The position numbers and the translations under genes are program-made. From Thermococcus sp. CX2 (lineage in GTDB: Archaea; Methanobacteriota_B; Thermococci; Thermococcales; Thermococcaceae), in assembly GCF_012027555.1 (NCBI RefSeq), contig NZ_SNUQ01000002.1, positions 62,001 to 126,000 of the forward strand: a DNA stretch of 64,000 nucleotides. The letters are read 5' to 3'. Below the pieces are notes generated by a model. That model did no database searches, was not told where the DNA came from, and saw nothing but the letters and a program-made list of their open reading frames with translations. Positions 1 to 64,000 of the stretch are shown in pieces (position 1 is the first letter of the stretch; each line of letters opens with the position of its first letter).

Positions 1-417
1 GAGATTAAAGCGGTCTTAGCCCATGAGATAGGGCACATAAAAGGAAAGCACCTCTGGATAAACGCGGCTTTGAGCATTGGCTGGTTCCTCTTCTGGATAG
101 GACTCATTTACATCCTCCACAAATTCAACGTTCAGTTGTTCTCATCACCGTGGATTTTCTTCGGCGTTTTCTTCTTTGCCTTCTACTTCTGGCTCTTTGT
201 TATTGAATCGAGGATATCCATAAGGAACGAGTTCAAGGCAGATGAGTTCGCGGCGAATGTCGTGGGGCTTGAACCAACCCTAAGGGCGCTTAAAAAGCTG
301 GCCGAGCTCAACCTGCTGCCGGAAAAAACGGGGAAATGGTTTAACCTGTTGAACAGACACCCTTCGATTGAGAAGAGGGTAGAGCATTTAAAACGTCTCG
401 CCAACCTTGAACCATGA
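1..417 (+). CDS. M48 family metalloprotease (HtpX-like), 5' end missing
   Basis: The reading frame is open from base 1, so the gene starts outside the window; the last 138 residues are visible. HEIGH at residues 8-12 is the HExxH zinc site of M48 peptidases. Two hydrophobic segments follow (about residues 25-41 and 48-63), then ADEFAAN, whose Glu fits the third zinc ligand of this family. The end, [12 protein letters not shown], is the usual M48 C-terminal signature. HtpX-type enzymes are membrane-embedded proteases that degrade damaged membrane proteins; the exact substrate here is unknown. The stop overlaps the start of kptA in ATGA, so the two are probably co-translated. Confidence 0.85.
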
Positions 418-950
418 ACCGCGTGAAGGTCAGCAAGCTAATGGCTTACATCCTGCGGCACTCGCCGGAAGAGTTCGGACTGAGGCCTGACGTGGAGGGC
501 TTCGTGCCCCTTTCCGAGCTCGTCGAGGCCCTAAAAACTGTCTATCCAGACGTTACGGAGGAGTTCGTAAGAAGGATAGTCGAACTCGATTCCAAGGGTC
601 GCTATGAAATCAGGGGAAACAAAATCCGCGCCCGCTACGGCCACAGCTTTCCGGTGAGCCTGAACCACGAGGAGGACAGAGAAAGCAGGATTCTCTACCA
701 CGGCACGCCGAGGAGGAACCTCGAGAGCATCCTCCGCGAGGGTTTGAAGCCCATGAAGAGGCAGTTCGTCCACCTGAGTACAAGCAAAAGCGAGGCAATC
801 GAAACCGGCAGGCGGCACGGGCGGGACGTGGTTCTTCTGGTAATAGACGCCGAATGCCTTCGAAAGAAAGGCTTGAAGATTTACAAAGCCGGGAAGAACG
901 TCAGGATAGTCGAGAGGGTTCCGCCAGAGTGCATCACTCTGGAAGTCTGA
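414..950 (+). CDS. kptA: RNA 2'-phosphotransferase Tpt1/KptA
   Basis: The 178-aa product matches the Tpt1/KptA family, which removes a 2'-phosphate from RNA splice junctions by transferring it to NAD+, giving ADP-ribose 1'',2''-cyclic phosphate. The N-terminal winged-helix part carries [10 protein letters not shown] (about residues 14-23). The C-terminal ADP-ribosyltransferase-like lobe carries [17 protein letters not shown] and [10 protein letters not shown], with the Arg/His set expected for NAD and phosphate binding. Archaeal tRNA ligation does not obviously leave 2'-phosphates, so its physiological substrate in archaea is unsettled. The start overlaps the M48 stop (ATGA). The last 17 bases overlap the convergent MFS gene. 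Confidence 0.93.
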
Positions 951-2172
951 CCGCCAGGAGAAAGGCCAGGCCAAGGGGAACGAGCGTGCTCGTGAAGTTC
1001 AGCTCGAAGCTCATGCTCGAGAGATAGCCTCCGATGAACGGCCCAATCACCCAGCCAAGGCTCATCACCGCGTTGAGCAGGCCCATTGCCTGGCCCCTCT
1101 CTACGGCTTTTACCTTAGTTGCCACGTATGTGGACGAAGCTCCAAGGGTCATGGCCCACTTGACGCCCGAGAGAATCGCCACGGCGACCATTATGGGCAG
1201 GCTCTTGGCGAAGGCGTAGCCGAGGAAGGCAATGGCATAGCCCGCTATCGCCAGAAGGTAGAACTTCTTCGCACCGTACCTGTCTATGAGCTTCCCGAGG
1301 AGGTAGCCGCTTAAAGCAGCTGCCAGAGAATCTATGCCAAAGAGAAGGCCGACCCACTCGCTGCCAAATGTCTCTTCGAAGTAAACCGAGACCACCGAAT
1401 AGACCTGACCTGAAGCTATCATCACGAGCAGAACTGTGAGATAGAAAAGGCCCAGATGGCCCCTCATGAGCCGCTTGAATGCCGCACCCTGGAAGGTTGC
1501 CTTCTCGCTTTCCCGCCCTTCCTGGACGAGTATAAGCTTTCTTGGAGCCCTCTTCGGCCTGGGTCTCTCCCTGAGGAGGAGAACTATCGCAGAGGAAAGG
1601 ACGAGGAGAGCCCCTGCTATGAGAAAGATTCCCCTAATGCCGACGTACTTTATGATGAACCCGCCGATGAAGTTGCCCAGCATGTAGCCTGCGTTCTCAA
1701 TCGAGCCGAAGAGCCCATAAGCTGAGCCTACCCTCGTGGATAGTTCTGCTATCAGAGCTGAGTGAGCAGGCATCATGGCCGAGCCGAAGGTCCCCTGAAC
1801 AGTCCTCAGGACGAGCAGGGCGATGGGAGTGGATACGAAGGCCATGAGTGCGTAGATTGCGCCGGTGGAGAAGAGGCCGAAGGATATGAAGGCCTTCCTG
1901 TTGTGCGTCCTGTCTGAGAGGTAGCCGAAGGGGTACTGAAAGACAGTCGAGGTCAGGTTGAAGGCCACGCTCAGTAAACCCACCATAAGCATGCCGCCGC
2001 CAAGGAGCCTCATGTAGACGCTCAGATAGGGAAAGGCCATGCCAAAGGCGACGTTGGCCAGAAACATGCCTACAGCTAACAGAACCACGTTCCGGCGCTT
2101 GATTCTTATTCTGCGAACCTTCCCTGCCTTCTCGCGCCTTCCCTGAGTTACGACGAGCTCCCTTCTGCTCAT
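934..2172 (-). CDS. Major facilitator superfamily transporter
   Basis: This 412-aa protein has about 12 hydrophobic segments in two halves joined by a charged loop near residues 200-230. The first cytoplasmic loop reads [11 protein letters not shown], the MFS motif A; a second copy, [11 protein letters not shown], lies in the C-terminal half. The substrate is not evident; sugar/drug proton antiporters are the nearest general match. The basic N-terminus (many Arg/Lys, about 30 residues) precedes the first membrane helix. A TATA box about 27 bases upstream of the ATG and the absence of a clear Shine-Dalgarno suggest a leaderless or very short-leader transcript. Confidence 0.85.
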
Positions 2173-2183
2173 CGCTCGCGCCT

Positions 2184-2204
2184 AGGAGATTCTCCTTTAT
2201 AAAA
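2184..2204 (-). promoter_or_regulatory. MFS promoter with palindromic operator candidate
   Basis: Read on the minus strand, a TTTTATAAAGG TATA box (about 2194-2204) is followed at once by a perfect palindrome AGGAGA-A-TCTCCT (2184-2196), then the ATG at 2172. The palindrome would lie between TATA box and transcription start, a typical position for an archaeal repressor site. The role is inferred from position only. Confidence 0.45.
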
Positions 2205-2218
2205 TTTCTCCGGCTCTA

Positions 2219-2258
2219 AAAGCGCTGGAAACGCTTGGAAAGTCAAAGAAAAGGAGGG
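2219..2258 (-). terminator. Possible terminator of the proline dehydrogenase operon
   Basis: Just past the PDH beta stop, the minus strand has a T/C-rich run (2238-2258) followed by a short inverted repeat AAGCG/CGCTT (2219-2236) ending in TTTTA. T-rich tracts are the main termination signal in Thermococcales. Confidence 0.3.
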
Positions 2259-2260
2259 AC

Positions 2261-3430
2261 TCAGCCCATCTGGAGCGCCTGTCCCCTGAGCTCGCCGCGC
2301 TCGAAGCGATACGGGTCGTACCAATCGACTGGAAGGTCGGTCCTACCCTTGGTTATCAGGTCAGCCACCATCTCGGCAACGGCCGGCGCCATCATGAAGC
2401 CGTGGCCGGAGAAGCCCGCAGCTATGTAGTAGTCACTCAGTTCCTCGATTTTTCCTATGGCAGGGTTGCTGTCGGGCGTTTTGGCATAGTAGCCTGCCCA
2501 GGTTCTCAGGATAAGGAGCTCCCGCAGGGCAGGGATTATCTTGGTGAAGTAATAGCTCACCTCACGCATGAACTCGTAGGTCGGCGTGAGGTCATAGGTC
2601 GGCCCTATCTCGTAGCCCACACCACCAACGACTCCGCCGTGGCTGGTCTGGGTGAGGTAAGCGTGGCCGTACTTGAATGAGATGACCATGGGCTTTATGG
2701 TGTCCCTCTTGATGGGCTGGGTTATCACCGCCTGGTGCTTGTAGGGCTCTATCGGGATGCTCGTCTTTATTCCGGCCATCGCGTTGATGAGCTTGGCCCA
2801 GGCGTTGGTGGCATTAACGACTATGCCCGTCTTTACGACGCCCCTGCTCGTCTTAAGGCCTTTTATCTCGCTCTTCTCGATGATGAAATCCTTGACCTCG
2901 GTGTATTCGACCAGCTTTGCCCCGAACTTCTCAGCGTTGAGGGCGAAGGCAGCGGTTGAGTGGAAGGGACTGGCCTTACCGTCGGTCGGGTTCCATGATG
3001 CAGCTATCACCTCGCTTATGTCGAGGAGGGGAACTATCTCCTTGGCCTCTTCTGGCGTTATGAGCCTCGTGGGGACGCCGAAGCGGTTCTGTATCGCTAT
3101 GTTCCTCTTGAACTCCTCGACTTCCTCCTCGTCATATAGCAGGAAGAGGTAACCCGTCTGCTTGAAGGAGAAACCATACTCCTCGCTGTATTTCTTCCAC
3201 AGCTCCACTGAGCGCTTCATAACCTGAACGTTGGCTTCATCGTTGAACTGCTGCCTGATGCCCGTTCCGCAGCGGAAGGTGGAGCCGGAGCCGATGAAGC
3301 GCTTCTCTATGACGGTAACTTCCTCACCGCGCTTGGCCAGCTCGTGGGCGAGGGTAACGCCTATTATCCCCCCGCCGATGATTACGATTTCACTCTTCTC
3401 GGGGAGTTCCCTCGTCGGCATGGCAATCAT
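2261..3430 (-). CDS. Dye-linked L-proline dehydrogenase (PDH1-type) beta subunit, FAD oxidoreductase
   Basis: A DAO-family flavoprotein of 389 aa. IVIIGGGIIGVTLAHELAKR near the N-terminus is the Rossmann GxGxxG site for FAD, followed by VIEKRFIGSGST. The sequence closely resembles the beta subunit of the Pyrococcus PDH1 complex, the site of L-proline oxidation to pyrroline-5-carboxylate. It belongs to the sarcosine oxidase beta-like group, so substrate assignment rests on similarity and on the neighbouring proline-type symporter. The ATG at 3430 overlaps the alpha-subunit stop (ATGA); a second ATG at 3421 is possible. A much longer upstream extension in this frame is only the shadow of the alpha gene. 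Confidence 0.85.
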   Translation of the reverse strand: MIAMPTRELPEKSEIVIIGGGIIGVTLAHELAKRGEEVTVIEKRFIGSGSTFRCGTGIRQQFNDEANVQVMKRSVELWKKYSEEYGFSFKQTGYLFLLYDEEEVEEFKRNIAIQNRFGVPTRLITPEEAKEIVPLLDISEVIAASWNPTDGKASPFHSTAAFALNAEKFGAKLVEYTEVKDFIIEKSEIKGLKTSRGVVKTGIVVNATNAWAKLINAMAGIKTSIPIEPYKHQAVITQPIKRDTIKPMVISFKYGHAYLTQTSHGGVVGGVGYEIGPTYDLTPTYEFMREVSYYFTKIIPALRELLILRTWAGYYAKTPDSNPAIGKIEELSDYYIAAGFSGHGFMMAPAVAEMVADLITKGRTDLPVDWYDPYRFERGELRGQALQMG

Positions 3431-4911
3431 CCCCTGGCGGCGGTAACCTTCATCCTCACGTTTTTGAGCGGAGGCCTCGCAACGGGCAGATCGATCTTCG
3501 CCATGTCGGTTCCCGTTCTCTGGGAGACCACCACCGCGCCGTTGAAGAGGCAGAAGCGGCCCTGGCAGAAGCCCATGGCAAGGTGCGTTAGGCGCTTGAT
3601 TATCTGCAAGTCCGTTATGCCCTGCTTGACGACGTCGTCGACCTTCTTCAGGCTTACATCGCAGCCGCATATCTGGACGTCCTCGAGGTTGAACTCCTCG
3701 AAGGGTATCCTGTGAATCGTAACCGCTTCAGGTTCGTACTCCTTCAGCCTCTCCTCGTAGATGCAGGGATTAGCCTCGTAGCCTAACTCCTGGAGAATGT
3801 ACGCTCCAACAAGCCTTCCCTCAAGGTAGTTCGCGTAGTGCGGCTTTATGCTGACGGCGCTTCCCGCTACGTAAATTCCATCCCTTATCCTGTGCTTTGA
3901 GTCGAGAACAGGGGTGTAATAGCCCCTCTTGAAGCGGAGCTTTCCTCCAGCTTGGGTTATCGGGTTTATGTCCGGTCTTCTGCCGTCGGAAACAATGACG
4001 GCATCAACCTCGTAAACGTTGCCGTTCATGTCTATGAGTCTTCCAACCTTCTCGTCCCCCTCGACGCGTTTTGGATTGGGAACGACGATGTATTCAATTC
4101 CCCAGCGCTCCAGCTCGGGGGTTACATCCTCGGGCCTGCTTCCAACGACGGCGACCTTCCTCCCGGGAGCGACTCCCCAGACGTTCATAACCTCCAGCGC
4201 GAAGTCCCTCCTGAAGACACCCGGGAACTCGTTGTTCTCGAAGAGGAGGATGTTGTCCACCGCTCCAGTGGCCAAAACGACGCGCTTGGCCATTATCTCA
4301 ATGAGCTGGTTTTCCCTAACGACTGGAACGAGGAAGTACTCGCCCTCGTCGAAGACTCCCAAGGCTACAGTCTTCCTGAAAACCCTAACGTTCTCGTTGA
4401 ACTTCCCGGTGAGCCCTTTGATGACCTCCTTCGGCTCGCCTTCAAAGCCCTCCTGGGGGAGGCCCTTGAGCCACATGTCGCCGCCGAGCCAGCCGCGCTC
4501 CTCGATGAGGGCAACGGTCAGATGCTCCTGAATCTCCAACGCTGCCCCTATTCCGGCGGGTCCAGCACCTATTATAGCGACGTCAACGACTTGCCTCAGA
4601 ACGGGCTTACCCCCGTCAATCTCGACAGTCTCCTGGAAGTCCCCGTAGGTTTGCCTCTCTATCTTCATACCGTCCCTAACAATGGCCTTCCGCCCATTAA
4701 CATTCTTCACGCCGTTTATTACAAGAGGAACCGGCCCAAATGTAAAGGCCCCCCTCTTCCTGCCGTCAGTGCTCGTGGTGAGCCAGTATATGCCGTTGGC
4801 CAGAAGCGCGACGGTGATTTTTTCTCCCTCGTACGCTTCGAGCTGTTTTCCCTCAAAATATATGGTAATTCTCTTAGAAGGGTCCTTCTCGGTTAGATCA
4901 AGGAGTCTCAT
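3427..4911 (-). CDS. Dye-linked L-proline dehydrogenase (PDH1-type) alpha subunit
   Basis: 494 aa. The first about 100 residues resemble the ferredoxin-like domain of sarcosine oxidase alpha but contain none of the cluster cysteines. A two-dinucleotide-binding flavoprotein core follows, starting with [17 protein letters not shown] and containing VVLATGAVDN. Near the C-terminus CGCDVS and GFCQGRFC supply the four cysteines of a BFD-like [2Fe-2S] site. In Pyrococcus PDH1 this subunit forms an alpha4beta4 complex with beta and passes electrons onward. The start at 4911 follows the Shine-Dalgarno GGTGGGAG; the in-frame upstream ATG lacks one. It is transcribed just before beta, with its own promoter after the symporter gene. 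Confidence 0.87.
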   Translation of the reverse strand: MRLLDLTEKDPSKRITIYFEGKQLEAYEGEKITVALLANGIYWLTTSTDGRKRGAFTFGPVPLVINGVKNVNGRKAIVRDGMKIERQTYGDFQETVEIDGGKPVLRQVVDVAIIGAGPAGIGAALEIQEHLTVALIEERGWLGGDMWLKGLPQEGFEGEPKEVIKGLTGKFNENVRVFRKTVALGVFDEGEYFLVPVVRENQLIEIMAKRVVLATGAVDNILLFENNEFPGVFRRDFALEVMNVWGVAPGRKVAVVGSRPEDVTPELERWGIEYIVVPNPKRVEGDEKVGRLIDMNGNVYEVDAVIVSDGRRPDINPITQAGGKLRFKRGYYTPVLDSKHRIRDGIYVAGSAVSIKPHYANYLEGRLVGAYILQELGYEANPCIYEERLKEYEPEAVTIHRIPFEEFNLEDVQICGCDVSLKKVDDVVKQGITDLQIIKRLTHLAMGFCQGRFCLFNGAVVVSQRTGTDMAKIDLPVARPPLKNVRMKVTAARG

Positions 4912-4963
4912 ACTCCCACCCCAGAGATTCCACGAAACGGACGTTCTTAGATATACACCAATG

Positions 4964-5008
4964 CTTATAAATGTTAAGTTGATCAAAAATGGTTCTCAAC
5001 GTTAGGTT
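4964..5008 (-). promoter_or_regulatory. PDH alpha promoter with SurR-type motif
   Basis: On the minus strand a TTTATAAGC TATA box lies at about 4964-4973, 53 bases or more before the ATG. Twenty bases further upstream, plus-strand bases 4992-5008 read GTT-CTC-AAC-GTTAG-GTT, an exact fit to the published extended SurR motif GTTn3AACn5GTT. SurR is the redox/sulfur-responsive regulator of Thermococcales. Binding here is an inference. Confidence 0.5.
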
Positions 5009-5045
5009 AAATTTCATCGCCCCCCAAAATAGAAATGAAGGGAAA

Positions 5046-6662
5046 TCAGGCGAGTCCCTTCGCGAGGACGAACTCCGCGACGTTTTCGACCTGGCTCTTG
5101 GCCCTGGCCTGCATAACAGTCTTGCCGCCCTTCTCGATGGGCACCTTCCTGAATATCTCCTCGTGGAGCTTAACTACCTCCTCAGGCGGCTTAGTGAGCA
5201 GGCTGACGACGATTATGACGAACAGCGTCACGAAGAAGTTGATGAAGAACACCGGCACGGCGTTGAACCACTGGCCGAGGGTGCCGAAGAAGCCAGGAGC
5301 ATCCGGGTTGAATGCCCAGCCGTATATCTTAGCCTCAAGGATGACCTCGCTGATGAGACCGTAGGCCATTCCTATTATTCCGCCCTCTTTGGTAACGCGT
5401 TTCCACCAGAGGCTCAGGGTCAGTATCGGGCCGAAGCCGACCGCGAGGCCGCCCCAGGCAGTGGCGACCATCTGGTAGACGACCTTGTTGCCAGTGAGGG
5501 CGAAGTAGAGGCCCACCAGGGCGATGCCCGTAACGACTATCCTCGCCATATTGACCATCTGCCTCTTGCCGAGCTCTTTGCCGAGAACCTTGTGGTAGAA
5601 GTCCCTCGCGATGGCGGATGAAGCCACTAGGAGCTGGGAATCCGCGGTGCTCATGACGGCCGAGATTATGCCCGCTATGACGAAGCCCGCCAACCAGCTG
5701 GGCATCAGTTCAACCGCCATAGCAGGGATGACCTTCTCCGGGTCACTGACCTGGAGGATGCCCGTCTGATACATGGCGTAGCCGAGGAAGCCCGCGAAGA
5801 AGGCTCCCCAGAGGACTATTATCGTCCAGATGCCGCTGATGAATATACCCGGCCTCCTGAGCTTTCTCGGATCCTCAACGCTCATGTAACGCGTAACTAT
5901 GTGCGGCTGTCCGAGGTAGCCAACTATCCAGCTGGCGTAGCCTATGGCAAAGATTAGGGCAGCCCATCCCGTTGCTCCGCCGAATGGATCGAGATGCGTT
6001 GGGTTGCTCGCGGCTATGATTTCCGTGGCCTTTCCAAAGCCGCCAACCTTTGCAAGCGCCAAGAACGGGACGATTATGAGGGTCAGTAGCATGAACATGG
6101 CCTGAACAACATCCGTCCAGACGACGGCGAAGAAGCCACCGGTGATAACGTAGGCAGTGAGGATTATCACCGTCAGGATTATGCCCATGTTGTCGCTTAT
6201 CCCGAAGCCCTCCGCGAAGGTCTTTCCTCCGGCGGTAAACTGGGCCGCAACGTATGCCGTCATGAATATCACGATGATTAGCGCTCCGAGAATCCTGATG
6301 AGCTTGGTGTCATCCTTGAGCCTCGCCTCAAGGTAGTCGGGAACCGTTATGGCCCTGAACTTTCCGGTGTATATCCTGAGCCTCGGCCCTATAAGGAGGT
6401 AGTCAGCCAGAGTTCCAAAGAAACAGCCAACTGCCGCCCAGAATGCTCCGAGACCGCTCTTGAAGGCCGCTCCGGGATAGCCGAGCATCAGCCAGCCAGA
6501 GAAGTCGCTCGCCTTGTCACTCAGGGCGGCTGCCAGGACATGGACCCTCCTTCCTCCGACGAAGTACTGGTCTTCAGTTTTAGTGTAGCGGTTGGCCCAC
6601 CAGCCTATATAAGCAAGGAGGGCAAGGTAAATCAGGAAACCGAAGAGTATTCCCGTGTTCAT
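5046..6662 (-). CDS. putP: Sodium:solute symporter (PutP-like, probable Na+/proline)
   Basis: A 538-aa SSS-family carrier with about 13 membrane segments. The N-terminal YWWANRYTKTEDQYFVGGRR-like region (residues about 20-41) and the following DKASDFSGW are typical of PutP-type transporters, in which sodium drives solute uptake. Proline is the likely substrate because the two PDH genes follow directly; pantothenate or other substrates cannot be excluded from sequence. The ATG overlaps the stop of the preceding 59-aa membrane protein (ATGA). The C-terminus ends in a short charged cytoplasmic tail. Confidence 0.87.
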   Translation of the reverse strand: MNTGILFGFLIYLALLAYIGWWANRYTKTEDQYFVGGRRVHVLAAALSDKASDFSGWLMLGYPGAAFKSGLGAFWAAVGCFFGTLADYLLIGPRLRIYTGKFRAITVPDYLEARLKDDTKLIRILGALIIVIFMTAYVAAQFTAGGKTFAEGFGISDNMGIILTVIILTAYVITGGFFAVVWTDVVQAMFMLLTLIIVPFLALAKVGGFGKATEIIAASNPTHLDPFGGATGWAALIFAIGYASWIVGYLGQPHIVTRYMSVEDPRKLRRPGIFISGIWTIIVLWGAFFAGFLGYAMYQTGILQVSDPEKVIPAMAVELMPSWLAGFVIAGIISAVMSTADSQLLVASSAIARDFYHKVLGKELGKRQMVNMARIVVTGIALVGLYFALTGNKVVYQMVATAWGGLAVGFGPILTLSLWWKRVTKEGGIIGMAYGLISEVILEAKIYGWAFNPDAPGFFGTLGQWFNAVPVFFINFFVTLFVIIVVSLLTKPPEEVVKLHEEIFRKVPIEKGGKTVMQARAKSQVENVAEFVLAKGLA

Positions 6663-6838
6663 GCCTTACCCTCCTTCCTTAGTTCTTCCATAAGGTCTTC
6701 GTCATAGGCCAGAATCTCGTCGTCTACGTAGTACTCCTTGCCCGTTATCTTGTCCCAGTAGCCGTAGAGCACCATCACCAAAATGCCCAAAATAGTTGGA
6801 ACCAGAAGGGTCGCCCAAGCTGCACTACTTAGGCCCAT
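6659..6838 (-). CDS. Small single-pass membrane protein, partner of the symporter
   Basis: 59 aa: one hydrophobic segment (about residues 8-28) followed by an acidic tail (YYVDDEILAYDEDLMEELRK). It has the size and topology of small accessory proteins encoded before some SSS symporters. The start at 6838 is set by GGAGGG six bases upstream; a longer form from further upstream would run through the operator palindrome and lacks this signal. The stop overlaps the putP start in ATGA, implying coupled translation. Its function is not known; a role in stability or gating of the symporter is a guess. Confidence 0.7.
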   Translation of the reverse strand: MGLSSAAWATLLVPTILGILVMVLYGYWDKITGKEYYVDDEILAYDEDLMEELRKEGKA

Positions 6839-6861
6839 TTTGAACCCTCCTGAATATATAT

Positions 6862-6908
6862 GCTGACCGATGGTCAGCAACATTCAATAGGCACCAAAAT
6901 ATTATAAA
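6862..6908 (-). promoter_or_regulatory. Symporter operon promoter with palindromic operator
   Basis: A minus-strand TATA box (TTTATAAT, about 6901-6908) is followed about 25 bases downstream by a perfect inverted repeat GCTGACC-GAT-GGTCAGC (6862-6878), starting about at the expected transcription start. A bound repressor here would block initiation. The motif does not match the TGR, SurR or FL11 consensus sequences known to me. Confidence 0.5.
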
Positions 6909-6991
6909 CCTATCGTTGAAAACTATTGGTTGAGATTGCGAGTTAATTTGGGCCCAATAGATTGTAACAGATTGTAACGGAGGATGCCCAG

Positions 6992-7474
6992 ATGATGGTT
7001 AAAGTCATGCGTCCAATATTCCAGCCTGAAGGGGACTCTAAGTTCGTGCTCTACCCCTATTGGATATTTCACCTCAAGCTCTTCTACAAACGCCTCGGCA
7101 GGAGCGACAGGGTTCTTGATTACTATGTCTACGTTGACCTCTACCGCCTCGGCGCCGAGAGGGGCGACGGTTTCATAGAGCTCTATGAGTGGGACGTCGA
7201 CGAGAGGCAGGTAATGGAGCCCCTCGTGGACTACGAAGAAGCCAAAATCAAGGCCTTTGAGAGCGCCATCCACTGGGGCAACATTAAGATAATCTCCTGG
7301 TGGTTACCTAGGATTGAGATAGTAAGGGAGGCGATGGCCTACAAGGTCTTCTGGGTGTTCGAGAGGGACGGAGAAAAGTTCGTGATGGACAGCCTGGACG
7401 GGAAGGAGTTCAGGCTGAGGGATTTAACAAGAATAGAAAGACGACCAACATGCCGCGGACTGAGATGTAGGTGA
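6992..7474 (+). CDS. Hypothetical protein, 160 aa
   Basis: No family recognised. The protein is soluble-looking and aromatic-rich (several Tyr, Trp and Phe, for example YPYWIFHLKLFYKR near residue 22 and HWGNIKIISWW near 93) with no signal peptide or membrane segment. GGAGG at 6979-6983 lies eight bases before the ATG at 6992. Two tandem copies of the 10-mer AGATTGTAAC sit in the leader just upstream. It is transcribed divergently from the proline symporter operon and converges on the OBG GTPase with a 5-base gap. A link with proline use is possible only by position. Confidence 0.65.
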   Translation: MMVKVMRPIFQPEGDSKFVLYPYWIFHLKLFYKRLGRSDRVLDYYVYVDLYRLGAERGDGFIELYEWDVDERQVMEPLVDYEEAKIKAFESAIHWGNIKIISWWLPRIEIVREAMAYKVFWVFERDGEKFVMDSLDGKEFRLRDLTRIERRPTCRGLRCR

Positions 7475-7479
7475 CAAGA

Positions 7480-8646
7480 TCACCGCGCGTGAATCTCCAC
7501 TATATCTCCGTCCTCCAAGACGTGATCCGCTCCGACCCTCTGGCCCGGGAACTTGACGCTCTTGCCCCAAACCCTCGCGTAGCGGAAGTTCTTGGCGAAG
7601 TCCTTGTGAATCCTCTCGGCCAAGTCCATAACCGTTGAGCCCTTCTTGAGCGGGACTGGTGGATAAGCCGGCTCCTCTCCCGGGCTTTTCGTGAAGACCC
7701 TGATTATTCCTGCTAACTCGTAGAGCTCATCCTTGAGCTTGTCGAGGTTTATCTTCCTCCTCGCCGAGACTGGCACGATTTTGAACCTGTCTCCATAGGT
7801 CTGGACGAGCTTTTCGTAGTTCTCCTTGCTGCCTGAAGCGTCGCCCTTGTTGGCTATTATCATCGCCCTTCTCCAAACCAGACTCTCGTCGAGCGCATCG
7901 GCGAACTCCTCCAGAGTTACGGGCTCTTTGACGGTTATCTCCGCGGAGTGGATTCTCTCCTCGCGAAGCATCTTCATGACCTCTTGAATGTCGCCCTTTA
8001 TGTTCTCCTGGCCGTTGATGATTATTCCGCCGCTGGCGGTTCTCTTTATCTCGACCCTCGGGCGGCGCTTGTTGAGCTTTATTCCAGCTCTCTCGAACTC
8101 CCTCAGGAGGATTTCCATCTGCTTCACAGGATCCTGGGAGAGATCCACAACGATGGCTATCGCATCGGCGTTCCTTATCACGCTTAAAAGCTGAGGCCCC
8201 ATACCCTTACCGAGAGCGGCCCCCTCAACGAGGCCAGGGACCTCAACGAGCTGGATTTGAACGTCCTTATGGTGCATCATTCCGGGGATTGGCTCGACGG
8301 TGGTGAAGGCGTAGTCAGCAACGTCTATGTCAACGTTGGTCAGTGCCTTCATAAGCGAGCTTTTCCCAACGTTCGGAAGGCCAGCCAGAACTATCTGTGC
8401 CGCCCCTTCTTTCCTCACGCTGAAGGAGTAGCCACCACCCTTCTTCTGAACCTGTCTCTGCTTTTCAAGCTCCTTCCTCAGCTCGGCCAGCTTTCGCTTT
8501 ATCTGGAGCCTAAGCTTCTCAGTCCCCTTGTGTTTTGGCACGGTGGCGTACATCTTCTCGAGCGCCCTTATCTTCTCTGGGATAGTTTTGGCGTTCCTGT
8601 ACTCCTCCTCGGCCGCTAAGTACTCTGCCGTAACGTTGGTTGGCAT
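7480..8646 (-). CDS. OBG/DRG-family GTPase with TGS domain
   Basis: 388 aa. An N-terminal helical region (about residues 1-70, rich in Glu/Lys, coiled-coil-like) precedes the G domain: G1 GLPNVGKSS, a G3 VEVPGLVEGA (in place of DxxG), G4 NKGD and G5 VSARR. The C-terminal about 75 residues form a TGS domain ending DHVLEDGDIVEIHAR. DRG proteins bind GTP and associate with ribosomes or translation factors. The start at 8646 is supported by GGAGGG a few bases upstream; the longer frame extends through the divergent promoter and is rejected. Confidence 0.92.
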   Translation of the reverse strand: MPTNVTAEYLAAEEEYRNAKTIPEKIRALEKMYATVPKHKGTEKLRLQIKRKLAELRKELEKQRQVQKKGGGYSFSVRKEGAAQIVLAGLPNVGKSSLMKALTNVDIDVADYAFTTVEPIPGMMHHKDVQIQLVEVPGLVEGAALGKGMGPQLLSVIRNADAIAIVVDLSQDPVKQMEILLREFERAGIKLNKRRPRVEIKRTASGGIIINGQENIKGDIQEVMKMLREERIHSAEITVKEPVTLEEFADALDESLVWRRAMIIANKGDASGSKENYEKLVQTYGDRFKIVPVSARRKINLDKLKDELYELAGIIRVFTKSPGEEPAYPPVPLKKGSTVMDLAERIHKDFAKNFRYARVWGKSVKFPGQRVGADHVLEDGDIVEIHAR

Positions 8647-8687
8647 GGCTGACCCTCCAGAAGTTTCTGAATTAAAGAGAGGGGGGT

Positions 8688-8750
8688 ATTTTATAAAAGT
8701 ATGGTTCCCGGAAATCGGCAAGTTTATATAACCTTCCGAAAATTTTTTAC
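8688..8750. promoter_or_regulatory. Divergent promoters of the GTPase and the FL11-like regulator
   Basis: For the plus-strand regulator, TTTATATAA at 8723-8731 is the TATA box, and GAAAATTTTTT at 8738-8748, just downstream of it, resembles the TGAAAnnnTTTCA type of site bound by FL11-like proteins (imperfect). For the minus-strand GTPase, ACTTTTATAAAATAC (8686-8700) is the TATA element. Autoregulation is an inference. Confidence 0.4.
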
Positions 8751-8764
8751 AGGCGGTGGTGCTC

Positions 8765-9217
8765 ATGCGAATGGGTTTGGACGAAATCGACAAGAAGATT
8801 CTCACCATACTTCAGAAGAACAGCAGAACGCCCCTGAGAGAGATTTCTAAAGAGGTCAACTTGGCCGAATCGACCGTTTACGAGAGAATAAAGAAGCTAA
8901 AGGAAAGGGGAATCATACGGAAGTTCACAGTCATTCTCGATCCAGACTCCCTTGGCTTCAGGATACTGGCTTTCATCCTCATAAAGTCGAAGGCCGGCAA
9001 ATACTCCCACGTCGCCAAGGAACTCACGAAGTACCCGCAGATAATCGAAATCTATGAGACGACGGGCGACTACGACATGCTCGTGAAGATCAGAACCAAG
9101 GGAAGCGAGGAGCTCAACGAGTTCCTTGACACCATCGGTGAAATCGAGGGCGTTGAAGCGACCCACACCATGGTCGTGCTCAAGGTCCACAAAGAGACCA
9201 CCGAGCTGCCCCTCTAA
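8765..9217 (+). CDS. Lrp/AsnC (feast/famine) transcription regulator, FL11-like
   Basis: 150 aa. The N-terminal winged helix-turn-helix (about residues 4-60; LREISKEVNLAESTVYERIK holds the recognition helix) is followed by the RAM ligand-binding domain (about 68-145) with the TTGDYDML segment that shapes the effector pocket. The whole sequence is very close to Pyrococcus FL11, a lysine-sensing regulator that switches oligomeric state and represses many genes in rich conditions. ATG 8765 follows GGTGGTG; two in-frame GTG codons just upstream belong to the ribosome-binding region. A possible own operator lies after the TATA box. Confidence 0.9.
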   Translation: MRMGLDEIDKKILTILQKNSRTPLREISKEVNLAESTVYERIKKLKERGIIRKFTVILDPDSLGFRILAFILIKSKAGKYSHVAKELTKYPQIIEIYETTGDYDMLVKIRTKGSEELNEFLDTIGEIEGVEATHTMVVLKVHKETTELPL

Positions 9218-9294
9218 TTGCCCATCTCTGTCCACAAAAGCTTATAAGTGTCCCATTTCTATTTCTCTCTGAGCGTTAATACGGAGGTGTTTCT

Positions 9295-9795
9295 ATGAAA
9301 GTGCTGTTTCTGAGCGCGGATGGCTTCGAGGATCTGGAGCTGATATACCCGCTCCACAGGATTAAAGAGGAGGGCCACGAGGTCTACGTTGCGAGCTTTC
9401 AGAGGGGTAAGATAACGGGCAAGCACGGCTACACCGTGAACGTTGACCTAGCTTTTGACGAGGTTGATCCTGATGAGTTCGATGCCCTCGTTCTTCCTGG
9501 TGGGAAGGCCCCGGAGATAGTCAGGCTCAACGAAAAGGCCGTAGCGGTAACCAGGAAGATGTTTGAGGACGGAAAGCCGGTAGCGAGCATATGCCACGGG
9601 CCGCAGATACTCATCTCCGCCGGAGTGCTTAAGGGCAGGAAGGGAACGAGCACGATAACCATCAGGGACGACGTGGTCAACGCCGGTGCCGAGTGGGTAG
9701 ATGCAGAGGTCGTCGTCGACGGCAACTGGGTCAGCTCGAGGCACCCAGGCGACCTCTACGCCTGGATGAGGGAGTTCGTGAAGCTCCTTCGCTGA
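9295..9795 (+). CDS. pfpI: DJ-1/PfpI-family deglycase or protease
   Basis: 166 aa, the same length as Pyrococcus furiosus PfpI. The nucleophile elbow VASICHGPQILISAG (about residues 96-110) contains the catalytic Cys followed by His; LPGGKAPEIVRL contains the region supplying the conserved glycines, and an early Glu (about residue 15) completes the DJ-1-type site. PfpI forms hexameric rings; both protease and protein/nucleotide deglycase activities have been reported for the family. The gene stands alone, with a TATA-like AGCTTATAAG about 50 bases upstream and GGAGGTG before the ATG. Confidence 0.93.
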   Translation: MKVLFLSADGFEDLELIYPLHRIKEEGHEVYVASFQRGKITGKHGYTVNVDLAFDEVDPDEFDALVLPGGKAPEIVRLNEKAVAVTRKMFEDGKPVASICHGPQILISAGVLKGRKGTSTITIRDDVVNAGAEWVDAEVVVDGNWVSSRHPGDLYAWMREFVKLLR

Positions 9796-9861
9796 TTCCT
9801 TAACTTTTCTTGAGCGTAAGCCTTATACAGAAAAGTGATGAGAGTTTTATAGGTGCAGTCC

Positions 9862-10584
9862 ATGAAAAGGCGAGGCGGGGCTCTCGGCACACTCATCACG
9901 TTCATCCTCGTGGCGGTTCTCGTGGGTGCCGCTGTGACGTTAGCCTTAGCGCTCCACGGTGACATCGAGATCAGAGGTATAACCCCGAAAAAGACCGCCG
10001 GAGCGCTTGTCAAGTTTGGAGAGTTCAACGCATCATCCCTTGTCATCAGGAGCACCGTGGAAGATGTATACGTGGTTAAGGCAAACGTGAGCGGCCTCGT
10101 GGTCAAGAGCAACCTCCCCATAAACGTCAGCTTTGAAAACGGCATCCTCGAAGTGTACTGCCCGATCAAGGAAAGCATTATCGGGAGGAGGAACGTCTGC
10201 AACGACTACAGGAACGGCACCGTTGTGGTAGAAGTCGGTAGAGAGCTCGACTATCTTAGCATAGGGCACGCCGTCGGGGACTTCTTAGTCTCGGCAGGGG
10301 CCAAGAGAGTGACCGTAAGAGACTTTGTCGGCGATTTTAAAGGCGAGAGCTGGGCAGAATACACAGTCGAGAATGTCGTAGGGGATATAACGCTCCACGC
10401 CAGCGATCACGTGAGCATCAACAATGTGGTGGGCGATATTACAGTCATCGTCCCGCCGGACTTTAGTGTGGCCCTCAACGCGGAGGACGTGCTGGGAAAC
10501 GTTAGGAACACCGCGGGCGGAGAAAATGGCACAATAATCGTTTCAATTTCCAACGTGGTTGGAGACGTGAACATTAGGGGATGA
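9862..10584 (+). CDS. Membrane-anchored DUF4097-like beta-repeat protein
   Basis: 240 aa. Basic N-terminus, one hydrophobic segment (about residues 10-33), then an extracytoplasmic region with degenerate repeats that each include a VGD or LGN turn: AVGDFLV, FVGDFKG, VVGDITLH, VVGDITVI, VLGNVRN, VVGDVNI. This periodic pattern is that of DUF4097/adhesin-like beta-solenoids. Several N-x-S/T sequons are present. ATG 9862 follows AGGTGCAG. It precedes a PspC gene and a small membrane protein on the same strand, a combination that recalls bacterial LiaF/PspC envelope-stress modules; a function in envelope sensing is inference. Confidence 0.72.
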   Translation: MKRRGGALGTLITFILVAVLVGAAVTLALALHGDIEIRGITPKKTAGALVKFGEFNASSLVIRSTVEDVYVVKANVSGLVVKSNLPINVSFENGILEVYCPIKESIIGRRNVCNDYRNGTVVVEVGRELDYLSIGHAVGDFLVSAGAKRVTVRDFVGDFKGESWAEYTVENVVGDITLHASDHVSINNVVGDITVIVPPDFSVALNAEDVLGNVRNTAGGENGTIIVSISNVVGDVNIRG

Positions 10585-10585
10585 C

Positions 10586-10613
10586 TTTTTAAGCCCCTTT
10601 CCCTTTCTTACAA
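10586..10613 (+). terminator. T/C-rich tract after the DUF4097-like gene
   Basis: A pyrimidine-rich run beginning CTTTTTAAGCCCC and continuing CCTTTCTTAC directly follows the stop. TTTTTAAG could equally be the TATA box of the next gene, so the call is weak. Confidence 0.25.
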
Positions 10614-10626
10614 CCGGTGATGAGAA

Positions 10627-11052
10627 ATGGCAAAGAAGCTGATGCGCTCAAAGGACAACAGAGTCTTCCTGGGGGTTCTCGGAGGGATAGCCGAGCACCT
10701 CGAGATAGACCCGACGCTCGTGAGAGTAATCTTTGTAGTTCTGCTCGTATTCAACCCCTTCGCGATGGTCCTGCTGTACTTCCTGCTGGCGCTGGTCATG
10801 CCAGAGGAAGAGAACGGGGAAACGTCGCTCGAGGAGAAGCTCAACAAGCTGGCGGATGAGACTGAAAAGAAGATCAACGATATCTTTTCGGGCAGCGACA
10901 GCACAAAGACCCTCGCAATAATACTGATAGCCATCGGTGCAGCTATTGTAGCAAAGCCGCTCTTCCCGCTGATCGGCCCAATTGGCGGAACTACACTCTT
11001 AGCCCTCACCCTCCTGGTAATAGGCATAATACTGCTTGCGAGGGGTGATTGA
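10627..11052 (+). CDS. PspC-domain membrane protein
   Basis: 141 aa. The first about 60 residues are a PspC domain (LMRSKDNRVFLGVLGGIAEH, DPTLVRVIFVVLLV), with one membrane segment. A charged stretch follows (about 62-90, EEENGETSLEEKLNKLAD), then two more hydrophobic segments at about 95-112 and 118-137. In bacteria PspC senses or relays membrane stress and interacts with phage-shock regulators; no PspA is visible here. GGTGATGAGAA precedes the ATG. The stop lies one base before the start of the next small membrane gene, so they form an operon. Confidence 0.88.
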   Translation: MAKKLMRSKDNRVFLGVLGGIAEHLEIDPTLVRVIFVVLLVFNPFAMVLLYFLLALVMPEEENGETSLEEKLNKLADETEKKINDIFSGSDSTKTLAIILIAIGAAIVAKPLFPLIGPIGGTTLLALTLLVIGIILLARGD

Positions 11053-11053
11053 G

Positions 11054-11281
11054 ATGCGGACGCTCGGGATAATACTCGTCTTCCTCGGAATCGTTCTTCT
11101 GGTAAGGGAGTTCAATCCAGCATTTATCTCGTGGCTTGCACCCTACGCTCACCAAATCAAGGGCGCCTTCTGGGGCGTTACGCTGATAGCCTTCGGTCTC
11201 TACATGCTCACCAGAAGAACCGCTAGGAAGCTCGTCCTCATAGCGTACCTCATCTACCTTCTCCTCTACCTGGTGGTCTGA
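11054..11281 (+). CDS. Small membrane protein with LiaI/LiaF-type transmembrane layout
   Basis: 75 aa with three closely packed hydrophobic segments (about residues 3-16, 32-50 and 57-74) and a pattern ILVFLGIVLLVREF...FWGVTLIAFGLYML that resembles the short TM region found in LiaI/LiaF-like proteins next to PspC. GGGGTGATTGAG precedes ATG 11054. It starts one base after the pspC stop, and its TGA abuts the ATG of the CitG-like gene, so all three are probably on one transcript. The function is unknown. Confidence 0.65.
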   Translation: MRTLGIILVFLGIVLLVREFNPAFISWLAPYAHQIKGAFWGVTLIAFGLYMLTRRTARKLVLIAYLIYLLLYLVV

Positions 11282-12178
11282 ATGGAGCGGTGGAGGATCA
11301 TAAAGGCCTTCACCCTCGGGCCCCTCTTAGAGGCGGCCATCCCGAAGCCGGGCAACGTGAACCGCTACGCTGACTTCGAAGATCTGACCCTCTACCACTT
11401 CATCTTCGCGGAGACCTGGACAATAGACATACTCCACGAGGCCACTAAGATCGGTGACCAGCTCAGAAGGGGAACCTACCGGCTCAATGAGGCCGGAATA
11501 GGCGAGCTGATAAAGCGTGCCGTCCAGAACGCAAGGGAGGTTCAGGATGCAAACCCGAACTTCGGGATAGTGGCACTCCAGATCCCGCTCGTGATAGCCC
11601 TCTCAATGAGCAAGAACATGCTCGAGGCTCGGGACTGGGTCAGAAGGCTCATAGACGAGTCCACTGTCCGGGACACGATGGAGCTCTACCGGGCGATAAG
11701 AATAGCGAACCCCAAGGGAATCCCGAGCGGGGTCAAGTACGACGTCTATTCCGATGACTCCTTCAGGGAGCTGTTTAGGGACGGCATCAACCTGAAAAGG
11801 CTGGCCGAAATAAGCTGTGAAAGGGAGTTAATCTTCTGCGAGTGGCTCAACGGCTACGAGCTGAGCTACAAAACCTTCGCGAGGCTCTACGAGCTGACGA
11901 AAGAGATGACGCTCGAAGAGGCAGTTCAGAGGGCGTTCGTCGAACTTCTGGCCGAAAACACCGACACCCTCATCGTGAGAAAGGCCGGAAAGGAGGAAGC
12001 GGAACTCGTCCGGGAGAGAGCCAGGGAAGTCCTCGAGGGAAGGCTCACGCTCGAGGAGTTCGACGCCTTCCTGAGAGAAAAGAAGGACTTAAGGAATCCG
12101 GGAAGTCTGGCCGATATAATGGCCATCGCCCTGAGCCTGCTCGTTCTCAAGGGCTACCGCTTCACTCGAGAACCTTAA
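11282..12178 (+). CDS. CitG/MdcB-like triphosphoribosyl-dephospho-CoA synthase family protein
   Basis: 298 aa. The N-terminal LEAAIPKPGNVNRYADFEDL (about residues 16-35) matches the PKPGxVxR signature of the ATP:dephospho-CoA triphosphoribosyl transferase family, and the all-alpha character fits. In bacteria CitG makes the prosthetic group precursor of citrate lyase, MdcB that of malonate decarboxylase. No such lyase or decarboxylase is encoded here, so the archaeal substrate is unclear. The ATG directly abuts the previous TGA, with GGTGGT inside the previous gene. The 3' end overlaps the convergent DUF1884 gene by 17 bases. Confidence 0.78.
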   Translation: MERWRIIKAFTLGPLLEAAIPKPGNVNRYADFEDLTLYHFIFAETWTIDILHEATKIGDQLRRGTYRLNEAGIGELIKRAVQNAREVQDANPNFGIVALQIPLVIALSMSKNMLEARDWVRRLIDESTVRDTMELYRAIRIANPKGIPSGVKYDVYSDDSFRELFRDGINLKRLAEISCERELIFCEWLNGYELSYKTFARLYELTKEMTLEEAVQRAFVELLAENTDTLIVRKAGKEEAELVRERAREVLEGRLTLEEFDAFLREKKDLRNPGSLADIMAIALSLLVLKGYRFTREP

Positions 12179-12443
12179 AGCGCTTCGCTCCCCCCAGGCC
12201 AAGGCCCAAAGCTTTGCTGTCAACGACGACCGCGTCCTTTCCGAGCTCGTCGAGGAGGCGGACCTTCATGCCAGAAAGCTCCAGCACCTCCTCCTCACCG
12301 CCGAACTCCTTGTTCACCTGGTTCTTCAGGAACTCGTAGGCCTCGAAGCCGAAGAGAACGACATCCGGCTCGTAACCGTCGAGCTTGAGCTCGTTGGCCT
12401 TCTCCTCAATGAGGCTGAGAATCTTAATCAGCTCTCCCCGCAT
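12162..12443 (-). CDS. DUF1884 protein, family-4 (A-domain) encapsulin-like
   Basis: 93 aa. DAVVVDSKALGLGLGGAKRF at the C-terminus and the N-terminal GELIKILSLIEEKANELKL closely resemble my recollection of Pyrococcus furiosus PF0899 (DUF1884, structure 2PK8). That fold equals the A-domain of the HK97 capsid protein and has been grouped as family-4 encapsulins, found mainly in Thermococcales. There is no P- or E-loop part, so shell formation is not assured. GGTGATGGT precedes the ATG. The convergent neighbour is the CitG-like gene (17-base overlap); no obvious cargo enzyme follows on the same strand. Identification is from memory of the family, not a search. Confidence 0.68.
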   Translation of the reverse strand: MRGELIKILSLIEEKANELKLDGYEPDVVLFGFEAYEFLKNQVNKEFGGEEEVLELSGMKVRLLDELGKDAVVVDSKALGLGLGGAKRFKVLE

Positions 12444-12487
12444 ACCATCACCAAGGAAGGTTAGAAAAAAGACTTAAAAAGCCTTCC

Positions 12488-13129
12488 TCAAAGGCCAAAG
12501 GCACCCTTGATGCCGTTGATTATCATCTGCACTGCCATAGATGTCAGAATTAGGCCCATCATCCTCGTCATGACTTTGATTCCAACCCTTCCAAGCTTGG
12601 TCTTTATCCTGTTGGCTGAACATAGTACGAGCCAGACGGTGAAACCTATCGCGACTATGCTCGCTATTACCGCAGCCCTCTCCGATACGCTGAGGCTTTT
12701 GGCCATGTAGAGCATAACGGTTGTTATCGCGCCCGGGCCAGAGATTAGGGGAATCGCGAGTGGAATTATGGCGACCTCCTCAAGGGTAACGACCTCTTCG
12801 TCGAACTCCTCCGTCTCTTCCCTACTTATCTTAATCGAGGAGAGACTTCCAGAGAGCATATCCATCGCCATGCGGAAGAGCAGAATACCGCCGGCTATCG
12901 AGAACGCGTCTGCGCTCGAGCCGAAGAACCTGAATATCCACTGACCGATGAGGGCGAAGGTAATGAGGGTTATGACTACAGTTATGGCAGTTTTGGCCGC
13001 TATCTCGCGCCTCTCCTCCATGGAAAGGTCGTGGGTAACGCTTAGAAAGACCGGGACAGCACCGACTGGGTTGGTAATGGCAAACAGTCCACCGTAGAGG
13101 AGCACGAAGTACTTGATAATCTCTATCAC
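12488..13129 (-). CDS. MarC family integral membrane protein
   Basis: 213 aa with six hydrophobic segments. LFAITNPVGAVPVFL near the N-terminus and IPLAIPLISGPGAITTVMLY in the middle (an SGPG loop) are characteristic of the MarC/UPF0056 family. Some members are described as amino acid exporters or transporters; the role is otherwise unknown, and early links to antibiotic resistance were not confirmed. The GTG start at 13129 is preceded by GGGTGGT. A strongly acidic loop (about residues 104-118) separates the third and fourth segments. Confidence 0.87.
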   Translation of the reverse strand: MIEIIKYFVLLYGGLFAITNPVGAVPVFLSVTHDLSMEERREIAAKTAITVVITLITFALIGQWIFRFFGSSADAFSIAGGILLFRMAMDMLSGSLSSIKISREETEEFDEEVVTLEEVAIIPLAIPLISGPGAITTVMLYMAKSLSVSERAAVIASIVAIGFTVWLVLCSANRIKTKLGRVGIKVMTRMMGLILTSMAVQMIINGIKGAFGL

Positions 13130-13168
13130 GCGACCACCCGCGCTGGCTAAGAAGGGGAAGTTAAAAGG

Positions 13169-13576
13169 TTAACCCTTGATAATTTCATAGGAGTACGTGA
13201 GCTTTGCACCGCTGAGCTTTATGTGGGCCGAGGCGGAGCAATACTTGTCTTGACTGAGCTCTATGGCGCGCTTTGCTTTCTCATCCTTCACATCGCCGTA
13301 AATTCTGTAGTGGATGTGAACCTTTTCATACATCCTCGGGTGCTCCTCGCGCCTCTCGCCGCTTATCTCCACTTCAAGCCCTTCTATAGGTTCCCTCATC
13401 TTCTGGAGTATCATAACCACGTCATAGGCAGTACAGCCAGCGACGCCGAGGAGAAGGAGTTTCATCGGGCTTATCCCGCCGTCCCCAAGGACGATCGAGC
13501 ACCCATCAGGCTCCACCCTGCCGATGAACTGCCCCTTTTCAATCCACTTTACACGACCCCTAACCTCGCTTGGCAC
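13169..13576 (-). CDS. OsmC/Ohr family protein
   Basis: 135 aa from GTG 13576. The family's two redox cysteines are visible, in LLGVAGCTAYDVVMIL and in KYCSASAHIKLSGA. OsmC-type proteins form interlocked dimers and reduce organic hydroperoxides with a thiol partner; a few act on other substrates. The start was chosen because GGGTGA lies seven bases before this GTG. The longer frame would begin with an unsupported TTG at 13603. It is transcribed divergently from the radical SAM gene. Confidence 0.85.
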   Translation of the reverse strand: MPSEVRGRVKWIEKGQFIGRVEPDGCSIVLGDGGISPMKLLLLGVAGCTAYDVVMILQKMREPIEGLEVEISGERREEHPRMYEKVHIHYRIYGDVKDEKAKRAIELSQDKYCSASAHIKLSGAKLTYSYEIIKG

Positions 13577-13634
13577 TTTTTTCACCCGTAAGTGGAAACG
13601 CAATCCATTTTAAGGCATTTTCGTAGACAGAAAC

Positions 13635-14477
13635 ATGTACATCCGACCCTTCGACCCATGGAAGGCAAAGCTCTGCACATGCCCGTTCAAGTATACGCTG
13701 AACGTTTACACCGGCTGCGACCATGCTTGTCTTTACTGCTACATAACGAGCTACATCCCCAAGGCCTTCCGCGTGAGGACGAAGGAGGGGCTTTTGCCGA
13801 AGCTGGAACGCGAGCTGAGGAAGTTCGATAGAAGGTACATAATAGCCCTCTCCTATTCCTCCGACCCGTACCCAACCATCGAGAAAGAGCTAGGCATAAC
13901 AAGAAAGGTGCTCGAATTGTTCCGGCGATACGACGTGAGGTGTCTTTTGCTTACAAAATCAGACATCTTTGAGCGCGACCTCGATATTCTGAGCGAGCTG
14001 AAGTGTGCCGTGGGGATCACCGTTACGACCATTGATGAAAGAAAGGCCAAGCTCATAGAACCGAACGCACCGAAGCCAGAGGACAGGATACGGGCGCTTA
14101 AAAAGGCCAAGAGTGCAGGAATTCCAGTCTACGCGCGCATAGATCCGGTAATTCCATTCTACACCTGGGAAGACTTCGATAAGACCCTAGACGCGCTGAG
14201 CTTTGTGAGCCACATAACGGTCTCGACGCTGAAGCTGAGGCCCGATGGATTGAGTAGAATGAAGGCAAAGCTGCCAGAGGTTATGGAGAGGCTGGAGCCC
14301 CTCTACGAGAAAGGTGAGAGGATTGGAGGCTACTATTACCTGCCGGAAGAATTCAGGATGAAAATCCTCGAAGAGGCGAGGAGAAAGATAGAGAAGAGGG
14401 GAATCACATTTGGCTCGTGTCGGGAGGGTTACTACTCGTTTCCGAGCTGCGATGGCTCTCACTTAGTCCCTCCCTGA
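13635..14477 (+). CDS. Radical SAM protein (SplB-like superfamily)
   Basis: 280 aa. TGCDHACLYCYI (about residues 27-38) gives the CxxxCxxC motif that binds the SAM-cleaving [4Fe-4S] cluster. A preceding CTCPFKYTLN and the following TIM-barrel-like segments (ALSYSSDPYP, LLLTKSD, ITVTTID, IDPVIPFY) match the group of SplB-like radical SAM proteins found widely in archaea and bacteria. The substrate is unknown; spore photoproduct repair is not implied. The start has no strong Shine-Dalgarno. The last 74 bases overlap the convergent C26-like gene. Confidence 0.82.
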   Translation: MYIRPFDPWKAKLCTCPFKYTLNVYTGCDHACLYCYITSYIPKAFRVRTKEGLLPKLERELRKFDRRYIIALSYSSDPYPTIEKELGITRKVLELFRRYDVRCLLLTKSDIFERDLDILSELKCAVGITVTTIDERKAKLIEPNAPKPEDRIRALKKAKSAGIPVYARIDPVIPFYTWEDFDKTLDALSFVSHITVSTLKLRPDGLSRMKAKLPEVMERLEPLYEKGERIGGYYYLPEEFRMKILEEARRKIEKRGITFGSCREGYYSFPSCDGSHLVPP

Positions 14478-15240
14478 CTTTAGCTTCTATCTCCCGCATC
14501 TCCATATCGAGCTTTTTGGCACGGTATTCAGCCGCAGCGAGGACGAAGGCCTCGAAGAGCCTTTCCATCTCTGGGAGGTACTCTGCCTGCCATTGGACAC
14601 CCACGATGAAGCCTTCTTCACCTTCTATCGCCTCTATGAGGCCGTCCACGGCATAGGCGACCGGCTTTATTCCCTCCCCGACCCTCTTGATGGCCTGATG
14701 GTGGAAGCTGTTCACGCGAAGGAACACGTCGCTGGTGCCCTCTATGTTCAGCTCTTCCTTCAGTATCTCGTAGAGCCTCGAACTCGTTTTTATCCTCACC
14801 CCGTGGACACGCTGCGTTGGTCCCATCAGGTGAAGGTCCCAGTCGTGTTTTATCGCCTTGGGAATCTCCGTTGAAACATCCTGGTAGAGCGTTCCACCGA
14901 GGGCGACGTTTATCACCTGCATCCCCCTGCCGATGCCCAGAATGGGCACCCCATTCTCAACGGCTTTTTTCACCAGGCATATCTCGAACTCATCCCTCGC
15001 AACATCCACGTATTTGAGGACACCGGAAGGATCCTCCCCGTAGAAGTGGGGGTGTATATCCGGACCCTCGATGAGGAGGATTCCATCAACGTGTTCTAGA
15101 ACCTCATCAGGGGACGAATCTGCGCTGAAAACAGCGGGAATTCCCCCAACATTGAGTACCTTCTCCAAGTGGGCCTTGTTGAGGAAAAGGCGGTTCTTGG
15201 AGTAGTCCATACTGCCGATTATACCGATTAAGGGCTTCAT
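14404..15240 (-). CDS. Class-I glutamine amidotransferase-like (peptidase C26) protein, catalytic residues lost
   Basis: 278 aa. The fold is that of gamma-glutamyl-GABA hydrolase (PuuD): DGILLIEGPDIHP, PILGIGRGMQVINVALGG, NSFHHQAIKRVG and FIVGVQWQAEYLPEM appear in the right order. In active enzymes the nucleophile elbow reads GICRGMQ and the catalytic His lies in QWHPE. Here Cys is Gly (codon GGC) and His is Gln (codon CAG). The protein therefore looks like a pseudoenzyme. ATG 15240 follows GGTGGTTGTG. The C-terminal about 25 residues lie in the 74-base overlap with the radical SAM gene. Confidence 0.82.
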   Translation of the reverse strand: MKPLIGIIGSMDYSKNRLFLNKAHLEKVLNVGGIPAVFSADSSPDEVLEHVDGILLIEGPDIHPHFYGEDPSGVLKYVDVARDEFEICLVKKAVENGVPILGIGRGMQVINVALGGTLYQDVSTEIPKAIKHDWDLHLMGPTQRVHGVRIKTSSRLYEILKEELNIEGTSDVFLRVNSFHHQAIKRVGEGIKPVAYAVDGLIEAIEGEEGFIVGVQWQAEYLPEMERLFEAFVLAAAEYRAKKLDMEMREIEAKVREGLSESHRSSETSSNPPDTSQM

Positions 15241-15305
15241 CACAACCACCCAGAGAGAGAAACGCTGTAGGGTATAAAAAGATTTACAGAAGAAAATAAG
15301 GGAGT

Positions 15306-16547
15306 TCAGCCCTTAAGAGCTTTGATTTCCTCCTCGATGACCTCGGCGAGCCTCTTAACGCCCTCACGTATCGTCTCCTCTGGCACGTAGGTAAAGTTCA
15401 GGCGCATGGTGTTCTTGACGTCCCTGTAAGCGAAGAACGCCTCGCCAGGAACGTAGGCAACTCCCTTGGCGACGGCCTTTTCCATCATGAGCTTGGTATC
15501 AATGCCCTCTGGAAGGGTTACCCAAATGAACATTCCTCCGTCCGGCTTGGTCCACCTGACTCCCTCTGGCATGTACTCCTCCAAAGCTTCGAGCATAGCG
15601 TCCCTCCTCGGCTTGTAGAACTCGATGATCTTGGGGATGTGCTCGTCGAGGTGGCCGTCTGCGACGTACTTCCAGGCTATGACCTGAGCAAATGGGTTGG
15701 CGCAGAGGTCAACGGCCTGCTTGGCTATCTCTATCTTCCTGATGAAGTGCGGGTGAGCCGCTATCCAGCCAAGCCTGAAGCCGGGGGCAAATATCTTCGA
15801 GAATGTGCCGAGGTAGATGACCCTGCCCTCGTCGTCGAAGTGCTTGATGGGTGGAATCGGCTCGCCGGAGTAGCGGAGCTCGCTGTATGGGCTGTCCTCG
15901 ACGATAAGGAAGTCATACTCGTGTGCGAGCTCTATGAGCTTCTTCCTCCTCTTAAGGCTCATCGTAACTCCCGCTGGATTCTGGAAGGTCGATACGGTAT
16001 AGACGAACTTGACCTTCTTCCCCTCGGCCCTAAGCTCCTTCAGCTTCTCCTCGAGGATGTCCACAATCATTCCATCGTCGTCCATTGGGATCGAGAGGAA
16101 TTCCGGATCGTAGTACTTGAAGGCGTTGAGAGCAGCGAGATAAGTCGGGCCTTCAACGACGACTATGTCCCCAGGATCGATGAAGACCCTTCCGATGAGG
16201 TCGAGGGCCTGCTGCGAGCCAGCAACCATCATTATCTCAACCTTGGACATCGGAATTCCGTAGCGCTTCTCCATCCACTCGGCGAGGGCAAGTCGGAGCG
16301 GCGTGAAGCCCTTGGTGGTTCCGTACTGAAGGGCCTTATCCGCGTGGGTCTTGAGGATCTCCTCCGTTATGGCCTTGATTGTTTCCACCGGGAATGTCTC
16401 GGGCGCTGGAAGGCCACCGGCGAGCGAGATTACGTCCGAGCTCTCAACGAGCTTAAGAAGCTCTCTAATCTCAGAGGCTTTCATTTCTATTGCCTTCTCC
16501 GAGAAGTATGACTCAAAATCCAGTGACCCTGAACCCAGCTTCTTCAT
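15306..16547 (-). CDS. PLP-dependent aminotransferase, LysN/kynurenine aminotransferase II type
   Basis: 413 aa, fold-type I. Recognisable parts are SLAGGLPAPETFP at the N-terminus, MMVAGSQQALDLIGRVF (phosphate contact), TFQNPAGVTMS, YLGTFSKIFAPGFRLGW containing the PLP lysine, and MRLNFTY with the substrate carboxylate Arg. It closely resembles Pyrococcus PH0207-type enzymes with kynurenine, 2-aminoadipate or aromatic aminotransferase activity. Such an enzyme would feed 2-oxo acids to oxidoreductases such as IorAB. Start 16547 is supported by GGAGG eight bases upstream; longer in-frame starts lack support. Confidence 0.87.
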   Translation of the reverse strand: MKKLGSGSLDFESYFSEKAIEMKASEIRELLKLVESSDVISLAGGLPAPETFPVETIKAITEEILKTHADKALQYGTTKGFTPLRLALAEWMEKRYGIPMSKVEIMMVAGSQQALDLIGRVFIDPGDIVVVEGPTYLAALNAFKYYDPEFLSIPMDDDGMIVDILEEKLKELRAEGKKVKFVYTVSTFQNPAGVTMSLKRRKKLIELAHEYDFLIVEDSPYSELRYSGEPIPPIKHFDDEGRVIYLGTFSKIFAPGFRLGWIAAHPHFIRKIEIAKQAVDLCANPFAQVIAWKYVADGHLDEHIPKIIEFYKPRRDAMLEALEEYMPEGVRWTKPDGGMFIWVTLPEGIDTKLMMEKAVAKGVAYVPGEAFFAYRDVKNTMRLNFTYVPEETIREGVKRLAEVIEEEIKALKG

Positions 16548-16635
16548 GAGCTTTTCCTCCACTTCCCTTCCCCCCATTAGATGAACAATACTGTCTACGT
16601 CATCAATTTTATACACTTAAGAAGTGGCGGCGATT

Positions 16636-16762
16636 GGTTATAAATCTTTCTGCAATGGTCGTTAGAGCCCTTTACTTTTGTAAAAGGGAATTTCTAGGCC
16701 TTTTTATGAACATCAAAGCACAGGGGACTTCATCAGTGAACATAAAAAGCTCTATAAACCCC
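16636..16762. promoter_or_regulatory. Divergent promoters with an inverted repeat between them
   Basis: The minus-strand aminotransferase has a TATA box GATTTATAACC (about 16636-16645). The plus-strand R15P isomerase has TCTATAAACC (16751-16760). Between them an inverted repeat CCCTTTAC-TTTT-GTAAAAGGG (16668-16688, one bulged base) could be an operator or hairpin. The role is inferred. Confidence 0.4.
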
Positions 16763-16789
16763 CTCAGCATAATTTGGGGTTACCAGTGA

Positions 16790-17770
<981 letters not shown>

Positions 17771-17772
17771 GG

Positions 17773-17795
17773 TTTTTCCTTGTCTCTTTATTTCT
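17773..17795 (+). terminator. T-rich terminator of the R15P isomerase gene
   Basis: Immediately after the stop is TTTTTCC followed by TTGTCTCTTTATTTCTC, a T-rich tract without stem, the usual archaeal intrinsic termination signal. Confidence 0.45.
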
Positions 17796-17824
17796 CGTCA
17801 TTTGATGGTGAAAAATGAAAGGCT

Positions 17825-18685
17825 TTAACCTCCGACGCTTCCTGCGGTGAACGCTTCGGCATATGCCTTCACGACTTCCTCATCGCCCATTATCATGAGG
17901 ACTCTGACGAGATCCATGCCCTTCACTTGGGCAAATTCCACGTAGAGGTACTGACTGTCTCTAACGAAAAAAGCTGAATACATGGGTTTTAATGCCTCTG
18001 TTTCTAAGATTTCCACATGTTCCTTTTCTTTGAAGCCAGAGAATTTGATTTTATTAAGAGTGGCCTTTAAAATTTCCTCGGGCTTACAGGTACAGGTTCC
18101 GTTGAACCAAGTGGAAACGAACCGTCCTCCACCAGTGCTGTTGAACCAGTAAGGGTTCTCCAAGAGCTCACCTGCCTCGATTTTCCAGCTTCCGTTGGAT
18201 ATCGGTATCGTGTAAACTGCTATTCTCACTGAACCCGCGGAGACAGCGGTCTCTTTCCGTTTGTCCACCCTCTTCAAATCGCTCCAAGAGTTCCCGTCGT
18301 TTTTGACTCTCCACCGAAGGAATAGACCATAGCCAGCTTTCCCTTCCGCTTCCAGCACTGCCTTTCCTGTAGCCTTGGTGATGTAGCACGGTGGGCTTAT
18401 CCCCAGTTCCTCAGCCCAGTCTTCGATCACGTAAAAGCCCTTATCTTCATGGGGCCACGGGGTAAAGCTTTCTCCGTACTCTACAATCGAACCGTTCGAT
18501 AGATAGCGGTGAACAGTTACCACGGGCATTGAGGGCCAGTAGGTTGCGTTCGAAGTCAGAAGGCAATTTTTAGAGCCTTCATTATGCTCCGTCCTCTGAG
18601 GAAGTATTCTAAAATAAAACATCACTATAAGGAGAAGTAAAATTATGGAAAATACAAGCAGTTTTGTGAGAGTCCTACCATTCAA
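17825..18685 (-). CDS. Membrane-anchored extracytoplasmic protein, tandem paralogue 1
   Basis: 286 aa, family not recognised. Basic N-terminus, one hydrophobic segment (about residues 8-26), then a large exported domain with several N-x-S/T sequons and few, conserved cysteines (NCLLT, PPCYI, GTCTCKPEE). The last about 40 residues (from QYLYVEFAQVKGMDLVRVLM to the end) are nearly identical to the paralogue at 19040-19909, and PAEMGI/EELGI and CTC motifs also align. The TTG start at 18685 follows GGGGGAT. It has its own promoter (TTTATACG, minus strand, about 18742-18750). Coding sequence looks A/T-richer and less conserved than its neighbours. Confidence 0.72.
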   Translation of the reverse strand: MNGRTLTKLLVFSIILLLLIVMFYFRILPQRTEHNEGSKNCLLTSNATYWPSMPVVTVHRYLSNGSIVEYGESFTPWPHEDKGFYVIEDWAEELGISPPCYITKATGKAVLEAEGKAGYGLFLRWRVKNDGNSWSDLKRVDKRKETAVSAGSVRIAVYTIPISNGSWKIEAGELLENPYWFNSTGGGRFVSTWFNGTCTCKPEEILKATLNKIKFSGFKEKEHVEILETEALKPMYSAFFVRDSQYLYVEFAQVKGMDLVRVLMIMGDEEVVKAYAEAFTAGSVGG

Positions 18686-19039
18686 CTACCATCCCCCACG
18701 AATAATGATTCCGGCCCGCTTCTGCATGTCGGGTATATTACGTATAAATCCGCGTTTTGCCAGTTTCCTACCAAAATTCAATCCACTCTCAATGCCACAT
18801 GATTTCTTGCTTCCATGTGGATTTATAAGGATTCACATCCATCACTGTCAAACTCTATACCCTGTGAAAGTCATTACATGAGGCTATGTTATCCACCCGC
18901 CACTTTCTTCTAAATACGGCCGGAATGTTCTGAATAATCCTGGCCCGTTGTTGTTAGCTTCATGCCTCAATTTCTCAAACTCTGGGAGGATTGAGGCATT
19001 TTTATTCTTTGCTCTTTCAAGTGTGAAAAATGAAAGGCA
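18686..19039. other. 354-base intergenic region between the tandem paralogues
   Basis: It holds the promoter of paralogue 1 (minus-strand TATA at about 18742-18750), a second TATA-like GGATTTATAAGG at about 18820-18831 with no gene behind it, and the inverted repeat described at 18962-18999. No credible coding sequence or tRNA was seen. Confidence 0.5.
18962..18999. repeat. Ten-base perfect inverted repeat with T-run
   Basis: ATGCCTCAAT (18962-18971) pairs with ATTGAGGCAT (18990-18999) around an 18-base loop; plus-strand TTTTTATTCTTT follows. It lies 40 bases past the stop of the minus-strand paralogue 2. Read on the minus strand it is a 3'-UTR stem-loop; read on the plus strand it looks like a stem plus T-run terminator, though no plus-strand gene precedes it. 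Confidence 0.55.
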
Positions 19040-19909
19040 TTAGTCTTCGATGCTCCCCGCAGTGAAGGCTTCCGCGTAGGCTTTTACGACTTCCTCGCTG
19101 CCCATTATCATGAGAACTCTAACGAGATCCATGCCCTTAACCCGTGCGAACTCAACGTAGAGGTACTGGTCGTCTTTGCGGTAAAGTTTAACGCTGAGAG
19201 GCTTAAAGCAGTCGTTCTCTTTTGGTGTCATCCAGAGGGGAACTTCCCCAAAGCCCTTCGCTTTTATATCCTTGTCTAATTGTCTCATTACCACGTCAAT
19301 TGGACAGGTACACCCCCCTGTAATCCGGGTTTTTCGGATTCCCCTTATTCCACCGGATTTCAAGAAATCCGTCCAGTTGCCGTTTGGTATATTTTCCCTT
19401 ATTTCCCAAGTACTGTTTGCTGTTGGGATAACGTAGTCCGCAAAATAAATGTTGCCTGCTGGTAGCAAAACGTTTGTCCTCTTTACATCTTTGCAGGGCG
19501 TCCCTGAAGGCATGGGATATGGATAATACATGCCTATCGCTGTTCCATTATTTTGAAAGAATGTTGAACTGCCCGCAATGATGCACTTTGGGCGAATGCC
19601 CATCTCTGCAGGCCAGTCATCTCCATACAATATACCTGTGCTTTTTTCGGAACCTAGTGACACATTGGGCACATAGTCTGGAAGATCCGCAAACTTCAAG
19701 ACTGTTCCATTTTTTAGCTGTCCGATGGACCAGCCCACCCACGCGTTTATTGGAGTAAATAGTGGTTCCGTTTTCAAACTGCAGTTCAATTGGAGATTAT
19801 CTTCATCCAGAAGATTTATGTTAGTTTTCTGTGGAACAGTTTTCAAAAAGAGTATCCCTGTAAAAACTAAAAGTATCACAAAAAAGAAAACTAATGGTTT
19901 TATTTTCAC
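19040..19909 (-). CDS. Membrane-anchored extracytoplasmic protein, tandem paralogue 2
   Basis: 289 aa, same architecture as paralogue 1: short basic start, hydrophobic segment (about residues 5-24), then an exported domain with N-glycosylation sequons and cysteines (LNCSL, PKCII, PCKDV, GGCTCPIDV, NDCFKPL). The C-terminal about 40 residues (DQYLYVEFARVKGMDLVRVL and onward) match paralogue 1 almost exactly, and even the bases after the stop (GTGAAAAATGAAAGGC on the plus strand) are shared, which points to a recent tandem duplication. GTG 19909 follows GGTGAAGGA, 11 bases after the peptidase stop, so it is co-transcribed with the peptidase. The function is unknown; a partner or inhibitor of that peptidase is possible. 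Confidence 0.73.
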   Translation of the reverse strand: MKIKPLVFFFVILLVFTGILFLKTVPQKTNINLLDEDNLQLNCSLKTEPLFTPINAWVGWSIGQLKNGTVLKFADLPDYVPNVSLGSEKSTGILYGDDWPAEMGIRPKCIIAGSSTFFQNNGTAIGMYYPYPMPSGTPCKDVKRTNVLLPAGNIYFADYVIPTANSTWEIRENIPNGNWTDFLKSGGIRGIRKTRITGGCTCPIDVVMRQLDKDIKAKGFGEVPLWMTPKENDCFKPLSVKLYRKDDQYLYVEFARVKGMDLVRVLMIMGSEEVVKAYAEAFTAGSIED

Positions 19910-19920
19910 CGTCCTTCACC

Positions 19921-21153
19921 TCAACTGACCTTTACAGGATTTACTAGAGTCAACGTCCGCTCACTGCTTATACTATCTAATAGTATCCAAGCTGTGTATG
20001 GATCTGAATATGTAGTGTGAATATACAAATACTTTGTTCCATCGCTATGTGAACTGTATCCTGCAACGGTAGTTGTATGAAACGCTCCGGACCATCCGAA
20101 GTTTTCTCCACTAGCTTTACTAGCTGTTAAAATCAGGGGTCTGTTGTTCCCTATTTCCAGCATAACGTAGGTAAACAACAATGAATTACTTGGATTGTCA
20201 ACTGTGCTAGTGGTGTATGTATAGTGTGGGGCATAGTATAGAACACCTTCAGAATGAAGATACATTGCTCGGTTATAGAAATTCTCTATGCCTCGGCCGA
20301 TATTTGAGGTTGAAGTCCATCCTTCATCATCTGTCAGCATAGTTTCATGTAGTATGTCTATTACAGCTTCCTTGTACCAGCTGTCACGATATTGAATTTC
20401 GTAGTAACCGATAATCATTGAGGCTGCTATTGGAGCACATCCATCCCAGTCATCCCATGGATCTGCATTTGGGCCTATGTAATCATATGAGCTCGCAAGT
20501 GTTGATATTTGGCCAATGCTGTTGGTTCCTGGCGGTAGCGAATCACTGGCTCCCCCGGGATCACTTTCTGTCCATGCTGGAACGGTATACAGAACTTTGT
20601 ATGATACAGTACTAACTTGAGACTCATAAGTTTCAGTATTCATCCATTTTTTCTGGTTTTCTTGGGATTTGTCCTCCATTGTTAATTTGTATCTTTCTGG
20701 CTTTTTGTATTCCTTGCCTTTCATGTCTATGACTTTTTCTCCTGTTAGGAGTCCGTAGTTCAGTCCGCTGAAGTACACGAAGCGGTAGGTTTTTACTCCT
20801 TTTCTCGTGGCGAGTTCTTTCATTAGGTCGCTTGGAGTCTTCTCGCCAAAGCCTGCCTCTAGGATTGCCGGTGGTAGGTTCCTGTTGGCTGAGACGATTA
20901 TGTAGCCTAGGGTTTTTCCATTCTTGACCATTCTGAATTCGTAAGCTGCCAACCTGCCGTCAGGGAAGTAGAGGGGTGTTGGGTTGGTTGGGACTGCCCC
21001 GTTGAATTCCGGGAACTTGTGAAGTTCCCTGACTGCCAGTGCTTTGACTGTGGCTAATGGTACTGCTTCTGGTTTTTCAACCGGTGCTGCCGTCACGATT
21101 CCCCCCAATAGGAGGATTCCCAAGAGTAACACTAGTGGGGGTTTCCATTTCAC
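19921..21153 (-). CDS. Secreted C39-like cysteine peptidase
   Basis: 410 aa. A signal segment (about residues 6-23, VLLLGILLLGGIVTA) is followed by a propeptide-like region up to about residue 190 (a degenerate PepSY-type pattern, YIIVSANRNLPPAILEAGFG). The C-terminal domain carries DGCAPIAASMIIGYYE, which fits the catalytic Cys helix of Peptidase_C39_2-like enzymes. A later HTTTVAGYSSHSDG supplies the His and STYSDPYTAW-like segment the third residue region. GTG 21153 was chosen for GGAGGTG six bases upstream. It heads an operon with paralogue 2. The coding sequence is A/T-richer than the flanks, suggesting transfer or fast evolution. Confidence 0.72.
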   Translation of the reverse strand: MKWKPPLVLLLGILLLGGIVTAAPVEKPEAVPLATVKALAVRELHKFPEFNGAVPTNPTPLYFPDGRLAAYEFRMVKNGKTLGYIIVSANRNLPPAILEAGFGEKTPSDLMKELATRKGVKTYRFVYFSGLNYGLLTGEKVIDMKGKEYKKPERYKLTMEDKSQENQKKWMNTETYESQVSTVSYKVLYTVPAWTESDPGGASDSLPPGTNSIGQISTLASSYDYIGPNADPWDDWDGCAPIAASMIIGYYEIQYRDSWYKEAVIDILHETMLTDDEGWTSTSNIGRGIENFYNRAMYLHSEGVLYYAPHYTYTTSTVDNPSNSLLFTYVMLEIGNNRPLILTASKASGENFGWSGAFHTTTVAGYSSHSDGTKYLYIHTTYSDPYTAWILLDSISSERTLTLVNPVKVS

Positions 21154-21391
21154 GACTTGCACCTCCAAGGGAAACTGCATTACAAGATATGCCACTGGAT
21201 TATTTAACCCTTTCTATTACTCGAAGTGAAACTCTAGATAAAATCAAGTTATACTAGTACGAACGTCAGACCATTGCACATATATAACCTCGTGTGATGT
21301 AGATTAATGCCCCTTTAAAACCTGGACCAGTCAGATTTCTCAAATGTCCGGCGCATCCCCACAAAGGTTAATACCGAACGAACACACGCAA

Positions 21392-21420
21392 GGGTTTAAA
21401 ACGCCTAACCCTTTTATACT
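21392..21420 (+). promoter_or_regulatory. Promoter of nop5-flpA
   Basis: Two TATA-like elements occur: GGGTTTAAAACG (21393-21404) and CCCTTTTATACT (21409-21420). The first leaves a leader of about 25 bases containing GGGTGAT; the second would place the start of transcription at the ribosome-binding site. Confidence 0.4.
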
Positions 21421-21450
21421 CCCAGGACAAAAACTGAGAGGGTGATGATG

Positions 21451-22731
21451 ATGAAAGCGTATCTGGCCGAGAACGTCAGGGGCATCTACGCCTTTGACGA
21501 GAGCGGTGACCTCATTGGGCAGAAGGTCTTTTCGGGAAGACCAGAGGCGAGCCTGGACAAACTCCTGAAGGGCGAGCCGAGTGAGGAATTGCTCTCATTT
21601 CTCGAGGAGCTCAAAAGCCAAGGCTACGACGAGTTCGTGGTCGAGGATGCGGAGCTGAGCAGAAAGCTCAAGGATCTTGGCTACAACGCAGTGAGCGAGT
21701 TCCCCAACCTGGCCGGCAAGAAGCTCCGTGAAAGCCCGGAAGAGTTTCTCGGAAAGGACTGGTTTGAGGAGTACTTCACCGTTGGCGTCGCCCTCACCAG
21801 GATGAGGATACAGGAGCAGAGCGGAGCAAGAGACAAGATGATAATCCAGGCCATCGAGGCCTTGGATGATATAGACAAGGTCGTCAATCTGCTCGTTTCG
21901 AGGCTTAGGGAGTGGTACAGCCTGCACTTCCCCGAGCTCGACGAGCTCCTGCCGAAGCACCAGCAGTACGTCGCCTTCGTGAAGGCAATCGGACACAGGG
22001 ACAACGCAACGAGGGAGAGGCTCGAAGAGCTCGGACTGAGCGAGGGCAAGATAGAGAAGATACTCAAGGCCAAAGAGACCACCATGGGAGCGCAGATGGA
22101 CGAGACCGACCTCAAGGTCGTGAAGGACTTCGCCGAGGAGATAGACAGGCTCTACAGGCTCCGCGCCGAGATAGAGGACTACCTCGAGAGGGCCATGGAC
22201 GACGTCGCGCCAAACCTCAAGGCCCTCGTCGGAGCGAAGCTCGGAGCCAGGCTCATCAGCCTTGCGGGAGGCCTAAGGGAGCTTGCCATGATGCCGGCTT
22301 CAACCATACAGGTGCTCGGTGCAGAGAAGGCCCTCTTCAGACACCTAAGGAGCGGTGCCAAGCCGCCCAAGCACGGTGTCATCTTTCAGTATCCAGCCAT
22401 AAACCGCTCGCCGTGGTGGCAGAGGGGTAAGATAGCGAGGGCCCTTGCTGGAAAGCTGGCCATAGCAGCGCGCGTTGATTACTTCTCAGGCGAATACATA
22501 GCCGAGGAGCTCAAACAGGAGATAGAGACGAGGATTAAGGAGATCAAGGAGAAGTACCCGAACCCGCCCAAGAGGAAGGCCAAGAAGCCTGAAAAGAAAG
22601 AGAAGGGCAAGAAGTTCAAAAAGAAGGGCAAGGAGAAGTTCAGAGGAAAGGAGAAGAAAAAGGCTAAGGGTGGAAAAGGCGAGAAGCCCGGCAAGGGTGG
22701 AAAGAAGAAAAAGAAGGGCGGTAAGAGGTGA
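21451..22731 (+). CDS. nop5: Nop5/Nop56-58 family box C/D RNP core protein
   Basis: 426 aa. Nop5 bridges L7Ae-bound box C/D guide RNA and fibrillarin in the 2'-O-methylation RNP. The N-terminal domain (about 1-115) binds fibrillarin, a coiled coil follows (about 120-245), and the Nop domain (about 245-365) contains GAKLGARLISLAGGLRELA and GAEKALFRHLRSGAKPPKHG, the RNA-L7Ae contact signature. The last about 60 residues are a Lys/Gly-rich basic tail. Four in-frame starts are stacked; 21451 gives the MKAYLAENVRG beginning seen in Pyrococcus and the best spacing to GGTGAT. Fibrillarin follows after 5 bases. Confidence 0.95.
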   Translation: MKAYLAENVRGIYAFDESGDLIGQKVFSGRPEASLDKLLKGEPSEELLSFLEELKSQGYDEFVVEDAELSRKLKDLGYNAVSEFPNLAGKKLRESPEEFLGKDWFEEYFTVGVALTRMRIQEQSGARDKMIIQAIEALDDIDKVVNLLVSRLREWYSLHFPELDELLPKHQQYVAFVKAIGHRDNATRERLEELGLSEGKIEKILKAKETTMGAQMDETDLKVVKDFAEEIDRLYRLRAEIEDYLERAMDDVAPNLKALVGAKLGARLISLAGGLRELAMMPASTIQVLGAEKALFRHLRSGAKPPKHGVIFQYPAINRSPWWQRGKIARALAGKLAIAARVDYFSGEYIAEELKQEIETRIKEIKEKYPNPPKRKAKKPEKKEKGKKFKKKGKEKFRGKEKKKAKGGKGEKPGKGGKKKKKGGKR

Positions 22732-22736
22732 TTTGA

Positions 22737-23417
22737 ATGAAGATTAAGAAGCACAAGTTCCCGGGCGTTTACGTCTTCATCGATGAGGACGGGAGCGAGA
22801 AGATAGCCACCAAGAACCTCGTCCCTGGCCAGAAGGTCTACGGCGAGAGGCTGATAAAGTTCGAGGGAGAAGAATACAGGGTCTGGAACCCGAGGCGCTC
22901 GAAGCTCGGCGCGGCCATACTGAACGGCCTCAAGCACTTCCCGATTAAGCCCGGATCAAGCGTCCTCTACCTGGGCGTTGCGAGCGGAACCACTGCTTCC
23001 CACGTCAGCGACATCGTCGGCTGGGAGGGCAGGGTCTTCGGCGTGGAGTTCTCTCCGAGGGTTCTCAGGGAGCTTGTACCAATCGTCGAAGAGAGGAGGA
23101 ACATCGTTCCCATTCTCGGTGACGCAACGAAGCCAGAGGAATACCGCGCGCTGGTTCCCCAGGTGGACGTCATCTTTGAGGACGTGGCTCAGCCTACGCA
23201 GGCAAAGATACTCATCGACAACGCCAAGGTCTATCTCAGAAGCGGTGGCTATGCCATGATATCCGTCAAGAGCAGGAGCATAGACGTTACCAAAGAGCCC
23301 GAGCAGGTCTTTAAGGAGGTCGAGAAGGAGCTTGCGACCTACTTCGAGGTCGTCGAGAGGCTTTCGCTCGAGCCCTACGAGAAGGACCACGCACTCTTCG
23401 TGGTCAGGAAGCCTTAG
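22737..23417 (+). CDS. flpA: Fibrillarin, rRNA/tRNA 2'-O-methyltransferase
   Basis: 226 aa. SAM-dependent methyltransferase of box C/D RNPs. The Rossmann motif I is [19 protein letters not shown] (about residues 77-95), motif [15 protein letters not shown], and the catalytic tetrad region includes [12 protein letters not shown] and [10 protein letters not shown] with its lysine. The N-terminal beta domain (about 1-55) mediates contacts with Nop5. The start follows GAGGTGATTTGA, overlapping the end of nop5, so the two proteins are made together as expected for partners. Confidence 0.97.
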
Positions 23418-23479
23418 GCTTCACGGGTTCTGGGCATCTTTGTCTTTAATTTTGAGGGCCGGATAATCAGGGGGTTGGG

Positions 23480-23944
23480 ATGGCGGACAGCTCACTGGTG
23501 CCCCTTTTGGTCGTGCTGACCCCGATTCTCCTGACGGTGTCCTTTGTGGCAGTGATGATAAAGCGGTATCTGGATGAATACGTTCCCAGGAAAGTGGTCG
23601 TGAGGCACGAAAACGGCAAAGTGGCCCTTGTGATAGAGACAAAGAGAGGAAGCACCCGCATCAGAGTGAGGGACTTCAGCGTCAGGGATTGCCGGGAAGT
23701 GCTCGAAGTGAGAACCAACGGGCTTGGATTCGGCAGGTACAGGCTGGGGAGATACACGGGCCGGTATGGGGAGGTTATCTCATACGCTATCTCGGATTCA
23801 GGGATGCTCATAGAGGATACAAACGGGAAAAGGTACTACCTTGCTTTTGACAACATTGATGAAGTCGTGGATGCGATAATGGATGACAGCATAAGAGAGA
23901 AGGCAATAAAGGTGAGAGATAAAGCGAAGGAAAATAGAGATTAA
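23480..23944 (+). CDS. Hypothetical protein with N-terminal membrane anchor
   Basis: 154 aa, no family recognised. Residues about 7-29 (VPLLVVLTPILLTVSFVAVM) are hydrophobic and followed by a basic stretch, predicting an N-terminal anchor with a cytoplasmic or exported domain of about 120 residues. That domain is charged and beta-like in its first half and ends in a basic helix (KAIKVRDKAKENR). Start ATG 23480 is preceded by GGGGGTTGGG. It follows flpA on the same strand after 62 bases; no functional link is apparent. Confidence 0.6.
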   Translation: MADSSLVPLLVVLTPILLTVSFVAVMIKRYLDEYVPRKVVVRHENGKVALVIETKRGSTRIRVRDFSVRDCREVLEVRTNGLGFGRYRLGRYTGRYGEVISYAISDSGMLIEDTNGKRYYLAFDNIDEVVDAIMDDSIREKAIKVRDKAKENRD

Positions 23945-24075
23945 AGGGATCGGCAGTATCCCAGAAACAACAACATTTTCTGAAAGTCTTGTCACTTAGA
24001 GACTCGGTTGAATTCAGATGAGCTTCACCGGGTATCGCCAATCGTCGAAAAAGCCTTTCACTTTCACCGAAAGAC

Positions 24076-24086
24076 TTTTATAAGGC
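24076..24086 (+). promoter_or_regulatory. TATA box of the mevalonate operon
   Basis: CTTTTATAAGG at 24075-24085 lies about 55 bases before the HMG-CoA synthase ATG; GTAGGTGATGCC provides the ribosome-binding site. This fits a single transcript for the three genes that follow. Confidence 0.5.
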
Positions 24087-24136
24087 CCACCTCAACCTTA
24101 GGCGGAGTTACGTTCAACTTTTGTAGGTGATGCCGC

Positions 24137-25189
24137 ATGAGAAAGCTCTTGAAGCCCATCAAGGACGTCGGTATCGTCGGCTATGGTGCCTACGTTCCGA
24201 GGTATAGAATCAAAGCCGAAGAGATCGGAAGGGTCTGGGGAGTTTCGAGCTTCCCGATCGAGGAGAAAGCCGTTCCAGGTCTTGACGAGGATGCGCTCAC
24301 CATAGGAATTGAGGCCGCTCGCAACGCCCTCAAGAGGGCGGGAATAGACCCCAAGCTCATCAGGGCGGTGTGGTTTGGCTCGGAGTCCAAGCCCTACGCC
24401 GTTAAGCCCACCGGGACTGTAATAGCTGAAGCCATCGGTGCAACTCCAGATGTGAGCACCGCCGACTTCGAGTTTGCCTGTAAGGCTGGAACCGAGGCAC
24501 TTCAGACCGCCATCGGTTTTGTCGGCTCAGGAATGGCCGACTACGCTATGGCCATCGGAGCGGACACTGCCCAGGGAAGGCCCGGCGACCACCTCGAATT
24601 CACTGCTGGAGCCGGTGGAGCCGCCTTCATCGTTGGCGAGAAGAGCAGCGAGACCGTTGCCTACTTCGAGGGCAGCTACTCATACGTCACAGACACTCCT
24701 GACTTCTGGAGGAGGCAGCACGAACACTACCCGAGGCACGGAAACAGGTTCACCGGAGAGCCGGCATACTTCCACCACATAGTCAACGCCGCCAAGACCC
24801 TGATGGAGGAGCTCGGTTTAACCGTCAACGACTTCGACTATGCCGTCTTCCACCAGCCCAACGTCAAGTTCCCGCTCACCGTCGGCAAGATTCTTGGAAT
24901 CCCCAAGGAGAAGATACTCCCCGGACTGCTCACCGGAATCATAGGAAACACCTACAGCGGTGCGACCATGGTGGGCGTTTCTGCCGTTCTCGACATCGCC
25001 AAGCCCGGCGACAGAATACTGTGGGTCTCCTTCGGTTCTGGAGCAGGAAGCGATGCCTTCAGCATCGTCGTACAGGATGCCATAGAGGAGAAGCGCGACC
25101 TCGCTCCAAAGACCATGGACTACGTGAACAGGAAGAAGTACATCGACTACGCCCTCTACGCGAAGGCGAGAAGGAAGTACATAATGTGA
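24137..25189 (+). CDS. Hydroxymethylglutaryl-CoA synthase (archaeal type)
   Basis: 350 aa. It condenses acetoacetyl-CoA with acetyl-CoA to HMG-CoA, the committed precursor of mevalonate and archaeal isoprenoid lipids. Active-site segments are visible: [15 protein letters not shown] (Glu), [14 protein letters not shown] (nucleophilic Cys) and [11 protein letters not shown] (His). C-terminal [14 protein letters not shown] is the family glycine loop. Its stop is 10 bases before the thiolase start, and a DUF35 gene follows, the same order as in the archaeal thiolase/HMGCS/DUF35 complex, in which acetoacetyl-CoA is channelled between enzymes. Confidence 0.95.
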
Positions 25190-25199
25190 GGTGGTTGAG

Positions 25200-26360
25200 A
25201 TGAGGAAAGCCGTCATAATCGGTGCAGGCATGACCCCGGTTGGTGAGCACTGGAAGCTCGCCCTCCGCGACCTGGCCGTCGAGGCCGTTCTCAACGCGAT
25301 GGACGATGCTGGAATAGACAAGGTTGATTCCCTTTACGTCGGAAACATGATTTCAGGCCCATTCGTCGAGCAGGAGAACCTCGGTTCGCTCATAGCCGAC
25401 TGGGCTGGCTTAGGAAACATCCCGGCAGTAAAGATCGAAGCTGCCTGTGCCAGCGGCGGTGCCGCGGTTCAGGAGGGAGTTAAAGCTGTCCTGAGCGGCC
25501 TCGAGGACGTCGTGGCCGTAGTCGGCGTCGAGAAAATGACCGATGCCTGGCCGAACGATGCCACGCGTTACCTCGCCTACGCCGCCGATGCTGAGTGGGA
25601 GCTCTTCCACGGGGCGAGCTTCGTGGCGCTCAACGCGCTCGTGATGCGCTACTACATGAAGACCTACGGCTACACCGAGGAGGACCTGGCTCTTTTCGCG
25701 GTAAATGCCCACACCAACGGAGCAAAGAACCCCTACGCGATGTTCAAGAGGCCGATAAAGCTTGAGACAGTCTTAAAGAGCCCCTACATCGCTGATCCGC
25801 TCAAGCTATTCGATGCTTCCCCGGTCTGTGACGGTGCCGCGGCGGTGATAATCACAACTCCAGAGAAGGCCAAGGAGCTCGGTGTTCCAAAGGAGAAGTG
25901 GGTAGAAGTGGCGGGAATGGGAAGGGCCATCGACACAATCAACCTCGCCAACAGGGAAGACTTACTCACGCTCAAAGCGGCAAAGGTTGCCGCCGAAAGG
26001 GCCTACAAGATGGCTGGCGTTGAGCCAAAGGACATCGACTTCTTCGAGATCCACGACGCGTTCACCATCATGGCCGCACTCAGCCTCGAGGCCCTCGGAG
26101 TAGCGAAGAAGGGAGAGGGTGCGAAGCTCGCCAGAGAAGGTCAGATCGCCATCGATGCCGACTATCCAATACAGACCATGGGCGGACTCAAGGCCAGGGG
26201 CCATCCAGTTGGAGCGACTGGCGTCTACCAGACGGTTGAGGCAGTGCTCCAGCTCCGCGGTGAGGCTCCGAACCAGGTTCCAGACGCTGAGGTGGGCCTG
26301 ACCCAGAACATAGGTGGAACCGGCTCGAACATAACGGTTACCGTTTTGAGGAGGGTCTGA
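25200..26360 (+). CDS. Acetyl-CoA C-acetyltransferase (archaeal thiolase)
   Basis: 386 aa. Forms acetoacetyl-CoA for HMG-CoA synthase. IEAACASGGAAVQEG carries the nucleophilic Cys, FFEIHDAFTIMAALSLEAL the family His-containing loop, and GGLKARGHPVGATGVYQ the conserved His/Gly motif. The second catalytic Cys typical of bacterial thiolases is replaced, as in other archaeal SCP2-like thiolases. ATG 25200 follows GAGGTGGTTGAG; the upstream in-frame GTG is part of that signal. Genes are 1-10 bases apart, consistent with a stoichiometric complex. Confidence 0.94.
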   Translation: MRKAVIIGAGMTPVGEHWKLALRDLAVEAVLNAMDDAGIDKVDSLYVGNMISGPFVEQENLGSLIADWAGLGNIPAVKIEAACASGGAAVQEGVKAVLSGLEDVVAVVGVEKMTDAWPNDATRYLAYAADAEWELFHGASFVALNALVMRYYMKTYGYTEEDLALFAVNAHTNGAKNPYAMFKRPIKLETVLKSPYIADPLKLFDASPVCDGAAAVIITTPEKAKELGVPKEKWVEVAGMGRAIDTINLANREDLLTLKAAKVAAERAYKMAGVEPKDIDFFEIHDAFTIMAALSLEALGVAKKGEGAKLAREGQIAIDADYPIQTMGGLKARGHPVGATGVYQTVEAVLQLRGEAPNQVPDAEVGLTQNIGGTGSNITVTVLRRV

Positions 26361-26361
26361 A

Positions 26362-26766
26362 ATGTCTAGGCCAATGCAGGTTTCCCGTTACTGGAGGCAC
26401 TTCCGCGAGAAGTACAGGCTCATCGGTGGAAAGTGCGAGAACGGTCATGTCCACTTCCCAAAGAGGCCAATCTGCCCAGTCTGCGGCAGCAGGGAGATCG
26501 AAGAGGTAGAACTGAGCGGAAAGGGCAAAGTGCTAAGCTGGACCCTCGTTAGAAATCCGCCCAGTGGCTTTGAATACTACAAGCCCTATCCCCTCGCCCT
26601 CATAGAGCTCGAGGAGGGGCCGATAGTTCTGGCCCAGCTCACGGACGTTGATCCAGAGGAGATAGACTTCGGCATGGAAGTTGAAGTCGTCACCAAGAAG
26701 ATAAGGGAGTTCGAGGAGGACGGAATAATCCTCTACGGCTACAAGTTCAGGCCGCCAGTGAAATGA
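26362..26766 (+). CDS. DUF35 OB-fold/zinc-ribbon protein of the thiolase-HMGCS complex
   Basis: 134 aa. The N-terminal rubredoxin-like zinc ribbon reads KCENGHVHFPKRPICPVCGS (about residues 27-46). The rest is an OB-fold (VLSWTLVRNPPSGFEYYKPY, then VLAQLTDVDPEEIDFGMEV). In the archaeal complex DUF35 bridges thiolase and HMG-CoA synthase and its CoA-binding site forms the shared channel; it has no catalysis of its own. It begins one base after the thiolase stop. A pyrimidine-rich tract follows its stop. Confidence 0.93.
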   Translation: MSRPMQVSRYWRHFREKYRLIGGKCENGHVHFPKRPICPVCGSREIEEVELSGKGKVLSWTLVRNPPSGFEYYKPYPLALIELEEGPIVLAQLTDVDPEEIDFGMEVEVVTKKIREFEEDGIILYGYKFRPPVK

Positions 26767-26858
26767 TCCGAGTTCTTTTCCACTTCCTTTTTCCCTGGTG
26801 ATCCTTGAGGGAAGTTTAAGAGAAAACCAGTCCAACAAAGGAAATTGAGAAACGAGAT

Positions 26859-27164
26859 TCAAGCCTTCTCTATCCTCATCCTATCTCCATTCTCGAACTC
26901 CAGCTCAAGCTTCCCGCGCTCCATCTTGACCTTAACGCCATCTACGACGGCCTCTATTTTCCCGCCCTTTGCCTCAACTCCAAGCATCTTCGCTATCTCT
27001 CCAACGCTCTTTAAAGAGCCGCTCATCGTCGTTTCAAGGGTCTCTCCACTGCTCTCTATCGTCACCTTCAGCCTGCCCTTTCCTTCCCTTATAAAACTCT
27101 CTTCTCTAAGTTCCTCGTTCAACTTCCTCACCTTCTCGGGACTTGGTGGATCTATGCAAGGCAT
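26859..27164 (-). CDS. Hypothetical small alpha/beta protein
   Basis: 101 aa, family not recognised. The first 30 residues are helical and charged. The rest alternates short strands (RLKVTIES, KIEAVVDGVKVKME, KLELEFENGDRMRIE), with a helix SLKSVGEIAKMLGV between them. There is no membrane segment. ATG 27164 follows GGGTGGATGCT; the in-frame GTG upstream overlaps that signal. It lies 17 bases downstream of the GNAT gene on the same strand and converges on the DUF35 gene. Confidence 0.6.
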   Translation of the reverse strand: MPCIDPPSPEKVRKLNEELREESFIREGKGRLKVTIESSGETLETTMSGSLKSVGEIAKMLGVEAKGGKIEAVVDGVKVKMERGKLELEFENGDRMRIEKA

Positions 27165-27181
27165 AGCATCCACCCAACAAA

Positions 27182-27685
27182 CTAACTATCTTTCCGCTCT
27201 TTATCATCCTTTCGGAGATCCTTTACCATCCTGACCCATATCCCGCTCTGTCCAACTTTCCTGAAACCGTAGCTCTCGTAGAATTTAATGGCACCTTCGT
27301 TCTTCTCCCCCACCCAGAGCTCTATCCTGTTGTTGTATTTGCTCAGGTATTCCAAGCACTTCTCCATGAGCTTGTGGCCTATCCCGTGCCCCTGGAAACG
27401 TTTGTCCACCACAAACTCGTGTACTGCACCGACGACCCTCCCCTCGTACTTGCTGTACCAGTCGTTATCGCAGACTATGAAGCCCACTATTTCATCCCCA
27501 AGCTTCGCCACGAAGAAGCCGTCCTTGGCCTTGTTCCAGCACCATCTCAGATAGCGCTTGGCGTAGCTCTCGCCCTCGCCGCCGTACTCGCGCATATTCT
27601 CATAGCCACTCATGTATATCTCGATGAGCCTCTCAAGAATTTCCTGGTCGAGTTTTTGCAGCTTCTCTATCCTTACCTCACTCAT
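27182..27685 (-). CDS. GNAT family N-acetyltransferase
   Basis: 167 aa. The acetyl-CoA pyrophosphate loop is RFQGHGIGHKLMEKCLEYL (about residues 99-117), preceded by the beta4 strand VVGAVHEFVVDKRF and followed by IELWVGEKNEGAIKFYESYG, the motif B region. The substrate is unknown; similarity to RimI-like protein acetyltransferases is only general. ATG 27685 has no clear Shine-Dalgarno, and a TATA-like CTTTTATAAACC lies about 25 bases upstream on the minus strand, so translation is probably leaderless. Confidence 0.85.
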   Translation of the reverse strand: MSEVRIEKLQKLDQEILERLIEIYMSGYENMREYGGEGESYAKRYLRWCWNKAKDGFFVAKLGDEIVGFIVCDNDWYSKYEGRVVGAVHEFVVDKRFQGHGIGHKLMEKCLEYLSKYNNRIELWVGEKNEGAIKFYESYGFRKVGQSGIWVRMVKDLRKDDKERKDS

Positions 27686-27757
27686 CAAACTAGGACTACG
27701 GCGAGGGGTTTATAAAAGATAGCTCCAAGCTTCAAGTGGAGCCAAAAGGTGATTGAT

Positions 27758-28291
27758 ATGGGGAAGGCAAAGCCCAAGATATGTGAAATCTGCGGTGCCA
27801 CCATCAGGGGTCCGGGTCACACGATACGGGTCGAGGGAGCCGAGCTCCTCGTCTGCGACCGCTGTTACGAGAAATACGGGCGTAAAAAGCCCGGAACCTT
27901 CAGCGTGATGCCCACCGGAAGAGAGCCAAGGAGGCCATACGCGAGGCCCAGGCCAAAGCCGGCTCCCAAGCCAAGGACGGAGAGGCCCCTCTACACGGAG
28001 GACATCGTCGAGGACTATGCGGAGAGAGTTTACCAGGCGATACAGAGAAGCGGAAAGAGCTACGAGGAGCTTTCGCACGAGATCGGCCTCTCGATGAAGG
28101 ATCTAAAGGCCATAGCCCACGGCTACCGCGAGCCGACGATAAAGGAGGCCAAGAAGCTGGAGAAGTACTTCAAGATAACCCTCATCGAGCGCGTCGAGGA
28201 AGTCCCCAAGGAGAAGGCAACTATACCCAAGGACTACGAGCCAACCCTTGGCGATATAGCGAACATCAGGATCAGGAAGAGGAAGAAGTAA
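27758..28291 (+). CDS. Multiprotein bridging factor 1 homologue (aMBF1)
   Basis: 177 aa. N-terminal zinc ribbon with ICEICG and VCDRCYEKYG (about residues 9-50), a Pro/Arg/Lys-rich linker (about 55-85), then a helix-turn-helix of the Cro/XRE type (about 92-150, SYEELSHEIGLSMKDLKAIA). Archaeal MBF1 associates with the ribosomal small subunit and links to translation rather than acting as a classic co-activator. ATG 27758 follows GGTGATTGAT. The basic tail ends RIRKRKK. Confidence 0.93.
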   Translation: MGKAKPKICEICGATIRGPGHTIRVEGAELLVCDRCYEKYGRKKPGTFSVMPTGREPRRPYARPRPKPAPKPRTERPLYTEDIVEDYAERVYQAIQRSGKSYEELSHEIGLSMKDLKAIAHGYREPTIKEAKKLEKYFKITLIERVEEVPKEKATIPKDYEPTLGDIANIRIRKRKK

Positions 28292-28347
28292 CTGCGACGC
28301 TTGACGATGACCCAACAAACGCGAGAAGAAAGGGAACTGGAGGTTCA

Positions 28348-28755
28348 TTAAAACTCTTCAAAGTCCTCTTCCTTTCTCTTGGCCCTCTCCTCGCCCTTAG
28401 TTCTCTTTGGTGGGTGGAAGCCGCGGAGCTTCTCAAAGGTTCCCCAGAGCCTGAGGAGCTCCCTGTGAACCTCTGTATCCGGAGGTATCACGAGAATGTG
28501 AGCGGGCGGATGGATGTCCATAAGCCTGCCTATAGCCTTCGCTGGGGGGAGGTCTATCTGAGCCACCACGTGAGCTTTGAACTTCTTCCTTGGCTTCTCT
28601 CCGGAGATCTTCTCAAATGCCCAGTCAGAGAGCGCGGGGGGTATTATCCTCGGGTCTCCCCTTATCCGCATACCGCCGTAGCGGACGAGGTCGGCCAGTG
28701 CTACGCTGGCCTTCTGGAAGTTGTCGGTTCTCACCAATACTATAGTGTTTAGCAT
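28348..28755 (-). CDS. DUF356-like protein
   Basis: 135 aa. NTIVLVRTDNFQKASVALAD and HPPAHILVIPPDT resemble the DUF356 family known from methanogens and other archaea, an alpha/beta protein of unknown function. The last about 25 residues are highly charged (KRTKGEERAKRKEEDFEEF). The ATG at 28755 is preceded by GGTGGTGAGAGC. It lies alone on the minus strand between aMBF1 and DUF505. Family assignment is from memory. Confidence 0.6.
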   Translation of the reverse strand: MLNTIVLVRTDNFQKASVALADLVRYGGMRIRGDPRIIPPALSDWAFEKISGEKPRKKFKAHVVAQIDLPPAKAIGRLMDIHPPAHILVIPPDTEVHRELLRLWGTFEKLRGFHPPKRTKGEERAKRKEEDFEEF

Positions 28756-28874
28756 GCTCTCACCACCACCAACTTATCAGTGGTCTTTTTAAGTCTTCTC
28801 CATTTTTAGTTACCGAAAGTTTTAAAAAAATGTGGGTAATAAAAAAGTCCGAAAAGGCAGGGGAGGGATGGGGG

Positions 28875-30578
28875 ATGTTTCTGAAAAGGAGGCACCTCGA
28901 GATTCTGAAGGAGATGAAGAACACCGAGAGCGGGGCCGAAATAGAGGCGAAACTCCCAGAAGAGTTCCAGATAAGAGCTGTTGAGCTCTACATCCTCGGC
29001 TTCGTCGAGCTTGAGGGGGGTAAAATAAGGTTCACCGAGGCAGGAAAGAGGATGCTTGAGCTCGTCGAAAAGCTTGACGTTGAAAAACTGCCCGACGTCT
29101 TTGCCGATAGCGAGATAATCAAGATACTCGAGCTGGCCGTCGAGACCGGAGAGGTTCCCGAGGAGTGGATGGAGCTCCTCAGGGAGAGGCAGCTGGCTGA
29201 CGAGAACGGTGTTAACGAGCTTGGAAGGGAGCTCCTGAAGATATACCGTGAGACCCACCCGGTCGTTTACCTCACGCCCGAGATAGTCTCCTTCCTCCGC
29301 GGAATGCCCAAGATAGGAACCCTGGACGAGCTGGTGAACTACAAGAACGCCAGGCTCTACGGAGACAACATCACTAACGCCCTTCAGGCGATGAGGCTTC
29401 TCAAGATTTCGCCCGCCACCGAGAAGGGGAAGGCCTTCGTCGCCACCCCCGCGGCGAGGCTCGCGCTCAAGGCCGCCAGCATGGTACCCGTCTTCACGGG
29501 CGCGATAACCCTGAGGAAGGAGGACTTCGAGGCCCTCAAGGCGGGCAAGAGGAGCGCGGCCAGCGATGCCCAGGGCTTCACCGATGAGAAGGGCATCACA
29601 GAGTTTGGAAAAGCCATGATGGAAACCTACGAGGCCATAGGCAGGGAAGAGGAGAGGATCCTTCCAATATACCTGCTGGCAGACGAGCTCAAGGTTCTCG
29701 AGGCTATAGCTGAGATAGAAGAGAAATACAAGACCAACCCAGAAATCCTGCCAACGTACAGGGAGATAGAGAAGCTCGCCAAAGTAGAGGACCTCGGAGC
29801 GGTGCTTCACATCCTCGAGTCAAAGGAGCTCATCGAGAGAAAGCTCGTGAAGAACAAGGACACCTACTGGCTTACCGACTGGGGCAGGAATGCTAAGGAG
29901 TTCGGCGTCGTAACTGCAGACGGAATGAAGGCCCTCACCTACGCCGAGAGCGGTGATGTCCCAATAGCCGAGTGGGTGCTCAAGGCCAAGGAGGAGGGCC
30001 TGATAAGGAACGGAATCACCGATAAGGGCAGGTTCTACCTCAGGATGAGCAGGGAGATAAAGAGGAAGCCATACTTAACCAAGTACGATGCCGCCATACT
30101 CCTCAAGACGCCGAAGAGGAAGTACATCTCAAGGAGTGAGCTGGTGGAGCTCGTGAGGGACTACGTCGGCGGGGACGAGAGGGACATCGTAAGGGCCATT
30201 GGAGAGGCCGAGGCAAAGGGCTTCATCGTCGAGCTCCAGAACGGCATGGTCAAGCTCACCGAGCTCGGCGAGAAGGTCAAGACGGCCATTGAGAACGCCA
30301 AGGTTCAAGAAGTCATCGCCACGAAGTTTGGAATTACGCCAACGACCTACAACGTGCTCCGCGTGATCTACGAGAACCTCGAGGTCTTCAACAGGATATG
30401 GAAGGAGAAGGGAGAGGTTAAGGACTACAAGCAGGATGAGGTAGACGTGATAAGGAAGCACCTCAGCCTCAGCGAGGAGGAAATCAAGAAGGCCCTAACG
30501 GTACTGAGGGCACTGGGCTTCCTCGGAGAGAAGAGCCTCACGGAGGCCGGAAGGCTGCTCGTGGAGGCCTACCTCTGA
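28875..30578 (+). CDS. DUF505 family protein with repeated winged-helix-like units
   Basis: 567 aa, archaeal DUF505 type. The protein reads as a string of winged-helix-like modules: short helices followed by wing segments such as GKIRFTEAGKRMLELV, GITEFGKAMMETYEAIG, DTYWLTDWGRNAKEFG, GITDKGRFYLRMSRE, GMVKLTELGEKVKTAI and KSLTEAGRLLVEAYL. Each ends in an LTE/ITD-x-G-(K/R) turn, at roughly 60-100-residue spacing. No enzymatic motif or membrane segment is visible. Binding to nucleic acid or protein is an inference from the repeats. ATG 28875 is preceded by GGAGGGATGGG; a longer in-frame form starting at 28830 lacks support. Confidence 0.8.
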   Translation: MFLKRRHLEILKEMKNTESGAEIEAKLPEEFQIRAVELYILGFVELEGGKIRFTEAGKRMLELVEKLDVEKLPDVFADSEIIKILELAVETGEVPEEWMELLRERQLADENGVNELGRELLKIYRETHPVVYLTPEIVSFLRGMPKIGTLDELVNYKNARLYGDNITNALQAMRLLKISPATEKGKAFVATPAARLALKAASMVPVFTGAITLRKEDFEALKAGKRSAASDAQGFTDEKGITEFGKAMMETYEAIGREEERILPIYLLADELKVLEAIAEIEEKYKTNPEILPTYREIEKLAKVEDLGAVLHILESKELIERKLVKNKDTYWLTDWGRNAKEFGVVTADGMKALTYAESGDVPIAEWVLKAKEEGLIRNGITDKGRFYLRMSREIKRKPYLTKYDAAILLKTPKRKYISRSELVELVRDYVGGDERDIVRAIGEAEAKGFIVELQNGMVKLTELGEKVKTAIENAKVQEVIATKFGITPTTYNVLRVIYENLEVFNRIWKEKGEVKDYKQDEVDVIRKHLSLSEEEIKKALTVLRALGFLGEKSLTEAGRLLVEAYL

Positions 30579-30597
30579 TTTCCCTTCCTTTTCTTCC
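30579..30597 (+). terminator. Pyrimidine-rich terminator of the DUF505 gene
   Basis: TTTCCCTTCCTTTTCTTCC directly follows the stop codon, a T/C tract of the usual Thermococcales type. Confidence 0.4.
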
Positions 30598-30640
30598 ACG
30601 TTCAATTTTTGGGGTTTTGACATTTTCATGACCTAAACCT

Positions 30641-30682
30641 TTAAAAACTTCGAGCGTTCATTTATAAAGGGTTTTTAAACCC
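30641..30682 (+). promoter_or_regulatory. TBP promoter with palindrome
   Basis: Two TATA-like boxes, CTTTAAAAAC (30640-30649) and TTTATAAAG (30661-30669), precede the tbp start. A perfect palindrome GGGTTT-TT-AAACCC (30669-30682) lies between the second box and the Shine-Dalgarno. Autoregulation of TBP through this region is possible but unproven. Confidence 0.45.
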
Positions 30683-30702
30683 ACCATCCGGAGGTGTAAG
30701 CC

Positions 30703-31275
30703 TTGGTAGACATGAGCAATGTAAAGCTCAGGATCGAGAACATTGTCGCTTCTGTGGATTTGTTCACGCAGCTCAACCTCGAGAAAGTCATCGAAATATG
30801 CCCCAACTCCAAGTACAACCCCGAGGAGTTCCCGGGTATTATATGTCGCTTCGATGAGCCGAAGGTGGCCCTTCTGATATTCAGCTCGGGCAAGCTCGTC
30901 GTCACCGGTGCAAAGAGCGTCGAAGACATCGAGAGGGCAGTCAACAAGCTCATCCAGATGCTCAAGCGCATAGGGGCCAAGTTCCAGCGCGCGCCACAGA
31001 TAGACATCCAGAACATGGTATTCAGCGGCGATATCGGCATGGAGTTCAACCTCGATGCGGTTGCTTTGAGCCTGCCCAACTGTGAGTATGAACCAGAGCA
31101 GTTCCCGGGCGTTATCTACCGCGTTAAGGAGCCAAGGGCCGTTATACTGCTCTTCTCATCAGGAAAGATAGTCTGCTCCGGCGCGAAGAGCGAGCACGAC
31201 GCCTGGGAAGCCGTGAGAAAGCTCCTAAGGGAGCTCGAGAAGTACGGGCTCATCGAGGAAGAGGATGAGTGGTGA
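30703..31275 (+). CDS. tbp: TATA-box-binding protein
   Basis: 190 aa. Two direct repeats of about 90 residues form the saddle: [20 protein letters not shown] with [13 protein letters not shown], and [19 protein letters not shown] with [13 protein letters not shown]. The C-terminus is acidic (IEEEDEW). TBP bends the promoter and recruits TFB and RNA polymerase. The TTG start at 30703 lies six bases after GGAGGTG; the ATG three codons on would be 15 bases away and so is less likely. This gives the MVDMS beginning known from Pyrococcus. Confidence 0.97.
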
Positions 31276-31296
31276 TCCCTTTGGAGGGCGCGGGCC

Positions 31297-32304
31297 TTGC
31301 CCGCTTACGAAGTTTTATACTCTCCCCTCTTCAGGGAGCACAGACCTGAGGAATACCACCCCGAGAACCCGAGCAGGCTGGACTACGCTATAGAGGGCCT
31401 AAAAGCCAACGACCTTTGGAAGAACGTCAGGGAGCCGGAGGAAGCCACCCTTAACGACCTCCTTGGGGTTCACGAGAGGCCCTACGTGGAGAGGGTAAGG
31501 GAGCTGAGTAAAAGCTCCGGAAACCTCGACCCCGACACCTACGTTTCTCCGGGCACCTGGAACGCGGCATTAAAGGCCTTTGGGGCTTCCCGCGAGGCCG
31601 CGCTTTCGGCGATGGAGCGAAAAGGCCTCTACCTCGCCCTTGTCAGGCCGCCCGGCCATCACTCTGGCAGGAATGGAAAAGCCTTCAACGCCCCGACGCT
31701 TGGCTTCTGCATATTCAACAACATAGCTGGAGCGGCTAAGCTCGTTGAAGCCCTCGACGGAAAGGCGGTAATCATCGACTTCGACGCCCACCACGGCAAC
31801 GGGACACAGGAGATTTTCTGGAACGACCCAAACGTGATTCACATCGATATCCACGAGACAGACATCTACCCCTGGAGCGGCCACGAACATGAGGTCGGCG
31901 GCAGAGATGCAAAAGGAACCAAAGTAAACATACCCATGCCGCACTACTCACGGGACGACGACTACATCTTCGTATGGAGGGAGATAGTTGTACCCATAGT
32001 CGAGAACCTCGATCCAAAGGTCATCCTCATCTCTGCGGGCTTTGATGGCTTCCTCGGGGAGCACCTCACGACGTTGAGACTTACGGAGAGGTTCTTCCGC
32101 TATGCTGGCTCAACGCTTTCCAAGTACTCCCTCGCGGTAATCCTCGAGGGCGGCTACGACGTTGGACTGAGGAAGGGCCTGCCAGCTTTCATTGAGGGCC
32201 ACTTAAGCGGGATGGAAACTGAAGAGACCGTTCATCCAAGCTACGAAACCCTCAAAACTGTGGAGAAAATAATCGAGATACAAAAAGAGTGGTGGGAAAT
32301 TTAA
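31297..32304 (+). CDS. Histone deacetylase/acetoin utilisation (AcuC/HDAC-like) family hydrolase
   Basis: 335 aa of the arginase-deacetylase fold. Zinc and active-site motifs are intact: RPPGHHSGRNG (the His pair), FCIFNNIAGAAKL, IDFDAHHGNGTQEIFW (Asp and His ligands), IDIHETDIYPW and SAGFDGFLGE (third ligand Asp). Archaeal members deacetylate small molecules such as polyamines or proteins; the substrate here is open. The TTG start at 31297 follows GGAGGGCG. It lies 21 bases after tbp on the same strand and probably shares its transcript. Confidence 0.93.
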   Translation: MPAYEVLYSPLFREHRPEEYHPENPSRLDYAIEGLKANDLWKNVREPEEATLNDLLGVHERPYVERVRELSKSSGNLDPDTYVSPGTWNAALKAFGASREAALSAMERKGLYLALVRPPGHHSGRNGKAFNAPTLGFCIFNNIAGAAKLVEALDGKAVIIDFDAHHGNGTQEIFWNDPNVIHIDIHETDIYPWSGHEHEVGGRDAKGTKVNIPMPHYSRDDDYIFVWREIVVPIVENLDPKVILISAGFDGFLGEHLTTLRLTERFFRYAGSTLSKYSLAVILEGGYDVGLRKGLPAFIEGHLSGMETEETVHPSYETLKTVEKIIEIQKEWWEI

Positions 32305-32313
32305 AAGGAAGAC

Positions 32314-32922
32314 TCAGAGCCCAAGCATCTCTTTTGCCGCCTGGACTCCGAGGTCGAAGGCCTTCATGTTGACGTCGACAGCCTTCGGTGGAACACTAAC
32401 CCTGATGACCTCCTTGACGTGCTCGGCGTCAAGCGGGAAGCCTGGGGTCTGCGTGAGTGCTCCAATGAGGACGACGTTCGTGGTGATGACGTTGCCGGCC
32501 TTCATGGCGAGCTCTTCGGCGTCAAAGGCCATGAACTTGGCCTCGAAGTCCTCCTCGACGACCTTCTTTATCTCCTCTAAGCTTGGATACTTGGCGAGGC
32601 CCATGGAGACCTGAACCGGCGGGATCGGCCTCGCGTTGGTGAAGACGAGTCCACCCTTCTTGAGGTAGTTGATGTAGCGCAGAGCCTCGACAGGCTCGAA
32701 GGAGAGTATGACGTCAGCTTTTCCTTCCGGAACCATCGCACCGTAAACGTCTTCGCCGAAGCGGACGTAAGCGATAACGCTACCGAAGCGCTGGCTCATT
32801 CCGTGAACCTCACCAACTCTCACTTTGTAGCCGGCACGGAGGGCGGCCCAGCCGAGAAGGTTTGCGGCCGTAAGGATTCCCTGGCCGCCAACTCCGGTGA
32901 TAACGATGTTGTACTCCCTCAT
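32314..32922 (-). CDS. iorB: Indolepyruvate ferredoxin oxidoreductase beta subunit
   Basis: 202 aa. The gamma-type domain of 2-oxoacid:ferredoxin oxidoreductases: [20 protein letters not shown] at the N-terminus, [20 protein letters not shown] in the middle. With IorA it oxidatively decarboxylates aryl pyruvates, made by transamination of Trp, Phe and Tyr, to aryl-acetyl-CoA, reducing ferredoxin. Its ATG overlaps the iorA stop (ATGA), implying coupled translation and 1:1 assembly. Convergent with the HDAC-like gene, 9 bases apart. Confidence 0.95.
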
Positions 32923-34865
32923 AGCTCTCCCTCCCTGACCTTCTCAAAGGCATCAAACGGACAGACCTGCGCACATCCACCGCAGCCCCAGCACATGAGC
33001 GGGTCGACCTTTGCCTTCTTCTTCTCGGCATCCCAGTAGATTGCTGGACAGCCGTAGGCGTTGATACAGACCTTACAGCCGGTACACTTCTCCTCGTTGA
33101 CCTGGTAGAGCGGCCACTGTATGCGTGCCTTCCTGAGCTCGCCGATCCTGTGGAGGGCACAGACCCTTCTCGAAACGACGACGCTCACACCCTCTACCTG
33201 GAGGGCCTTCTTGATGGTCTCGGTGGTGGCCTTTATGTCGTAGGGATCAACGACCGCAACGAAGTCCGCTCCAAGGGCCTTTGCAACTTCCTCAATCATA
33301 ATCTGCTTGCCTGGTCCGTGCGGTGTGTCGCCGGTTCCCGGGTTCGGCTGGTCACCGGTCATTGCCGTGACGAGGTTGTCGACGACGACTATGACGACGT
33401 TGGAGCGGTTGTAGATGGCGTTCGCCAAAGCTGGAAGTCCCGTGTGGAAGAAGGTCGAGTCTCCGATGGTTGCCACGATAACCTTCTTCTCCTTGCCCTC
33501 CTTGTGCTCGTCCTCGGCGACGGAGCCGTTGAGGGCTATGCTGAGACCGTGGGCAACTCCTATCGAACCGCCCATCGCAACGGTTGTATCGACAGCCTTG
33601 AGCGGCGGGAGAACACCGAGGGTGTAACAGCCGATGTCGCTCGGGAATATGGCCCTGGGCGTTGCGGCCTTCTTGATGGCGTAGAAGGTGTTCCTGTGCG
33701 GACAGGCAGGACAGAGGCTTGGCGGCCTCGGCGGAACCATCTCGCTAACTTTCTTATACTTCTCGTCGAGCTCGGCAAAGTCTATTGGGGTTTCAAGGCC
33801 GAGGAACTTCGCTATGGCCTCGACAGCTCTCCTCGTGGTCATCTCGTAGATCCTCGGAACGATGTCCTTGCCGTGTATCGGAATCCTGATGTCCCTATCG
33901 AAGGCCCAGGTCTTGACCTGCTCCTCAACCACCGGTTCGAGCTCCTCAACGATGAGAACCTTCTCAAGGCCGTCGAAGAACTTCTCGAGAAGTCCGTATG
34001 GAACCGGGAACGGGGTTCCTAGCTTGAGTATCTTGACGTCTTCGATGCCGAGCCATGCCAGAGCTTCCTTGACGTAGGCGTAGCTCAAACCCGGAGCGAT
34101 GATACCGACCTTGGCGTCCTCTTTGCCCTCAATCCAGTTGAATGGGCAGTTGTCGAGCTCCTCTCTTATCTTCTCTATCTTCTCGAGTATCTGCGGATGG
34201 AAGCGCCTCGCGTTGGAGGGAACATCGACGAACCTGCTCGGGTCCTTCTTGAACTCACCGAACTTCCTCTTGCCGGTCTTTATTTCCTCCGGGAGCTCAC
34301 CGAGAACTACGTCGCCCCTAGCGTGGGAGCTCCTCGTGGTGGTTCTGAGGATGACGAAGTGCTTGAACTTCTCACTCAGCTCGAAGGCGTACTTCGTCAT
34401 CTCCTTGGCTTCATGCGGCGAAATCGGCTCGAGAACGGGGACGTTCGCGAACTTAGCATAAACGCGCGTGTCCTGCTCGTTCTGTGAAGACCACATGCTC
34501 GGGTCGTCGGCGACCATTATGACGAAGCCGCCCTCAACGCCCATTCCAACGGCGCTCATGAAGGTGTCGGCAGCGACGTTCAAGCCAACGTGCTTCATTG
34601 CCGTCATGGCCCTCAATCCAGCCCAGGCGGCGCTCAAAGCAGTCTCAAAAGCCACTTTCTCGTTGGTAGAGTACTCCATGTAAACTCCAGCCTTCTTGGC
34701 AACCATTGCCATCGTATCAGTCAGCTCAGAGCTCGGCGTTCCTGGATAGGCGGCAAAAACCGCTATGTTGGCCTCGAGGGCACCTCTGGCTATGGCCTGA
34801 TTGCCGAGGAGGAGAACCCTCTCCCCCGGCTTGTCCCACAACACTATGTCAGTAACCTTCGCCAT
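32919..34865 (-). CDS. iorA: Indolepyruvate ferredoxin oxidoreductase alpha subunit
   Basis: 648 aa. Domains in order: pyrimidine-type TPP domain ([37 protein letters not shown]), a middle domain, then the PP-type TPP domain ([26 protein letters not shown]). A C-terminal pair of [4Fe-4S] motifs follows: [14 protein letters not shown] and [15 protein letters not shown] 34865 follows GAGGTGATTTTGG. It lies 11 bases after the acdA stop. The gene order acdA-iorA-iorB joins oxidation of aryl pyruvates with recovery of the thioester as ATP. Confidence 0.96.
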
Positions 34866-34876
34866 CCAAAATCACC

Positions 34877-36253
34877 TCATTCCTTCTTTAAAACTCCAAC
34901 GTCCTTTGCAAACTCCACGAGGGCATAAGCGGCAGATGCAGCATCCTCAGGTCTCTCATAGCTCGGAATGCCGGCCTTTTCGAGAACTTCCTTAGCCGGC
35001 TCACTTATGTATCCCGCCATGAAGAGCGCCAAGACCGGCTTGCCGTTGTTTACCTCCTTCACGGCCCTGACAACGCCTTCAGCGTGCTCAGTTGGCGTCA
35101 TTCCCGCGAAGGTCGGGACGACGCATATCGCTATGAGCATGTCAACGTTCGGGTCCTCGAGGAGGGCCTTTGCCGTTCTGTAGTAGTCCTCGCCGCGGGC
35201 GCTCGCTATCATATCGACTGGATTCTTCACTGCTGCCATCGGCGGCAGGAAGGAACGGAGCTCCTCTATCGTCTTCTCCTCGAGGTTAGCCAGCTTTAAT
35301 CCGCGCTTGTCAATCTCGTCGGCCGTAAGAACTCCAGGGCCGCCAGCATTGGTCATTATGGCGACACGCTTGCCCTTAGGCAGGGGCTGGGTGAAGGCAC
35401 GAGCCATGCTGAGCATGTCGTCGATGGTTTCGGCAACGATTATGCCGCTCTGCTTGAAGGCGGCCTCGTAAATCTTGTAGGAGCCCGCCAGAGAGCCAGT
35501 ATGACTTGAAGCTGCCCTCGCTCCGCTCTCGCTCTTTCCGGCTTTGAGGACTATGACGGGCTTCTTCTTTGTTACCCGCTTTGCAACCTCCATGAACTTC
35601 CTACCATCCCTGAGCCCCTCGATGTAAAGCGCTATCGCCTTGCTCTCAGGGTCGTCGGCTAAGTACTCCATGAATTCGGCGAAATCAATGTCGGCCATAT
35701 TACCTATGCTGACGAACTTAGAAAAGCCGATGCCCTCCTTGATGGTCTTGTAGATGATTCCAGCCCCCAAAGCTCCGCTCTGGCTGATAAAGGCTATGTC
35801 GCCCTTCTTAGCATTGGTCACGAAGGTGGCGTTCATGCCGTTGTGGGTGTTCATTATTCCGACGCAGTTGGGGCCAACTATTCTCATTCCGTACCTGTGG
35901 GCAATCTCGACGAGCTCACGCTCCTCTTTCTTTCCTTCCTCGCCGGTCTCGCCGAAGCCCGCGGTGATGAGTACTATTCCCTTGACGCCCTTCTCGCCGC
36001 AGTCGATTATCGTTTGCTTGACGAACTTCTTGGGGACAACGATAACCGCTAGCTCCACGTCGTCCGGAATGTCCTTGACGTTCCTGTAGGCCTTGACTCC
36101 CTGAACGATCTCGTCCTTGACGTTCACCGGGTAGACCTTGCCGTCCTGGTACCCTTTGAGATTCTTGAAGACTTCGTAGCCGAGCTTGAGAGGATCGTTA
36201 GAAGCTCCGATCACGGCTATGGCCTTGGGTTTGAAGAAGTAATCAAACGTCAT
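34877..36253 (-). CDS. acdA: ADP-forming acyl-CoA synthetase alpha subunit (ACS II type)
   Basis: 458 aa. CoA-binding domain at the N-terminus (AIAVIGASNDPLKLGYEVFK), succinyl-CoA synthetase-like domain with SQSGALGAGI, and RAASSHTGSLAGSYK, whose His (residue 251) is the phosphorylated residue of this family. The enzyme converts acyl-CoA, ADP and phosphate to acid, CoA and ATP. Position next to iorAB matches the Pyrococcus ACS II alpha gene, which handles indoleacetyl- and phenylacetyl-CoA. The beta subunit is not in the window. ATG 36253 follows GGTGATCCTG. Confidence 0.94.
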   Translation of the reverse strand: MTFDYFFKPKAIAVIGASNDPLKLGYEVFKNLKGYQDGKVYPVNVKDEIVQGVKAYRNVKDIPDDVELAVIVVPKKFVKQTIIDCGEKGVKGIVLITAGFGETGEEGKKEERELVEIAHRYGMRIVGPNCVGIMNTHNGMNATFVTNAKKGDIAFISQSGALGAGIIYKTIKEGIGFSKFVSIGNMADIDFAEFMEYLADDPESKAIALYIEGLRDGRKFMEVAKRVTKKKPVIVLKAGKSESGARAASSHTGSLAGSYKIYEAAFKQSGIIVAETIDDMLSMARAFTQPLPKGKRVAIMTNAGGPGVLTADEIDKRGLKLANLEEKTIEELRSFLPPMAAVKNPVDMIASARGEDYYRTAKALLEDPNVDMLIAICVVPTFAGMTPTEHAEGVVRAVKEVNNGKPVLALFMAGYISEPAKEVLEKAGIPSYERPEDAASAAYALVEFAKDVGVLKKE

Positions 36254-36259
36254 CAGGAT

Positions 36260-36292
36260 CACCGAGCCTAACTCGGTGGAATTCTATATAAG
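36260..36292 (-). promoter_or_regulatory. acdA-iorAB promoter with palindromic operator
   Basis: On the minus strand, TATA box GCTTATATAG (about 36283-36292) is followed by CACCGAG-TTAGG-CTCGGTG (36260-36278), a perfect 7-base inverted repeat. Its downstream arm runs into the Shine-Dalgarno GGTGAT. With a usual 25-base spacing, transcription would start near 36260, so the palindrome fills the space between TATA and start site. Confidence 0.55.
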
Positions 36293-36440
36293 CTTTCTCA
36301 AAACGGGCAGTAAGGCAAATATGAACATGGAAGAGAATAAGTAAAGCTCCCATGAGCTAAAAAGACCATTATTAACCAATTCCTCAAGAGTCGAAAGATT
36401 TAAGTGAGCTTTGGTTATTATATCCGCTAGGGGTGATGAT

Positions 36441-37115
36441 ATGGTGAAGGTGAGGTTTCTGGGCCATGCAGCTTTCGAGATAGTGGGGAGCAAGAGGATT
36501 CTCATCGACCCCTTCTTGACGGGCAACCCGGCCGCGGCGGTAAAGCCCGAGGAGCTTGAAGCCGACCTGGTCCTAGTTACCCACGCCCACGGCGACCACA
36601 TTGGCGATGCCGTATTGATAGCCCAAAGAACCGGCGCTAAGATAGTGGCGATGTACGACATAGCCACCTACCTCATGGAGAACAACAAGGGGATAACGAC
36701 CATAGGCATGAACTACGGCCCGACCGAGATTGATGGCGTGAAAATCGTTCAGGTTCCGGCCTGGCACTCCAGCAGCGACGGCAAGTACAGCATTGGAAAC
36801 GCCTGTGGTTACATCATCGAGCTCGATGGTGTTAAAATCTACCACGCCGGCGACACCTTCGTGTTCAGGGACATGGAGCTGCTCGCAGAGCTCTACGGGC
36901 CGATTGATTTGGCACTTCTCCCAATAGGCGGCCACTTCACGATGGGGCCGAGGGAAGCAGCCAAGGCCGTCGAGTTCCTCAAGCCGAAGAAGGTCGTTCC
37001 GATGCACTACAACACCTGGCCGCCGATTGCCAAAGACCCTGAGGAGTTCAAGAGGCTCGTCGGAGATAAGGCAGAGGTCGTAATACTCAAACCCGGCGAG
37101 AGCCTGGAGCTTTGA
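36441..37115 (+). CDS. UPF0173 metal-dependent hydrolase (metallo-beta-lactamase fold)
   Basis: 224 aa. The HxHxDH zinc motif is VTHAHGDHIGDA (about residues 48-59), followed by KIYHAGDTFVF and LPIGGHFTMG, then VVPMHYNTWP with the last ligand His. This is the compact UPF0173 group of MBL-fold hydrolases with two metals; substrate unknown, often listed as L-ascorbate-6-phosphate lactonase-like. ATG 36441 follows GGGGTGATGAT, and a TATA-like TTATTATATCC lies 20-30 bases upstream, so the leader is short. Confidence 0.9.
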   Translation: MVKVRFLGHAAFEIVGSKRILIDPFLTGNPAAAVKPEELEADLVLVTHAHGDHIGDAVLIAQRTGAKIVAMYDIATYLMENNKGITTIGMNYGPTEIDGVKIVQVPAWHSSSDGKYSIGNACGYIIELDGVKIYHAGDTFVFRDMELLAELYGPIDLALLPIGGHFTMGPREAAKAVEFLKPKKVVPMHYNTWPPIAKDPEEFKRLVGDKAEVVILKPGESLEL

Positions 37116-37160
37116 AAAACCTTTTAAGGAGCTTCCCCTACTCTTTTTTCAGGTGATAAA

Positions 37161-38162
37161 ATGGTTAAAAGGGCCCTTGTCTTGGTGCTCATCCTGTTCA
37201 TGGTTTCGCCCCTCATGCTTTCCCTCTCCGCCGCTCAGGAGGAGACCCCGAAATACGACCTGATAATCGTGAGGAACGATGATTTGATAGATTACATCGT
37301 GGCGTGGCCGTACGCCAAGATGCTCGGTGTCCCTATTCTGCCCGTTGATCCGAAGGAACTCGATCCGGGAACGTTGGCCCAGCTCCAGTCCTATGCCCAG
37401 TCCGGCTGGAACCACGTGCTTATCATAGGGGACTCCCAGGCGGTAAGCAACGATGTTCAGGACGAGCTACTGAACATAGGCTTCGTAGTCGAGAGAATAG
37501 GTGGAGCCGTTAGAACCGAAACTGCCGCAAAGTTAGCCCTACATTTCTACCCCAACGGCGCGGAGACCGTCGTCGTGGCCAGCTCCAGCGACTATGGTTC
37601 GGCTTTGGCAGCGGCTAGATGGGCAATGAACTACAACTACCCTCTGCTCCTCACGCAGGAGGATGCCCTCTCAGACTCAACGGCCGATGCTATCAAGAAG
37701 CTGAAGCCGGAGCTGGTCATCCTAGTGGGAGCGGGCATGTCAAAGGACGTGCAGACGAAGATAGAGGCATTGGGCTACCAAACGTATTGGCTCAAAGAGG
37801 ACATAGAGATAACCGTACCCAAACCCGAAGAGGAAGGAACCAACTGGATCATGGTAATCGCCGCGGTGCTGCTGTCTCTAGCCGTCGCGGTGCCGGTTTC
37901 GCTCTACTACGCCAAGAAGCGCTGGGCCGCCAACAGGGTCCCGATAGAGGTGCTCACGGAGAAGGAGCGCATAGTCGTCAAGGCGATACTCGACAGGGGA
38001 GGCGTTATAAAACAGGAGGAGCTGCCCGAACTGACGGGCTATTCCAGACCGACCATAAGCAGGATAATCCAGGAGCTGGAGAAGAAGCAACTCGTCACGA
38101 GGGAAAAGGTGGGCAAGACATTCATAGTCAAGCTGACAAAAGACATAGTGATTAGGGAATAA
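37161..38162 (+). CDS. Membrane-bound one-component regulator: CW_binding_2-like sensor, TM, winged helix
   Basis: 333 aa. Signal/anchor (residues about 5-25), exported domain (about 30-215) with two Rossmann-like halves typical of cell-wall-binding repeat 2 (LIIVRNDDLIDYIVAWPYAK, VLIIGDSQAV, TVVVASSSDYGSALAAA, PLLLTQED, VILVGAGM), a second membrane helix (229-250), and a cytoplasmic winged helix (about 263-328, recognition helix GYSRPTISRIIQELEKK). The order predicts an external sensor that directly controls DNA binding. Similar architectures exist in Thermococcales, but I know of no studied case. GGTGATAAA precedes the ATG. Confidence 0.82.
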   Translation: MVKRALVLVLILFMVSPLMLSLSAAQEETPKYDLIIVRNDDLIDYIVAWPYAKMLGVPILPVDPKELDPGTLAQLQSYAQSGWNHVLIIGDSQAVSNDVQDELLNIGFVVERIGGAVRTETAAKLALHFYPNGAETVVVASSSDYGSALAAARWAMNYNYPLLLTQEDALSDSTADAIKKLKPELVILVGAGMSKDVQTKIEALGYQTYWLKEDIEITVPKPEEEGTNWIMVIAAVLLSLAVAVPVSLYYAKKRWAANRVPIEVLTEKERIVVKAILDRGGVIKQEELPELTGYSRPTISRIIQELEKKQLVTREKVGKTFIVKLTKDIVIRE

Positions 38163-38238
38163 CGGTCAGCAAGCCCGAACCGCTCATCACGGTTCAGACC
38201 CTTAGCTTTTCTTCATCCCTCAGAAAAAGTGGGAGGGA

Positions 38239-38385
38239 TCAAGCCTTCTTAAAGAGGTGGCCGTGGGCCTTGTTGATGTGCCTCACGTAGTCCTTGCTCC
38301 TGCGGAAGACCATTCCACACCTGGGGCAGCGGAAGTAGAGCTCTCCGTCCCTGTCCTTGAACTTGATGGCCTTCAGCACCGCCAT
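38239..38385 (-). CDS. Small C2H2-type zinc-finger protein, 48 aa
   Basis: A short reading frame on the minus strand with a good Shine-Dalgarno (GGGGGTGGAGGAG) before ATG 38385. It encodes one classical C2H2 finger: [20 protein letters not shown] then INKAHGH, with spacing Cys-x2-Cys-x12-His-x4-His. The remainder is basic and has no other domain. A TATA-like TTAAAAATTC lies about 30 bases upstream. Single-finger proteins of this size are common in Thermococcales and bind nucleic acid or protein; no target is known. Confidence 0.8.
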
Positions 38386-38504
38386 CTCCTCCACCCCCGC
38401 CGTAGGTAGGAGAATGAATTTTTAAGCTTTATCCCGCTCGCTTCATTGAGCACTATTTCCCGTTGCCATGCACACCCAATCAAAATTTGGAAGAAAAAGG
38501 AAGT

Positions 38505-39317
38505 TCAAATCCAGATCCTGTTGCCCTTGACCTTGAGGTAGCCCAGCGTTTGGAGCTCCTTCAGGAAGTCCTCTATGGCTTCTTCGTCGAAGTATATGTT
38601 AACCCTCTCGCGCTTGCCCTCAACCACTATTGGCTCCCTCTCGAGCAGGGCCTCGATGAGCTCGTTCTTCTTCCTGTACTTCTCAGCCAGCTCGAGGATA
38701 ACATCCGCCAAAACCGAACGAGCAATTCCCTCAAACATGGCCTCGACAATGCTTTCCTCCGTTGCGTACTCCTCAGCTATCTCCAGCGCGGCCTCGACGA
38801 GCTCCCTGTCAACCTCCATGACTTCTACATAGTAGTGCTTCTCCAGCGTGAACTCTGTCACCATGCTCGTCTCAAAGCGCTCCTCCAGCTCTTCCAGATA
38901 CTCTTCGATCTCATCTATCGGGAAGCGCAGCTCAATGGGCAGTCCCTCGAGCCTCGGCTTCTCCATGAGAACGAGCCTTCCGTCTTCTTCCATGACAGCA
39001 CCGACTTCAATGAGGGACGTAACAACAAGCAGCTTACCCAGGTCAGACTCATCAAAGAGCTCCTCAAGTGTCCTTCCCTGGTTTACCTCCCAGTTGCTCA
39101 TTAGGTCGTCGAAAGCCGCCTTGAGCTCCTCCAGGCTTTCCTCGAGGGGTTCTATACCCTCGGCCTTCTCTATAATCTCGGCGTACGTGCCGTTTATGAC
39201 CACGTAGTGCGCTATCTCGGGCGAAACCTCCTCCAGAGTTCGGTTCATTATCCCAGCCCTGCTCAGCTCCCTTGAGAGGGCGTTCATATCGTCCTTGCCC
39301 AGAACCTCGAATCTCAA
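38505..39317 (-). CDS. Hypothetical acidic helical protein
   Basis: 270 aa, not recognised. Very rich in Glu and Leu with long amphipathic helices (EEYLEELEERFETSM, ELVEAALEIAEEYATEE, VILELAEKYRKKNELIEALL). The end DEEAIEDFLKELQTLGYLKV looks like a small winged-helix tail. No membrane segment. The TTG at 39317 follows GGTGAGACAG and is preferred; an ATG at 39347 is possible but its upstream bases are a TATA-like stretch, TTATAACC, rather than a ribosome site. It lies 42 bases after the neighbouring membrane protein gene on the same strand. Confidence 0.62.
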   Translation of the reverse strand: MRFEVLGKDDMNALSRELSRAGIMNRTLEEVSPEIAHYVVINGTYAEIIEKAEGIEPLEESLEELKAAFDDLMSNWEVNQGRTLEELFDESDLGKLLVVTSLIEVGAVMEEDGRLVLMEKPRLEGLPIELRFPIDEIEEYLEELEERFETSMVTEFTLEKHYYVEVMEVDRELVEAALEIAEEYATEESIVEAMFEGIARSVLADVILELAEKYRKKNELIEALLEREPIVVEGKRERVNIYFDEEAIEDFLKELQTLGYLKVKGNRIWI

Positions 39318-39359
39318 CTGTCTCACCGATAAAAAGAGAGACGGCATGGGTTATAACCT

Positions 39360-40001
39360 TTAGGTCTCGATGAGGGTCTCGAGGAGAGCCCTGAGGGGCT
39401 TGTTGTGGAGCCGGCTTATGGTCCCCTTCACTTCGTCCTCAAGGCCCTCGGTGTAGGAAGCGTACAGGTAGAGGGCGTAAGCCATGAGCTTAGGGTCACC
39501 CTCGTTCATTCTCTCAATGGCCCCTGCAAGGACAGGATTCCGGAGGAGCTCCTCGGCGAGGTTCTTCATGGCCTCTTTGTCGTCCTCCTCAATGGCCTTC
39601 CTGAGTGGACGATAGAAGGATGCGATTATCGTCCGAGCGAGCCGCTCTCTTTCCTCAAACTCGTCCATCGGAGTTCCGACTTCCTGATTTTTGCTCCACA
39701 TTAGGTAGAGGATGGGGATGAGAATGATCGAGAGGGCTATGAAAAGGTATGGAAGCAGGGGTATGTTTATTACCCCCGGGAGGCGGTCCTTGATGCTCAT
39801 GAGGGCGAGCAGGCCGACGAGCATCCAGACACCCATGAAGATGGTGTAGTAAACGGAGTAGTCTCTCCTTTTAAGTGCCTTGTACTTCGAGGGTGCTCCT
39901 ATCTCCTCAAGGTAGCGGAGCCTCTCCTCGGCAAACTCTATCTCGGCCTCAAGTCTCTTTATACGCCTGTCCAGCTCTTCCAGAACTTTCTCTTTTCCCA
40001 T
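39360..40001 (-). CDS. Hypothetical membrane protein with N-terminal coiled coil
   Basis: 213 aa. Residues about 4-36 (VLEELDRRIKRLEAEIEFAE) form a coiled coil. Two membrane segments follow (about 50-67 and 80-100), and then a cytoplasmic helical domain of about 110 residues. No family recognised. ATG 40001 overlaps the creatininase stop (TGATG), with GGTGAAGT just before, so translation is coupled to that gene. A structural or regulatory role at the membrane cannot be decided. Confidence 0.65.
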   Translation of the reverse strand: MGKEKVLEELDRRIKRLEAEIEFAEERLRYLEEIGAPSKYKALKRRDYSVYYTIFMGVWMLVGLLALMSIKDRLPGVINIPLLPYLFIALSIILIPILYLMWSKNQEVGTPMDEFEERERLARTIIASFYRPLRKAIEEDDKEAMKNLAEELLRNPVLAGAIERMNEGDPKLMAYALYLYASYTEGLEDEVKGTISRLHNKPLRALLETLIET

Positions 40002-40717
40002 CACACTTCACCCAAGAGCAACCGGGCGATCTTTTCGCTGATTACACCAAGTATTGCCTCGCCGTTCTCCCTCGTCGCCGACCCAGGGTCGTCGTTGACC
40101 CCATCCGGGAACAGTTCCCTCCCTATGTCCTTCCTGATGACCCTAACCCTGCTCGTCCTTTTCTCGCCGACTGCTTTGTCCATCTTCACGAGTTCCGGCC
40201 TTATGGCGAGTATCACCGACGTTTCGTCCTGGCCTGCATGACCCTGGCTAGAGCATATGCTGAGTATGTCCTCCCTGAAGTCGATCCACCAGTTTATGAG
40301 CCATATCTCGGCGTTCGGATAGCTCTCCGCAACTTCCTCGGCGGCCTCAACGAGCGGATAAACGTTGCCCCCATGGCCGTTCATGAGGACTACCCTCTTG
40401 AAGCCCTCCTCGACGAACTCCGAGATGACTTCCCTAACGTAGGCTTTGAATGCATCGGCCCTAACGTCGATGGTCCCAGGATAAACGTTCAGGACGAATG
40501 TATGGCCGTACCATATCGGCGGCGCTATTAGAACGTCCTTCCCCGCTTTTCTCACTCTCTTCTCCACGCGCCTGCAGAGCTCCAGGGGGGCAAAAACGTC
40601 GGTACCAAGCGGCAAATGCCTGCCGTGGGCTTCCACACTCCCAACGGGAATAAGAACCGTGTCTATTGACTTCTTGGCTTCCTCAAAATCAGGCCAGGTG
40701 AGTTCTTCCATCCTCAT
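40001..40717 (-). CDS. Creatininase family amidohydrolase
   Basis: 238 aa. Metal-binding motifs of the family are intact: PVGSVEAHGRHLPLGTDVFA (Glu, His and Asp ligands), LMNGHGGNVYPL and QGHAGQDETSVIL. The family includes creatinine amidohydrolases and enzymes of cofactor synthesis such as MftE and the FAPy deformylase ArfB of archaeal riboflavin/F420 synthesis. Which of these applies is open. The ATG at 40717 follows GGGGATAATT; a second ATG at 40711 is possible. It is 10 bases downstream of the glycosyltransferase stop on the same strand. Confidence 0.85.
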   Translation of the reverse strand: MRMEELTWPDFEEAKKSIDTVLIPVGSVEAHGRHLPLGTDVFAPLELCRRVEKRVRKAGKDVLIAPPIWYGHTFVLNVYPGTIDVRADAFKAYVREVISEFVEEGFKRVVLMNGHGGNVYPLVEAAEEVAESYPNAEIWLINWWIDFREDILSICSSQGHAGQDETSVILAIRPELVKMDKAVGEKRTSRVRVIRKDIGRELFPDGVNDDPGSATRENGEAILGVISEKIARLLLGEV

Positions 40718-40727
40718 AATTATCCCC

Positions 40728-41870
40728 TTATCCCATAAGGAGTGCATCCTCATAAGCCTTTTCTATCGCTACGGTGACTCTCTTCCACGAGTAACGGGTC
40801 TCCACGGCTTTCCTTCCGTTGGTTCCAAACCACTTGCGCAGTTCTTCGTCGTTAAGGAGCTTTTGAATTGCCCGTCTAAGCGAAAGCTCATTGCCTGGCG
40901 GAACGAGGAGTCCACTCTCACTCTCCTTAATTATCTCGGGGATTCCCCCAACGTCCGTCGCGACAACGGGAATGCCTGACGCCATCGCCTCAAGAATTAC
41001 TATGCCGAAAGCTTCAGCTGTAATGGACGGGAGGACAAAGACATCTGCCATGCCGAAGAGCTTCGGAAGGAGAGAGCTTTCCACATAGCCGAGGAAGCGC
41101 ACCCTGTCCTCCACCTTTAGGAACTTAGCCTGCGCCTTCAGGAAGGGGAGCATCTCGCCCGAGCCAACCATGACAAGGGTGGCATCTTCTATTCCGGAGA
41201 ACGCGTTGAGGAGAACCTGCGGGCCCTTGCGGTAGCTCATCCTGCTGACGTACAGGACGACCTTTCCCTCGATACCGAGTTCGTCCTTGAGGCGCTCTCT
41301 TTCCGTTTTACTCAAGGGCTTAAAGATCTCATCGTCCACCCCGTTTGGAATGACCCTCACGGGGACGTCCGTGAAGTGTTTGATGAACGCCTCCGCAGCC
41401 TTGCTGACGGCTATTATCTCGTGGGGATAGCGCAGGTACCTACTGAAGACGGGAATCGTCAGTCCGAGCGCTTCCCAGAGCCTCGACTCGTGGGAGAAGG
41501 ATATGCTGTGGGTCGTCAGGAGCGTGGCCTTCCCGAGGGTTCTGCCAGCTTTGACGGCCTTCAGAGCGAGAGGCGTGAAGGCATGATGGGAGTGTATGAC
41601 ATCGTAATCCCCAAGGAACTCCCCCAACTCCCTGCTCGAGGCAAGGCTGTAGGTCATGTTTATTCCCAAGATTGGACTTATCATCCCGGGAACCTTAACG
41701 AGTTCTATGCCAAAGCGGTTTAGTTCCTCCTCCTTCCCGGTTTCGAGGTCGTTAGTTACGATGGCGACCTCATGGCCGCGTTCCCTGAGATGGATGGCGA
41801 GGTGATGCATGTGGCTCGCGACGCCACCGACTTTTGGGTAATACCAGTCGCTGACGAGAGCGATCCTCAT
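40728..41870 (-). CDS. Glycosyltransferase family 4 protein
   Basis: 380 aa, GT-B fold. N-terminal YYPKVGGVASHMHHLAIHL with the glycine-rich acceptor loop; donor-side motif LPSITAEAFGIVILEAMASG contains the E-x7-E pattern of retaining GT4 enzymes. VLYVSRMSYRKGPQVLLNAF opens the C-terminal domain. It is similar to PimA/PimB-like mannosyltransferases in layout; substrate unknown. The ATG follows GGTGGTGTGA and directly abuts the UbiA stop, so the prenyltransferase and this enzyme may act on one lipid-linked product. Confidence 0.9.
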   Translation of the reverse strand: MRIALVSDWYYPKVGGVASHMHHLAIHLRERGHEVAIVTNDLETGKEEELNRFGIELVKVPGMISPILGINMTYSLASSRELGEFLGDYDVIHSHHAFTPLALKAVKAGRTLGKATLLTTHSISFSHESRLWEALGLTIPVFSRYLRYPHEIIAVSKAAEAFIKHFTDVPVRVIPNGVDDEIFKPLSKTERERLKDELGIEGKVVLYVSRMSYRKGPQVLLNAFSGIEDATLVMVGSGEMLPFLKAQAKFLKVEDRVRFLGYVESSLLPKLFGMADVFVLPSITAEAFGIVILEAMASGIPVVATDVGGIPEIIKESESGLLVPPGNELSLRRAIQKLLNDEELRKWFGTNGRKAVETRYSWKRVTVAIEKAYEDALLMG

Positions 41871-42659
41871 TCACACCACCGCCCCGAGCAAGTGGGTAAT
41901 GAGCAGTGCGACGATTCCAGCGTCCATCAGTCGGTAGTTGCCCCTGATGCTATAGACAGCCACTCCAAGCGCCCCCAGAGCGAAGTTGAAGGAAGCAAGC
42001 AGTAGGACCAGGGAAAGGCCCGAAAAGGCCACCACCAGGATTTCCGAGGTCTCCCTGCCAAGGACTATTGGGGTCGTCTTTAAACCAGCCTTAAGGTCGC
42101 TCTCGTAATCCTCCAGGTGGTTTCTCAGCTCTAGGGCAAAGGAGTAGAGGAGCACCGCGGCAGTTATGGCCATCTCCCCTCGCGTGAGGAGACCGTCGAA
42201 GTAAGCCCCGTAGAGGAAGGGCAGCGCCCCGAAGAATACCCCGTGGGAGATCACGTCGATTATCGGACGGGCCTTCAGCCTCGGTGGGGCGGAGTAAACC
42301 GTTGCCAGGACGACCATAGCCAGATATATTGCGAACTCACCCAATCCGAGGGAGTATGAGAGCAGGATTCCCGGAAGGATTATCGAGAGGGACGAAATCA
42401 CCCCAGCGCGGAAGCTCAGCTCTCCGCTAGCCACAGGGTTCTTGTGCCTCTTTGCTGGATTGAAGGAATCCGTATCGGCGTCGAAACAGTTGTTTATTGC
42501 GAAGGCATAGGCAACATAGAGGACGAGCGAAACCATCAATATGAGGGCATCATAAACATCGGGGCGATTTGGAAAGCTCATGGCCACACCAAGGAGGCCC
42601 ATCCCAATGAAGGCCCTGCCGTCGAGTACTCGGGTGTTCTTAAGTATCGCTCGAAACAC
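41871..42659 (-). CDS. UbiA-family prenyltransferase
   Basis: 262 aa with eight or nine membrane helices. The two Mg/diphosphate-binding motifs are NNCFDADTDSFNPAKRHKNP (first Asp-rich motif) and LEDYESDLKAG (second). The family transfers prenyl chains to aromatic or phosphorylated acceptors; archaeal members include DGGGP synthase for lipid synthesis and others of unknown acceptor. The GTG start at 42659 follows GGAGGTGAT. It heads the UbiA-GT4-creatininase-membrane protein-DUF string, which could serve synthesis of a glycolipid or quinone-like compound. Confidence 0.87.
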   Translation of the reverse strand: MFRAILKNTRVLDGRAFIGMGLLGVAMSFPNRPDVYDALILMVSLVLYVAYAFAINNCFDADTDSFNPAKRHKNPVASGELSFRAGVISSLSIILPGILLSYSLGLGEFAIYLAMVVLATVYSAPPRLKARPIIDVISHGVFFGALPFLYGAYFDGLLTRGEMAITAAVLLYSFALELRNHLEDYESDLKAGLKTTPIVLGRETSEILVVAFSGLSLVLLLASFNFALGALGVAVYSIRGNYRLMDAGIVALLITHLLGAVV

Positions 42660-42702
42660 GCGTGAATCACCTCCAAAAATTCCAAAAGTTTAAGGGAGCG
42701 GG

Positions 42703-43554
42703 TTAGGCCCTCTTCTCGAGGAGCTCCCTCACGTACCTGGGCATCTGGAAAAGGGTCTCGTGCCTCTCCGGGTCGTAGTAGTAGAGGCCGAGCCCTTTGG
42801 CCCTCTCCAAATCGACCTTTCTGAAGTCAATGTCACCTTTGACTCCAACGAGGAAGCTCCACGGCGAGGCGTAGCCTATCACCGGGAAGCTGAAGTAGTG
42901 CACCTCGTCGAAGACGTTCTTCATGCCCCGGTAGGCATCGAGGAGCTCGTTGGTGAAGAGGTAGACGCTGCCCGACTGGGTTATGTATAGGCCTTTCTTG
43001 TTGAGCTTCTCGTAAGCTGTCTTGAAGAACTCCTCGCTGAAGAGCATCTTCGCAGGTCCGACCGGGTCGGTCGAGTCCACTATTATAACGTCGAACTTCT
43101 CGTTGGTGTTCCTCAGGAACTCCACGCCGTCGCCGACCATAACCTCTGCCCTCGGATCCTCGAAGGCCCCTTTATCTATGCCGAGGTAGAGCCTGGAGAC
43201 CTCTATGACCATCTCGTCTATCTCCACCATCACGGCCCTCTCGACAGTTTCGTGCTTGAGAACCTCCCTCAGCGTCCCGCCGTCACCGCCACCTATAATG
43301 AGCACATTCTTTGGATTCGGGTGCGCGAGCATGACGGGGTGAACGAGAGGCTCGTGGTAGCTCTCTTCACCGATCTCGACCAGCTGAACAGTCCCATCGA
43401 GGACGAGGAGCTTGCCAAAGCCTTCGGTCTCGTAAAGTTCGAGTCTTTGATACTTTGTCTGAGTCTCAAACAAGCGCTCCTTAACCTTGAAACCCACCCC
43501 GTAGCCGCGGGGATACCATTCAATGAAAGCGTTCTCCCTCTCGTTGAATCCCAT
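42703..43554 (-). CDS. speE: Aminopropyltransferase (spermidine synthase family)
   Basis: 283 aa. Decarboxylated-SAM site: [18 protein letters not shown] and [15 protein letters not shown]; the catalytic Asp is in [19 protein letters not shown]-terminal beta domain as in polyamine synthases. In Thermococcus the enzyme transfers aminopropyl to agmatine, giving N1-aminopropylagmatine that is later cut to spermidine; long and branched polyamines follow. It lies 52 bases after pdaD on the same strand, in the same pathway. The stop precedes the UbiA operon start. Confidence 0.94.
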
Positions 43555-43606
43555 AAACTCCCACCCCTAAAAGCTGAAGAAGAGAAAGGGCTTAAAAACT
43601 AAACCC

Positions 43607-44080
43607 TCAGTAGGGGAACATCACCACAGCCGCTATGGCCGCAGCGGGCTTGTCCCTGACAGTTATCGAAGCGGAGGCAACCTTAAACTCCTTCAGCTTC
43701 CAGCCTCTGACTCTGAAGCCCTCTTCGACCATCTTTCTGACCATTTCTTCCGCCTCTTCCTTGGTGCAGTAGCCGCTGTACTCGTAGATGAGTCCTCCGA
43801 CGTTGCCCTCACTTATTCCGATGCCAAGAGCAGCGCTGATGGTCATTCCTGGCTCGTCGCTCTCGATGTGTGCGTAAACCGTCGGGAGGAGCATTCCTAT
43901 TGGGACATCATGGAGCTCCTCTATCCATTCTATGTGCGCTGGTATGACGCTGCTGAGCTTGACGAGGTTGACGTTGCCTATGCCAAGCTTAAGGAGCGCG
44001 TTGTCAAATGCATTAAGCTTGGTACCGCCCTCTGCCGCGGCGGCTCCTATGAAAGCCCTCTTAGGGGTTGTCCAGCTCAT
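43607..44080 (-). CDS. pdaD: Pyruvoyl-dependent arginine decarboxylase proenzyme
   Basis: 157 aa. It makes agmatine from arginine, the first step of archaeal polyamine synthesis. The proenzyme is cut between Ser43 and Ser44 in VKLSSVIPAH, and the second Ser becomes the pyruvoyl group. The C-terminal part contains EYSGYCTKEEAEEMV. Start 44080 follows GGAGGAAGTTGAA; a frame extension of 28 residues upstream is not supported. With speE it forms a polyamine gene pair. Confidence 0.95.
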   Translation of the reverse strand: MSWTTPKRAFIGAAAAEGGTKLNAFDNALLKLGIGNVNLVKLSSVIPAHIEWIEELHDVPIGMLLPTVYAHIESDEPGMTISAALGIGISEGNVGGLIYEYSGYCTKEEAEEMVRKMVEEGFRVRGWKLKEFKVASASITVRDKPAAAIAAVVMFPY

Positions 44081-44246
44081 TTCAACTTCCTCCTTTCTTT
44101 TCTCACAGGGTAAACGGTTATACGTTAAAGCAAGGGTTCGCTTACTCGCTAATTTGTGGGGCACTTAAAAACGTTTCGCTACATTGGAAAGAACGTCGAA
44201 GAGCCTTTTTTCAGTTAAAAGCCCCATCAAAAAAAGATTGAATGGC

Positions 44247-45395
44247 TTAAGAGGCCGTTTCCGCACGCCTTATCCAGTAGTGATTCACAGCCCGGCCCAG
44301 CGTAGCTGAGGCAAATATTCCTAAGATGCAGGCGAGTGAGGCCGTGGCGTACATGTGTTCGCTGAGGACGCCCGAGACGTAGCCTATCTCACCGACGAGC
44401 AGGCCCAAAACTCCGAAGCTCGCTATTCCTGCTCCCCTAACCAGGGAAGTTGGGACATCCCTGTGCCTAACCACAGCCGCTGAGAGGAGAAGCCTAATGA
44501 AGTAGACCACGAGGAAGAACTCCAGCACGGTAAGGGAAAGCTCCGTCTCGAAGTTCAGTCCCCTCCATGCGAAGAATATCGGGGCAAAGATGCCGTAGGT
44601 GACACCGCTGACTATGGTGGTGAGCCTGTCGTACTGCTTAGTTCCCACGAGGTCGCTGTGCATCATTAGGCCAGCAAGGAAGCCGCCTATGCTGAAGTGC
44701 ATGCCTATCTCTTCGCTGACGAAGGCCAGGGAAGTCGAAAACACCATGAAGAGGCCAAAAACGGCCTCGTCGCTCTTGAGCCTCCTCAATGTCATCGTAA
44801 TCCAGACCTTGTGCTGTATGCCTATGATGTAGTTGATGTACATGATGCCGCCTATGAAGATGGCATCCTTGAGGATGCTCGTGATTATCGGCGTGTAGTC
44901 GCCAGGGGTCTCGTGTATCCTCACCATCATGTAGACTATGAAGAGGCTCATGACCTCGCTTATGACCGCGTAGGAGAGAGCAACATGGAGGAAGTCGTCG
45001 CCGAAGAACCTTTTCAGCCTAAGCACTATCGGAGCAGACGCCGTCGAGAGTATTGCCGCAACTATGATGTTGTCCGAGCTGACCGTCCAGCCCGTGAAGG
45101 GCAGCGTGACGAGGAACATCGCGGCGTAGGTGATTGCATACAGGGGCAGCGTCTTCTTACCTGCGTAGTGGAGCTCCTCAGGCGTAACTTCGAGGCCAGC
45201 GGAAATCATGAGGAAGAACAGGCCGAGCTCGGCTAAAAGAACCATCTCTCCCCTTGGCATGTCGATTAAAACTGCACTCAGTATCATGCCCGCGGTTATC
45301 TCACCCAAAAAGCCAGGGTAGCCTAGTCTCTCAAAGCCTTCCGCTAAGAGTCTTGCAAAGGCTATGATTATGAAAACGTAGCCTATGATTTGCAT
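44247..45395 (-). CDS. CPA2-type cation:proton antiporter (Kef/NapA-like)
   Basis: 382 aa with about 12 membrane helices. GFLGEITAGMILSAVLID (TM2) and ELGLFFLMISAGLEVTPEEL (TM3-loop) are CPA2 signatures; STASAPIVLRLKRFF matches the discontinuous helix region. No TrkA-N/RCK domain is attached. Probably exchanges Na+ or K+ for H+. The ATG has no clear Shine-Dalgarno and a minus-strand TATA-like GATTATTAAC lies about 30 bases upstream, suggesting leaderless translation. Confidence 0.85.
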   Translation of the reverse strand: MQIIGYVFIIIAFARLLAEGFERLGYPGFLGEITAGMILSAVLIDMPRGEMVLLAELGLFFLMISAGLEVTPEELHYAGKKTLPLYAITYAAMFLVTLPFTGWTVSSDNIIVAAILSTASAPIVLRLKRFFGDDFLHVALSYAVISEVMSLFIVYMMVRIHETPGDYTPIITSILKDAIFIGGIMYINYIIGIQHKVWITMTLRRLKSDEAVFGLFMVFSTSLAFVSEEIGMHFSIGGFLAGLMMHSDLVGTKQYDRLTTIVSGVTYGIFAPIFFAWRGLNFETELSLTVLEFFLVVYFIRLLLSAAVVRHRDVPTSLVRGAGIASFGVLGLLVGEIGYVSGVLSEHMYATASLACILGIFASATLGRAVNHYWIRRAETAS

Positions 45396-45472
45396 GTTGA
45401 AATCTTACAGCGAGCAAGTTAATAATCTTTCCGCTGGGCAAGGCTTTTATCGGTGGAAGGAGAGCTTAGACT

Positions 45473-45880
45473 ATGAGGCACTACGAGATAGTCAGGGTAA
45501 GGGAGAAAGGAAAGGTTGAAATACCCCCAGACTACGCCTACGAGCTCGGCCTCGTTGAGGGGGCTTATTTTCTCCTCGAGATAGACACAGACCTTAACGA
45601 GGTTCACATGGAGAGAATAGCCCTGCCCGGAAAGAAGCTCGTGGAGGTCGAGCTGATCGTTGAAGACAAGCCCGGTGTTCTAGCCAAGATAAGTGGCCTC
45701 TTTGGAAAGCACAGGGCGAACATACTCTTCAGTGAGACAGAGGAGCTGGAGGGCATAGAACTGGGAGGAATAGTGGCAGTAATAGACGTGAGCGGAATGA
45801 GCGGCACCATCGAGGAGATGAGAAGAGAGTTAGAAGCTCTTAGGGAAGTAAAGGAAGTGACCCTACGCCCCCTGGAGTAG
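45473..45880 (+). CDS. AbrB-like/ACT two-domain protein
   Basis: 135 aa. The first about 50 residues (YEIVRVREKGKVEIPPDYAY, then GAYFLLEIDTDLNEV) look like a SpoVT-AbrB swapped-hairpin. The second part (about 58-135) is an ACT domain: LIVEDKPGVLAKISGLFGKH, then an effector-type loop ANILFSETEELEGIE. This suggests a regulator whose DNA or protein binding responds to an amino acid. A TATA-like GGCTTTTATCGG lies 25 bases before the ATG and GGAGAG precedes it. The 3' end overlaps mnhD by 18 bases. Confidence 0.75.
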   Translation: MRHYEIVRVREKGKVEIPPDYAYELGLVEGAYFLLEIDTDLNEVHMERIALPGKKLVEVELIVEDKPGVLAKISGLFGKHRANILFSETEELEGIELGGIVAVIDVSGMSGTIEEMRRELEALREVKEVTLRPLE

Positions 45881-47353
45881 GACTACCGCCAGGACGGCCA
45901 AGACGAAGAGGGCAACGAGGACGTTTATCTCCTCCCCAACTTCCTTGGGGCGAACGTTAATCCCATTTTTAAAAACGCCGAGGGACTTGAGAAGGACGAA
46001 CAGCGCTAGAGCAGATGCCAGATAGAGGGCATCCGTAAGGTCAATCCAAGAGCCGAGGTAGAGACCCATGCCAAGGGTAACGAGGGCAAGCGACATGGAA
46101 ACGGCTTTCCAGACGGTTTTGACGTCTTCCGAACTGGCCCTGGAGAGAGAGTAGTTGAGCTTCGTGAACGAAAGGAGAGTGCCAATGCCCCCGAGATAAA
46201 CCGCGTACTTCCAAGTCCCGCTAAGCTCGGAGGAAATAAGACCCTTGGCGTAGGAACCCACGAACGGTGAAATTCCGCCGATGGCAAGGCTGAGCATTAT
46301 CGTTGAGAGCGCCATGATTGGAGCGTTCCGATAGCCGAACTTTCCAAGCTCCCTCGTCCTCCTCGCCAGCCCCCCGACGCTCAGGAAAAGGCCGCCCTTG
46401 AAGAGTGAGTGGGCGAGGGCGTAGTAAGCGGCACCAACGAAGTTGAGGCTCGCTATCCCGAGCAGAACGTAGCCCATCTGGGAAACTGTGTGGTAAGCGA
46501 GCAGCCTCTTCGCGTCCCTCTGGAGGAGTGCCATGCCTATGCCGAAGAAGAGAGAAGCGACGGCAACGCCCATCGCGGCAATCCTCAACGTCCGGCCAAT
46601 GGGAAGGGCAGAGAAGACCAGTATAAGACCGTAGGCAGGAGCCTTAACGACCGCTCCAGACAGAATAGCACTCACCGGCGTTGGCGCGCTCGAGTGGGCG
46701 TCCGGCAGCCAGGAGTGGAGGGGGAATATGCCCGCCTTCAGCAGGAGGGAAGCAATGGCTATTCCCACCGCCGCGTTCAGCTCCCTCGACGGGAGAGCAT
46801 TAGCTGAGATGAGGGCGAGGTTCAGGTAGCCTGTCTCCATGTAGATCACACCTATGGCGAAGATAAAAAGGTAAGATGCCAGCAGGGAAAGGATGAGATA
46901 CTTAAAGGCCGCTCTTCTGGAGTTGGGGTCGTCGGAGAATGTTATGAGCGCGAAGGCAGATACCGAAGCTATCTCCATGTAGATGTAGAAGTTGAAGAGG
47001 TCCTTCGCTATGAAAGCGCCGAGCAGTCCGGCGTGGAGTAAAAGGAGAAGCGCCAGGGCCTTTGGGGTCTTCTTCTCCCTGAAGTCGAAGTAGGAAAGTG
47101 CGTATGGAGCAGTAAAGCCGAAAAGGATGAGCTCTCCGACGATGAATGGCAGGTTCACCTCGTTTATTCCTACCTCTATCCCGCTCACCCTGTTCCACCC
47201 GCCGACGACTTCACTCGCCGGGATGCCCCGGAGGAGCACACCAGCGGGGAGCAGGGCGCCTAGGAGGAAGACAACCTTTATCAGGGGTTTTCTTACGCCC
47301 AACGTGTCCATCAGGATGATTAGGAAGGCAAAGAGCAACGGAAGGGCGACCAT
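45863..47353 (-). CDS. mnhD: Mrp-type Na+/H+ antiporter subunit D
   Basis: 496 aa, about 14 helices, of the NuoL/M/N antiporter family. ALSYFDFREKKTPKALALLL-like segments, the conserved Lys in ASLLLKAGIFPLHSWLPDAH and AYHTVSQMGYVLLG identify it as MnhD/MrpD. It is the only large antiporter-like subunit in the operon; there is no MrpA N-terminal part. ATG 47353 overlaps the mnhC stop (TGATG); an in-frame GTG at 47365 is an alternative. It is the last gene of the eight-gene operon. Confidence 0.9.
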   Translation of the reverse strand: MVALPLLFAFLIILMDTLGVRKPLIKVVFLLGALLPAGVLLRGIPASEVVGGWNRVSGIEVGINEVNLPFIVGELILFGFTAPYALSYFDFREKKTPKALALLLLLHAGLLGAFIAKDLFNFYIYMEIASVSAFALITFSDDPNSRRAAFKYLILSLLASYLFIFAIGVIYMETGYLNLALISANALPSRELNAAVGIAIASLLLKAGIFPLHSWLPDAHSSAPTPVSAILSGAVVKAPAYGLILVFSALPIGRTLRIAAMGVAVASLFFGIGMALLQRDAKRLLAYHTVSQMGYVLLGIASLNFVGAAYYALAHSLFKGGLFLSVGGLARRTRELGKFGYRNAPIMALSTIMLSLAIGGISPFVGSYAKGLISSELSGTWKYAVYLGGIGTLLSFTKLNYSLSRASSEDVKTVWKAVSMSLALVTLGMGLYLGSWIDLTDALYLASALALFVLLKSLGVFKNGINVRPKEVGEEINVLVALFVLAVLAVVLLQGA

Positions 47354-47652
47354 CAGGGAAACCACTGGTTTTCCCTCCTCATGCGCATTATCATCGCGAG
47401 GGCGAGAGAGGTTATCGCCACATCAACGACGAGAGTAGTCAGCATCAGCGTCGCTGGGAGGGGGTCAACAGGCTCGGTGGGCATTATGGGGACGTCTTTC
47501 CCCGGAGAATAAGCCAGGCCGACGAAGAAGAGAACTAAGCCGAGCGACGCGACGTTCACGGAGAGGACTAACTTCACCGGGTTTCTCTTTGTCATCAGGC
47601 CGTAGATTCCAACTAGCATTATGATTACCCCAGCCTGCTCTGGGCTAATCAC
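47353..47652 (-). CDS. mnhC: Mrp antiporter subunit C (NuoK-like)
   Basis: 99 aa, three helices. GIYGLMTKRNPVKLVLSVNV and the following TM3 (LPATLMLTTLVVDVAITSLA) match MnhC/NuoK, including the paired polar positions used in proton transfer. The GTG start at 47652 overlaps the mnhB end by 8 bases; GGGTGGAAA lies just before it. Confidence 0.9.
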   Translation of the reverse strand: MISPEQAGVIIMLVGIYGLMTKRNPVKLVLSVNVASLGLVLFFVGLAYSPGKDVPIMPTEPVDPLPATLMLTTLVVDVAITSLALAMIMRMRRENQWFP

Positions 47653-48046
47653 TTTCCACCCACCTCAGCAGTATGTAAAAGACGAATGTGAAGGCCGCCC
47701 CAACTTCCAGGCCAACAGCGATGTTGAAGGGGACTATTATGCCGCCCTCGGAGGGCAGGAAGTTCGCGTAGAAGGCTCCGAAGGCAAGACCCACCAAACC
47801 AAGGAGCACGAGAAAGGCCCCGGCGGAGCTCTCTATCAGGCCCGCCCAGTTGAACTTGAACTTTTTGCGAACCTGTTTGTAGCCATGAGAGGTAATGAGC
47901 AATATCACAGCAACCGCCAGGATGACGCCTCCTTGGAATCCTCCCCCAGGGCTCAAGTAACCATAGAGCATGAGATATGCCGCATATGTGACGAGAAAGG
48001 GACTCACGAGCTTTGTGGTTGTTCTAACCACGATACTCATCTTCAC
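47645..48046 (-). CDS. mnhB: Mrp antiporter subunit B
   Basis: 133 aa, four helices. YGYLSPGGGFQGGVILAVAV is the MnhB signature. The C-terminal half (IIVPFNIAVGLEVGAAFTFV) is also typical. The GTG at 48046 overlaps the preceding stop in GTGA, favouring it over the ATG two codons later. Confidence 0.92.
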   Translation of the reverse strand: MKMSIVVRTTTKLVSPFLVTYAAYLMLYGYLSPGGGFQGGVILAVAVILLITSHGYKQVRKKFKFNWAGLIESSAGAFLVLLGLVGLAFGAFYANFLPSEGGIIVPFNIAVGLEVGAAFTFVFYILLRWVESD

Positions 48047-48285
48047 TTCTTCTTCCCTCCGAGGAGCAGGTAGAATCCTACGACCGCCGTGAACAGCAGG
48101 CTCGCCTCGCCGAGGCTGTCGTAGGCCCTCCAGCCAGCGAGTATGGCCGAGACTAAGTTCGGAATCCCTATCTCGCCCCAGTTCTGGACGTAGTAGGCGT
48201 AGCTTCCGCCAACCTCGTGGGAGTAGTCAAGGCCGAGCAGAACGATGCCAAGGGCGAGGGTTATAACCACCCCAGCCTTCCTCAC
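48043..48285 (-). CDS. Mrp/Mbh operon small subunit (MbhE-like)
   Basis: 80 aa with two helices around a loop that includes NWGEIGIPNLVSAILAGWRA and YDSLGEASLLFTAVVGFYLL. This corresponds to the C-terminal part of MrpA and to MbhE in membrane-bound hydrogenases. GTG start overlapping the DUF4040 stop (GTGA). Confidence 0.82.
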   Translation of the reverse strand: MRKAGVVITLALGIVLLGLDYSHEVGGSYAYYVQNWGEIGIPNLVSAILAGWRAYDSLGEASLLFTAVVGFYLLLGGKKK

Positions 48286-48512
48286 CTCGTCACCTCCTCG
48301 ATGGTGAACAGGAATATGCCGATAACCACCGCGCCGACCACTATGGCAGAGAGTGCGACGTCTGGGGCTTTGAGCTCGAAGAGGGCCAGTATGAAGAGCA
48401 AACTTAGGAGGGAGTACTTAACGACAGCACTAACCAGCTCCCTCTCCTCTACCACCGCAACGGCGAGGATTATCATGGCTATGAACACAACATCAAGGAT
48501 TGTCCCAAGCAT
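48282..48512 (-). CDS. DUF4040 subunit (MbhD-like, MrpA C-terminal part)
   Basis: 76 aa, three helices. LFELKAPDVALSAIVVGAVV is the DUF4040 signature (an (A/P)DVALTEA-type motif). Together with the next gene it replaces the C-terminal end of MrpA. The ATG at 48512 lies 20 bases inside mnhG. Confidence 0.85.
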   Translation of the reverse strand: MLGTILDVVFIAMIILAVAVVEERELVSAVVKYSLLSLLFILALFELKAPDVALSAIVVGAVVIGIFLFTIEEVTR

Positions 48513-48807
48513 ACATGTCCACCACTACTTTCGGCTTAACCCCGTACTTGTATGCCCCGCGCGCTATGGCGTGCGAGACCATCGGGTTTATCATCGCTAT
48601 AAGGAAGGCCAGCACGAGGAACTTGAGCTTGACTAGGGCTGGAGCGTCCATCATGAGGACGAGGGCTAAAATTATGCCCATCGCTCCGCCCGTATCGCAC
48701 TTGGTAGCCGCGTGGAGGCGTGTGTAAACGTCCGGAAAGCGGAGTATCCCGAGCGCCCCGAAGAGCATGACGGCCCCGCCGAAGATGAGAAGAGCCACCT
48801 CAATCAT
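48493..48807 (-). CDS. mnhG: Mrp antiporter subunit G
   Basis: 104 aa, three helices. GALGILRFPDVYTRLHAATK is the clear MnhG signature. The ATG overlaps the mnhF stop (ATGA). It is a structural subunit needed for assembly of the antiporter. Confidence 0.93.
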   Translation of the reverse strand: MIEVALLIFGGAVMLFGALGILRFPDVYTRLHAATKCDTGGAMGIILALVLMMDAPALVKLKFLVLAFLIAMINPMVSHAIARGAYKYGVKPKVVVDMYAWDNP

Positions 48808-49049
48808 TGCCCCTTCCTCTCCATGTATTTTGCCAGTATCAAACCCCCAACCGCGTTCACCATGAGCAGGACTATGGCGAGATCTATGAGGTAGTACTCC
48901 TGCTGGAGCACGGATAAGACGGCTATTATCACCACCACCTTGGTCGTTATGGCGTTGAGGCCCACTATCCTGTCCGGAAGGGTTGGTCCCCTAACCACGC
49001 GATAGCTTATCAGCATCGCCGTGAAGACGAGCAGGTAGAAAGCGCTCAC
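48804..49049 (-). CDS. mnhF: Mrp antiporter subunit F
   Basis: 81 aa, three helices; YRVVRGPTLPDRIVGLNAIT is the MnhF signature. The GTG at 49049 overlaps the mnhE stop in GTGA, as at other joints in this operon, and gives the usual length; an ATG at 49070 would add 7 residues. Confidence 0.9.
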   Translation of the reverse strand: MSAFYLLVFTAMLISYRVVRGPTLPDRIVGLNAITTKVVVIIAVLSVLQQEYYLIDLAIVLLMVNAVGGLILAKYMERKGQ

Positions 49050-49651
49050 CAGAAGACCTTCTTGAGCCATTCCTCGATGTCCCCCTTTATTTTCTCCCCA
49101 GCCTTCTCGCGGTTGAGCGTTTTGAGGTCTATCCAGTGGACGTAGAGATAGGTCTCGCCGAGCTTCTTGCGTACATCCAGCGTCAGCGTCCCCGGAGTTA
49201 AGGTTATGGAGTTGGCAAGTATTGTAACGCCGGTGTCAGAGTGCAGGTCGGTCTTTATCTTGACTATGCCCGGATTGATGTCCATAAAGATTACATTCTT
49301 GGCGACTTTGAGGTTGCTCTCCACGAGCCTGAAGGCCATTATCACGATGTACTGCGGCAGGTAAAGGAAAGCGAAGTAGAGGAGCTTTTCAAGGATGTGC
49401 CCTGTCTTTCGTATATCCTCAGTTAGCATGTCCCGCATAAAGGAGGCTATTATAAGAGTCACCGCCGCGCCCACCGCGAGGTTCTCCAGCCTGAGGCTCG
49501 ATGAGATTACAATCCAGAAAGCGAACAGGACCGCCCAGGTTAGGACTACCCTCTCCCAGACGGGAAGCTTCGACGCCTCAAACCTCTCGTGGAGAACCCT
49601 CTGGCGCAGGCCCTCCAGCCTCTCCTTGAGGTAGAAGGGGACGCGGCTCAT
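49046..49651 (-). CDS. mnhE: Mrp antiporter subunit E
   Basis: 201 aa. An N-terminal cytoplasmic extension of about 32 residues, three or four helices (about 33-55, 57-75, 88-108), then a soluble C-terminal domain with SNLKVAKNVIFMDINPGIVK and ANSITLTPGTLTLDV, the MnhE signatures. It is the first gene of the operon. TATA box CGTTATAACC (minus strand, about 49672-49681) is about 27 bases from the ATG and no Shine-Dalgarno is visible, so the mRNA is probably leaderless. Confidence 0.92.
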   Translation of the reverse strand: MSRVPFYLKERLEGLRQRVLHERFEASKLPVWERVVLTWAVLFAFWIVISSSLRLENLAVGAAVTLIIASFMRDMLTEDIRKTGHILEKLLYFAFLYLPQYIVIMAFRLVESNLKVAKNVIFMDINPGIVKIKTDLHSDTGVTILANSITLTPGTLTLDVRKKLGETYLYVHWIDLKTLNREKAGEKIKGDIEEWLKKVFW

Positions 49652-49852
49652 GGTGTAGACTACGGCGCGGAGGGTTATAACGGTTTTGCAGACGCCAAGA
49701 AAATGCCCGGAACTGTGAAATTAGTTCGAATAACCCGGCCAAAATTGGGAGAATTTTTAGACGTGATTTTCCGGGGAGCTATCGGCCATCAGGTGGTTTC
49801 ACCATGGAAAGGTTTAAATCTCCCGCCGTTTCAGAGGGATTTGGTGGTGCTC

Positions 49853-50257
49853 ATGATTGAGGTTGGGGAATACAAGGTCAAGGAGGGCCTTTACTACACG
49901 AAGGACCACGAGTGGGTCCAGGTTCTTGATGATGGAACGGTTCTCGTTGGAATAAGCGATTATGCCCAGAAGGAGCTCGGTGACTTGGCCTACGTCGAGC
50001 TTCCGGAGATTGGGACGGAGGTAAGTAAGGGCGACGTCCTCTGCGAGCTGGAGAGCGTTAAGGCTGTCTCGGAAGTTTACGCTCCCGTCAGCGGCGAAGT
50101 GGTTGAGGTCAACGAGGAGCTTGAAGACAGCCCCGAGGTTCTCAACGAGGACCCCTACGAGAACTGGATAGCCAAGCTCAAGCCGAGCAACCTTGAGGAA
50201 GAGCTCAATGAGCTCATGGATGCGGAAGCTTACGCCAAATACCTTGAGAGCCTCTGA
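49853..50257 (+). CDS. gcvH: Glycine cleavage system H protein
   Basis: 134 aa. Lipoyl-carrier protein that shuttles the aminomethyl group between P, T and L proteins. The lipoylated lysine is Lys70 in CELESVKAVSEVYAPVSG. DHEWVQVLDDGTVLVGISDY is the N-terminal signature. No other glycine-cleavage gene is nearby. ATG 49853 follows GGTGGTGCTC and a TATA-like GGTTTAAATC lies 32-42 bases before it. A long in-frame extension upstream is a chance open frame. Confidence 0.95.
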   Translation: MIEVGEYKVKEGLYYTKDHEWVQVLDDGTVLVGISDYAQKELGDLAYVELPEIGTEVSKGDVLCELESVKAVSEVYAPVSGEVVEVNEELEDSPEVLNEDPYENWIAKLKPSNLEEELNELMDAEAYAKYLESL

Positions 50258-50318
50258 GCCTTTCTTTCCTTTCAGAAAGCTTAAGTATTTTTGAGCCCTT
50301 CTTCTATCGGTGATTCCT

Positions 50319-50657
50319 ATGAAGGTTCTAAAGGAGTGGGACGTTAAGGTTAAGCTTGTAAAGACCAAGCGCGGGGCTATTCTGCACATGATAGAGCTCG
50401 AACCTGGGCACTTCTACCTCGAGCAGAACCCGCTAAAGGATTCTAAATACGGCGTCGCCTACAGGAAGATTAAGGAGAACTTCCCCGAGTTTTATATGTT
50501 CTGGGAGATAAAGAACAACCGCTACACAGGCAAGCTCCTCGCTGGGGCGTTCCTTGAGAAGAAGGAAATTGACGACTTCATAACCCTCGTCGCCAAGAGC
50601 GAGGACTTCAAGAAGTTCGAGGAGATTTTCGAGGAAATCGAGGAGATGGAGGAGTGA
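50319..50657 (+). CDS. Hypothetical protein, 112 aa
   Basis: Not recognised. A small alpha/beta protein, basic and beta-rich at the start (KVKLVKTKRGAILHMIELEP, HFYLEQNPLKDSKYGVAYRK) and ending in a strongly acidic helix (FEEIFEEIEEMEE). No cysteine or membrane segment. ATG 50319 follows GGTGATTCCT. It stands alone between gcvH and the A/T-rich nuclease-like gene. Confidence 0.65.
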   Translation: MKVLKEWDVKVKLVKTKRGAILHMIELEPGHFYLEQNPLKDSKYGVAYRKIKENFPEFYMFWEIKNNRYTGKLLAGAFLEKKEIDDFITLVAKSEDFKKFEEIFEEIEEMEE

Positions 50658-50856
50658 GCTCAGACTTTGACCATCATCATCTTTTTCTCAGATACCCTAG
50701 AGGTCTTCATCGCTCTTTTTGTTTTTAATTTTATACACAATTAAAAACGTATCTATTTTATATCGAGTTCTTAACTAAGGCACAGTAACCCTTATTAATG
50801 AGGGGTAAGCACTAAGATAAACGTAAATCTGCGTAAAAACATTGGGAGGGAACTTT

Positions 50857-51864
50857 GTGCACTCGTTAGTGGATGCAATAAAGGATACCATTTCACGGGC
50901 ATCTAAATACAAAAGGCTGTATATGAAAAATGAGGAAGCCGTAAAGCAGCAATTGTTCTTACCACTCCTAGAAGCCTTGGGATGGGACACAAAGAATCCT
51001 TCTGAGGTCGTGCCCGAAGATAAGACTGAGATGGGTAGGGCGGACTATGCCTTAAAAATCAGAGGGAAGACTATTGCATATGTCGAAGTGAAGAAACTTG
51101 AAATCAACATTTTTACGAATAAAAAGCCCCTACAACAGCTTGGATCTTACTGTTATGCTAGAGGAGTCCGGTATGGGATTCTAACTAACGGTGTTCAGTG
51201 GCTTCTGATGAAGGCTTATGAGGAAGGCAAAGATATAAATGAACGGATCCTGTTCCAGATCAATCTAGAAGAGGAGGAGCTAGAACTTGTTCTCCATAAA
51301 ATGACTCTCCTAGACAAAAACAGGCTTCCATATGCTGAGGAGATACTGATGCTTCTTAAAAGCTTGAAATCCATACTTGAGAGCCTTGAATCAAAAGGGA
51401 TTCCAAGAGAGACCGCTATCAAATTTGCTTCGTTGGATCTTTCAGAGTCCGAATCTAGCAAGACTATCCCTGTAAAACTCCCGGAATCTGCGATTCTGAT
51501 TGAGAACGTGTCTGATCCAACATATAAAAAGGTAGTTGAGAGCTATGTCTATTGGAATGATAAGTGGATACCCTTATCGCAAAACCCACCTTCCTGGAAG
51601 AATACCGTTGCAGAGTATGCAAAGTTTCTTGTCAGCAGTGGACTTGCCCTTCCGGAATTTCCACCATATATCAGCACAAACAAGCAACTGCTGAGAAAAT
51701 ATGATGTTCCCGGTAAGACTTCTATTAAAGTCGGTAAGTGGTATGTTTATGTGTGGCTCGAAGCAAAAGAATCTCTCCAAATTCTGAAGAAGTTATGGGA
51801 ATCATCTGGAGTTCCCCTTGCAGTAGTGTTAACAGACGCACCAAGGAGGGGCAGTAGAAAGTAG
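50857..51864 (+). CDS. Solitary HsdR_N-like PD-(D/E)XK nuclease-domain protein
   Basis: 335 aa. Residues about 25-120 match the type I restriction R-subunit N-terminal domain: NEEAVKQQLFLPLLEALGWD, then GRADYALKIRG (Asp63) and AYVEVKK (Glu77, Lys79) forming D-x13-ExK, followed by QQLGSYCYARG with the QxxxY motif. The rest (about 125-335) is unrecognised and contains a helical part and an aromatic-rich C-terminal half. No helicase, methylase or specificity gene is adjacent. The coding sequence is A/T-rich compared with flanking genes, suggesting acquisition. GTG 50857 follows GGGAGGG by six bases. Such solitary proteins may be defence nucleases or remnants. Confidence 0.72.
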   Translation: MHSLVDAIKDTISRASKYKRLYMKNEEAVKQQLFLPLLEALGWDTKNPSEVVPEDKTEMGRADYALKIRGKTIAYVEVKKLEINIFTNKKPLQQLGSYCYARGVRYGILTNGVQWLLMKAYEEGKDINERILFQINLEEEELELVLHKMTLLDKNRLPYAEEILMLLKSLKSILESLESKGIPRETAIKFASLDLSESESSKTIPVKLPESAILIENVSDPTYKKVVESYVYWNDKWIPLSQNPPSWKNTVAEYAKFLVSSGLALPEFPPYISTNKQLLRKYDVPGKTSIKVGKWYVYVWLEAKESLQILKKLWESSGVPLAVVLTDAPRRGSRK

Positions 51865-51865
51865 G

Positions 51866-51979
51866 CTCGGCCAGTATGCCCTTCATCACGGCATGCCCGA
51901 TTCAGCCACTCCGGAGCTCGTCATCGCCAGAGTTTCATTCGCCAAGGAATTGATAAAGGTGCCGCAACTTCTGGGGTAG
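51866..51979 (+). pseudogene. Possible gene remnant after the nuclease-like gene
   Basis: Directly behind the nuclease stop, in another frame, the sequence reads LGQYALHHGMPDSATPELV followed by IARVSFAKELIKVPQLLG and a stop, with codon use closer to core genes than to the A/T-rich gene before it. No start signal or family was recognised. It could be the tail of a gene interrupted by the insertion of the neighbour, or chance. Confidence 0.25.
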
Positions 51980-52019
51980 TAGTTGTAGGAGGAAAGTTGA
52001 GAAGAACAGAGAAAAGAGC

Positions 52020-54334
<2,315 letters not shown>

Positions 54335-54393
54335 AATGAACACCTCCGTACATGTGGTCAGATTTGGACATCAAAGAGGTTTACAACTTTGAG

Positions 54394-54429
54394 TGTTTAT
54401 AAATCTGTTGTTAACTTTTGGTTATCAAC
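54394..54429 (-). promoter_or_regulatory. nfnSL promoter with double SurR motif
   Basis: Minus-strand TATA box ATTTATAAAC lies at 54395-54404. Directly upstream, plus-strand 54407-54429 contains two GTTnnnAAC elements (54407-54415 and 54421-54429) spaced by five bases, containing the extended SurR consensus GTTn3AACn5GTT exactly. In Pyrococcus, SurR sites upstream of the TATA box go with activation in the absence of sulfur. Binding here is inferred. Confidence 0.7.
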
Positions 54430-54532
54430 CTCGAAATAATTTCGAACTCAGGGAGATATCCACGAGAATTGGCCGTTTTAGAATGGACAGTCTCGAATAC
54501 AAGCCGTCCAAAGAATAGAAGACAATAGTGGC

Positions 54533-55294
54533 TCAGAGCTTTCTCAGGAAGGTTATGTAGCCAGTATGCGCCAGCATCCTGGTTTTCGGACGCATGCAGT
54601 CCTTCTTAACCTCCTGCTCCCTGACGAGGACTTCAACGGTCCTCGGCCTGTAGAAGTGCTCCCGGTACTCCTGAAGTGCAATATAGAAACGGTGAACCTG
54701 GTTCATGCACGGCGTGTAAGCCACGAAGTATCCGCCGGGCTTGAGGGCTTTGACTGCGTGTGGAAGAACGTTCTCTGGCTGTGGGAGGTCGAGGACGATG
54801 TGGTCAACGTTTTCCTCGTCTATCCCTTCGTAGATATCTTTGAGCTTTATCGTGACCCTGTCGTCGAAGCCCACCCACCTGATGTTGCGCTCGGCTATCT
54901 TCGCGAAGTCTTCTCTGATCTCGTAGCTGATGACACGTCCGGTGGGGCCAACGATGTTGGCGAGGAAGATGGTTAAAGCTCCACTGCCGACGCCGGCCTC
55001 GACGACCGTATCCCCCGGCGAGATTCCTGCGTAGGCGACTATTATCCCGGCGTCCTTCGGGTGGACTATCTGCGGCCCGCGCTTCATCTTCTCGATGTAG
55101 TCTATTATGCTCGGCCTGAGGATGCGGAACTCCTCGCCCTTGTGGCTGGTTATCGTCTCACCGTAATCCTTCTCAAGGAGCTCCTCGAGGTTAATTATAC
55201 CAAGATCCGTATGGAACTCCTTCTTCTCAACCGTCAGAAGGTACCTCTTCCCCCTCCTATCTATTAGCAGTACCTTATCCCCCTCCTGTAGCAA
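54533..55294 (-). CDS. trmI: tRNA (adenine-N1)-methyltransferase TrmI (m1A57/58)
   Basis: 253 aa, the length of Pyrococcus abyssi TrmI. SAM site VVEAGVGSGALTIFLANIVG, YEIREDF after strand 2, and DHIVLDLPQPENVLPHA as the catalytic-region motif IV. The N-terminal beta domain (about 1-70) includes KMKRGPQIVHPKDAG. Archaeal TrmI methylates A57 and A58 in the T-loop, stabilising tRNA at high temperature. The TTG at 55294 follows GGTGAGGCG and gives the MLQEGDKV beginning; a GTG three codons earlier is less likely. It overlaps the preceding DUF257 gene by 20 bases. Confidence 0.93.
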   Translation of the reverse strand: MLQEGDKVLLIDRRGKRYLLTVEKKEFHTDLGIINLEELLEKDYGETITSHKGEEFRILRPSIIDYIEKMKRGPQIVHPKDAGIIVAYAGISPGDTVVEAGVGSGALTIFLANIVGPTGRVISYEIREDFAKIAERNIRWVGFDDRVTIKLKDIYEGIDEENVDHIVLDLPQPENVLPHAVKALKPGGYFVAYTPCMNQVHRFYIALQEYREHFYRPRTVEVLVREQEVKKDCMRPKTRMLAHTGYITFLRKL

Positions 55295-55913
55295 ACGCCT
55301 CACCTTCCTTTTTTATGATTAAACCTTCCTTGGAAATGTAGAAGACTATCGACGAGACTTCCTCAAGCATCGCAAGATGCTCGGGACTTAAAATGTCCAC
55401 ATTGACAAAGTGAATCCCGATCCAGTCTTCCATCGGGATCGTACTGATGCTTGTGAGTATCGCTTTCATTGCTTCATCGCCCCCAAAGCGTATGTACTGG
55501 GCCAGGCCGAAGGTCAGGACGTAATCTGGTTTGGCTGGGCAGTTCGCCATCCTGTTAACAACCATGTGGTAGTTCTTGAGGAAACTGTGGGAATCATAAA
55601 CTGGTACCACTTCCTCTATTACCTCGCCGTAACTGGCCGAGCCAGGGCCAACTTTGACAACCTTGATTTTTTTGATGATTTCAATGATCCTGGAATACTC
55701 CCTGCCAGATATTCTGCGAATGTAGTTCCTGAACATGAGGTCTCCCACGCCGAAGAAATCACCTATAACAACTACCCCCCTATCCACGAGCATAGGGATG
55801 AGCAATCCCCATGAAAACTCCTCAACTGGATACACCGAAGGATATTCTACCATAACGATGTCGCCCTTTTGGGCCTTCCCGAAGAGATAAGTCTCAAAGA
55901 CGGTGGTGTCCAT
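55275..55913 (-). CDS. DUF257 family protein (RecA/KaiC-like fold without P-loop)
   Basis: 212 aa. Resembles the DUF257 family, largely restricted to Thermococcales, with a RecA-like alpha/beta layout: GDIVMVEYPSVYPVEEFSWG, RGVVVIGDFFGVGD, KVVKVGPGSASYGEV and PDYVLTFGLAQYIRFGG. There is no Walker A. Function unknown. ATG 55913 follows GGTGAGCTGAT. The gene is translationally linked to trmI by a 20-base overlap. Confidence 0.82.
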   Translation of the reverse strand: MDTTVFETYLFGKAQKGDIVMVEYPSVYPVEEFSWGLLIPMLVDRGVVVIGDFFGVGDLMFRNYIRRISGREYSRIIEIIKKIKVVKVGPGSASYGEVIEEVVPVYDSHSFLKNYHMVVNRMANCPAKPDYVLTFGLAQYIRFGGDEAMKAILTSISTIPMEDWIGIHFVNVDILSPEHLAMLEEVSSIVFYISKEGLIIKKEGEAFATGGG

Positions 55914-55971
55914 ATCAGCTCACCAAAAGGGTTTTTAACTACTCCTCTTTTAAACCTTTTAGGTGGAAGAA

Positions 55972-56310
55972 ATGAGAAAGTTCGTGGTGTGGCCCAACGA
56001 GCTCGATGCACGGCTCAGCAGGAAATACGGGCGCGCCGTTGGCAAGAGCTTTGCTGTCGATGGGCCCACGATTCGGGAAATCATCGATGCCGCAGAAAGT
56101 CTTGGGATGAAAATCATTGAGGTCGACGAGAACAAGCTCAATCCAAGGCTGGCAGGACTCGATGAGGAGTACAGAAGGCGTGGAATGGTCAGGATAGAGA
56201 GCAAACACCCCAAGGGTAAGAGTCTCAAGATGATAGGTCAGAAAATCGGAGAAATCAGGAGAACTCGCTCTAAGGGCAAGAAGTCCAAATCCAAGAGGAG
56301 AAAGAGGTAA
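55972..56310 (+). CDS. srp19: Signal recognition particle 19-kDa protein
   Basis: 112 aa. SRP19 binds helices 6 and 8 of 7S RNA and helps load SRP54. KFVVWPNELDARLSRKYGRA at the N-terminus and a highly basic C-terminal tail (RSKGKKSKSKRRKR) are family features. ATG 55972 follows AGGTGGAAGA. The gene is divergent from DUF257, and its stop directly abuts the end of the RAM-only gene on the other strand. A TATA-like CTTTTAAACC lies about 25 bases upstream. Confidence 0.94.
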   Translation: MRKFVVWPNELDARLSRKYGRAVGKSFAVDGPTIREIIDAAESLGMKIIEVDENKLNPRLAGLDEEYRRRGMVRIESKHPKGKSLKMIGQKIGEIRRTRSKGKKSKSKRRKR

Positions 56311-56556
56311 TCACTCCTCTTCTTCCATTTCTACGACGATAGCGGTCGTTGTATCGATAACCCCATCGATGTTATGGATGTCATGGAGTATTTTTCTGGT
56401 CAGCTCCCCGAGGTCCTTGGCCTCGATGTGGACTATCGCATCGTAGGGCCCGGTAACTGCATCGGCCTTGGTGACCCCAGGAATCTGCTTAAGGGCCTCT
56501 ATGACGCTTTCTACTTTTCCAATCTCAACGGTCAATAAAACGTACGACCTAACCAT
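56311..56556 (-). CDS. RAM-domain-only Lrp-family protein (demi-FFRP, DM1-like)
   Basis: 81 aa. Only the ligand-binding RAM domain of Lrp/AsnC proteins: LLTVEIGKVESVIEALKQIP, DAVTGPYDAIVHIEAKDLGE, LHDIHNIDGVIDTTTAIVVE. No DNA-binding domain. DM1-type proteins can form disks and hetero-oligomers with full-length regulators, thereby modulating them. GGTGAAAAA precedes the ATG. A full-length FL11-like partner is encoded at 8765-9217. Confidence 0.92.
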   Translation of the reverse strand: MVRSYVLLTVEIGKVESVIEALKQIPGVTKADAVTGPYDAIVHIEAKDLGELTRKILHDIHNIDGVIDTTTAIVVEMEEEE

Positions 56557-56781
56557 TTTTTCACCACCGCGGAAAGGTTTTCGTTTTTATTTACTCTCAC
56601 ACATCATTTAAGCTTTTCGTAGTTTTTTCGGGGCGCCCCCTGCTGCGAATTTAAACCCAATGAGATTTAATAACCAATGGTACATTGAAAGGGCCACCAG
56701 AGCACTAATGTACCCATCGAAAGATTTATTACTCACTCGATTGTAGGAAACTATGCCCTCAATGAACAGGGGTGGTATTTA
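56557..56781. promoter_or_regulatory. Divergent promoter region of the RAM gene and the peptide transporter
   Basis: Toward dppA, AGATTTATTAC (about 56722-56732) is the likely TATA box and GGGGTGG the ribosome-binding site. A GGGGCGCCCC palindrome (about 56630-56639) and A/T-rich boxes (TTTAAACCC, ATTTAATAACC) lie between. No coding sequence seen. Confidence 0.35.
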
Positions 56782-58944
56782 ATGAAGGCGAAGGGTGCAA
56801 TAACCCTACTGGTTGTTTTTTTGGTGGTTTTTTCAGTAGTGGCCAGCGGCTGTATCAGCGGCTCTGAGAACACAACGACATCCACCGCTGAAACCCCGAC
56901 CCAGAGCTCACCGACGACGAGCACACAGGCCGAAACCGGCACCTCCACGCAGAGCGGTTCTCAAACCTCAGCCCTGGGTGGGCCCGGCATCATAGAGATG
57001 GACAAGGTGTACGTGATAGTCACTGACAAGAGCGTCATCGTTGTTGGCCCGAAGGGTGAGAAGCCGACCGTCGAGCTTCCCGAAGGAAAGAAGGTTATAA
57101 CCGTCAGCTACGTCGTCGACGAAGCCAACACGCCGGACGTCAAGACCCTCATGGAGAAGGGCCAGGGATTCGGTGCGATTAACCCAGCGTTCTTCCGCGA
57201 TGAGCACGTCGATGCCCTCGTCGTCGCCGCGAGGAGGGAAACCGACCCGACGATAAGAACCGAGCTCTTTAAGGCGCTCTACATCCTCGGAAACAAGTTC
57301 GTTCCTGAGGTCATTCTCGGCCAGAATATACAGCTCCGCGTCTACTGGGACTGGGTCAAGGGACGCTATTACCACCCGACCCTCGCCGAGCGCTACGACC
57401 TCCTCACCGAGGACCCGAACGCTCCGGTCGTCAAGATAGGCATCAAGGACTACACCAACGATCCCGAGACCTATGTCATAGCCACCGCGGGCTGGCCGGA
57501 GAGCTTTGACCCGGCCATGACCTACGAGACCTTCGGCTGGCAGATATGGCACGAGATAGGCGACACCCTCGTCACCTACTGGAAGGAGGAGACCGAGGAG
57601 GTCAGCCCGGACCTCGCCGTCGCCTGGGCCCACAACGAGGACGGCACCGAGTGGTATTTCCTCATAAGGGGCGGCGTCAATGCTTACGACCCGTGGAACG
57701 ACAAGACCTATCCGATTGACGCCACCGACGTTGCCTTCACCTTCCTCCGCGTTGAGAGGCTCGGCCACAGCGTCAGCTGGATGGTGAGCAGCTTCATGGA
57801 CGTCAACGCCTCACAGGCACTAACAGAGGAGGAGTTCGACCAGTACCTCAAGGAGCACCCGCTCATAGCCGAGTACCGCGGCAAGACCGCCGAGATAAAG
57901 AGTCTCGACGACCTCAAGAAGTTCTTCGGCTACGACGGTCCGACCGCCGGCGTCTTCAAGCTCGTCCTCCCGCAGCCCTACACCCCTGTCCTCGGAATAC
58001 TCTCCGACCCGTTCCTCAGCGTCGTCCCGATGGAGTACCTCCTCGGTGACAAGTACGAGGAGGCCCTCAAGGCGAGCGACAACGGCCACAACCCAGGGGC
58101 CTGGTGGAACTACCTGAGCGAGGGCAAGAGCGACCCGACCCACCAGCTCATGCACAACTACCCGGTCGGAACAGGTCCGTTCTACGTCAAGGACTACCAG
58201 AAGGACGCCTACATCGTGCTCGAGTACAACCAGCACTACTGGAACGCCACCGCCAACCCAGGCCACGAGAGGGTCATATACATCATCAACAGCGACCCGA
58301 TGGCGAGGATAAACCTGTACAAGACCGGAACGGCCGATGCAGTCGCGATACCGCCCGAGAAGATGGACACCGTCAAGGGCCTCGAGCTCAAGGGCTTCAA
58401 GTCGATTGTCCAGACCGACATAGTCGAGCCCGTGCTGACCTTCCTCGTCTTCAACACCCAGAGGGAGCCCTTCAACGACCCGAAGGTCAGGGAGGCCCTC
58501 GCCTACGCTGTTCCCTACGAGCAGATAGCCAAGGTCGTCTACCAGGAACTCCTCGCCAGGAACTGGGGACCGATACCGAAGCCGTGGCCGGGCTACACCG
58601 AGGAGGGCATCACTAAGTATGACTACAACCTCGCCAAGGCCAAGCAGCTCCTCAACGAGGCCGGCGTCGACCCGACCAAGTACAAGATTGAGCTAATATA
58701 CAACGAGGGCAACGCGGCCCGTGAGAAGATAATGACCCTCCTCCAGAACGTCTGGAGCCAGCTCGGCTTCCAGGTTACCGTCAACAGCTACAACTGGCCG
58801 ACCTACCTCGACAAGACCGAGCACGGCGAGTACGACGTCTACATCGTCGGATGGGTTCCAGACTACCTCGACTCCGACAACTGGGTCGGCCCGTTCCTCT
58901 ACGGAGCCACGGAGTTCGAGAGCGTTGAGGTCAGCGTTAGCTGA
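56782..58944 (+). CDS. dppA: Peptide ABC transporter substrate-binding lipoprotein, apparently circularly permuted
   Basis: 720 aa. Lipobox VASGC (Cys24), then a Thr/Ser-rich linker to about residue 63. Residues about 133-208 (INPAFFRDEHVDALVVAARR, RTELFKALYILGNKFVP, WDWVKGRYYHPTLAERYDL) correspond to the segment that ends normal SBP_bac_5 proteins. The usual mature N-terminus (YVIATAGWPESFDPAMTYET) begins only at about 229. The chain then follows the normal order but stops shortly after YLDSDNWVGPFLYGATEF, where the missing segment should come. The gene heads the dppABCDF operon and should bind oligopeptides outside the membrane. Natural permutation or an assembly error are the options. Confidence 0.85.
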   Translation: MKAKGAITLLVVFLVVFSVVASGCISGSENTTTSTAETPTQSSPTTSTQAETGTSTQSGSQTSALGGPGIIEMDKVYVIVTDKSVIVVGPKGEKPTVELPEGKKVITVSYVVDEANTPDVKTLMEKGQGFGAINPAFFRDEHVDALVVAARRETDPTIRTELFKALYILGNKFVPEVILGQNIQLRVYWDWVKGRYYHPTLAERYDLLTEDPNAPVVKIGIKDYTNDPETYVIATAGWPESFDPAMTYETFGWQIWHEIGDTLVTYWKEETEEVSPDLAVAWAHNEDGTEWYFLIRGGVNAYDPWNDKTYPIDATDVAFTFLRVERLGHSVSWMVSSFMDVNASQALTEEEFDQYLKEHPLIAEYRGKTAEIKSLDDLKKFFGYDGPTAGVFKLVLPQPYTPVLGILSDPFLSVVPMEYLLGDKYEEALKASDNGHNPGAWWNYLSEGKSDPTHQLMHNYPVGTGPFYVKDYQKDAYIVLEYNQHYWNATANPGHERVIYIINSDPMARINLYKTGTADAVAIPPEKMDTVKGLELKGFKSIVQTDIVEPVLTFLVFNTQREPFNDPKVREALAYAVPYEQIAKVVYQELLARNWGPIPKPWPGYTEEGITKYDYNLAKAKQLLNEAGVDPTKYKIELIYNEGNAAREKIMTLLQNVWSQLGFQVTVNSYNWPTYLDKTEHGEYDVYIVGWVPDYLDSDNWVGPFLYGATEFESVEVSVS

Positions 58945-58961
58945 GCCCTTTCTTTTCTTTT
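58945..58961 (+). terminator. Pyrimidine tract after dppA
   Basis: GCCCTTTCTTTTCTTTT follows the dppA stop. It could allow partial termination so that the binding protein is made in excess over the permease, a common arrangement. Confidence 0.35.
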
Positions 58962-59003
58962 GAATTTCTAATCCGAGAAGCTAAGAGCACAGGGGGGATC
59001 AAG

Positions 59004-60005
59004 TTGGCGAACCTCAAGAAGTTCCTAATAAGGAGGCTCCTGACGTTTATACCCACGCTCATCGGCGTCACGCTCATAGTTTTTCTCATCGCCTACGTCA
59101 TTCCGGCCGATGTCGCGCGCGCCTGGGCCGGCGGCGAGAAGGCGAGCCAGCAGTACATAGAGCAGATAAGGAAAGAATACCACCTCGACGAGCCCTGGTA
59201 CGACCAGTACTGGTTCCTGATAAGCGGCCTCGCGAAGAACAGCATCGTCGACCCAAGGACTTCCAACTACGTCTTCGACGACATAAAGGAGAGGTTCCCA
59301 GTAACGTTTGAGCTGGCCCTGGTAGCGTTCTTCTTCATAATAATAATCGGAATTCCCCTGGGCATAATCTCCGCCCTCAAGAGAAACACCTGGATAGACA
59401 CCCTCATAAGGTTCTTCGCCCTTACCGGCGTCTCAATGCCCGTTTTCTGGCTCGGTTACTTGCTCATATACGTGTTCTTTGTGAAGGTCCACTGGATAAC
59501 CCTCGCGGGCTTCCCCGCCCCTCCGGAGCACCAGATAACCCACATACCGATGATAGACGCCCTCCTGACGGGAGACTTCCAGACCTTTGCCCAGCACCTG
59601 CACAGGCTCTGGCTTCCGGGCTTCACGCTCGGCTTCATGGGCGCCGGAGTTCTGGCGAGGTTCGTCAGGAACAGCTTCCTTGAGGCGATAAACAGCGACT
59701 ACGTTGCTTTCCTCAAGGCGAAGGGCGTTCCAAAGAGGAGTATCTACCGCCACACCCTCAAGAACGCGATGGTGCCGATAGTTACCGTCCTCGGCCTCCA
59801 GTTTGGAGGTTTACTCGGAGGAACGCCGATTACCGAGACGGTCTTCGGCCTGCCGGGAATGGGCTCCTACGTCTTGGACTCAATCAGGAACCTCGACTTC
59901 CCAGCGGTGGTGGCAATAACCCTCGTTTTCGCGTTGATATTCCTCATAACGAACCTCGTGGTTGACATACTCTACGCCCTGATAGACCCAAGGGTGAGGT
60001 ACTGA
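59004..60005 (+). CDS. dppB: Peptide ABC transporter permease DppB
   Basis: 333 aa, six helices. ILIRRLLTFIPTLIGVTLIV-like N-terminus (from residue 8) and the EAA loop YVAFLKAKGVPKRSIYRHTL followed by LKNAMVPIVTVLGLQFGGLL are DppB signatures. ITETVFGLPGMGSYVLDSI is the usual C-terminal motif. The TTG at 59004 follows GGGGGGATCAAG. It lies 59 bases after dppA. Confidence 0.94.
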   Translation: MANLKKFLIRRLLTFIPTLIGVTLIVFLIAYVIPADVARAWAGGEKASQQYIEQIRKEYHLDEPWYDQYWFLISGLAKNSIVDPRTSNYVFDDIKERFPVTFELALVAFFFIIIIGIPLGIISALKRNTWIDTLIRFFALTGVSMPVFWLGYLLIYVFFVKVHWITLAGFPAPPEHQITHIPMIDALLTGDFQTFAQHLHRLWLPGFTLGFMGAGVLARFVRNSFLEAINSDYVAFLKAKGVPKRSIYRHTLKNAMVPIVTVLGLQFGGLLGGTPITETVFGLPGMGSYVLDSIRNLDFPAVVAITLVFALIFLITNLVVDILYALIDPRVRY

Positions 60006-60014
60006 GGTGATAAA

Positions 60015-61190
60015 ATGAGCAGGGAGGAGTACAAGAAAAACGTCCTCGACAGGTTTTCTGACTGGCTCATCGAGGCCATAGGCTCTTTCATCAGCCTTTT
60101 CAAAAAGGACTGGAAGAGGAAGAACCGCTCCAAGATGGAAGAGTGGAAGCTCATGCTCTACGCCCTCAACCGCTCGCCCCCGGGCTTGATAGGCCTCGCC
60201 CTCGTGCTGATGTTCGTGTTCCTCGGAATATTCGGCCCGAGCCTCGCACCGTGGAGCTACCGCTTCTTCCCGACCAACTACAACTTCGAGACATACCTCG
60301 CGCCGCCGGGCTCGAGCTTCGTTCTTAACGTCACTGAGATCCGGGGAGACCAAGTTATCAGCTACATTACCACCATACACTACCCGCTCGGCGCCGACCA
60401 CTACGGAAGGGACCTGCTCAGCCTCATCCTCTACGGCGCCAGGGTTTCCTTCGTGATATCAATACTCGTCGTTGCCCTCGGAGTTCCGCTCGGCATAATC
60501 CTGGGACTAATAGCGGGTTACTACGGCGGCAAGGTTGACGAGCTCGTGATGCGCATCACCGACGTCTTCCTTGCCTTCCCGGCGCTCATACTGGCGATAG
60601 CGTTCTCAGCTGTGCTCCCCCAGAGGCTCCAGGACTTCATCTCGGCCCATGAGTCGGTTCAGAGCTTCGTGCTCTGGCTCTTCGCCCTTGAGCCCCAGGA
60701 TGCAGGCAACCTCGGAAAGCTGCTCGCGGTTATACTGGCAATGATAATCGTCTGGTGGCCGGCATACGCAAGGATAACCCGTGGCTCAACGCTTACCGAG
60801 AGGGAAAACCTCTACGTTGAAGCCGCCAGAGCGATAGGGCTCAGCTCAAGGACGATAATGTTCAAGCACATCCTCCCCAACATCATCGGCCCAATACTCG
60901 TCTACATCACCCTTGACTTCGGCGGTGTCATACTGATGGAGGCCGGCCTGAGCTTCCTTGGCCTCGGAGCAACGCCGCCGATAGCAGACTGGGGAAGGAT
61001 AGTCTACGACGGCTCCCAGTACTTCCCGGAGAAGTGGTGGCTGGTTACGTTCTCGGGATTCATGATAATGCTCGTCGCCCTTGGCTGGAACCTGCTCGGA
61101 GACACGATGAGGGACATCCTCGACCCGAAGACGAGGAGGAGCATAGAGTTCAAGGTCAAGAAGAGCAAGGAGGGTGAGAGCAATGCCTGA
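60015..61190 (+). CDS. dppC: Peptide ABC transporter permease DppC
   Basis: 391 aa, longer than usual because of a cytoplasmic N-terminus of about 45 residues and a periplasmic loop after the first helix (about 80-118). YPLGADHYGRDLLSLILYGA is the DppC signature; the EAA loop is YVEAARAIGLSSRTIMFKHI. GLSFLGLGATPPIADWGRIV follows. GGTGATAAA precedes the ATG; the gene overlaps dppD by 8 bases. Confidence 0.94.
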   Translation: MSREEYKKNVLDRFSDWLIEAIGSFISLFKKDWKRKNRSKMEEWKLMLYALNRSPPGLIGLALVLMFVFLGIFGPSLAPWSYRFFPTNYNFETYLAPPGSSFVLNVTEIRGDQVISYITTIHYPLGADHYGRDLLSLILYGARVSFVISILVVALGVPLGIILGLIAGYYGGKVDELVMRITDVFLAFPALILAIAFSAVLPQRLQDFISAHESVQSFVLWLFALEPQDAGNLGKLLAVILAMIIVWWPAYARITRGSTLTERENLYVEAARAIGLSSRTIMFKHILPNIIGPILVYITLDFGGVILMEAGLSFLGLGATPPIADWGRIVYDGSQYFPEKWWLVTFSGFMIMLVALGWNLLGDTMRDILDPKTRRSIEFKVKKSKEGESNA

Positions 61191-62163
61191 GCCGATTCTT
61201 GAAGTTCGCGATTTAACTGTTCACTTCTACACCTACGCCGGCATAGTCAAGGCCATCGAGAAGGTTTCTTTCGACGTCTACCGCGGCGAGACCTTCGCGC
61301 TCGTCGGCGAAACCGGCTGCGGAAAAAGCGTGACCTCGAGGGCATTAACTCAGCTCATCGAGAGCCCCGGAAGAATAGTTGAGGGAAGCGTTCTCTACCA
61401 CAGGGAGGACGGTTCCACAGTCGACCTGCTCAAGCTGAGCGAGGAGGAGATAAGGGAAATCAGGGGCAACGAAATAGCCTACATCTTCCAGGACCCACAC
61501 GCCTCGCTTGACCCGCTCTACACCGTCGGCTATCAAATAGCCGAGGCGATGGTCGTCCACAAAACAGTCAAAGACTGGAAGGAGGGCTTCAAGCGGGCCG
61601 TCGACATACTCAGGCACGTTCTAATTCCCGACCCAGAGAGAAGGGTGAAGAACTATCCACACGAGATGAGCGGAGGAATGAAGCAGCGTGTCGTGATTGG
61701 AATCGGCGTCTCCAACAACCCCAAGATTCTCATCGCGGACGAGCCCACCACCGCCCTCGACGTTACCGTCCAGGCGCAGATACTCGACCTCATGAACAAA
61801 CTAAAGCAGGAATACAACACGACGGTCATACTGATCACCCACAACATGGGCGTCGTCGCCGAGATGGCCGATCGCGTGGCCGTTATGTACGCGGGCAAAA
61901 TCGTTGAGATTGGCTCGGTAGAGCAGATATTCAAGAACCCGCTGCACCCCTACACCCAGGGACTCCTCAGGGCCGTTCCCAACCCTCTCGGAAAGATAGA
62001 CAGGCTTGAGACGATTCCAGGGACTGTTCCAAACCTCATAGAGCCCCCGAGCGGCTGCCGCTTCCATCCCCGTTGCCCAAGGGTCATGGGCGTGTGCAGG
62101 CAGAAGGTTCCCGAGCTGAAGGAGATAGAGCCCGGTCACTTCGTTGCCTGCCACCTTTACTGA
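61183..62163 (+). CDS. dppD: Peptide ABC transporter ATP-binding protein DppD
   Basis: 326 aa. Walker A GETGCGKSVTSR, Q-loop YIFQDPHASLDPLYT, signature MSGGMKQRVVIG, Walker B ILIADEPTTALDV and switch His in ILITHNMGVVAEMA. The C-terminal oligopeptide motif region has cysteines [17 protein letters not shown] that bind a [4Fe-4S] or metal site in this family. ATG 61183 follows AGGGTGAGAGC; the in-frame GTG just upstream overlaps that signal. Confidence 0.95.
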   Translation: MPEPILEVRDLTVHFYTYAGIVKAIEKVSFDVYRGETFALVGETGCGKSVTSRALTQLIESPGRIVEGSVLYHREDGSTVDLLKLSEEEIREIRGNEIAYIFQDPHASLDPLYTVGYQIAEAMVVHKTVKDWKEGFKRAVDILRHVLIPDPERRVKNYPHEMSGGMKQRVVIGIGVSNNPKILIADEPTTALDVTVQAQILDLMNKLKQEYNTTVILITHNMGVVAEMADRVAVMYAGKIVEIGSVEQIFKNPLHPYTQGLLRAVPNPLGKIDRLETIPGTVPNLIEPPSGCRFHPRCPRVMGVCRQKVPELKEIEPGHFVACHLY

Positions 62164-62172
62164 GGTGATAGC

Positions 62173-63150
62173 ATGAGCGAGCCGATACTCAAGGTTGAGA
62201 ACCTAAAGAAGTACTTCCCGATCAGGGGTCTCTTCAGGACGATCGGCTACGTCAAGGCGGTCGATGGGGTAAGCTTCGAGATAAACCGCGGCGAGACCTT
62301 CGGCCTCGTTGGCGAAAGCGGCTGCGGCAAGACCACGACCGGAAGGACGATACTCCGCCTGATAGAGCCCACGGACGGAAAGATAATCTTCCAGGGCAAG
62401 GACGTCACCCACCTGAAGGGCGAGGAGATGAAGTGGTTCAGGAGAAAAGCCCAGATAATGTTCCAGGACCCGTACTCGTCGCTCAACCCCAGGCAGACGG
62501 TCTTTGAAATCATCATGGAACCCGTCCGCTTCCACGGCATCCAGGTGAACGACCCGGAGGAGTTCGTGGTGGGGCTCCTCGAGAGCGTCGGCCTCAACGA
62601 GATGCACCTCTACCGCTACCCCCATGAGTTTTCGGGCGGCCAGAGGCAGCGCATAGCCCTCGCGAGGCTCCTGGCGCTTAAACCAGAGTTCATAGTCCTC
62701 GACGAGCCAACTTCAGCTCTGGACGTCTCCGTCCAAGCAAACATCCTCAACACGCTGAAGGACCTCCAGAGGGAGCACGGCTTTACATACCTCTTCATCA
62801 GCCACGACCTCGGCGTTGTGAAGTACATGAGCCACAGGATGGGCGTGATGTACCTTGGCAAGCTCGTTGAGGTCGGCCCCGCTGAGAGGATATTCGAGAA
62901 CCCGCTGCACCCGTACACGAAGTTCCTCCTCTCAGCCATACCTGTTCCGGACCCAGACCTCGCCAGGGAACTCAAGGAGAAGCGCATGAAGGTCGAAGGC
63001 GAGCCGCCGAGCCCGATAAACCCGCCCGCCGGCTGTCGCTTCCACCCGCGCTGTCCCTTCGCGGAGGAGAGGTGCAGGAAGGAGAAACCTCCGCTCATCG
63101 AGGTCGAGAAGGACCACTACGTCGCCTGCTGGCTCTACGCCAAGTTTTAG
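62173..63150 (+). CDS. dppF: Peptide ABC transporter ATP-binding protein DppF
   Basis: 325 aa. Walker [19 protein letters not shown]-loop [17 protein letters not shown], signature [15 protein letters not shown], Walker [14 protein letters not shown], switch FISHDLGVV. The C-terminus again carries [17 protein letters not shown] with clustered cysteines. It forms the heterodimeric ATPase with DppD. GAGGTGATAGC precedes the ATG. The convergent neighbour overlaps its end by 4 bases. Confidence 0.95.
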
Positions 63151-63716
63151 GCCTTTTCTTCCTTCTCCCATTTCAGCCACGCGAGCGCCATTCCAGCCCC
63201 GGGGTCTATTTTGAACAGCTCTCTGTAAACGGGGTCGCCCACTTCGCTCCCGTTTATCTCAACCTCCAGGAAAGCGTAGCCGTAGGGCCTCACAAAGGTC
63301 CGTTCGAGGTCCTTCGGCTTCTTCGCCCCGAGCACCTTCTGCAGTATCGCCAGCGCCAAAAGAGCCTCGCGGTTCTCCTTTGCTAGCTCTTCGTCCCTGT
63401 CAATGTGCCTCTGGTGCCCCGTAGGGATGCCGATGATGCGCCACACGTTCCAGCGCCTCATGTGGTCAGTTCGCTTCCTGAACCCCTCTCCACTCAGCTC
63501 GTAGAGGGCCAGGAAAAGCTCCCTCAAGTAGTTCTCCAAGCCGTCATCGTCAAGCAGAAGAACCGGTGGCCTGTCCATTGTCCACTCAAGGTCATCGGCC
63601 TTCCTTATCAGAGTCGCCCGCCTCTCGAGCTTCGCAACCCTGAGCGAGAAGTATGCATCGACGCCGTATTTCCCCGTCTTCGTCTCGAACAGGACGTAGG
63701 GAATCCTCACCCTCAT
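63147..63716 (-). CDS. Hypothetical protein, 189 aa
   Basis: Not recognised. Soluble alpha/beta protein with an Arg/Lys-rich first half (RIPYVLFETKTGKYGVDAYF, KLERRATLIRKADDLEW), a middle helix LENYLRELFLALYELSGEGF and a second helix ENREALLALAILQKVLGAKK. ATG 63716 follows GGGGGAGAGC; an earlier in-frame start is unsupported. It is transcribed divergently from hel308. No membrane segment or known motif. Confidence 0.65.
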   Translation of the reverse strand: MRVRIPYVLFETKTGKYGVDAYFSLRVAKLERRATLIRKADDLEWTMDRPPVLLLDDDGLENYLRELFLALYELSGEGFRKRTDHMRRWNVWRIIGIPTGHQRHIDRDEELAKENREALLALAILQKVLGAKKPKDLERTFVRPYGYAFLEVEINGSEVGDPVYRELFKIDPGAGMALAWLKWEKEEKA

Positions 63717-63787
63717 GCTCTCCCCCACAACCTTAGGGGGGATAAGCATATAAAACCGCCGGCGGAATGAAACCGGACGTGAGGGTT

Positions 63788-64000
63788 ATGAGAATTGAGG
63801 AGCTTCCCGTTGATGAGCGAGTTAAAAGGATCATCCGGGAGAGAGGCATAGAGGAGCTCTATCCCCCTCAGGCCAAAGCTTTGAAGAGCGGGGTGCTTGA
63901 GGGGAAGAACCTAGTCCTTGCCATCCCTACGGCCAGCGGGAAAACCCTCGTTTCTGAGATAGTGATGGTCAACAAACTCCTGCGTGAGGGCGGAAAAGCG
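63788..64000 (+). CDS. hel308: Hel308/Hjm-type superfamily 2 DNA helicase, 3' end outside the window
   Basis: The first 71 codons are present. [20 protein letters not shown], the Q-motif [10 protein letters not shown] and Walker [21 protein letters not shown] are close to Pyrococcus Hjm/Hel308, a 3'-5' helicase acting on stalled replication forks and Holliday junction-like structures. ATG 63788 follows GTGAGGGTT. A TATA-like GCATATAAAA (about 63747-63756) is followed directly by the palindrome CCGCCGGCGG (63756-63765). Confidence 0.93.

What the first reader, a model, noticed from the sequence alone, without database searches (positions are those of the whole stretch)
56782..58944. Peptide-binding lipoprotein that appears circularly permuted
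Seen: after the lipobox and Ser/Thr linker, residues about 133-208 read like the closing segment of SBP_bac_5 proteins (VDALVVAARRETDP, then RTELFKAL, then DWVKGRYYHP). The canonical mature N-terminus starts only at about residue 229, and the chain ends right after DNWVGPFLYGATEF plus eight residues. Known: in E. coli DppA about 85 residues follow the DPDNF region and contain just this VELYKQ...VKGY segment. Inference: the C-terminal segment has moved to the N-terminus, keeping the fold but changing the ends. This would place the lipid anchor at a different point of the lobe. Natural circular permutation in this family is not something I know of; mis-assembly is the main alternative.
Basis: partly seen in the sequence, partly recalled or inferred. 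Interest (0 to 1): 0.85.

Follow-up and report, generated by a model that had tools for sequence, protein, structure and literature searches.

The report
Circularly permuted archaeal peptide-binding lipoprotein
The peptide-binding protein of a Thermococcus-like archaeon's Dpp importer has its normal tail segment moved to the front of the chain, and its close relatives in other archaea are cut open at several different places of the same fold, so this protein family has been re-circularised repeatedly in evolution.

Summary
Confirmed, and larger than first seen. The 720-aa lipoprotein at 56782-58944 is an SBP_bac_5 (Dpp/Opp, cluster C) binding protein with segment order [x-C]-[A-B] instead of canonical A-B-C. 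Residues 138-205 match the canonical C-terminal segment (profile-profile E 8e-10, score 72 against at most 27 in 200 shuffles). Rotated, the chain aligns end to end with canonical paralogues. No second copy of the segment exists. Mis-assembly is excluded: the same order occurs in closed genomes of Thermococcaceae, Archaeoglobi and Thermoproteota, under purifying selection, typically ahead of dppBCDF. AlphaFold2 gives a confident single fold (pLDDT 95, pTM 0.92). Beyond the finding, orthologues are cut elsewhere: B-x-C-A in the Palaeococcus-like genus (72-76% identical) and many Thermoproteota; x2-C-A-B-x1 in another Thermoproteota group; a further cut in one MAG contig. All share the joined C-A ends. 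The tree needs at least five topology changes, and one origin of B-x-C-A is rejected (AU p 2e-40). Natural permutation was known in a cluster B binding protein (Treponema MglB-2); I found no report of it in cluster C, nor of repeated permutation. Most likely function: membrane-tethered peptide receptor of a DppBCDF importer, with a long Ser/Thr linker that makes the position of the termini nearly neutral.

The parts
56782..56853 (+). Signal peptide and archaeal lipobox (VVASGC, Cys24): N-terminal lipid anchor
   Evidence: Sequence; the GC of the lipobox is kept in the 28 Thermococcus orthologues
56854..56976 (+). Ser/Thr-rich low-complexity linker, residues 25-65
   Evidence: Sequence; variable in length among orthologues
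56983..57174 (+). Element x, residues 68-131: beta-rich connector that in other permutants lies between B and C
   Evidence: Segment HMM map, junction table, AF2 strands
57175..57447 (+). Segment C, residues 132-222: equivalent of the canonical SBP5 C-terminal segment (core 138-205), here N-terminal
   Evidence: hhalign E 1.8e-8 and 8.3e-10; PDB profile hits to SBP5 tails
57463..58254 (+). Segment A, residues 228-491: equivalent of the canonical mature N-terminal part (lobe I)
   Evidence: phmmer to DppA from query residue 229/230; HMM map
58258..58929 (+). Segment B, residues 493-716: central part of SBP_bac_5 ending at DNWVGPFLYGATEF, here C-terminal
   Evidence: PF00496 231.6 bits over 273-709; DppA alignment 456-705
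59004..60005 (+). dppB-like permease
   Evidence: PF00528, PF19300; same order in relatives
60015..61190 (+). dppC-like permease
   Evidence: PF00528
61174..62163 (+). dppD-like ATPase
   Evidence: PF00005 and PF08352 oligo_HPY
62173..63150 (+). dppF-like ATPase
   Evidence: PF00005 and PF08352 oligo_HPY

Best explanation
The gene encodes the lipid-anchored peptide-binding protein of a DppABCDF-type importer whose SBP_bac_5 (cluster C) fold is a natural circular permutant. Shown: the canonical C-terminal segment C, preceded by an extra element x, lies ahead of segments A-B; the old ends C and A are joined; the new ends lie between B and x; the order is conserved and under purifying selection. 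Inferred: the head packs into the place the tail has in DppA, so cleft and hinge are preserved and the protein works as an ordinary Venus-flytrap receptor that hands peptides to DppBC. Inferred: the tether now leaves the C-terminal lobe instead of lobe I, which is tolerated because a Ser/Thr linker of about 40 residues separates fold from anchor. Inferred history: in-frame tandem duplication or fusion joined C to A in the clade's ancestor, and later duplicate-and-trim events moved the cut again, giving B-x-C-A, x2-C-A-B-x1 and possibly a cut inside B in other archaea.
For: Head-to-tail homology with shuffle control and PDB hits. The rotated profile aligns in one piece (472 columns, score 492), while the unrotated one splits into 446 + 71. 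Same order in 28 near-full-length Thermococcus orthologues; head present in 62 of 115 genomes of the phylum, plus Archaeoglobi and Thermoproteota. dN/dS about 0.07-0.15 in the head and 0.08-0.17 in the body. Operon conserved with dppBCDF. AF2 pLDDT 95.2, pTM 0.92; Foldseek best hits are the DppA/OppA family, probability 1.00. Other cuts; repeated changes on the tree.
Against: No experimental structure. Coordinates of the model could not be opened here, so the place of the head in the fold is inferred from sequence and from the confidence of the whole-chain model. Foldseek aligns in sequence order only and cannot itself show a permutation. Substrate was not tested. The root of the clade, and so the order of events, is unsure (long branch to the canonical outgroup).
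Confidence: 0.94

Rival explanations
1. Assembly or sequencing artefact: the canonical gene was scrambled in this genome's assembly.
For: The window genome is a 25-contig draft.
Against: The gene is interior to a 512-kb contig with an intact operon. Same order in many single-contig genomes of several genera, in Archaeoglobi and in Thermoproteota.
Confidence: 0.01
2. Not a permutation of one fold but a canonical protein that lost its tail plus an unrelated N-terminal extension that looks like the tail by chance.
For: Single-sequence similarity is weak (phmmer domain score below zero) and the PDB hits of the head profile are marginal.
Against: Profile score 72 against at most 27 in shuffles, at exactly the expected place. 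In B-x-C-A relatives the same x-C element follows B, where a canonical protein has C. Whole chain predicted as one compact fold.
Confidence: 0.03
3. Each order arose once only: B-x-C-A and x-C-A-B were then spread by gene transfer, so topology did not change repeatedly.
For: Archaeoglobus sequences lie inside Thermococcaceae, so transfer does happen. The root is unsure. The C-terminal tail of B-x-C-A proteins (..LW..xYGYKP) is alike in Palaeococcus-like and Thermoproteota forms, which could mean inheritance.
Against: One origin of B-x-C-A is rejected (AU p 2.4e-40). Palaeococcus-like B-x-C-A is 72-76% identical to the window protein and lies inside the x-C-A-B clade in separate trees of B and of x-C-A. 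The ..LW..LYG motif is also present inside the uncut A-B loop of x-C-A-B relatives, so its likeness is explained without a shared cut. The x-C-A-B cuts of Thermoproteota and of Thermococcales fall at different places of the connector.
Confidence: 0.12
4. The permutation has a purpose: moving the tether from lobe I to the C-terminal lobe changes how the receptor docks on DppBC or where the linker runs.
For: The anchor position does move; a similar idea was put forward for Treponema MglB-2 (PMC4990184).
Against: In sister lineages the cut, and so the tether, moves elsewhere (B-x-C-A, x2-C-A-B-x1) with the same operon. That speaks for near-neutral drift.
Confidence: 0.2

Closest known systems
SBP_bac_5 / cluster C peptide-binding proteins (E. 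coli DppA, H. pylori DppA, OppA, AppA)
   Same: Same family (PF00496 231.6 bits), same segments, same operon setting, best structural matches
   Different: Segment order C-A-B instead of A-B-C; extra element x; termini in a different lobe (lobe assignment from general knowledge)
Treponema pallidum MglB-2 (Tp0684), circularly permuted cluster B sugar-binding protein (PMC4990184)
   Same: Naturally permuted, tethered ABC-importer receptor; permutation conserved in a clade
   Different: Other structural cluster (B, sugar-binding) and other cut: there N-terminal strands lie near the C-terminus. The passages read describe one permuted topology, not several cut sites
Pyrococcus furiosus PF1408, putative dipeptide-binding lipoprotein of 79.4 kDa found in the secretome (PMC3824201)
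   Same: Probable orthologue by size, lipobox and annotation (inference; its sequence was not compared by name)
   Different: Not described as permuted in the passages read

Membership tests
SBP_bac_5 (PF00496) | Pfam model over its curated cut-off | tested here: met
   231.6 bits against cut-off 32.4, residues 273-709
SBP_bac_5 (PF00496) | Canonical segment order, C-terminal segment following the central part (usual but not part of the Pfam model) | tested here: not met
   Order x-C-A-B, C segment at residues 132-222
DppA/OppA-type receptor of an ABC importer | Encoded with two permeases and two oligo_HPY ATPases | tested here: met
   Pfam on four downstream genes; conserved in relatives
DppA/OppA-type receptor of an ABC importer | Export signal and membrane anchor | tested here: met
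   Lipobox VVASGC by inspection of the sequence, conserved; no signal-peptide predictor was run
DppA (E. coli equivalog, NF043070) | Score over the NCBIfam equivalog cut-off | tested here: not met
   127 bits against 1005; specificity therefore not assigned
DppA/OppA-type receptor of an ABC importer | Binds di- or oligopeptides | not testable with these tools
   Needs a ligand-binding assay
Natural circular permutant | Moved segment homologous to the terminal segment of the unpermuted family, once per chain, old ends joined | tested here: met
Natural circular permutant | Same three-dimensional fold as the unpermuted family | tested here: inconclusive
   AF2 pLDDT 95.2, pTM 0.92; sequential Foldseek TM about 0.45-0.71 by target length over the listed hits; no experimental structure and no topology-free superposition

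The most novel reading that the evidence does not exclude
A single orthologous receptor family in archaea has been circularly permuted repeatedly, with at least three well-supported cut sites (B|x, A|B, and inside x) and perhaps a fourth inside B. Orthologues about 70% identical, in the same dpp operon, start at different points of the same fold, and the long tether makes the position of the termini nearly neutral.
Probability: 0.8. Interest if true: 0.85.

Novelty: new variant of a known kind. Interest (0 to 1): 0.78.

Why it matters
Natural circular permutation is usually met as one ancient event per family (general knowledge). Here close orthologues in the same operon differ in where the chain starts, so the path by which permutants arise (duplicate, fuse, trim) and the fitness cost of moving chain ends can be studied on natural, recently diverged proteins. 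It also shows that a domain model such as PF00496 misses the moved segment. In addition, it offers thermostable permuted peptide-binding proteins with alternative termini accepted by nature, which is useful to designers of binding-protein biosensors.

Tried and rejected
Mis-assembly: rejected by closed genomes. A normal C-terminal copy: none found. First AF2 run on 28 close orthologues: poor (pLDDT 68), replaced by 107 rows including pieces of other permutants (pLDDT 95). Archaeal phylum around G059: no relatives. A 1297-aa frame in G462 looked like a fusion with a glycosidase-like protein but runs through a stretch of unknown bases (X's), so it is not evidence. The class search around the MAG with the cut inside B held that genome alone, so that variant rests on one 4.9-kb contig. 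No clade member with order A-B-x-C was found among the loci mapped. Literature searches for permuted cluster C or peptide-binding proteins found none; only biosensor papers and Treponema MglB-2.

Full report
OBSERVATION. The window ORF 56782-58944 (+) encodes 720 aa with a lipobox (VVASGC, Cys24), a Ser/Thr linker to about residue 65, and then the folded part. Pfam SBP_bac_5 covers only 273-709. phmmer aligns the mature N-terminus of DppA from query residue 229/230 and the central part at 456-705, and places query 146-195 on DppA 442-491 with a sub-significant score. The chain stops eight residues after DNWVGPFLYGATEF.

IS THE HEAD REALLY THE TAIL? The profile of residues 64-228 from 28 Thermococcus orthologues hits canonical SBP5 paralogues (519-558-aa Thermococcus proteins and others from the class) at their C-terminal segment: residues 138-205, probability 95%, E 1.8e-8. 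With all x-C-A-B members the score is 71.95 (E 8.3e-10) against mean 15.6 and maximum 27.5 in 200 column shuffles. A rotated profile (A-B-x-C) aligns to the canonical profile in one continuous alignment of 472 columns (score 492), while the native order gives two separate hits (446 and 71). Searched against all PDB chain sequences, the head profile's five best hits are all SBP5 proteins matched at their C-terminal tails (the best one also has a weak second match elsewhere); E-values are marginal, 0.003-0.2. Only one C segment per protein was found.

NOT AN ARTEFACT. Near-full-length orthologues with the same order occur in 28 genomes of the genus, many of them single contigs. The head profile is found in 62 of 115 genomes of the phylum, in five genera, as well as in Archaeoglobi and in many Thermoproteota. 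From memory, two of the contig lengths (1,738,505 and 1,765,118 bp) are those of Pyrococcus horikoshii and P. abyssi. Head and body are both under purifying selection (dN/dS about 0.07-0.15 and 0.08-0.17). Four downstream genes are dppB, dppC, dppD and dppF by Pfam, and the operon order is kept in relatives of several permutation types, though in some short loci the downstream genes are not visible. PF1408 of P. furiosus, a 79.4-kDa putative dipeptide-binding lipoprotein, was detected in the secretome (PMC3824201); I take it to be the orthologue by size and annotation.

STRUCTURE. AlphaFold2 on 107 rows (including pieces of other permutants aligned where they belong) gives pLDDT 95.2, pTM 0.92, with five models of nearly equal confidence. 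Foldseek against the PDB finds DppA/OppA-family proteins first, probability 1.00, with TM-scores by target length from about 0.45 to 0.71 in the listed hits; it aligns in chain order, so the moved part cannot be counted.

MORE THAN ONE PERMUTATION. Defining segments on the window protein (x 68-131, C 132-222, A 228-491, B 493-716) and mapping them with HMMs shows order x-C-A-B (window type, 'P1') and order B-x-C-A ('P2'). P2 is found in the three genomes of a sister genus in the same family (one a single contig of 1,859,370 bp; from memory this is Palaeococcus pacificus) and in many Thermoproteota. BLAST of the window protein against that single-contig P2 protein: window 73-488 = its 313-728 (75.7%), window 495-719 = its 78-302 (71.6%). 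One MAG contig shows a cut inside B ('P3', window 537/538; 63-67% identity); it is only 4.9 kb and no further example was found. A divergent Thermoproteota group ('P4', 669-698 aa) is cut in the middle of x: its C-terminal tail matches the first half of the B-x connector (E 6e-9, score 44.7, shuffles at most 14.9) and its N-terminus the second half (E 3.5e-11, score 57, shuffles at most 18.1). One genome with a 1.83-Mb contig (G427) carries both P2 and P4 proteins.

WHAT ALL SHARE AND WHAT DIFFERS. In every clade member C runs straight into A, i.e. the canonical termini are closed. The A-B loop (NPYYWN.TLW..LYG...HK.VIYL in Thermoproteota, shorter in many Thermococcus) is uncut in P1 and P3, and P2 is cut within it. 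The B-x connector (short helix plus strand) is uncut in P2. Thermoproteota P1 proteins are cut after that helix (C-terminal tails such as VSSVEEAQQIFSK), one Thermococcus group is cut before it (N-terminus SKAVKYIEEHLSNATVIET), and P4 is cut after the first strand of x. The cuts therefore differ in detail even within one named order.

TREE. On rotated sequences the clade is separate from canonical paralogues. The least number of changes among the four orders is five. Forcing all P2 together lowers the log-likelihood by 394 (AU p 2.4e-40; the group is defined by its segment order, and the test was run after the first tree had been seen). Trees of B alone and of x-C-A alone both put the P2 of the sister genus among P1 Thermococcaceae and Archaeoglobus, so both parts are of local origin and were rearranged, not imported from Thermoproteota. 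The root is unsure because the outgroup branch is long. No tandem intermediate was found.

MECHANISM. Shown: order, conservation, operon, confident fold prediction. Inferred: the protein binds peptides in the usual two-lobed cleft and delivers them to DppBC. By general knowledge of DppA/OppA, the canonical N-terminus lies in lobe I and the B-C junction lies in the C-terminal lobe, so the tether here leaves the other lobe. Since sister lineages put it elsewhere again, and the forms inspected have an N-terminal anchor with a long low-complexity linker, tether position is most likely near-neutral, which would be what allows permutants to be fixed. The likely route is in-frame duplication or fusion followed by trimming; alternative starts and stops within a tandem copy give each observed order.

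NOVELTY. Treponema MglB-2 is a known permuted cluster B binding protein (PMC4990184). Searches of open-access papers for permuted peptide-binding or cluster C proteins found none; most subscription literature is not covered. I rate this a new variant of a known kind, with the repeated permutation as the striking part.

Noticed in passing
L164, L165, L166 (G061-G063): A sister genus in the same family carries the same gene in order B-x-C-A, 72-76% identical to the window protein, with dppB downstream.
   Followed up: yes
L154, L181-L185: Divergent Thermoproteota group cut in the middle of element x (order x2-C-A-B-x1).
   Followed up: yes
L108:1993-4404: MAG contig (named Thermoplasmata) with a cut inside segment B; single 4.9-kb contig, no dppB visible.
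   Followed up: partly
G427 (L162 and L185): One genome holds two differently permuted paralogues on one 1.83-Mb contig, B-x-C-A and x2-C-A-B-x1.
   Followed up: partly
L029/L069 (G007), G076, L178 (G102): The gene appears broken or split in some genomes; it is absent from G011, whose length (2,088,737 bp) from memory is that of T. kodakarensis.
   Followed up: partly
L180 (G462): A 1297-aa frame joins a glycosidase-like part and the receptor across a run of unknown bases; probably a scaffold gap.
   Followed up: partly
L116:1-4339: A second set of dpp-like permease and ATPase genes lies directly upstream of the permuted receptor's operon.
   Followed up: no
L124, L125, L126, L127: In one Desulfurococcales group about 3 kb separate the permuted receptor gene from dppB; what lies between was not examined.
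   Followed up: no
window 56311-56556 (-): Stand-alone 81-aa protein that reads like an Lrp/AsnC ligand-binding domain, next to the receptor gene and divergent from it.
   Followed up: no
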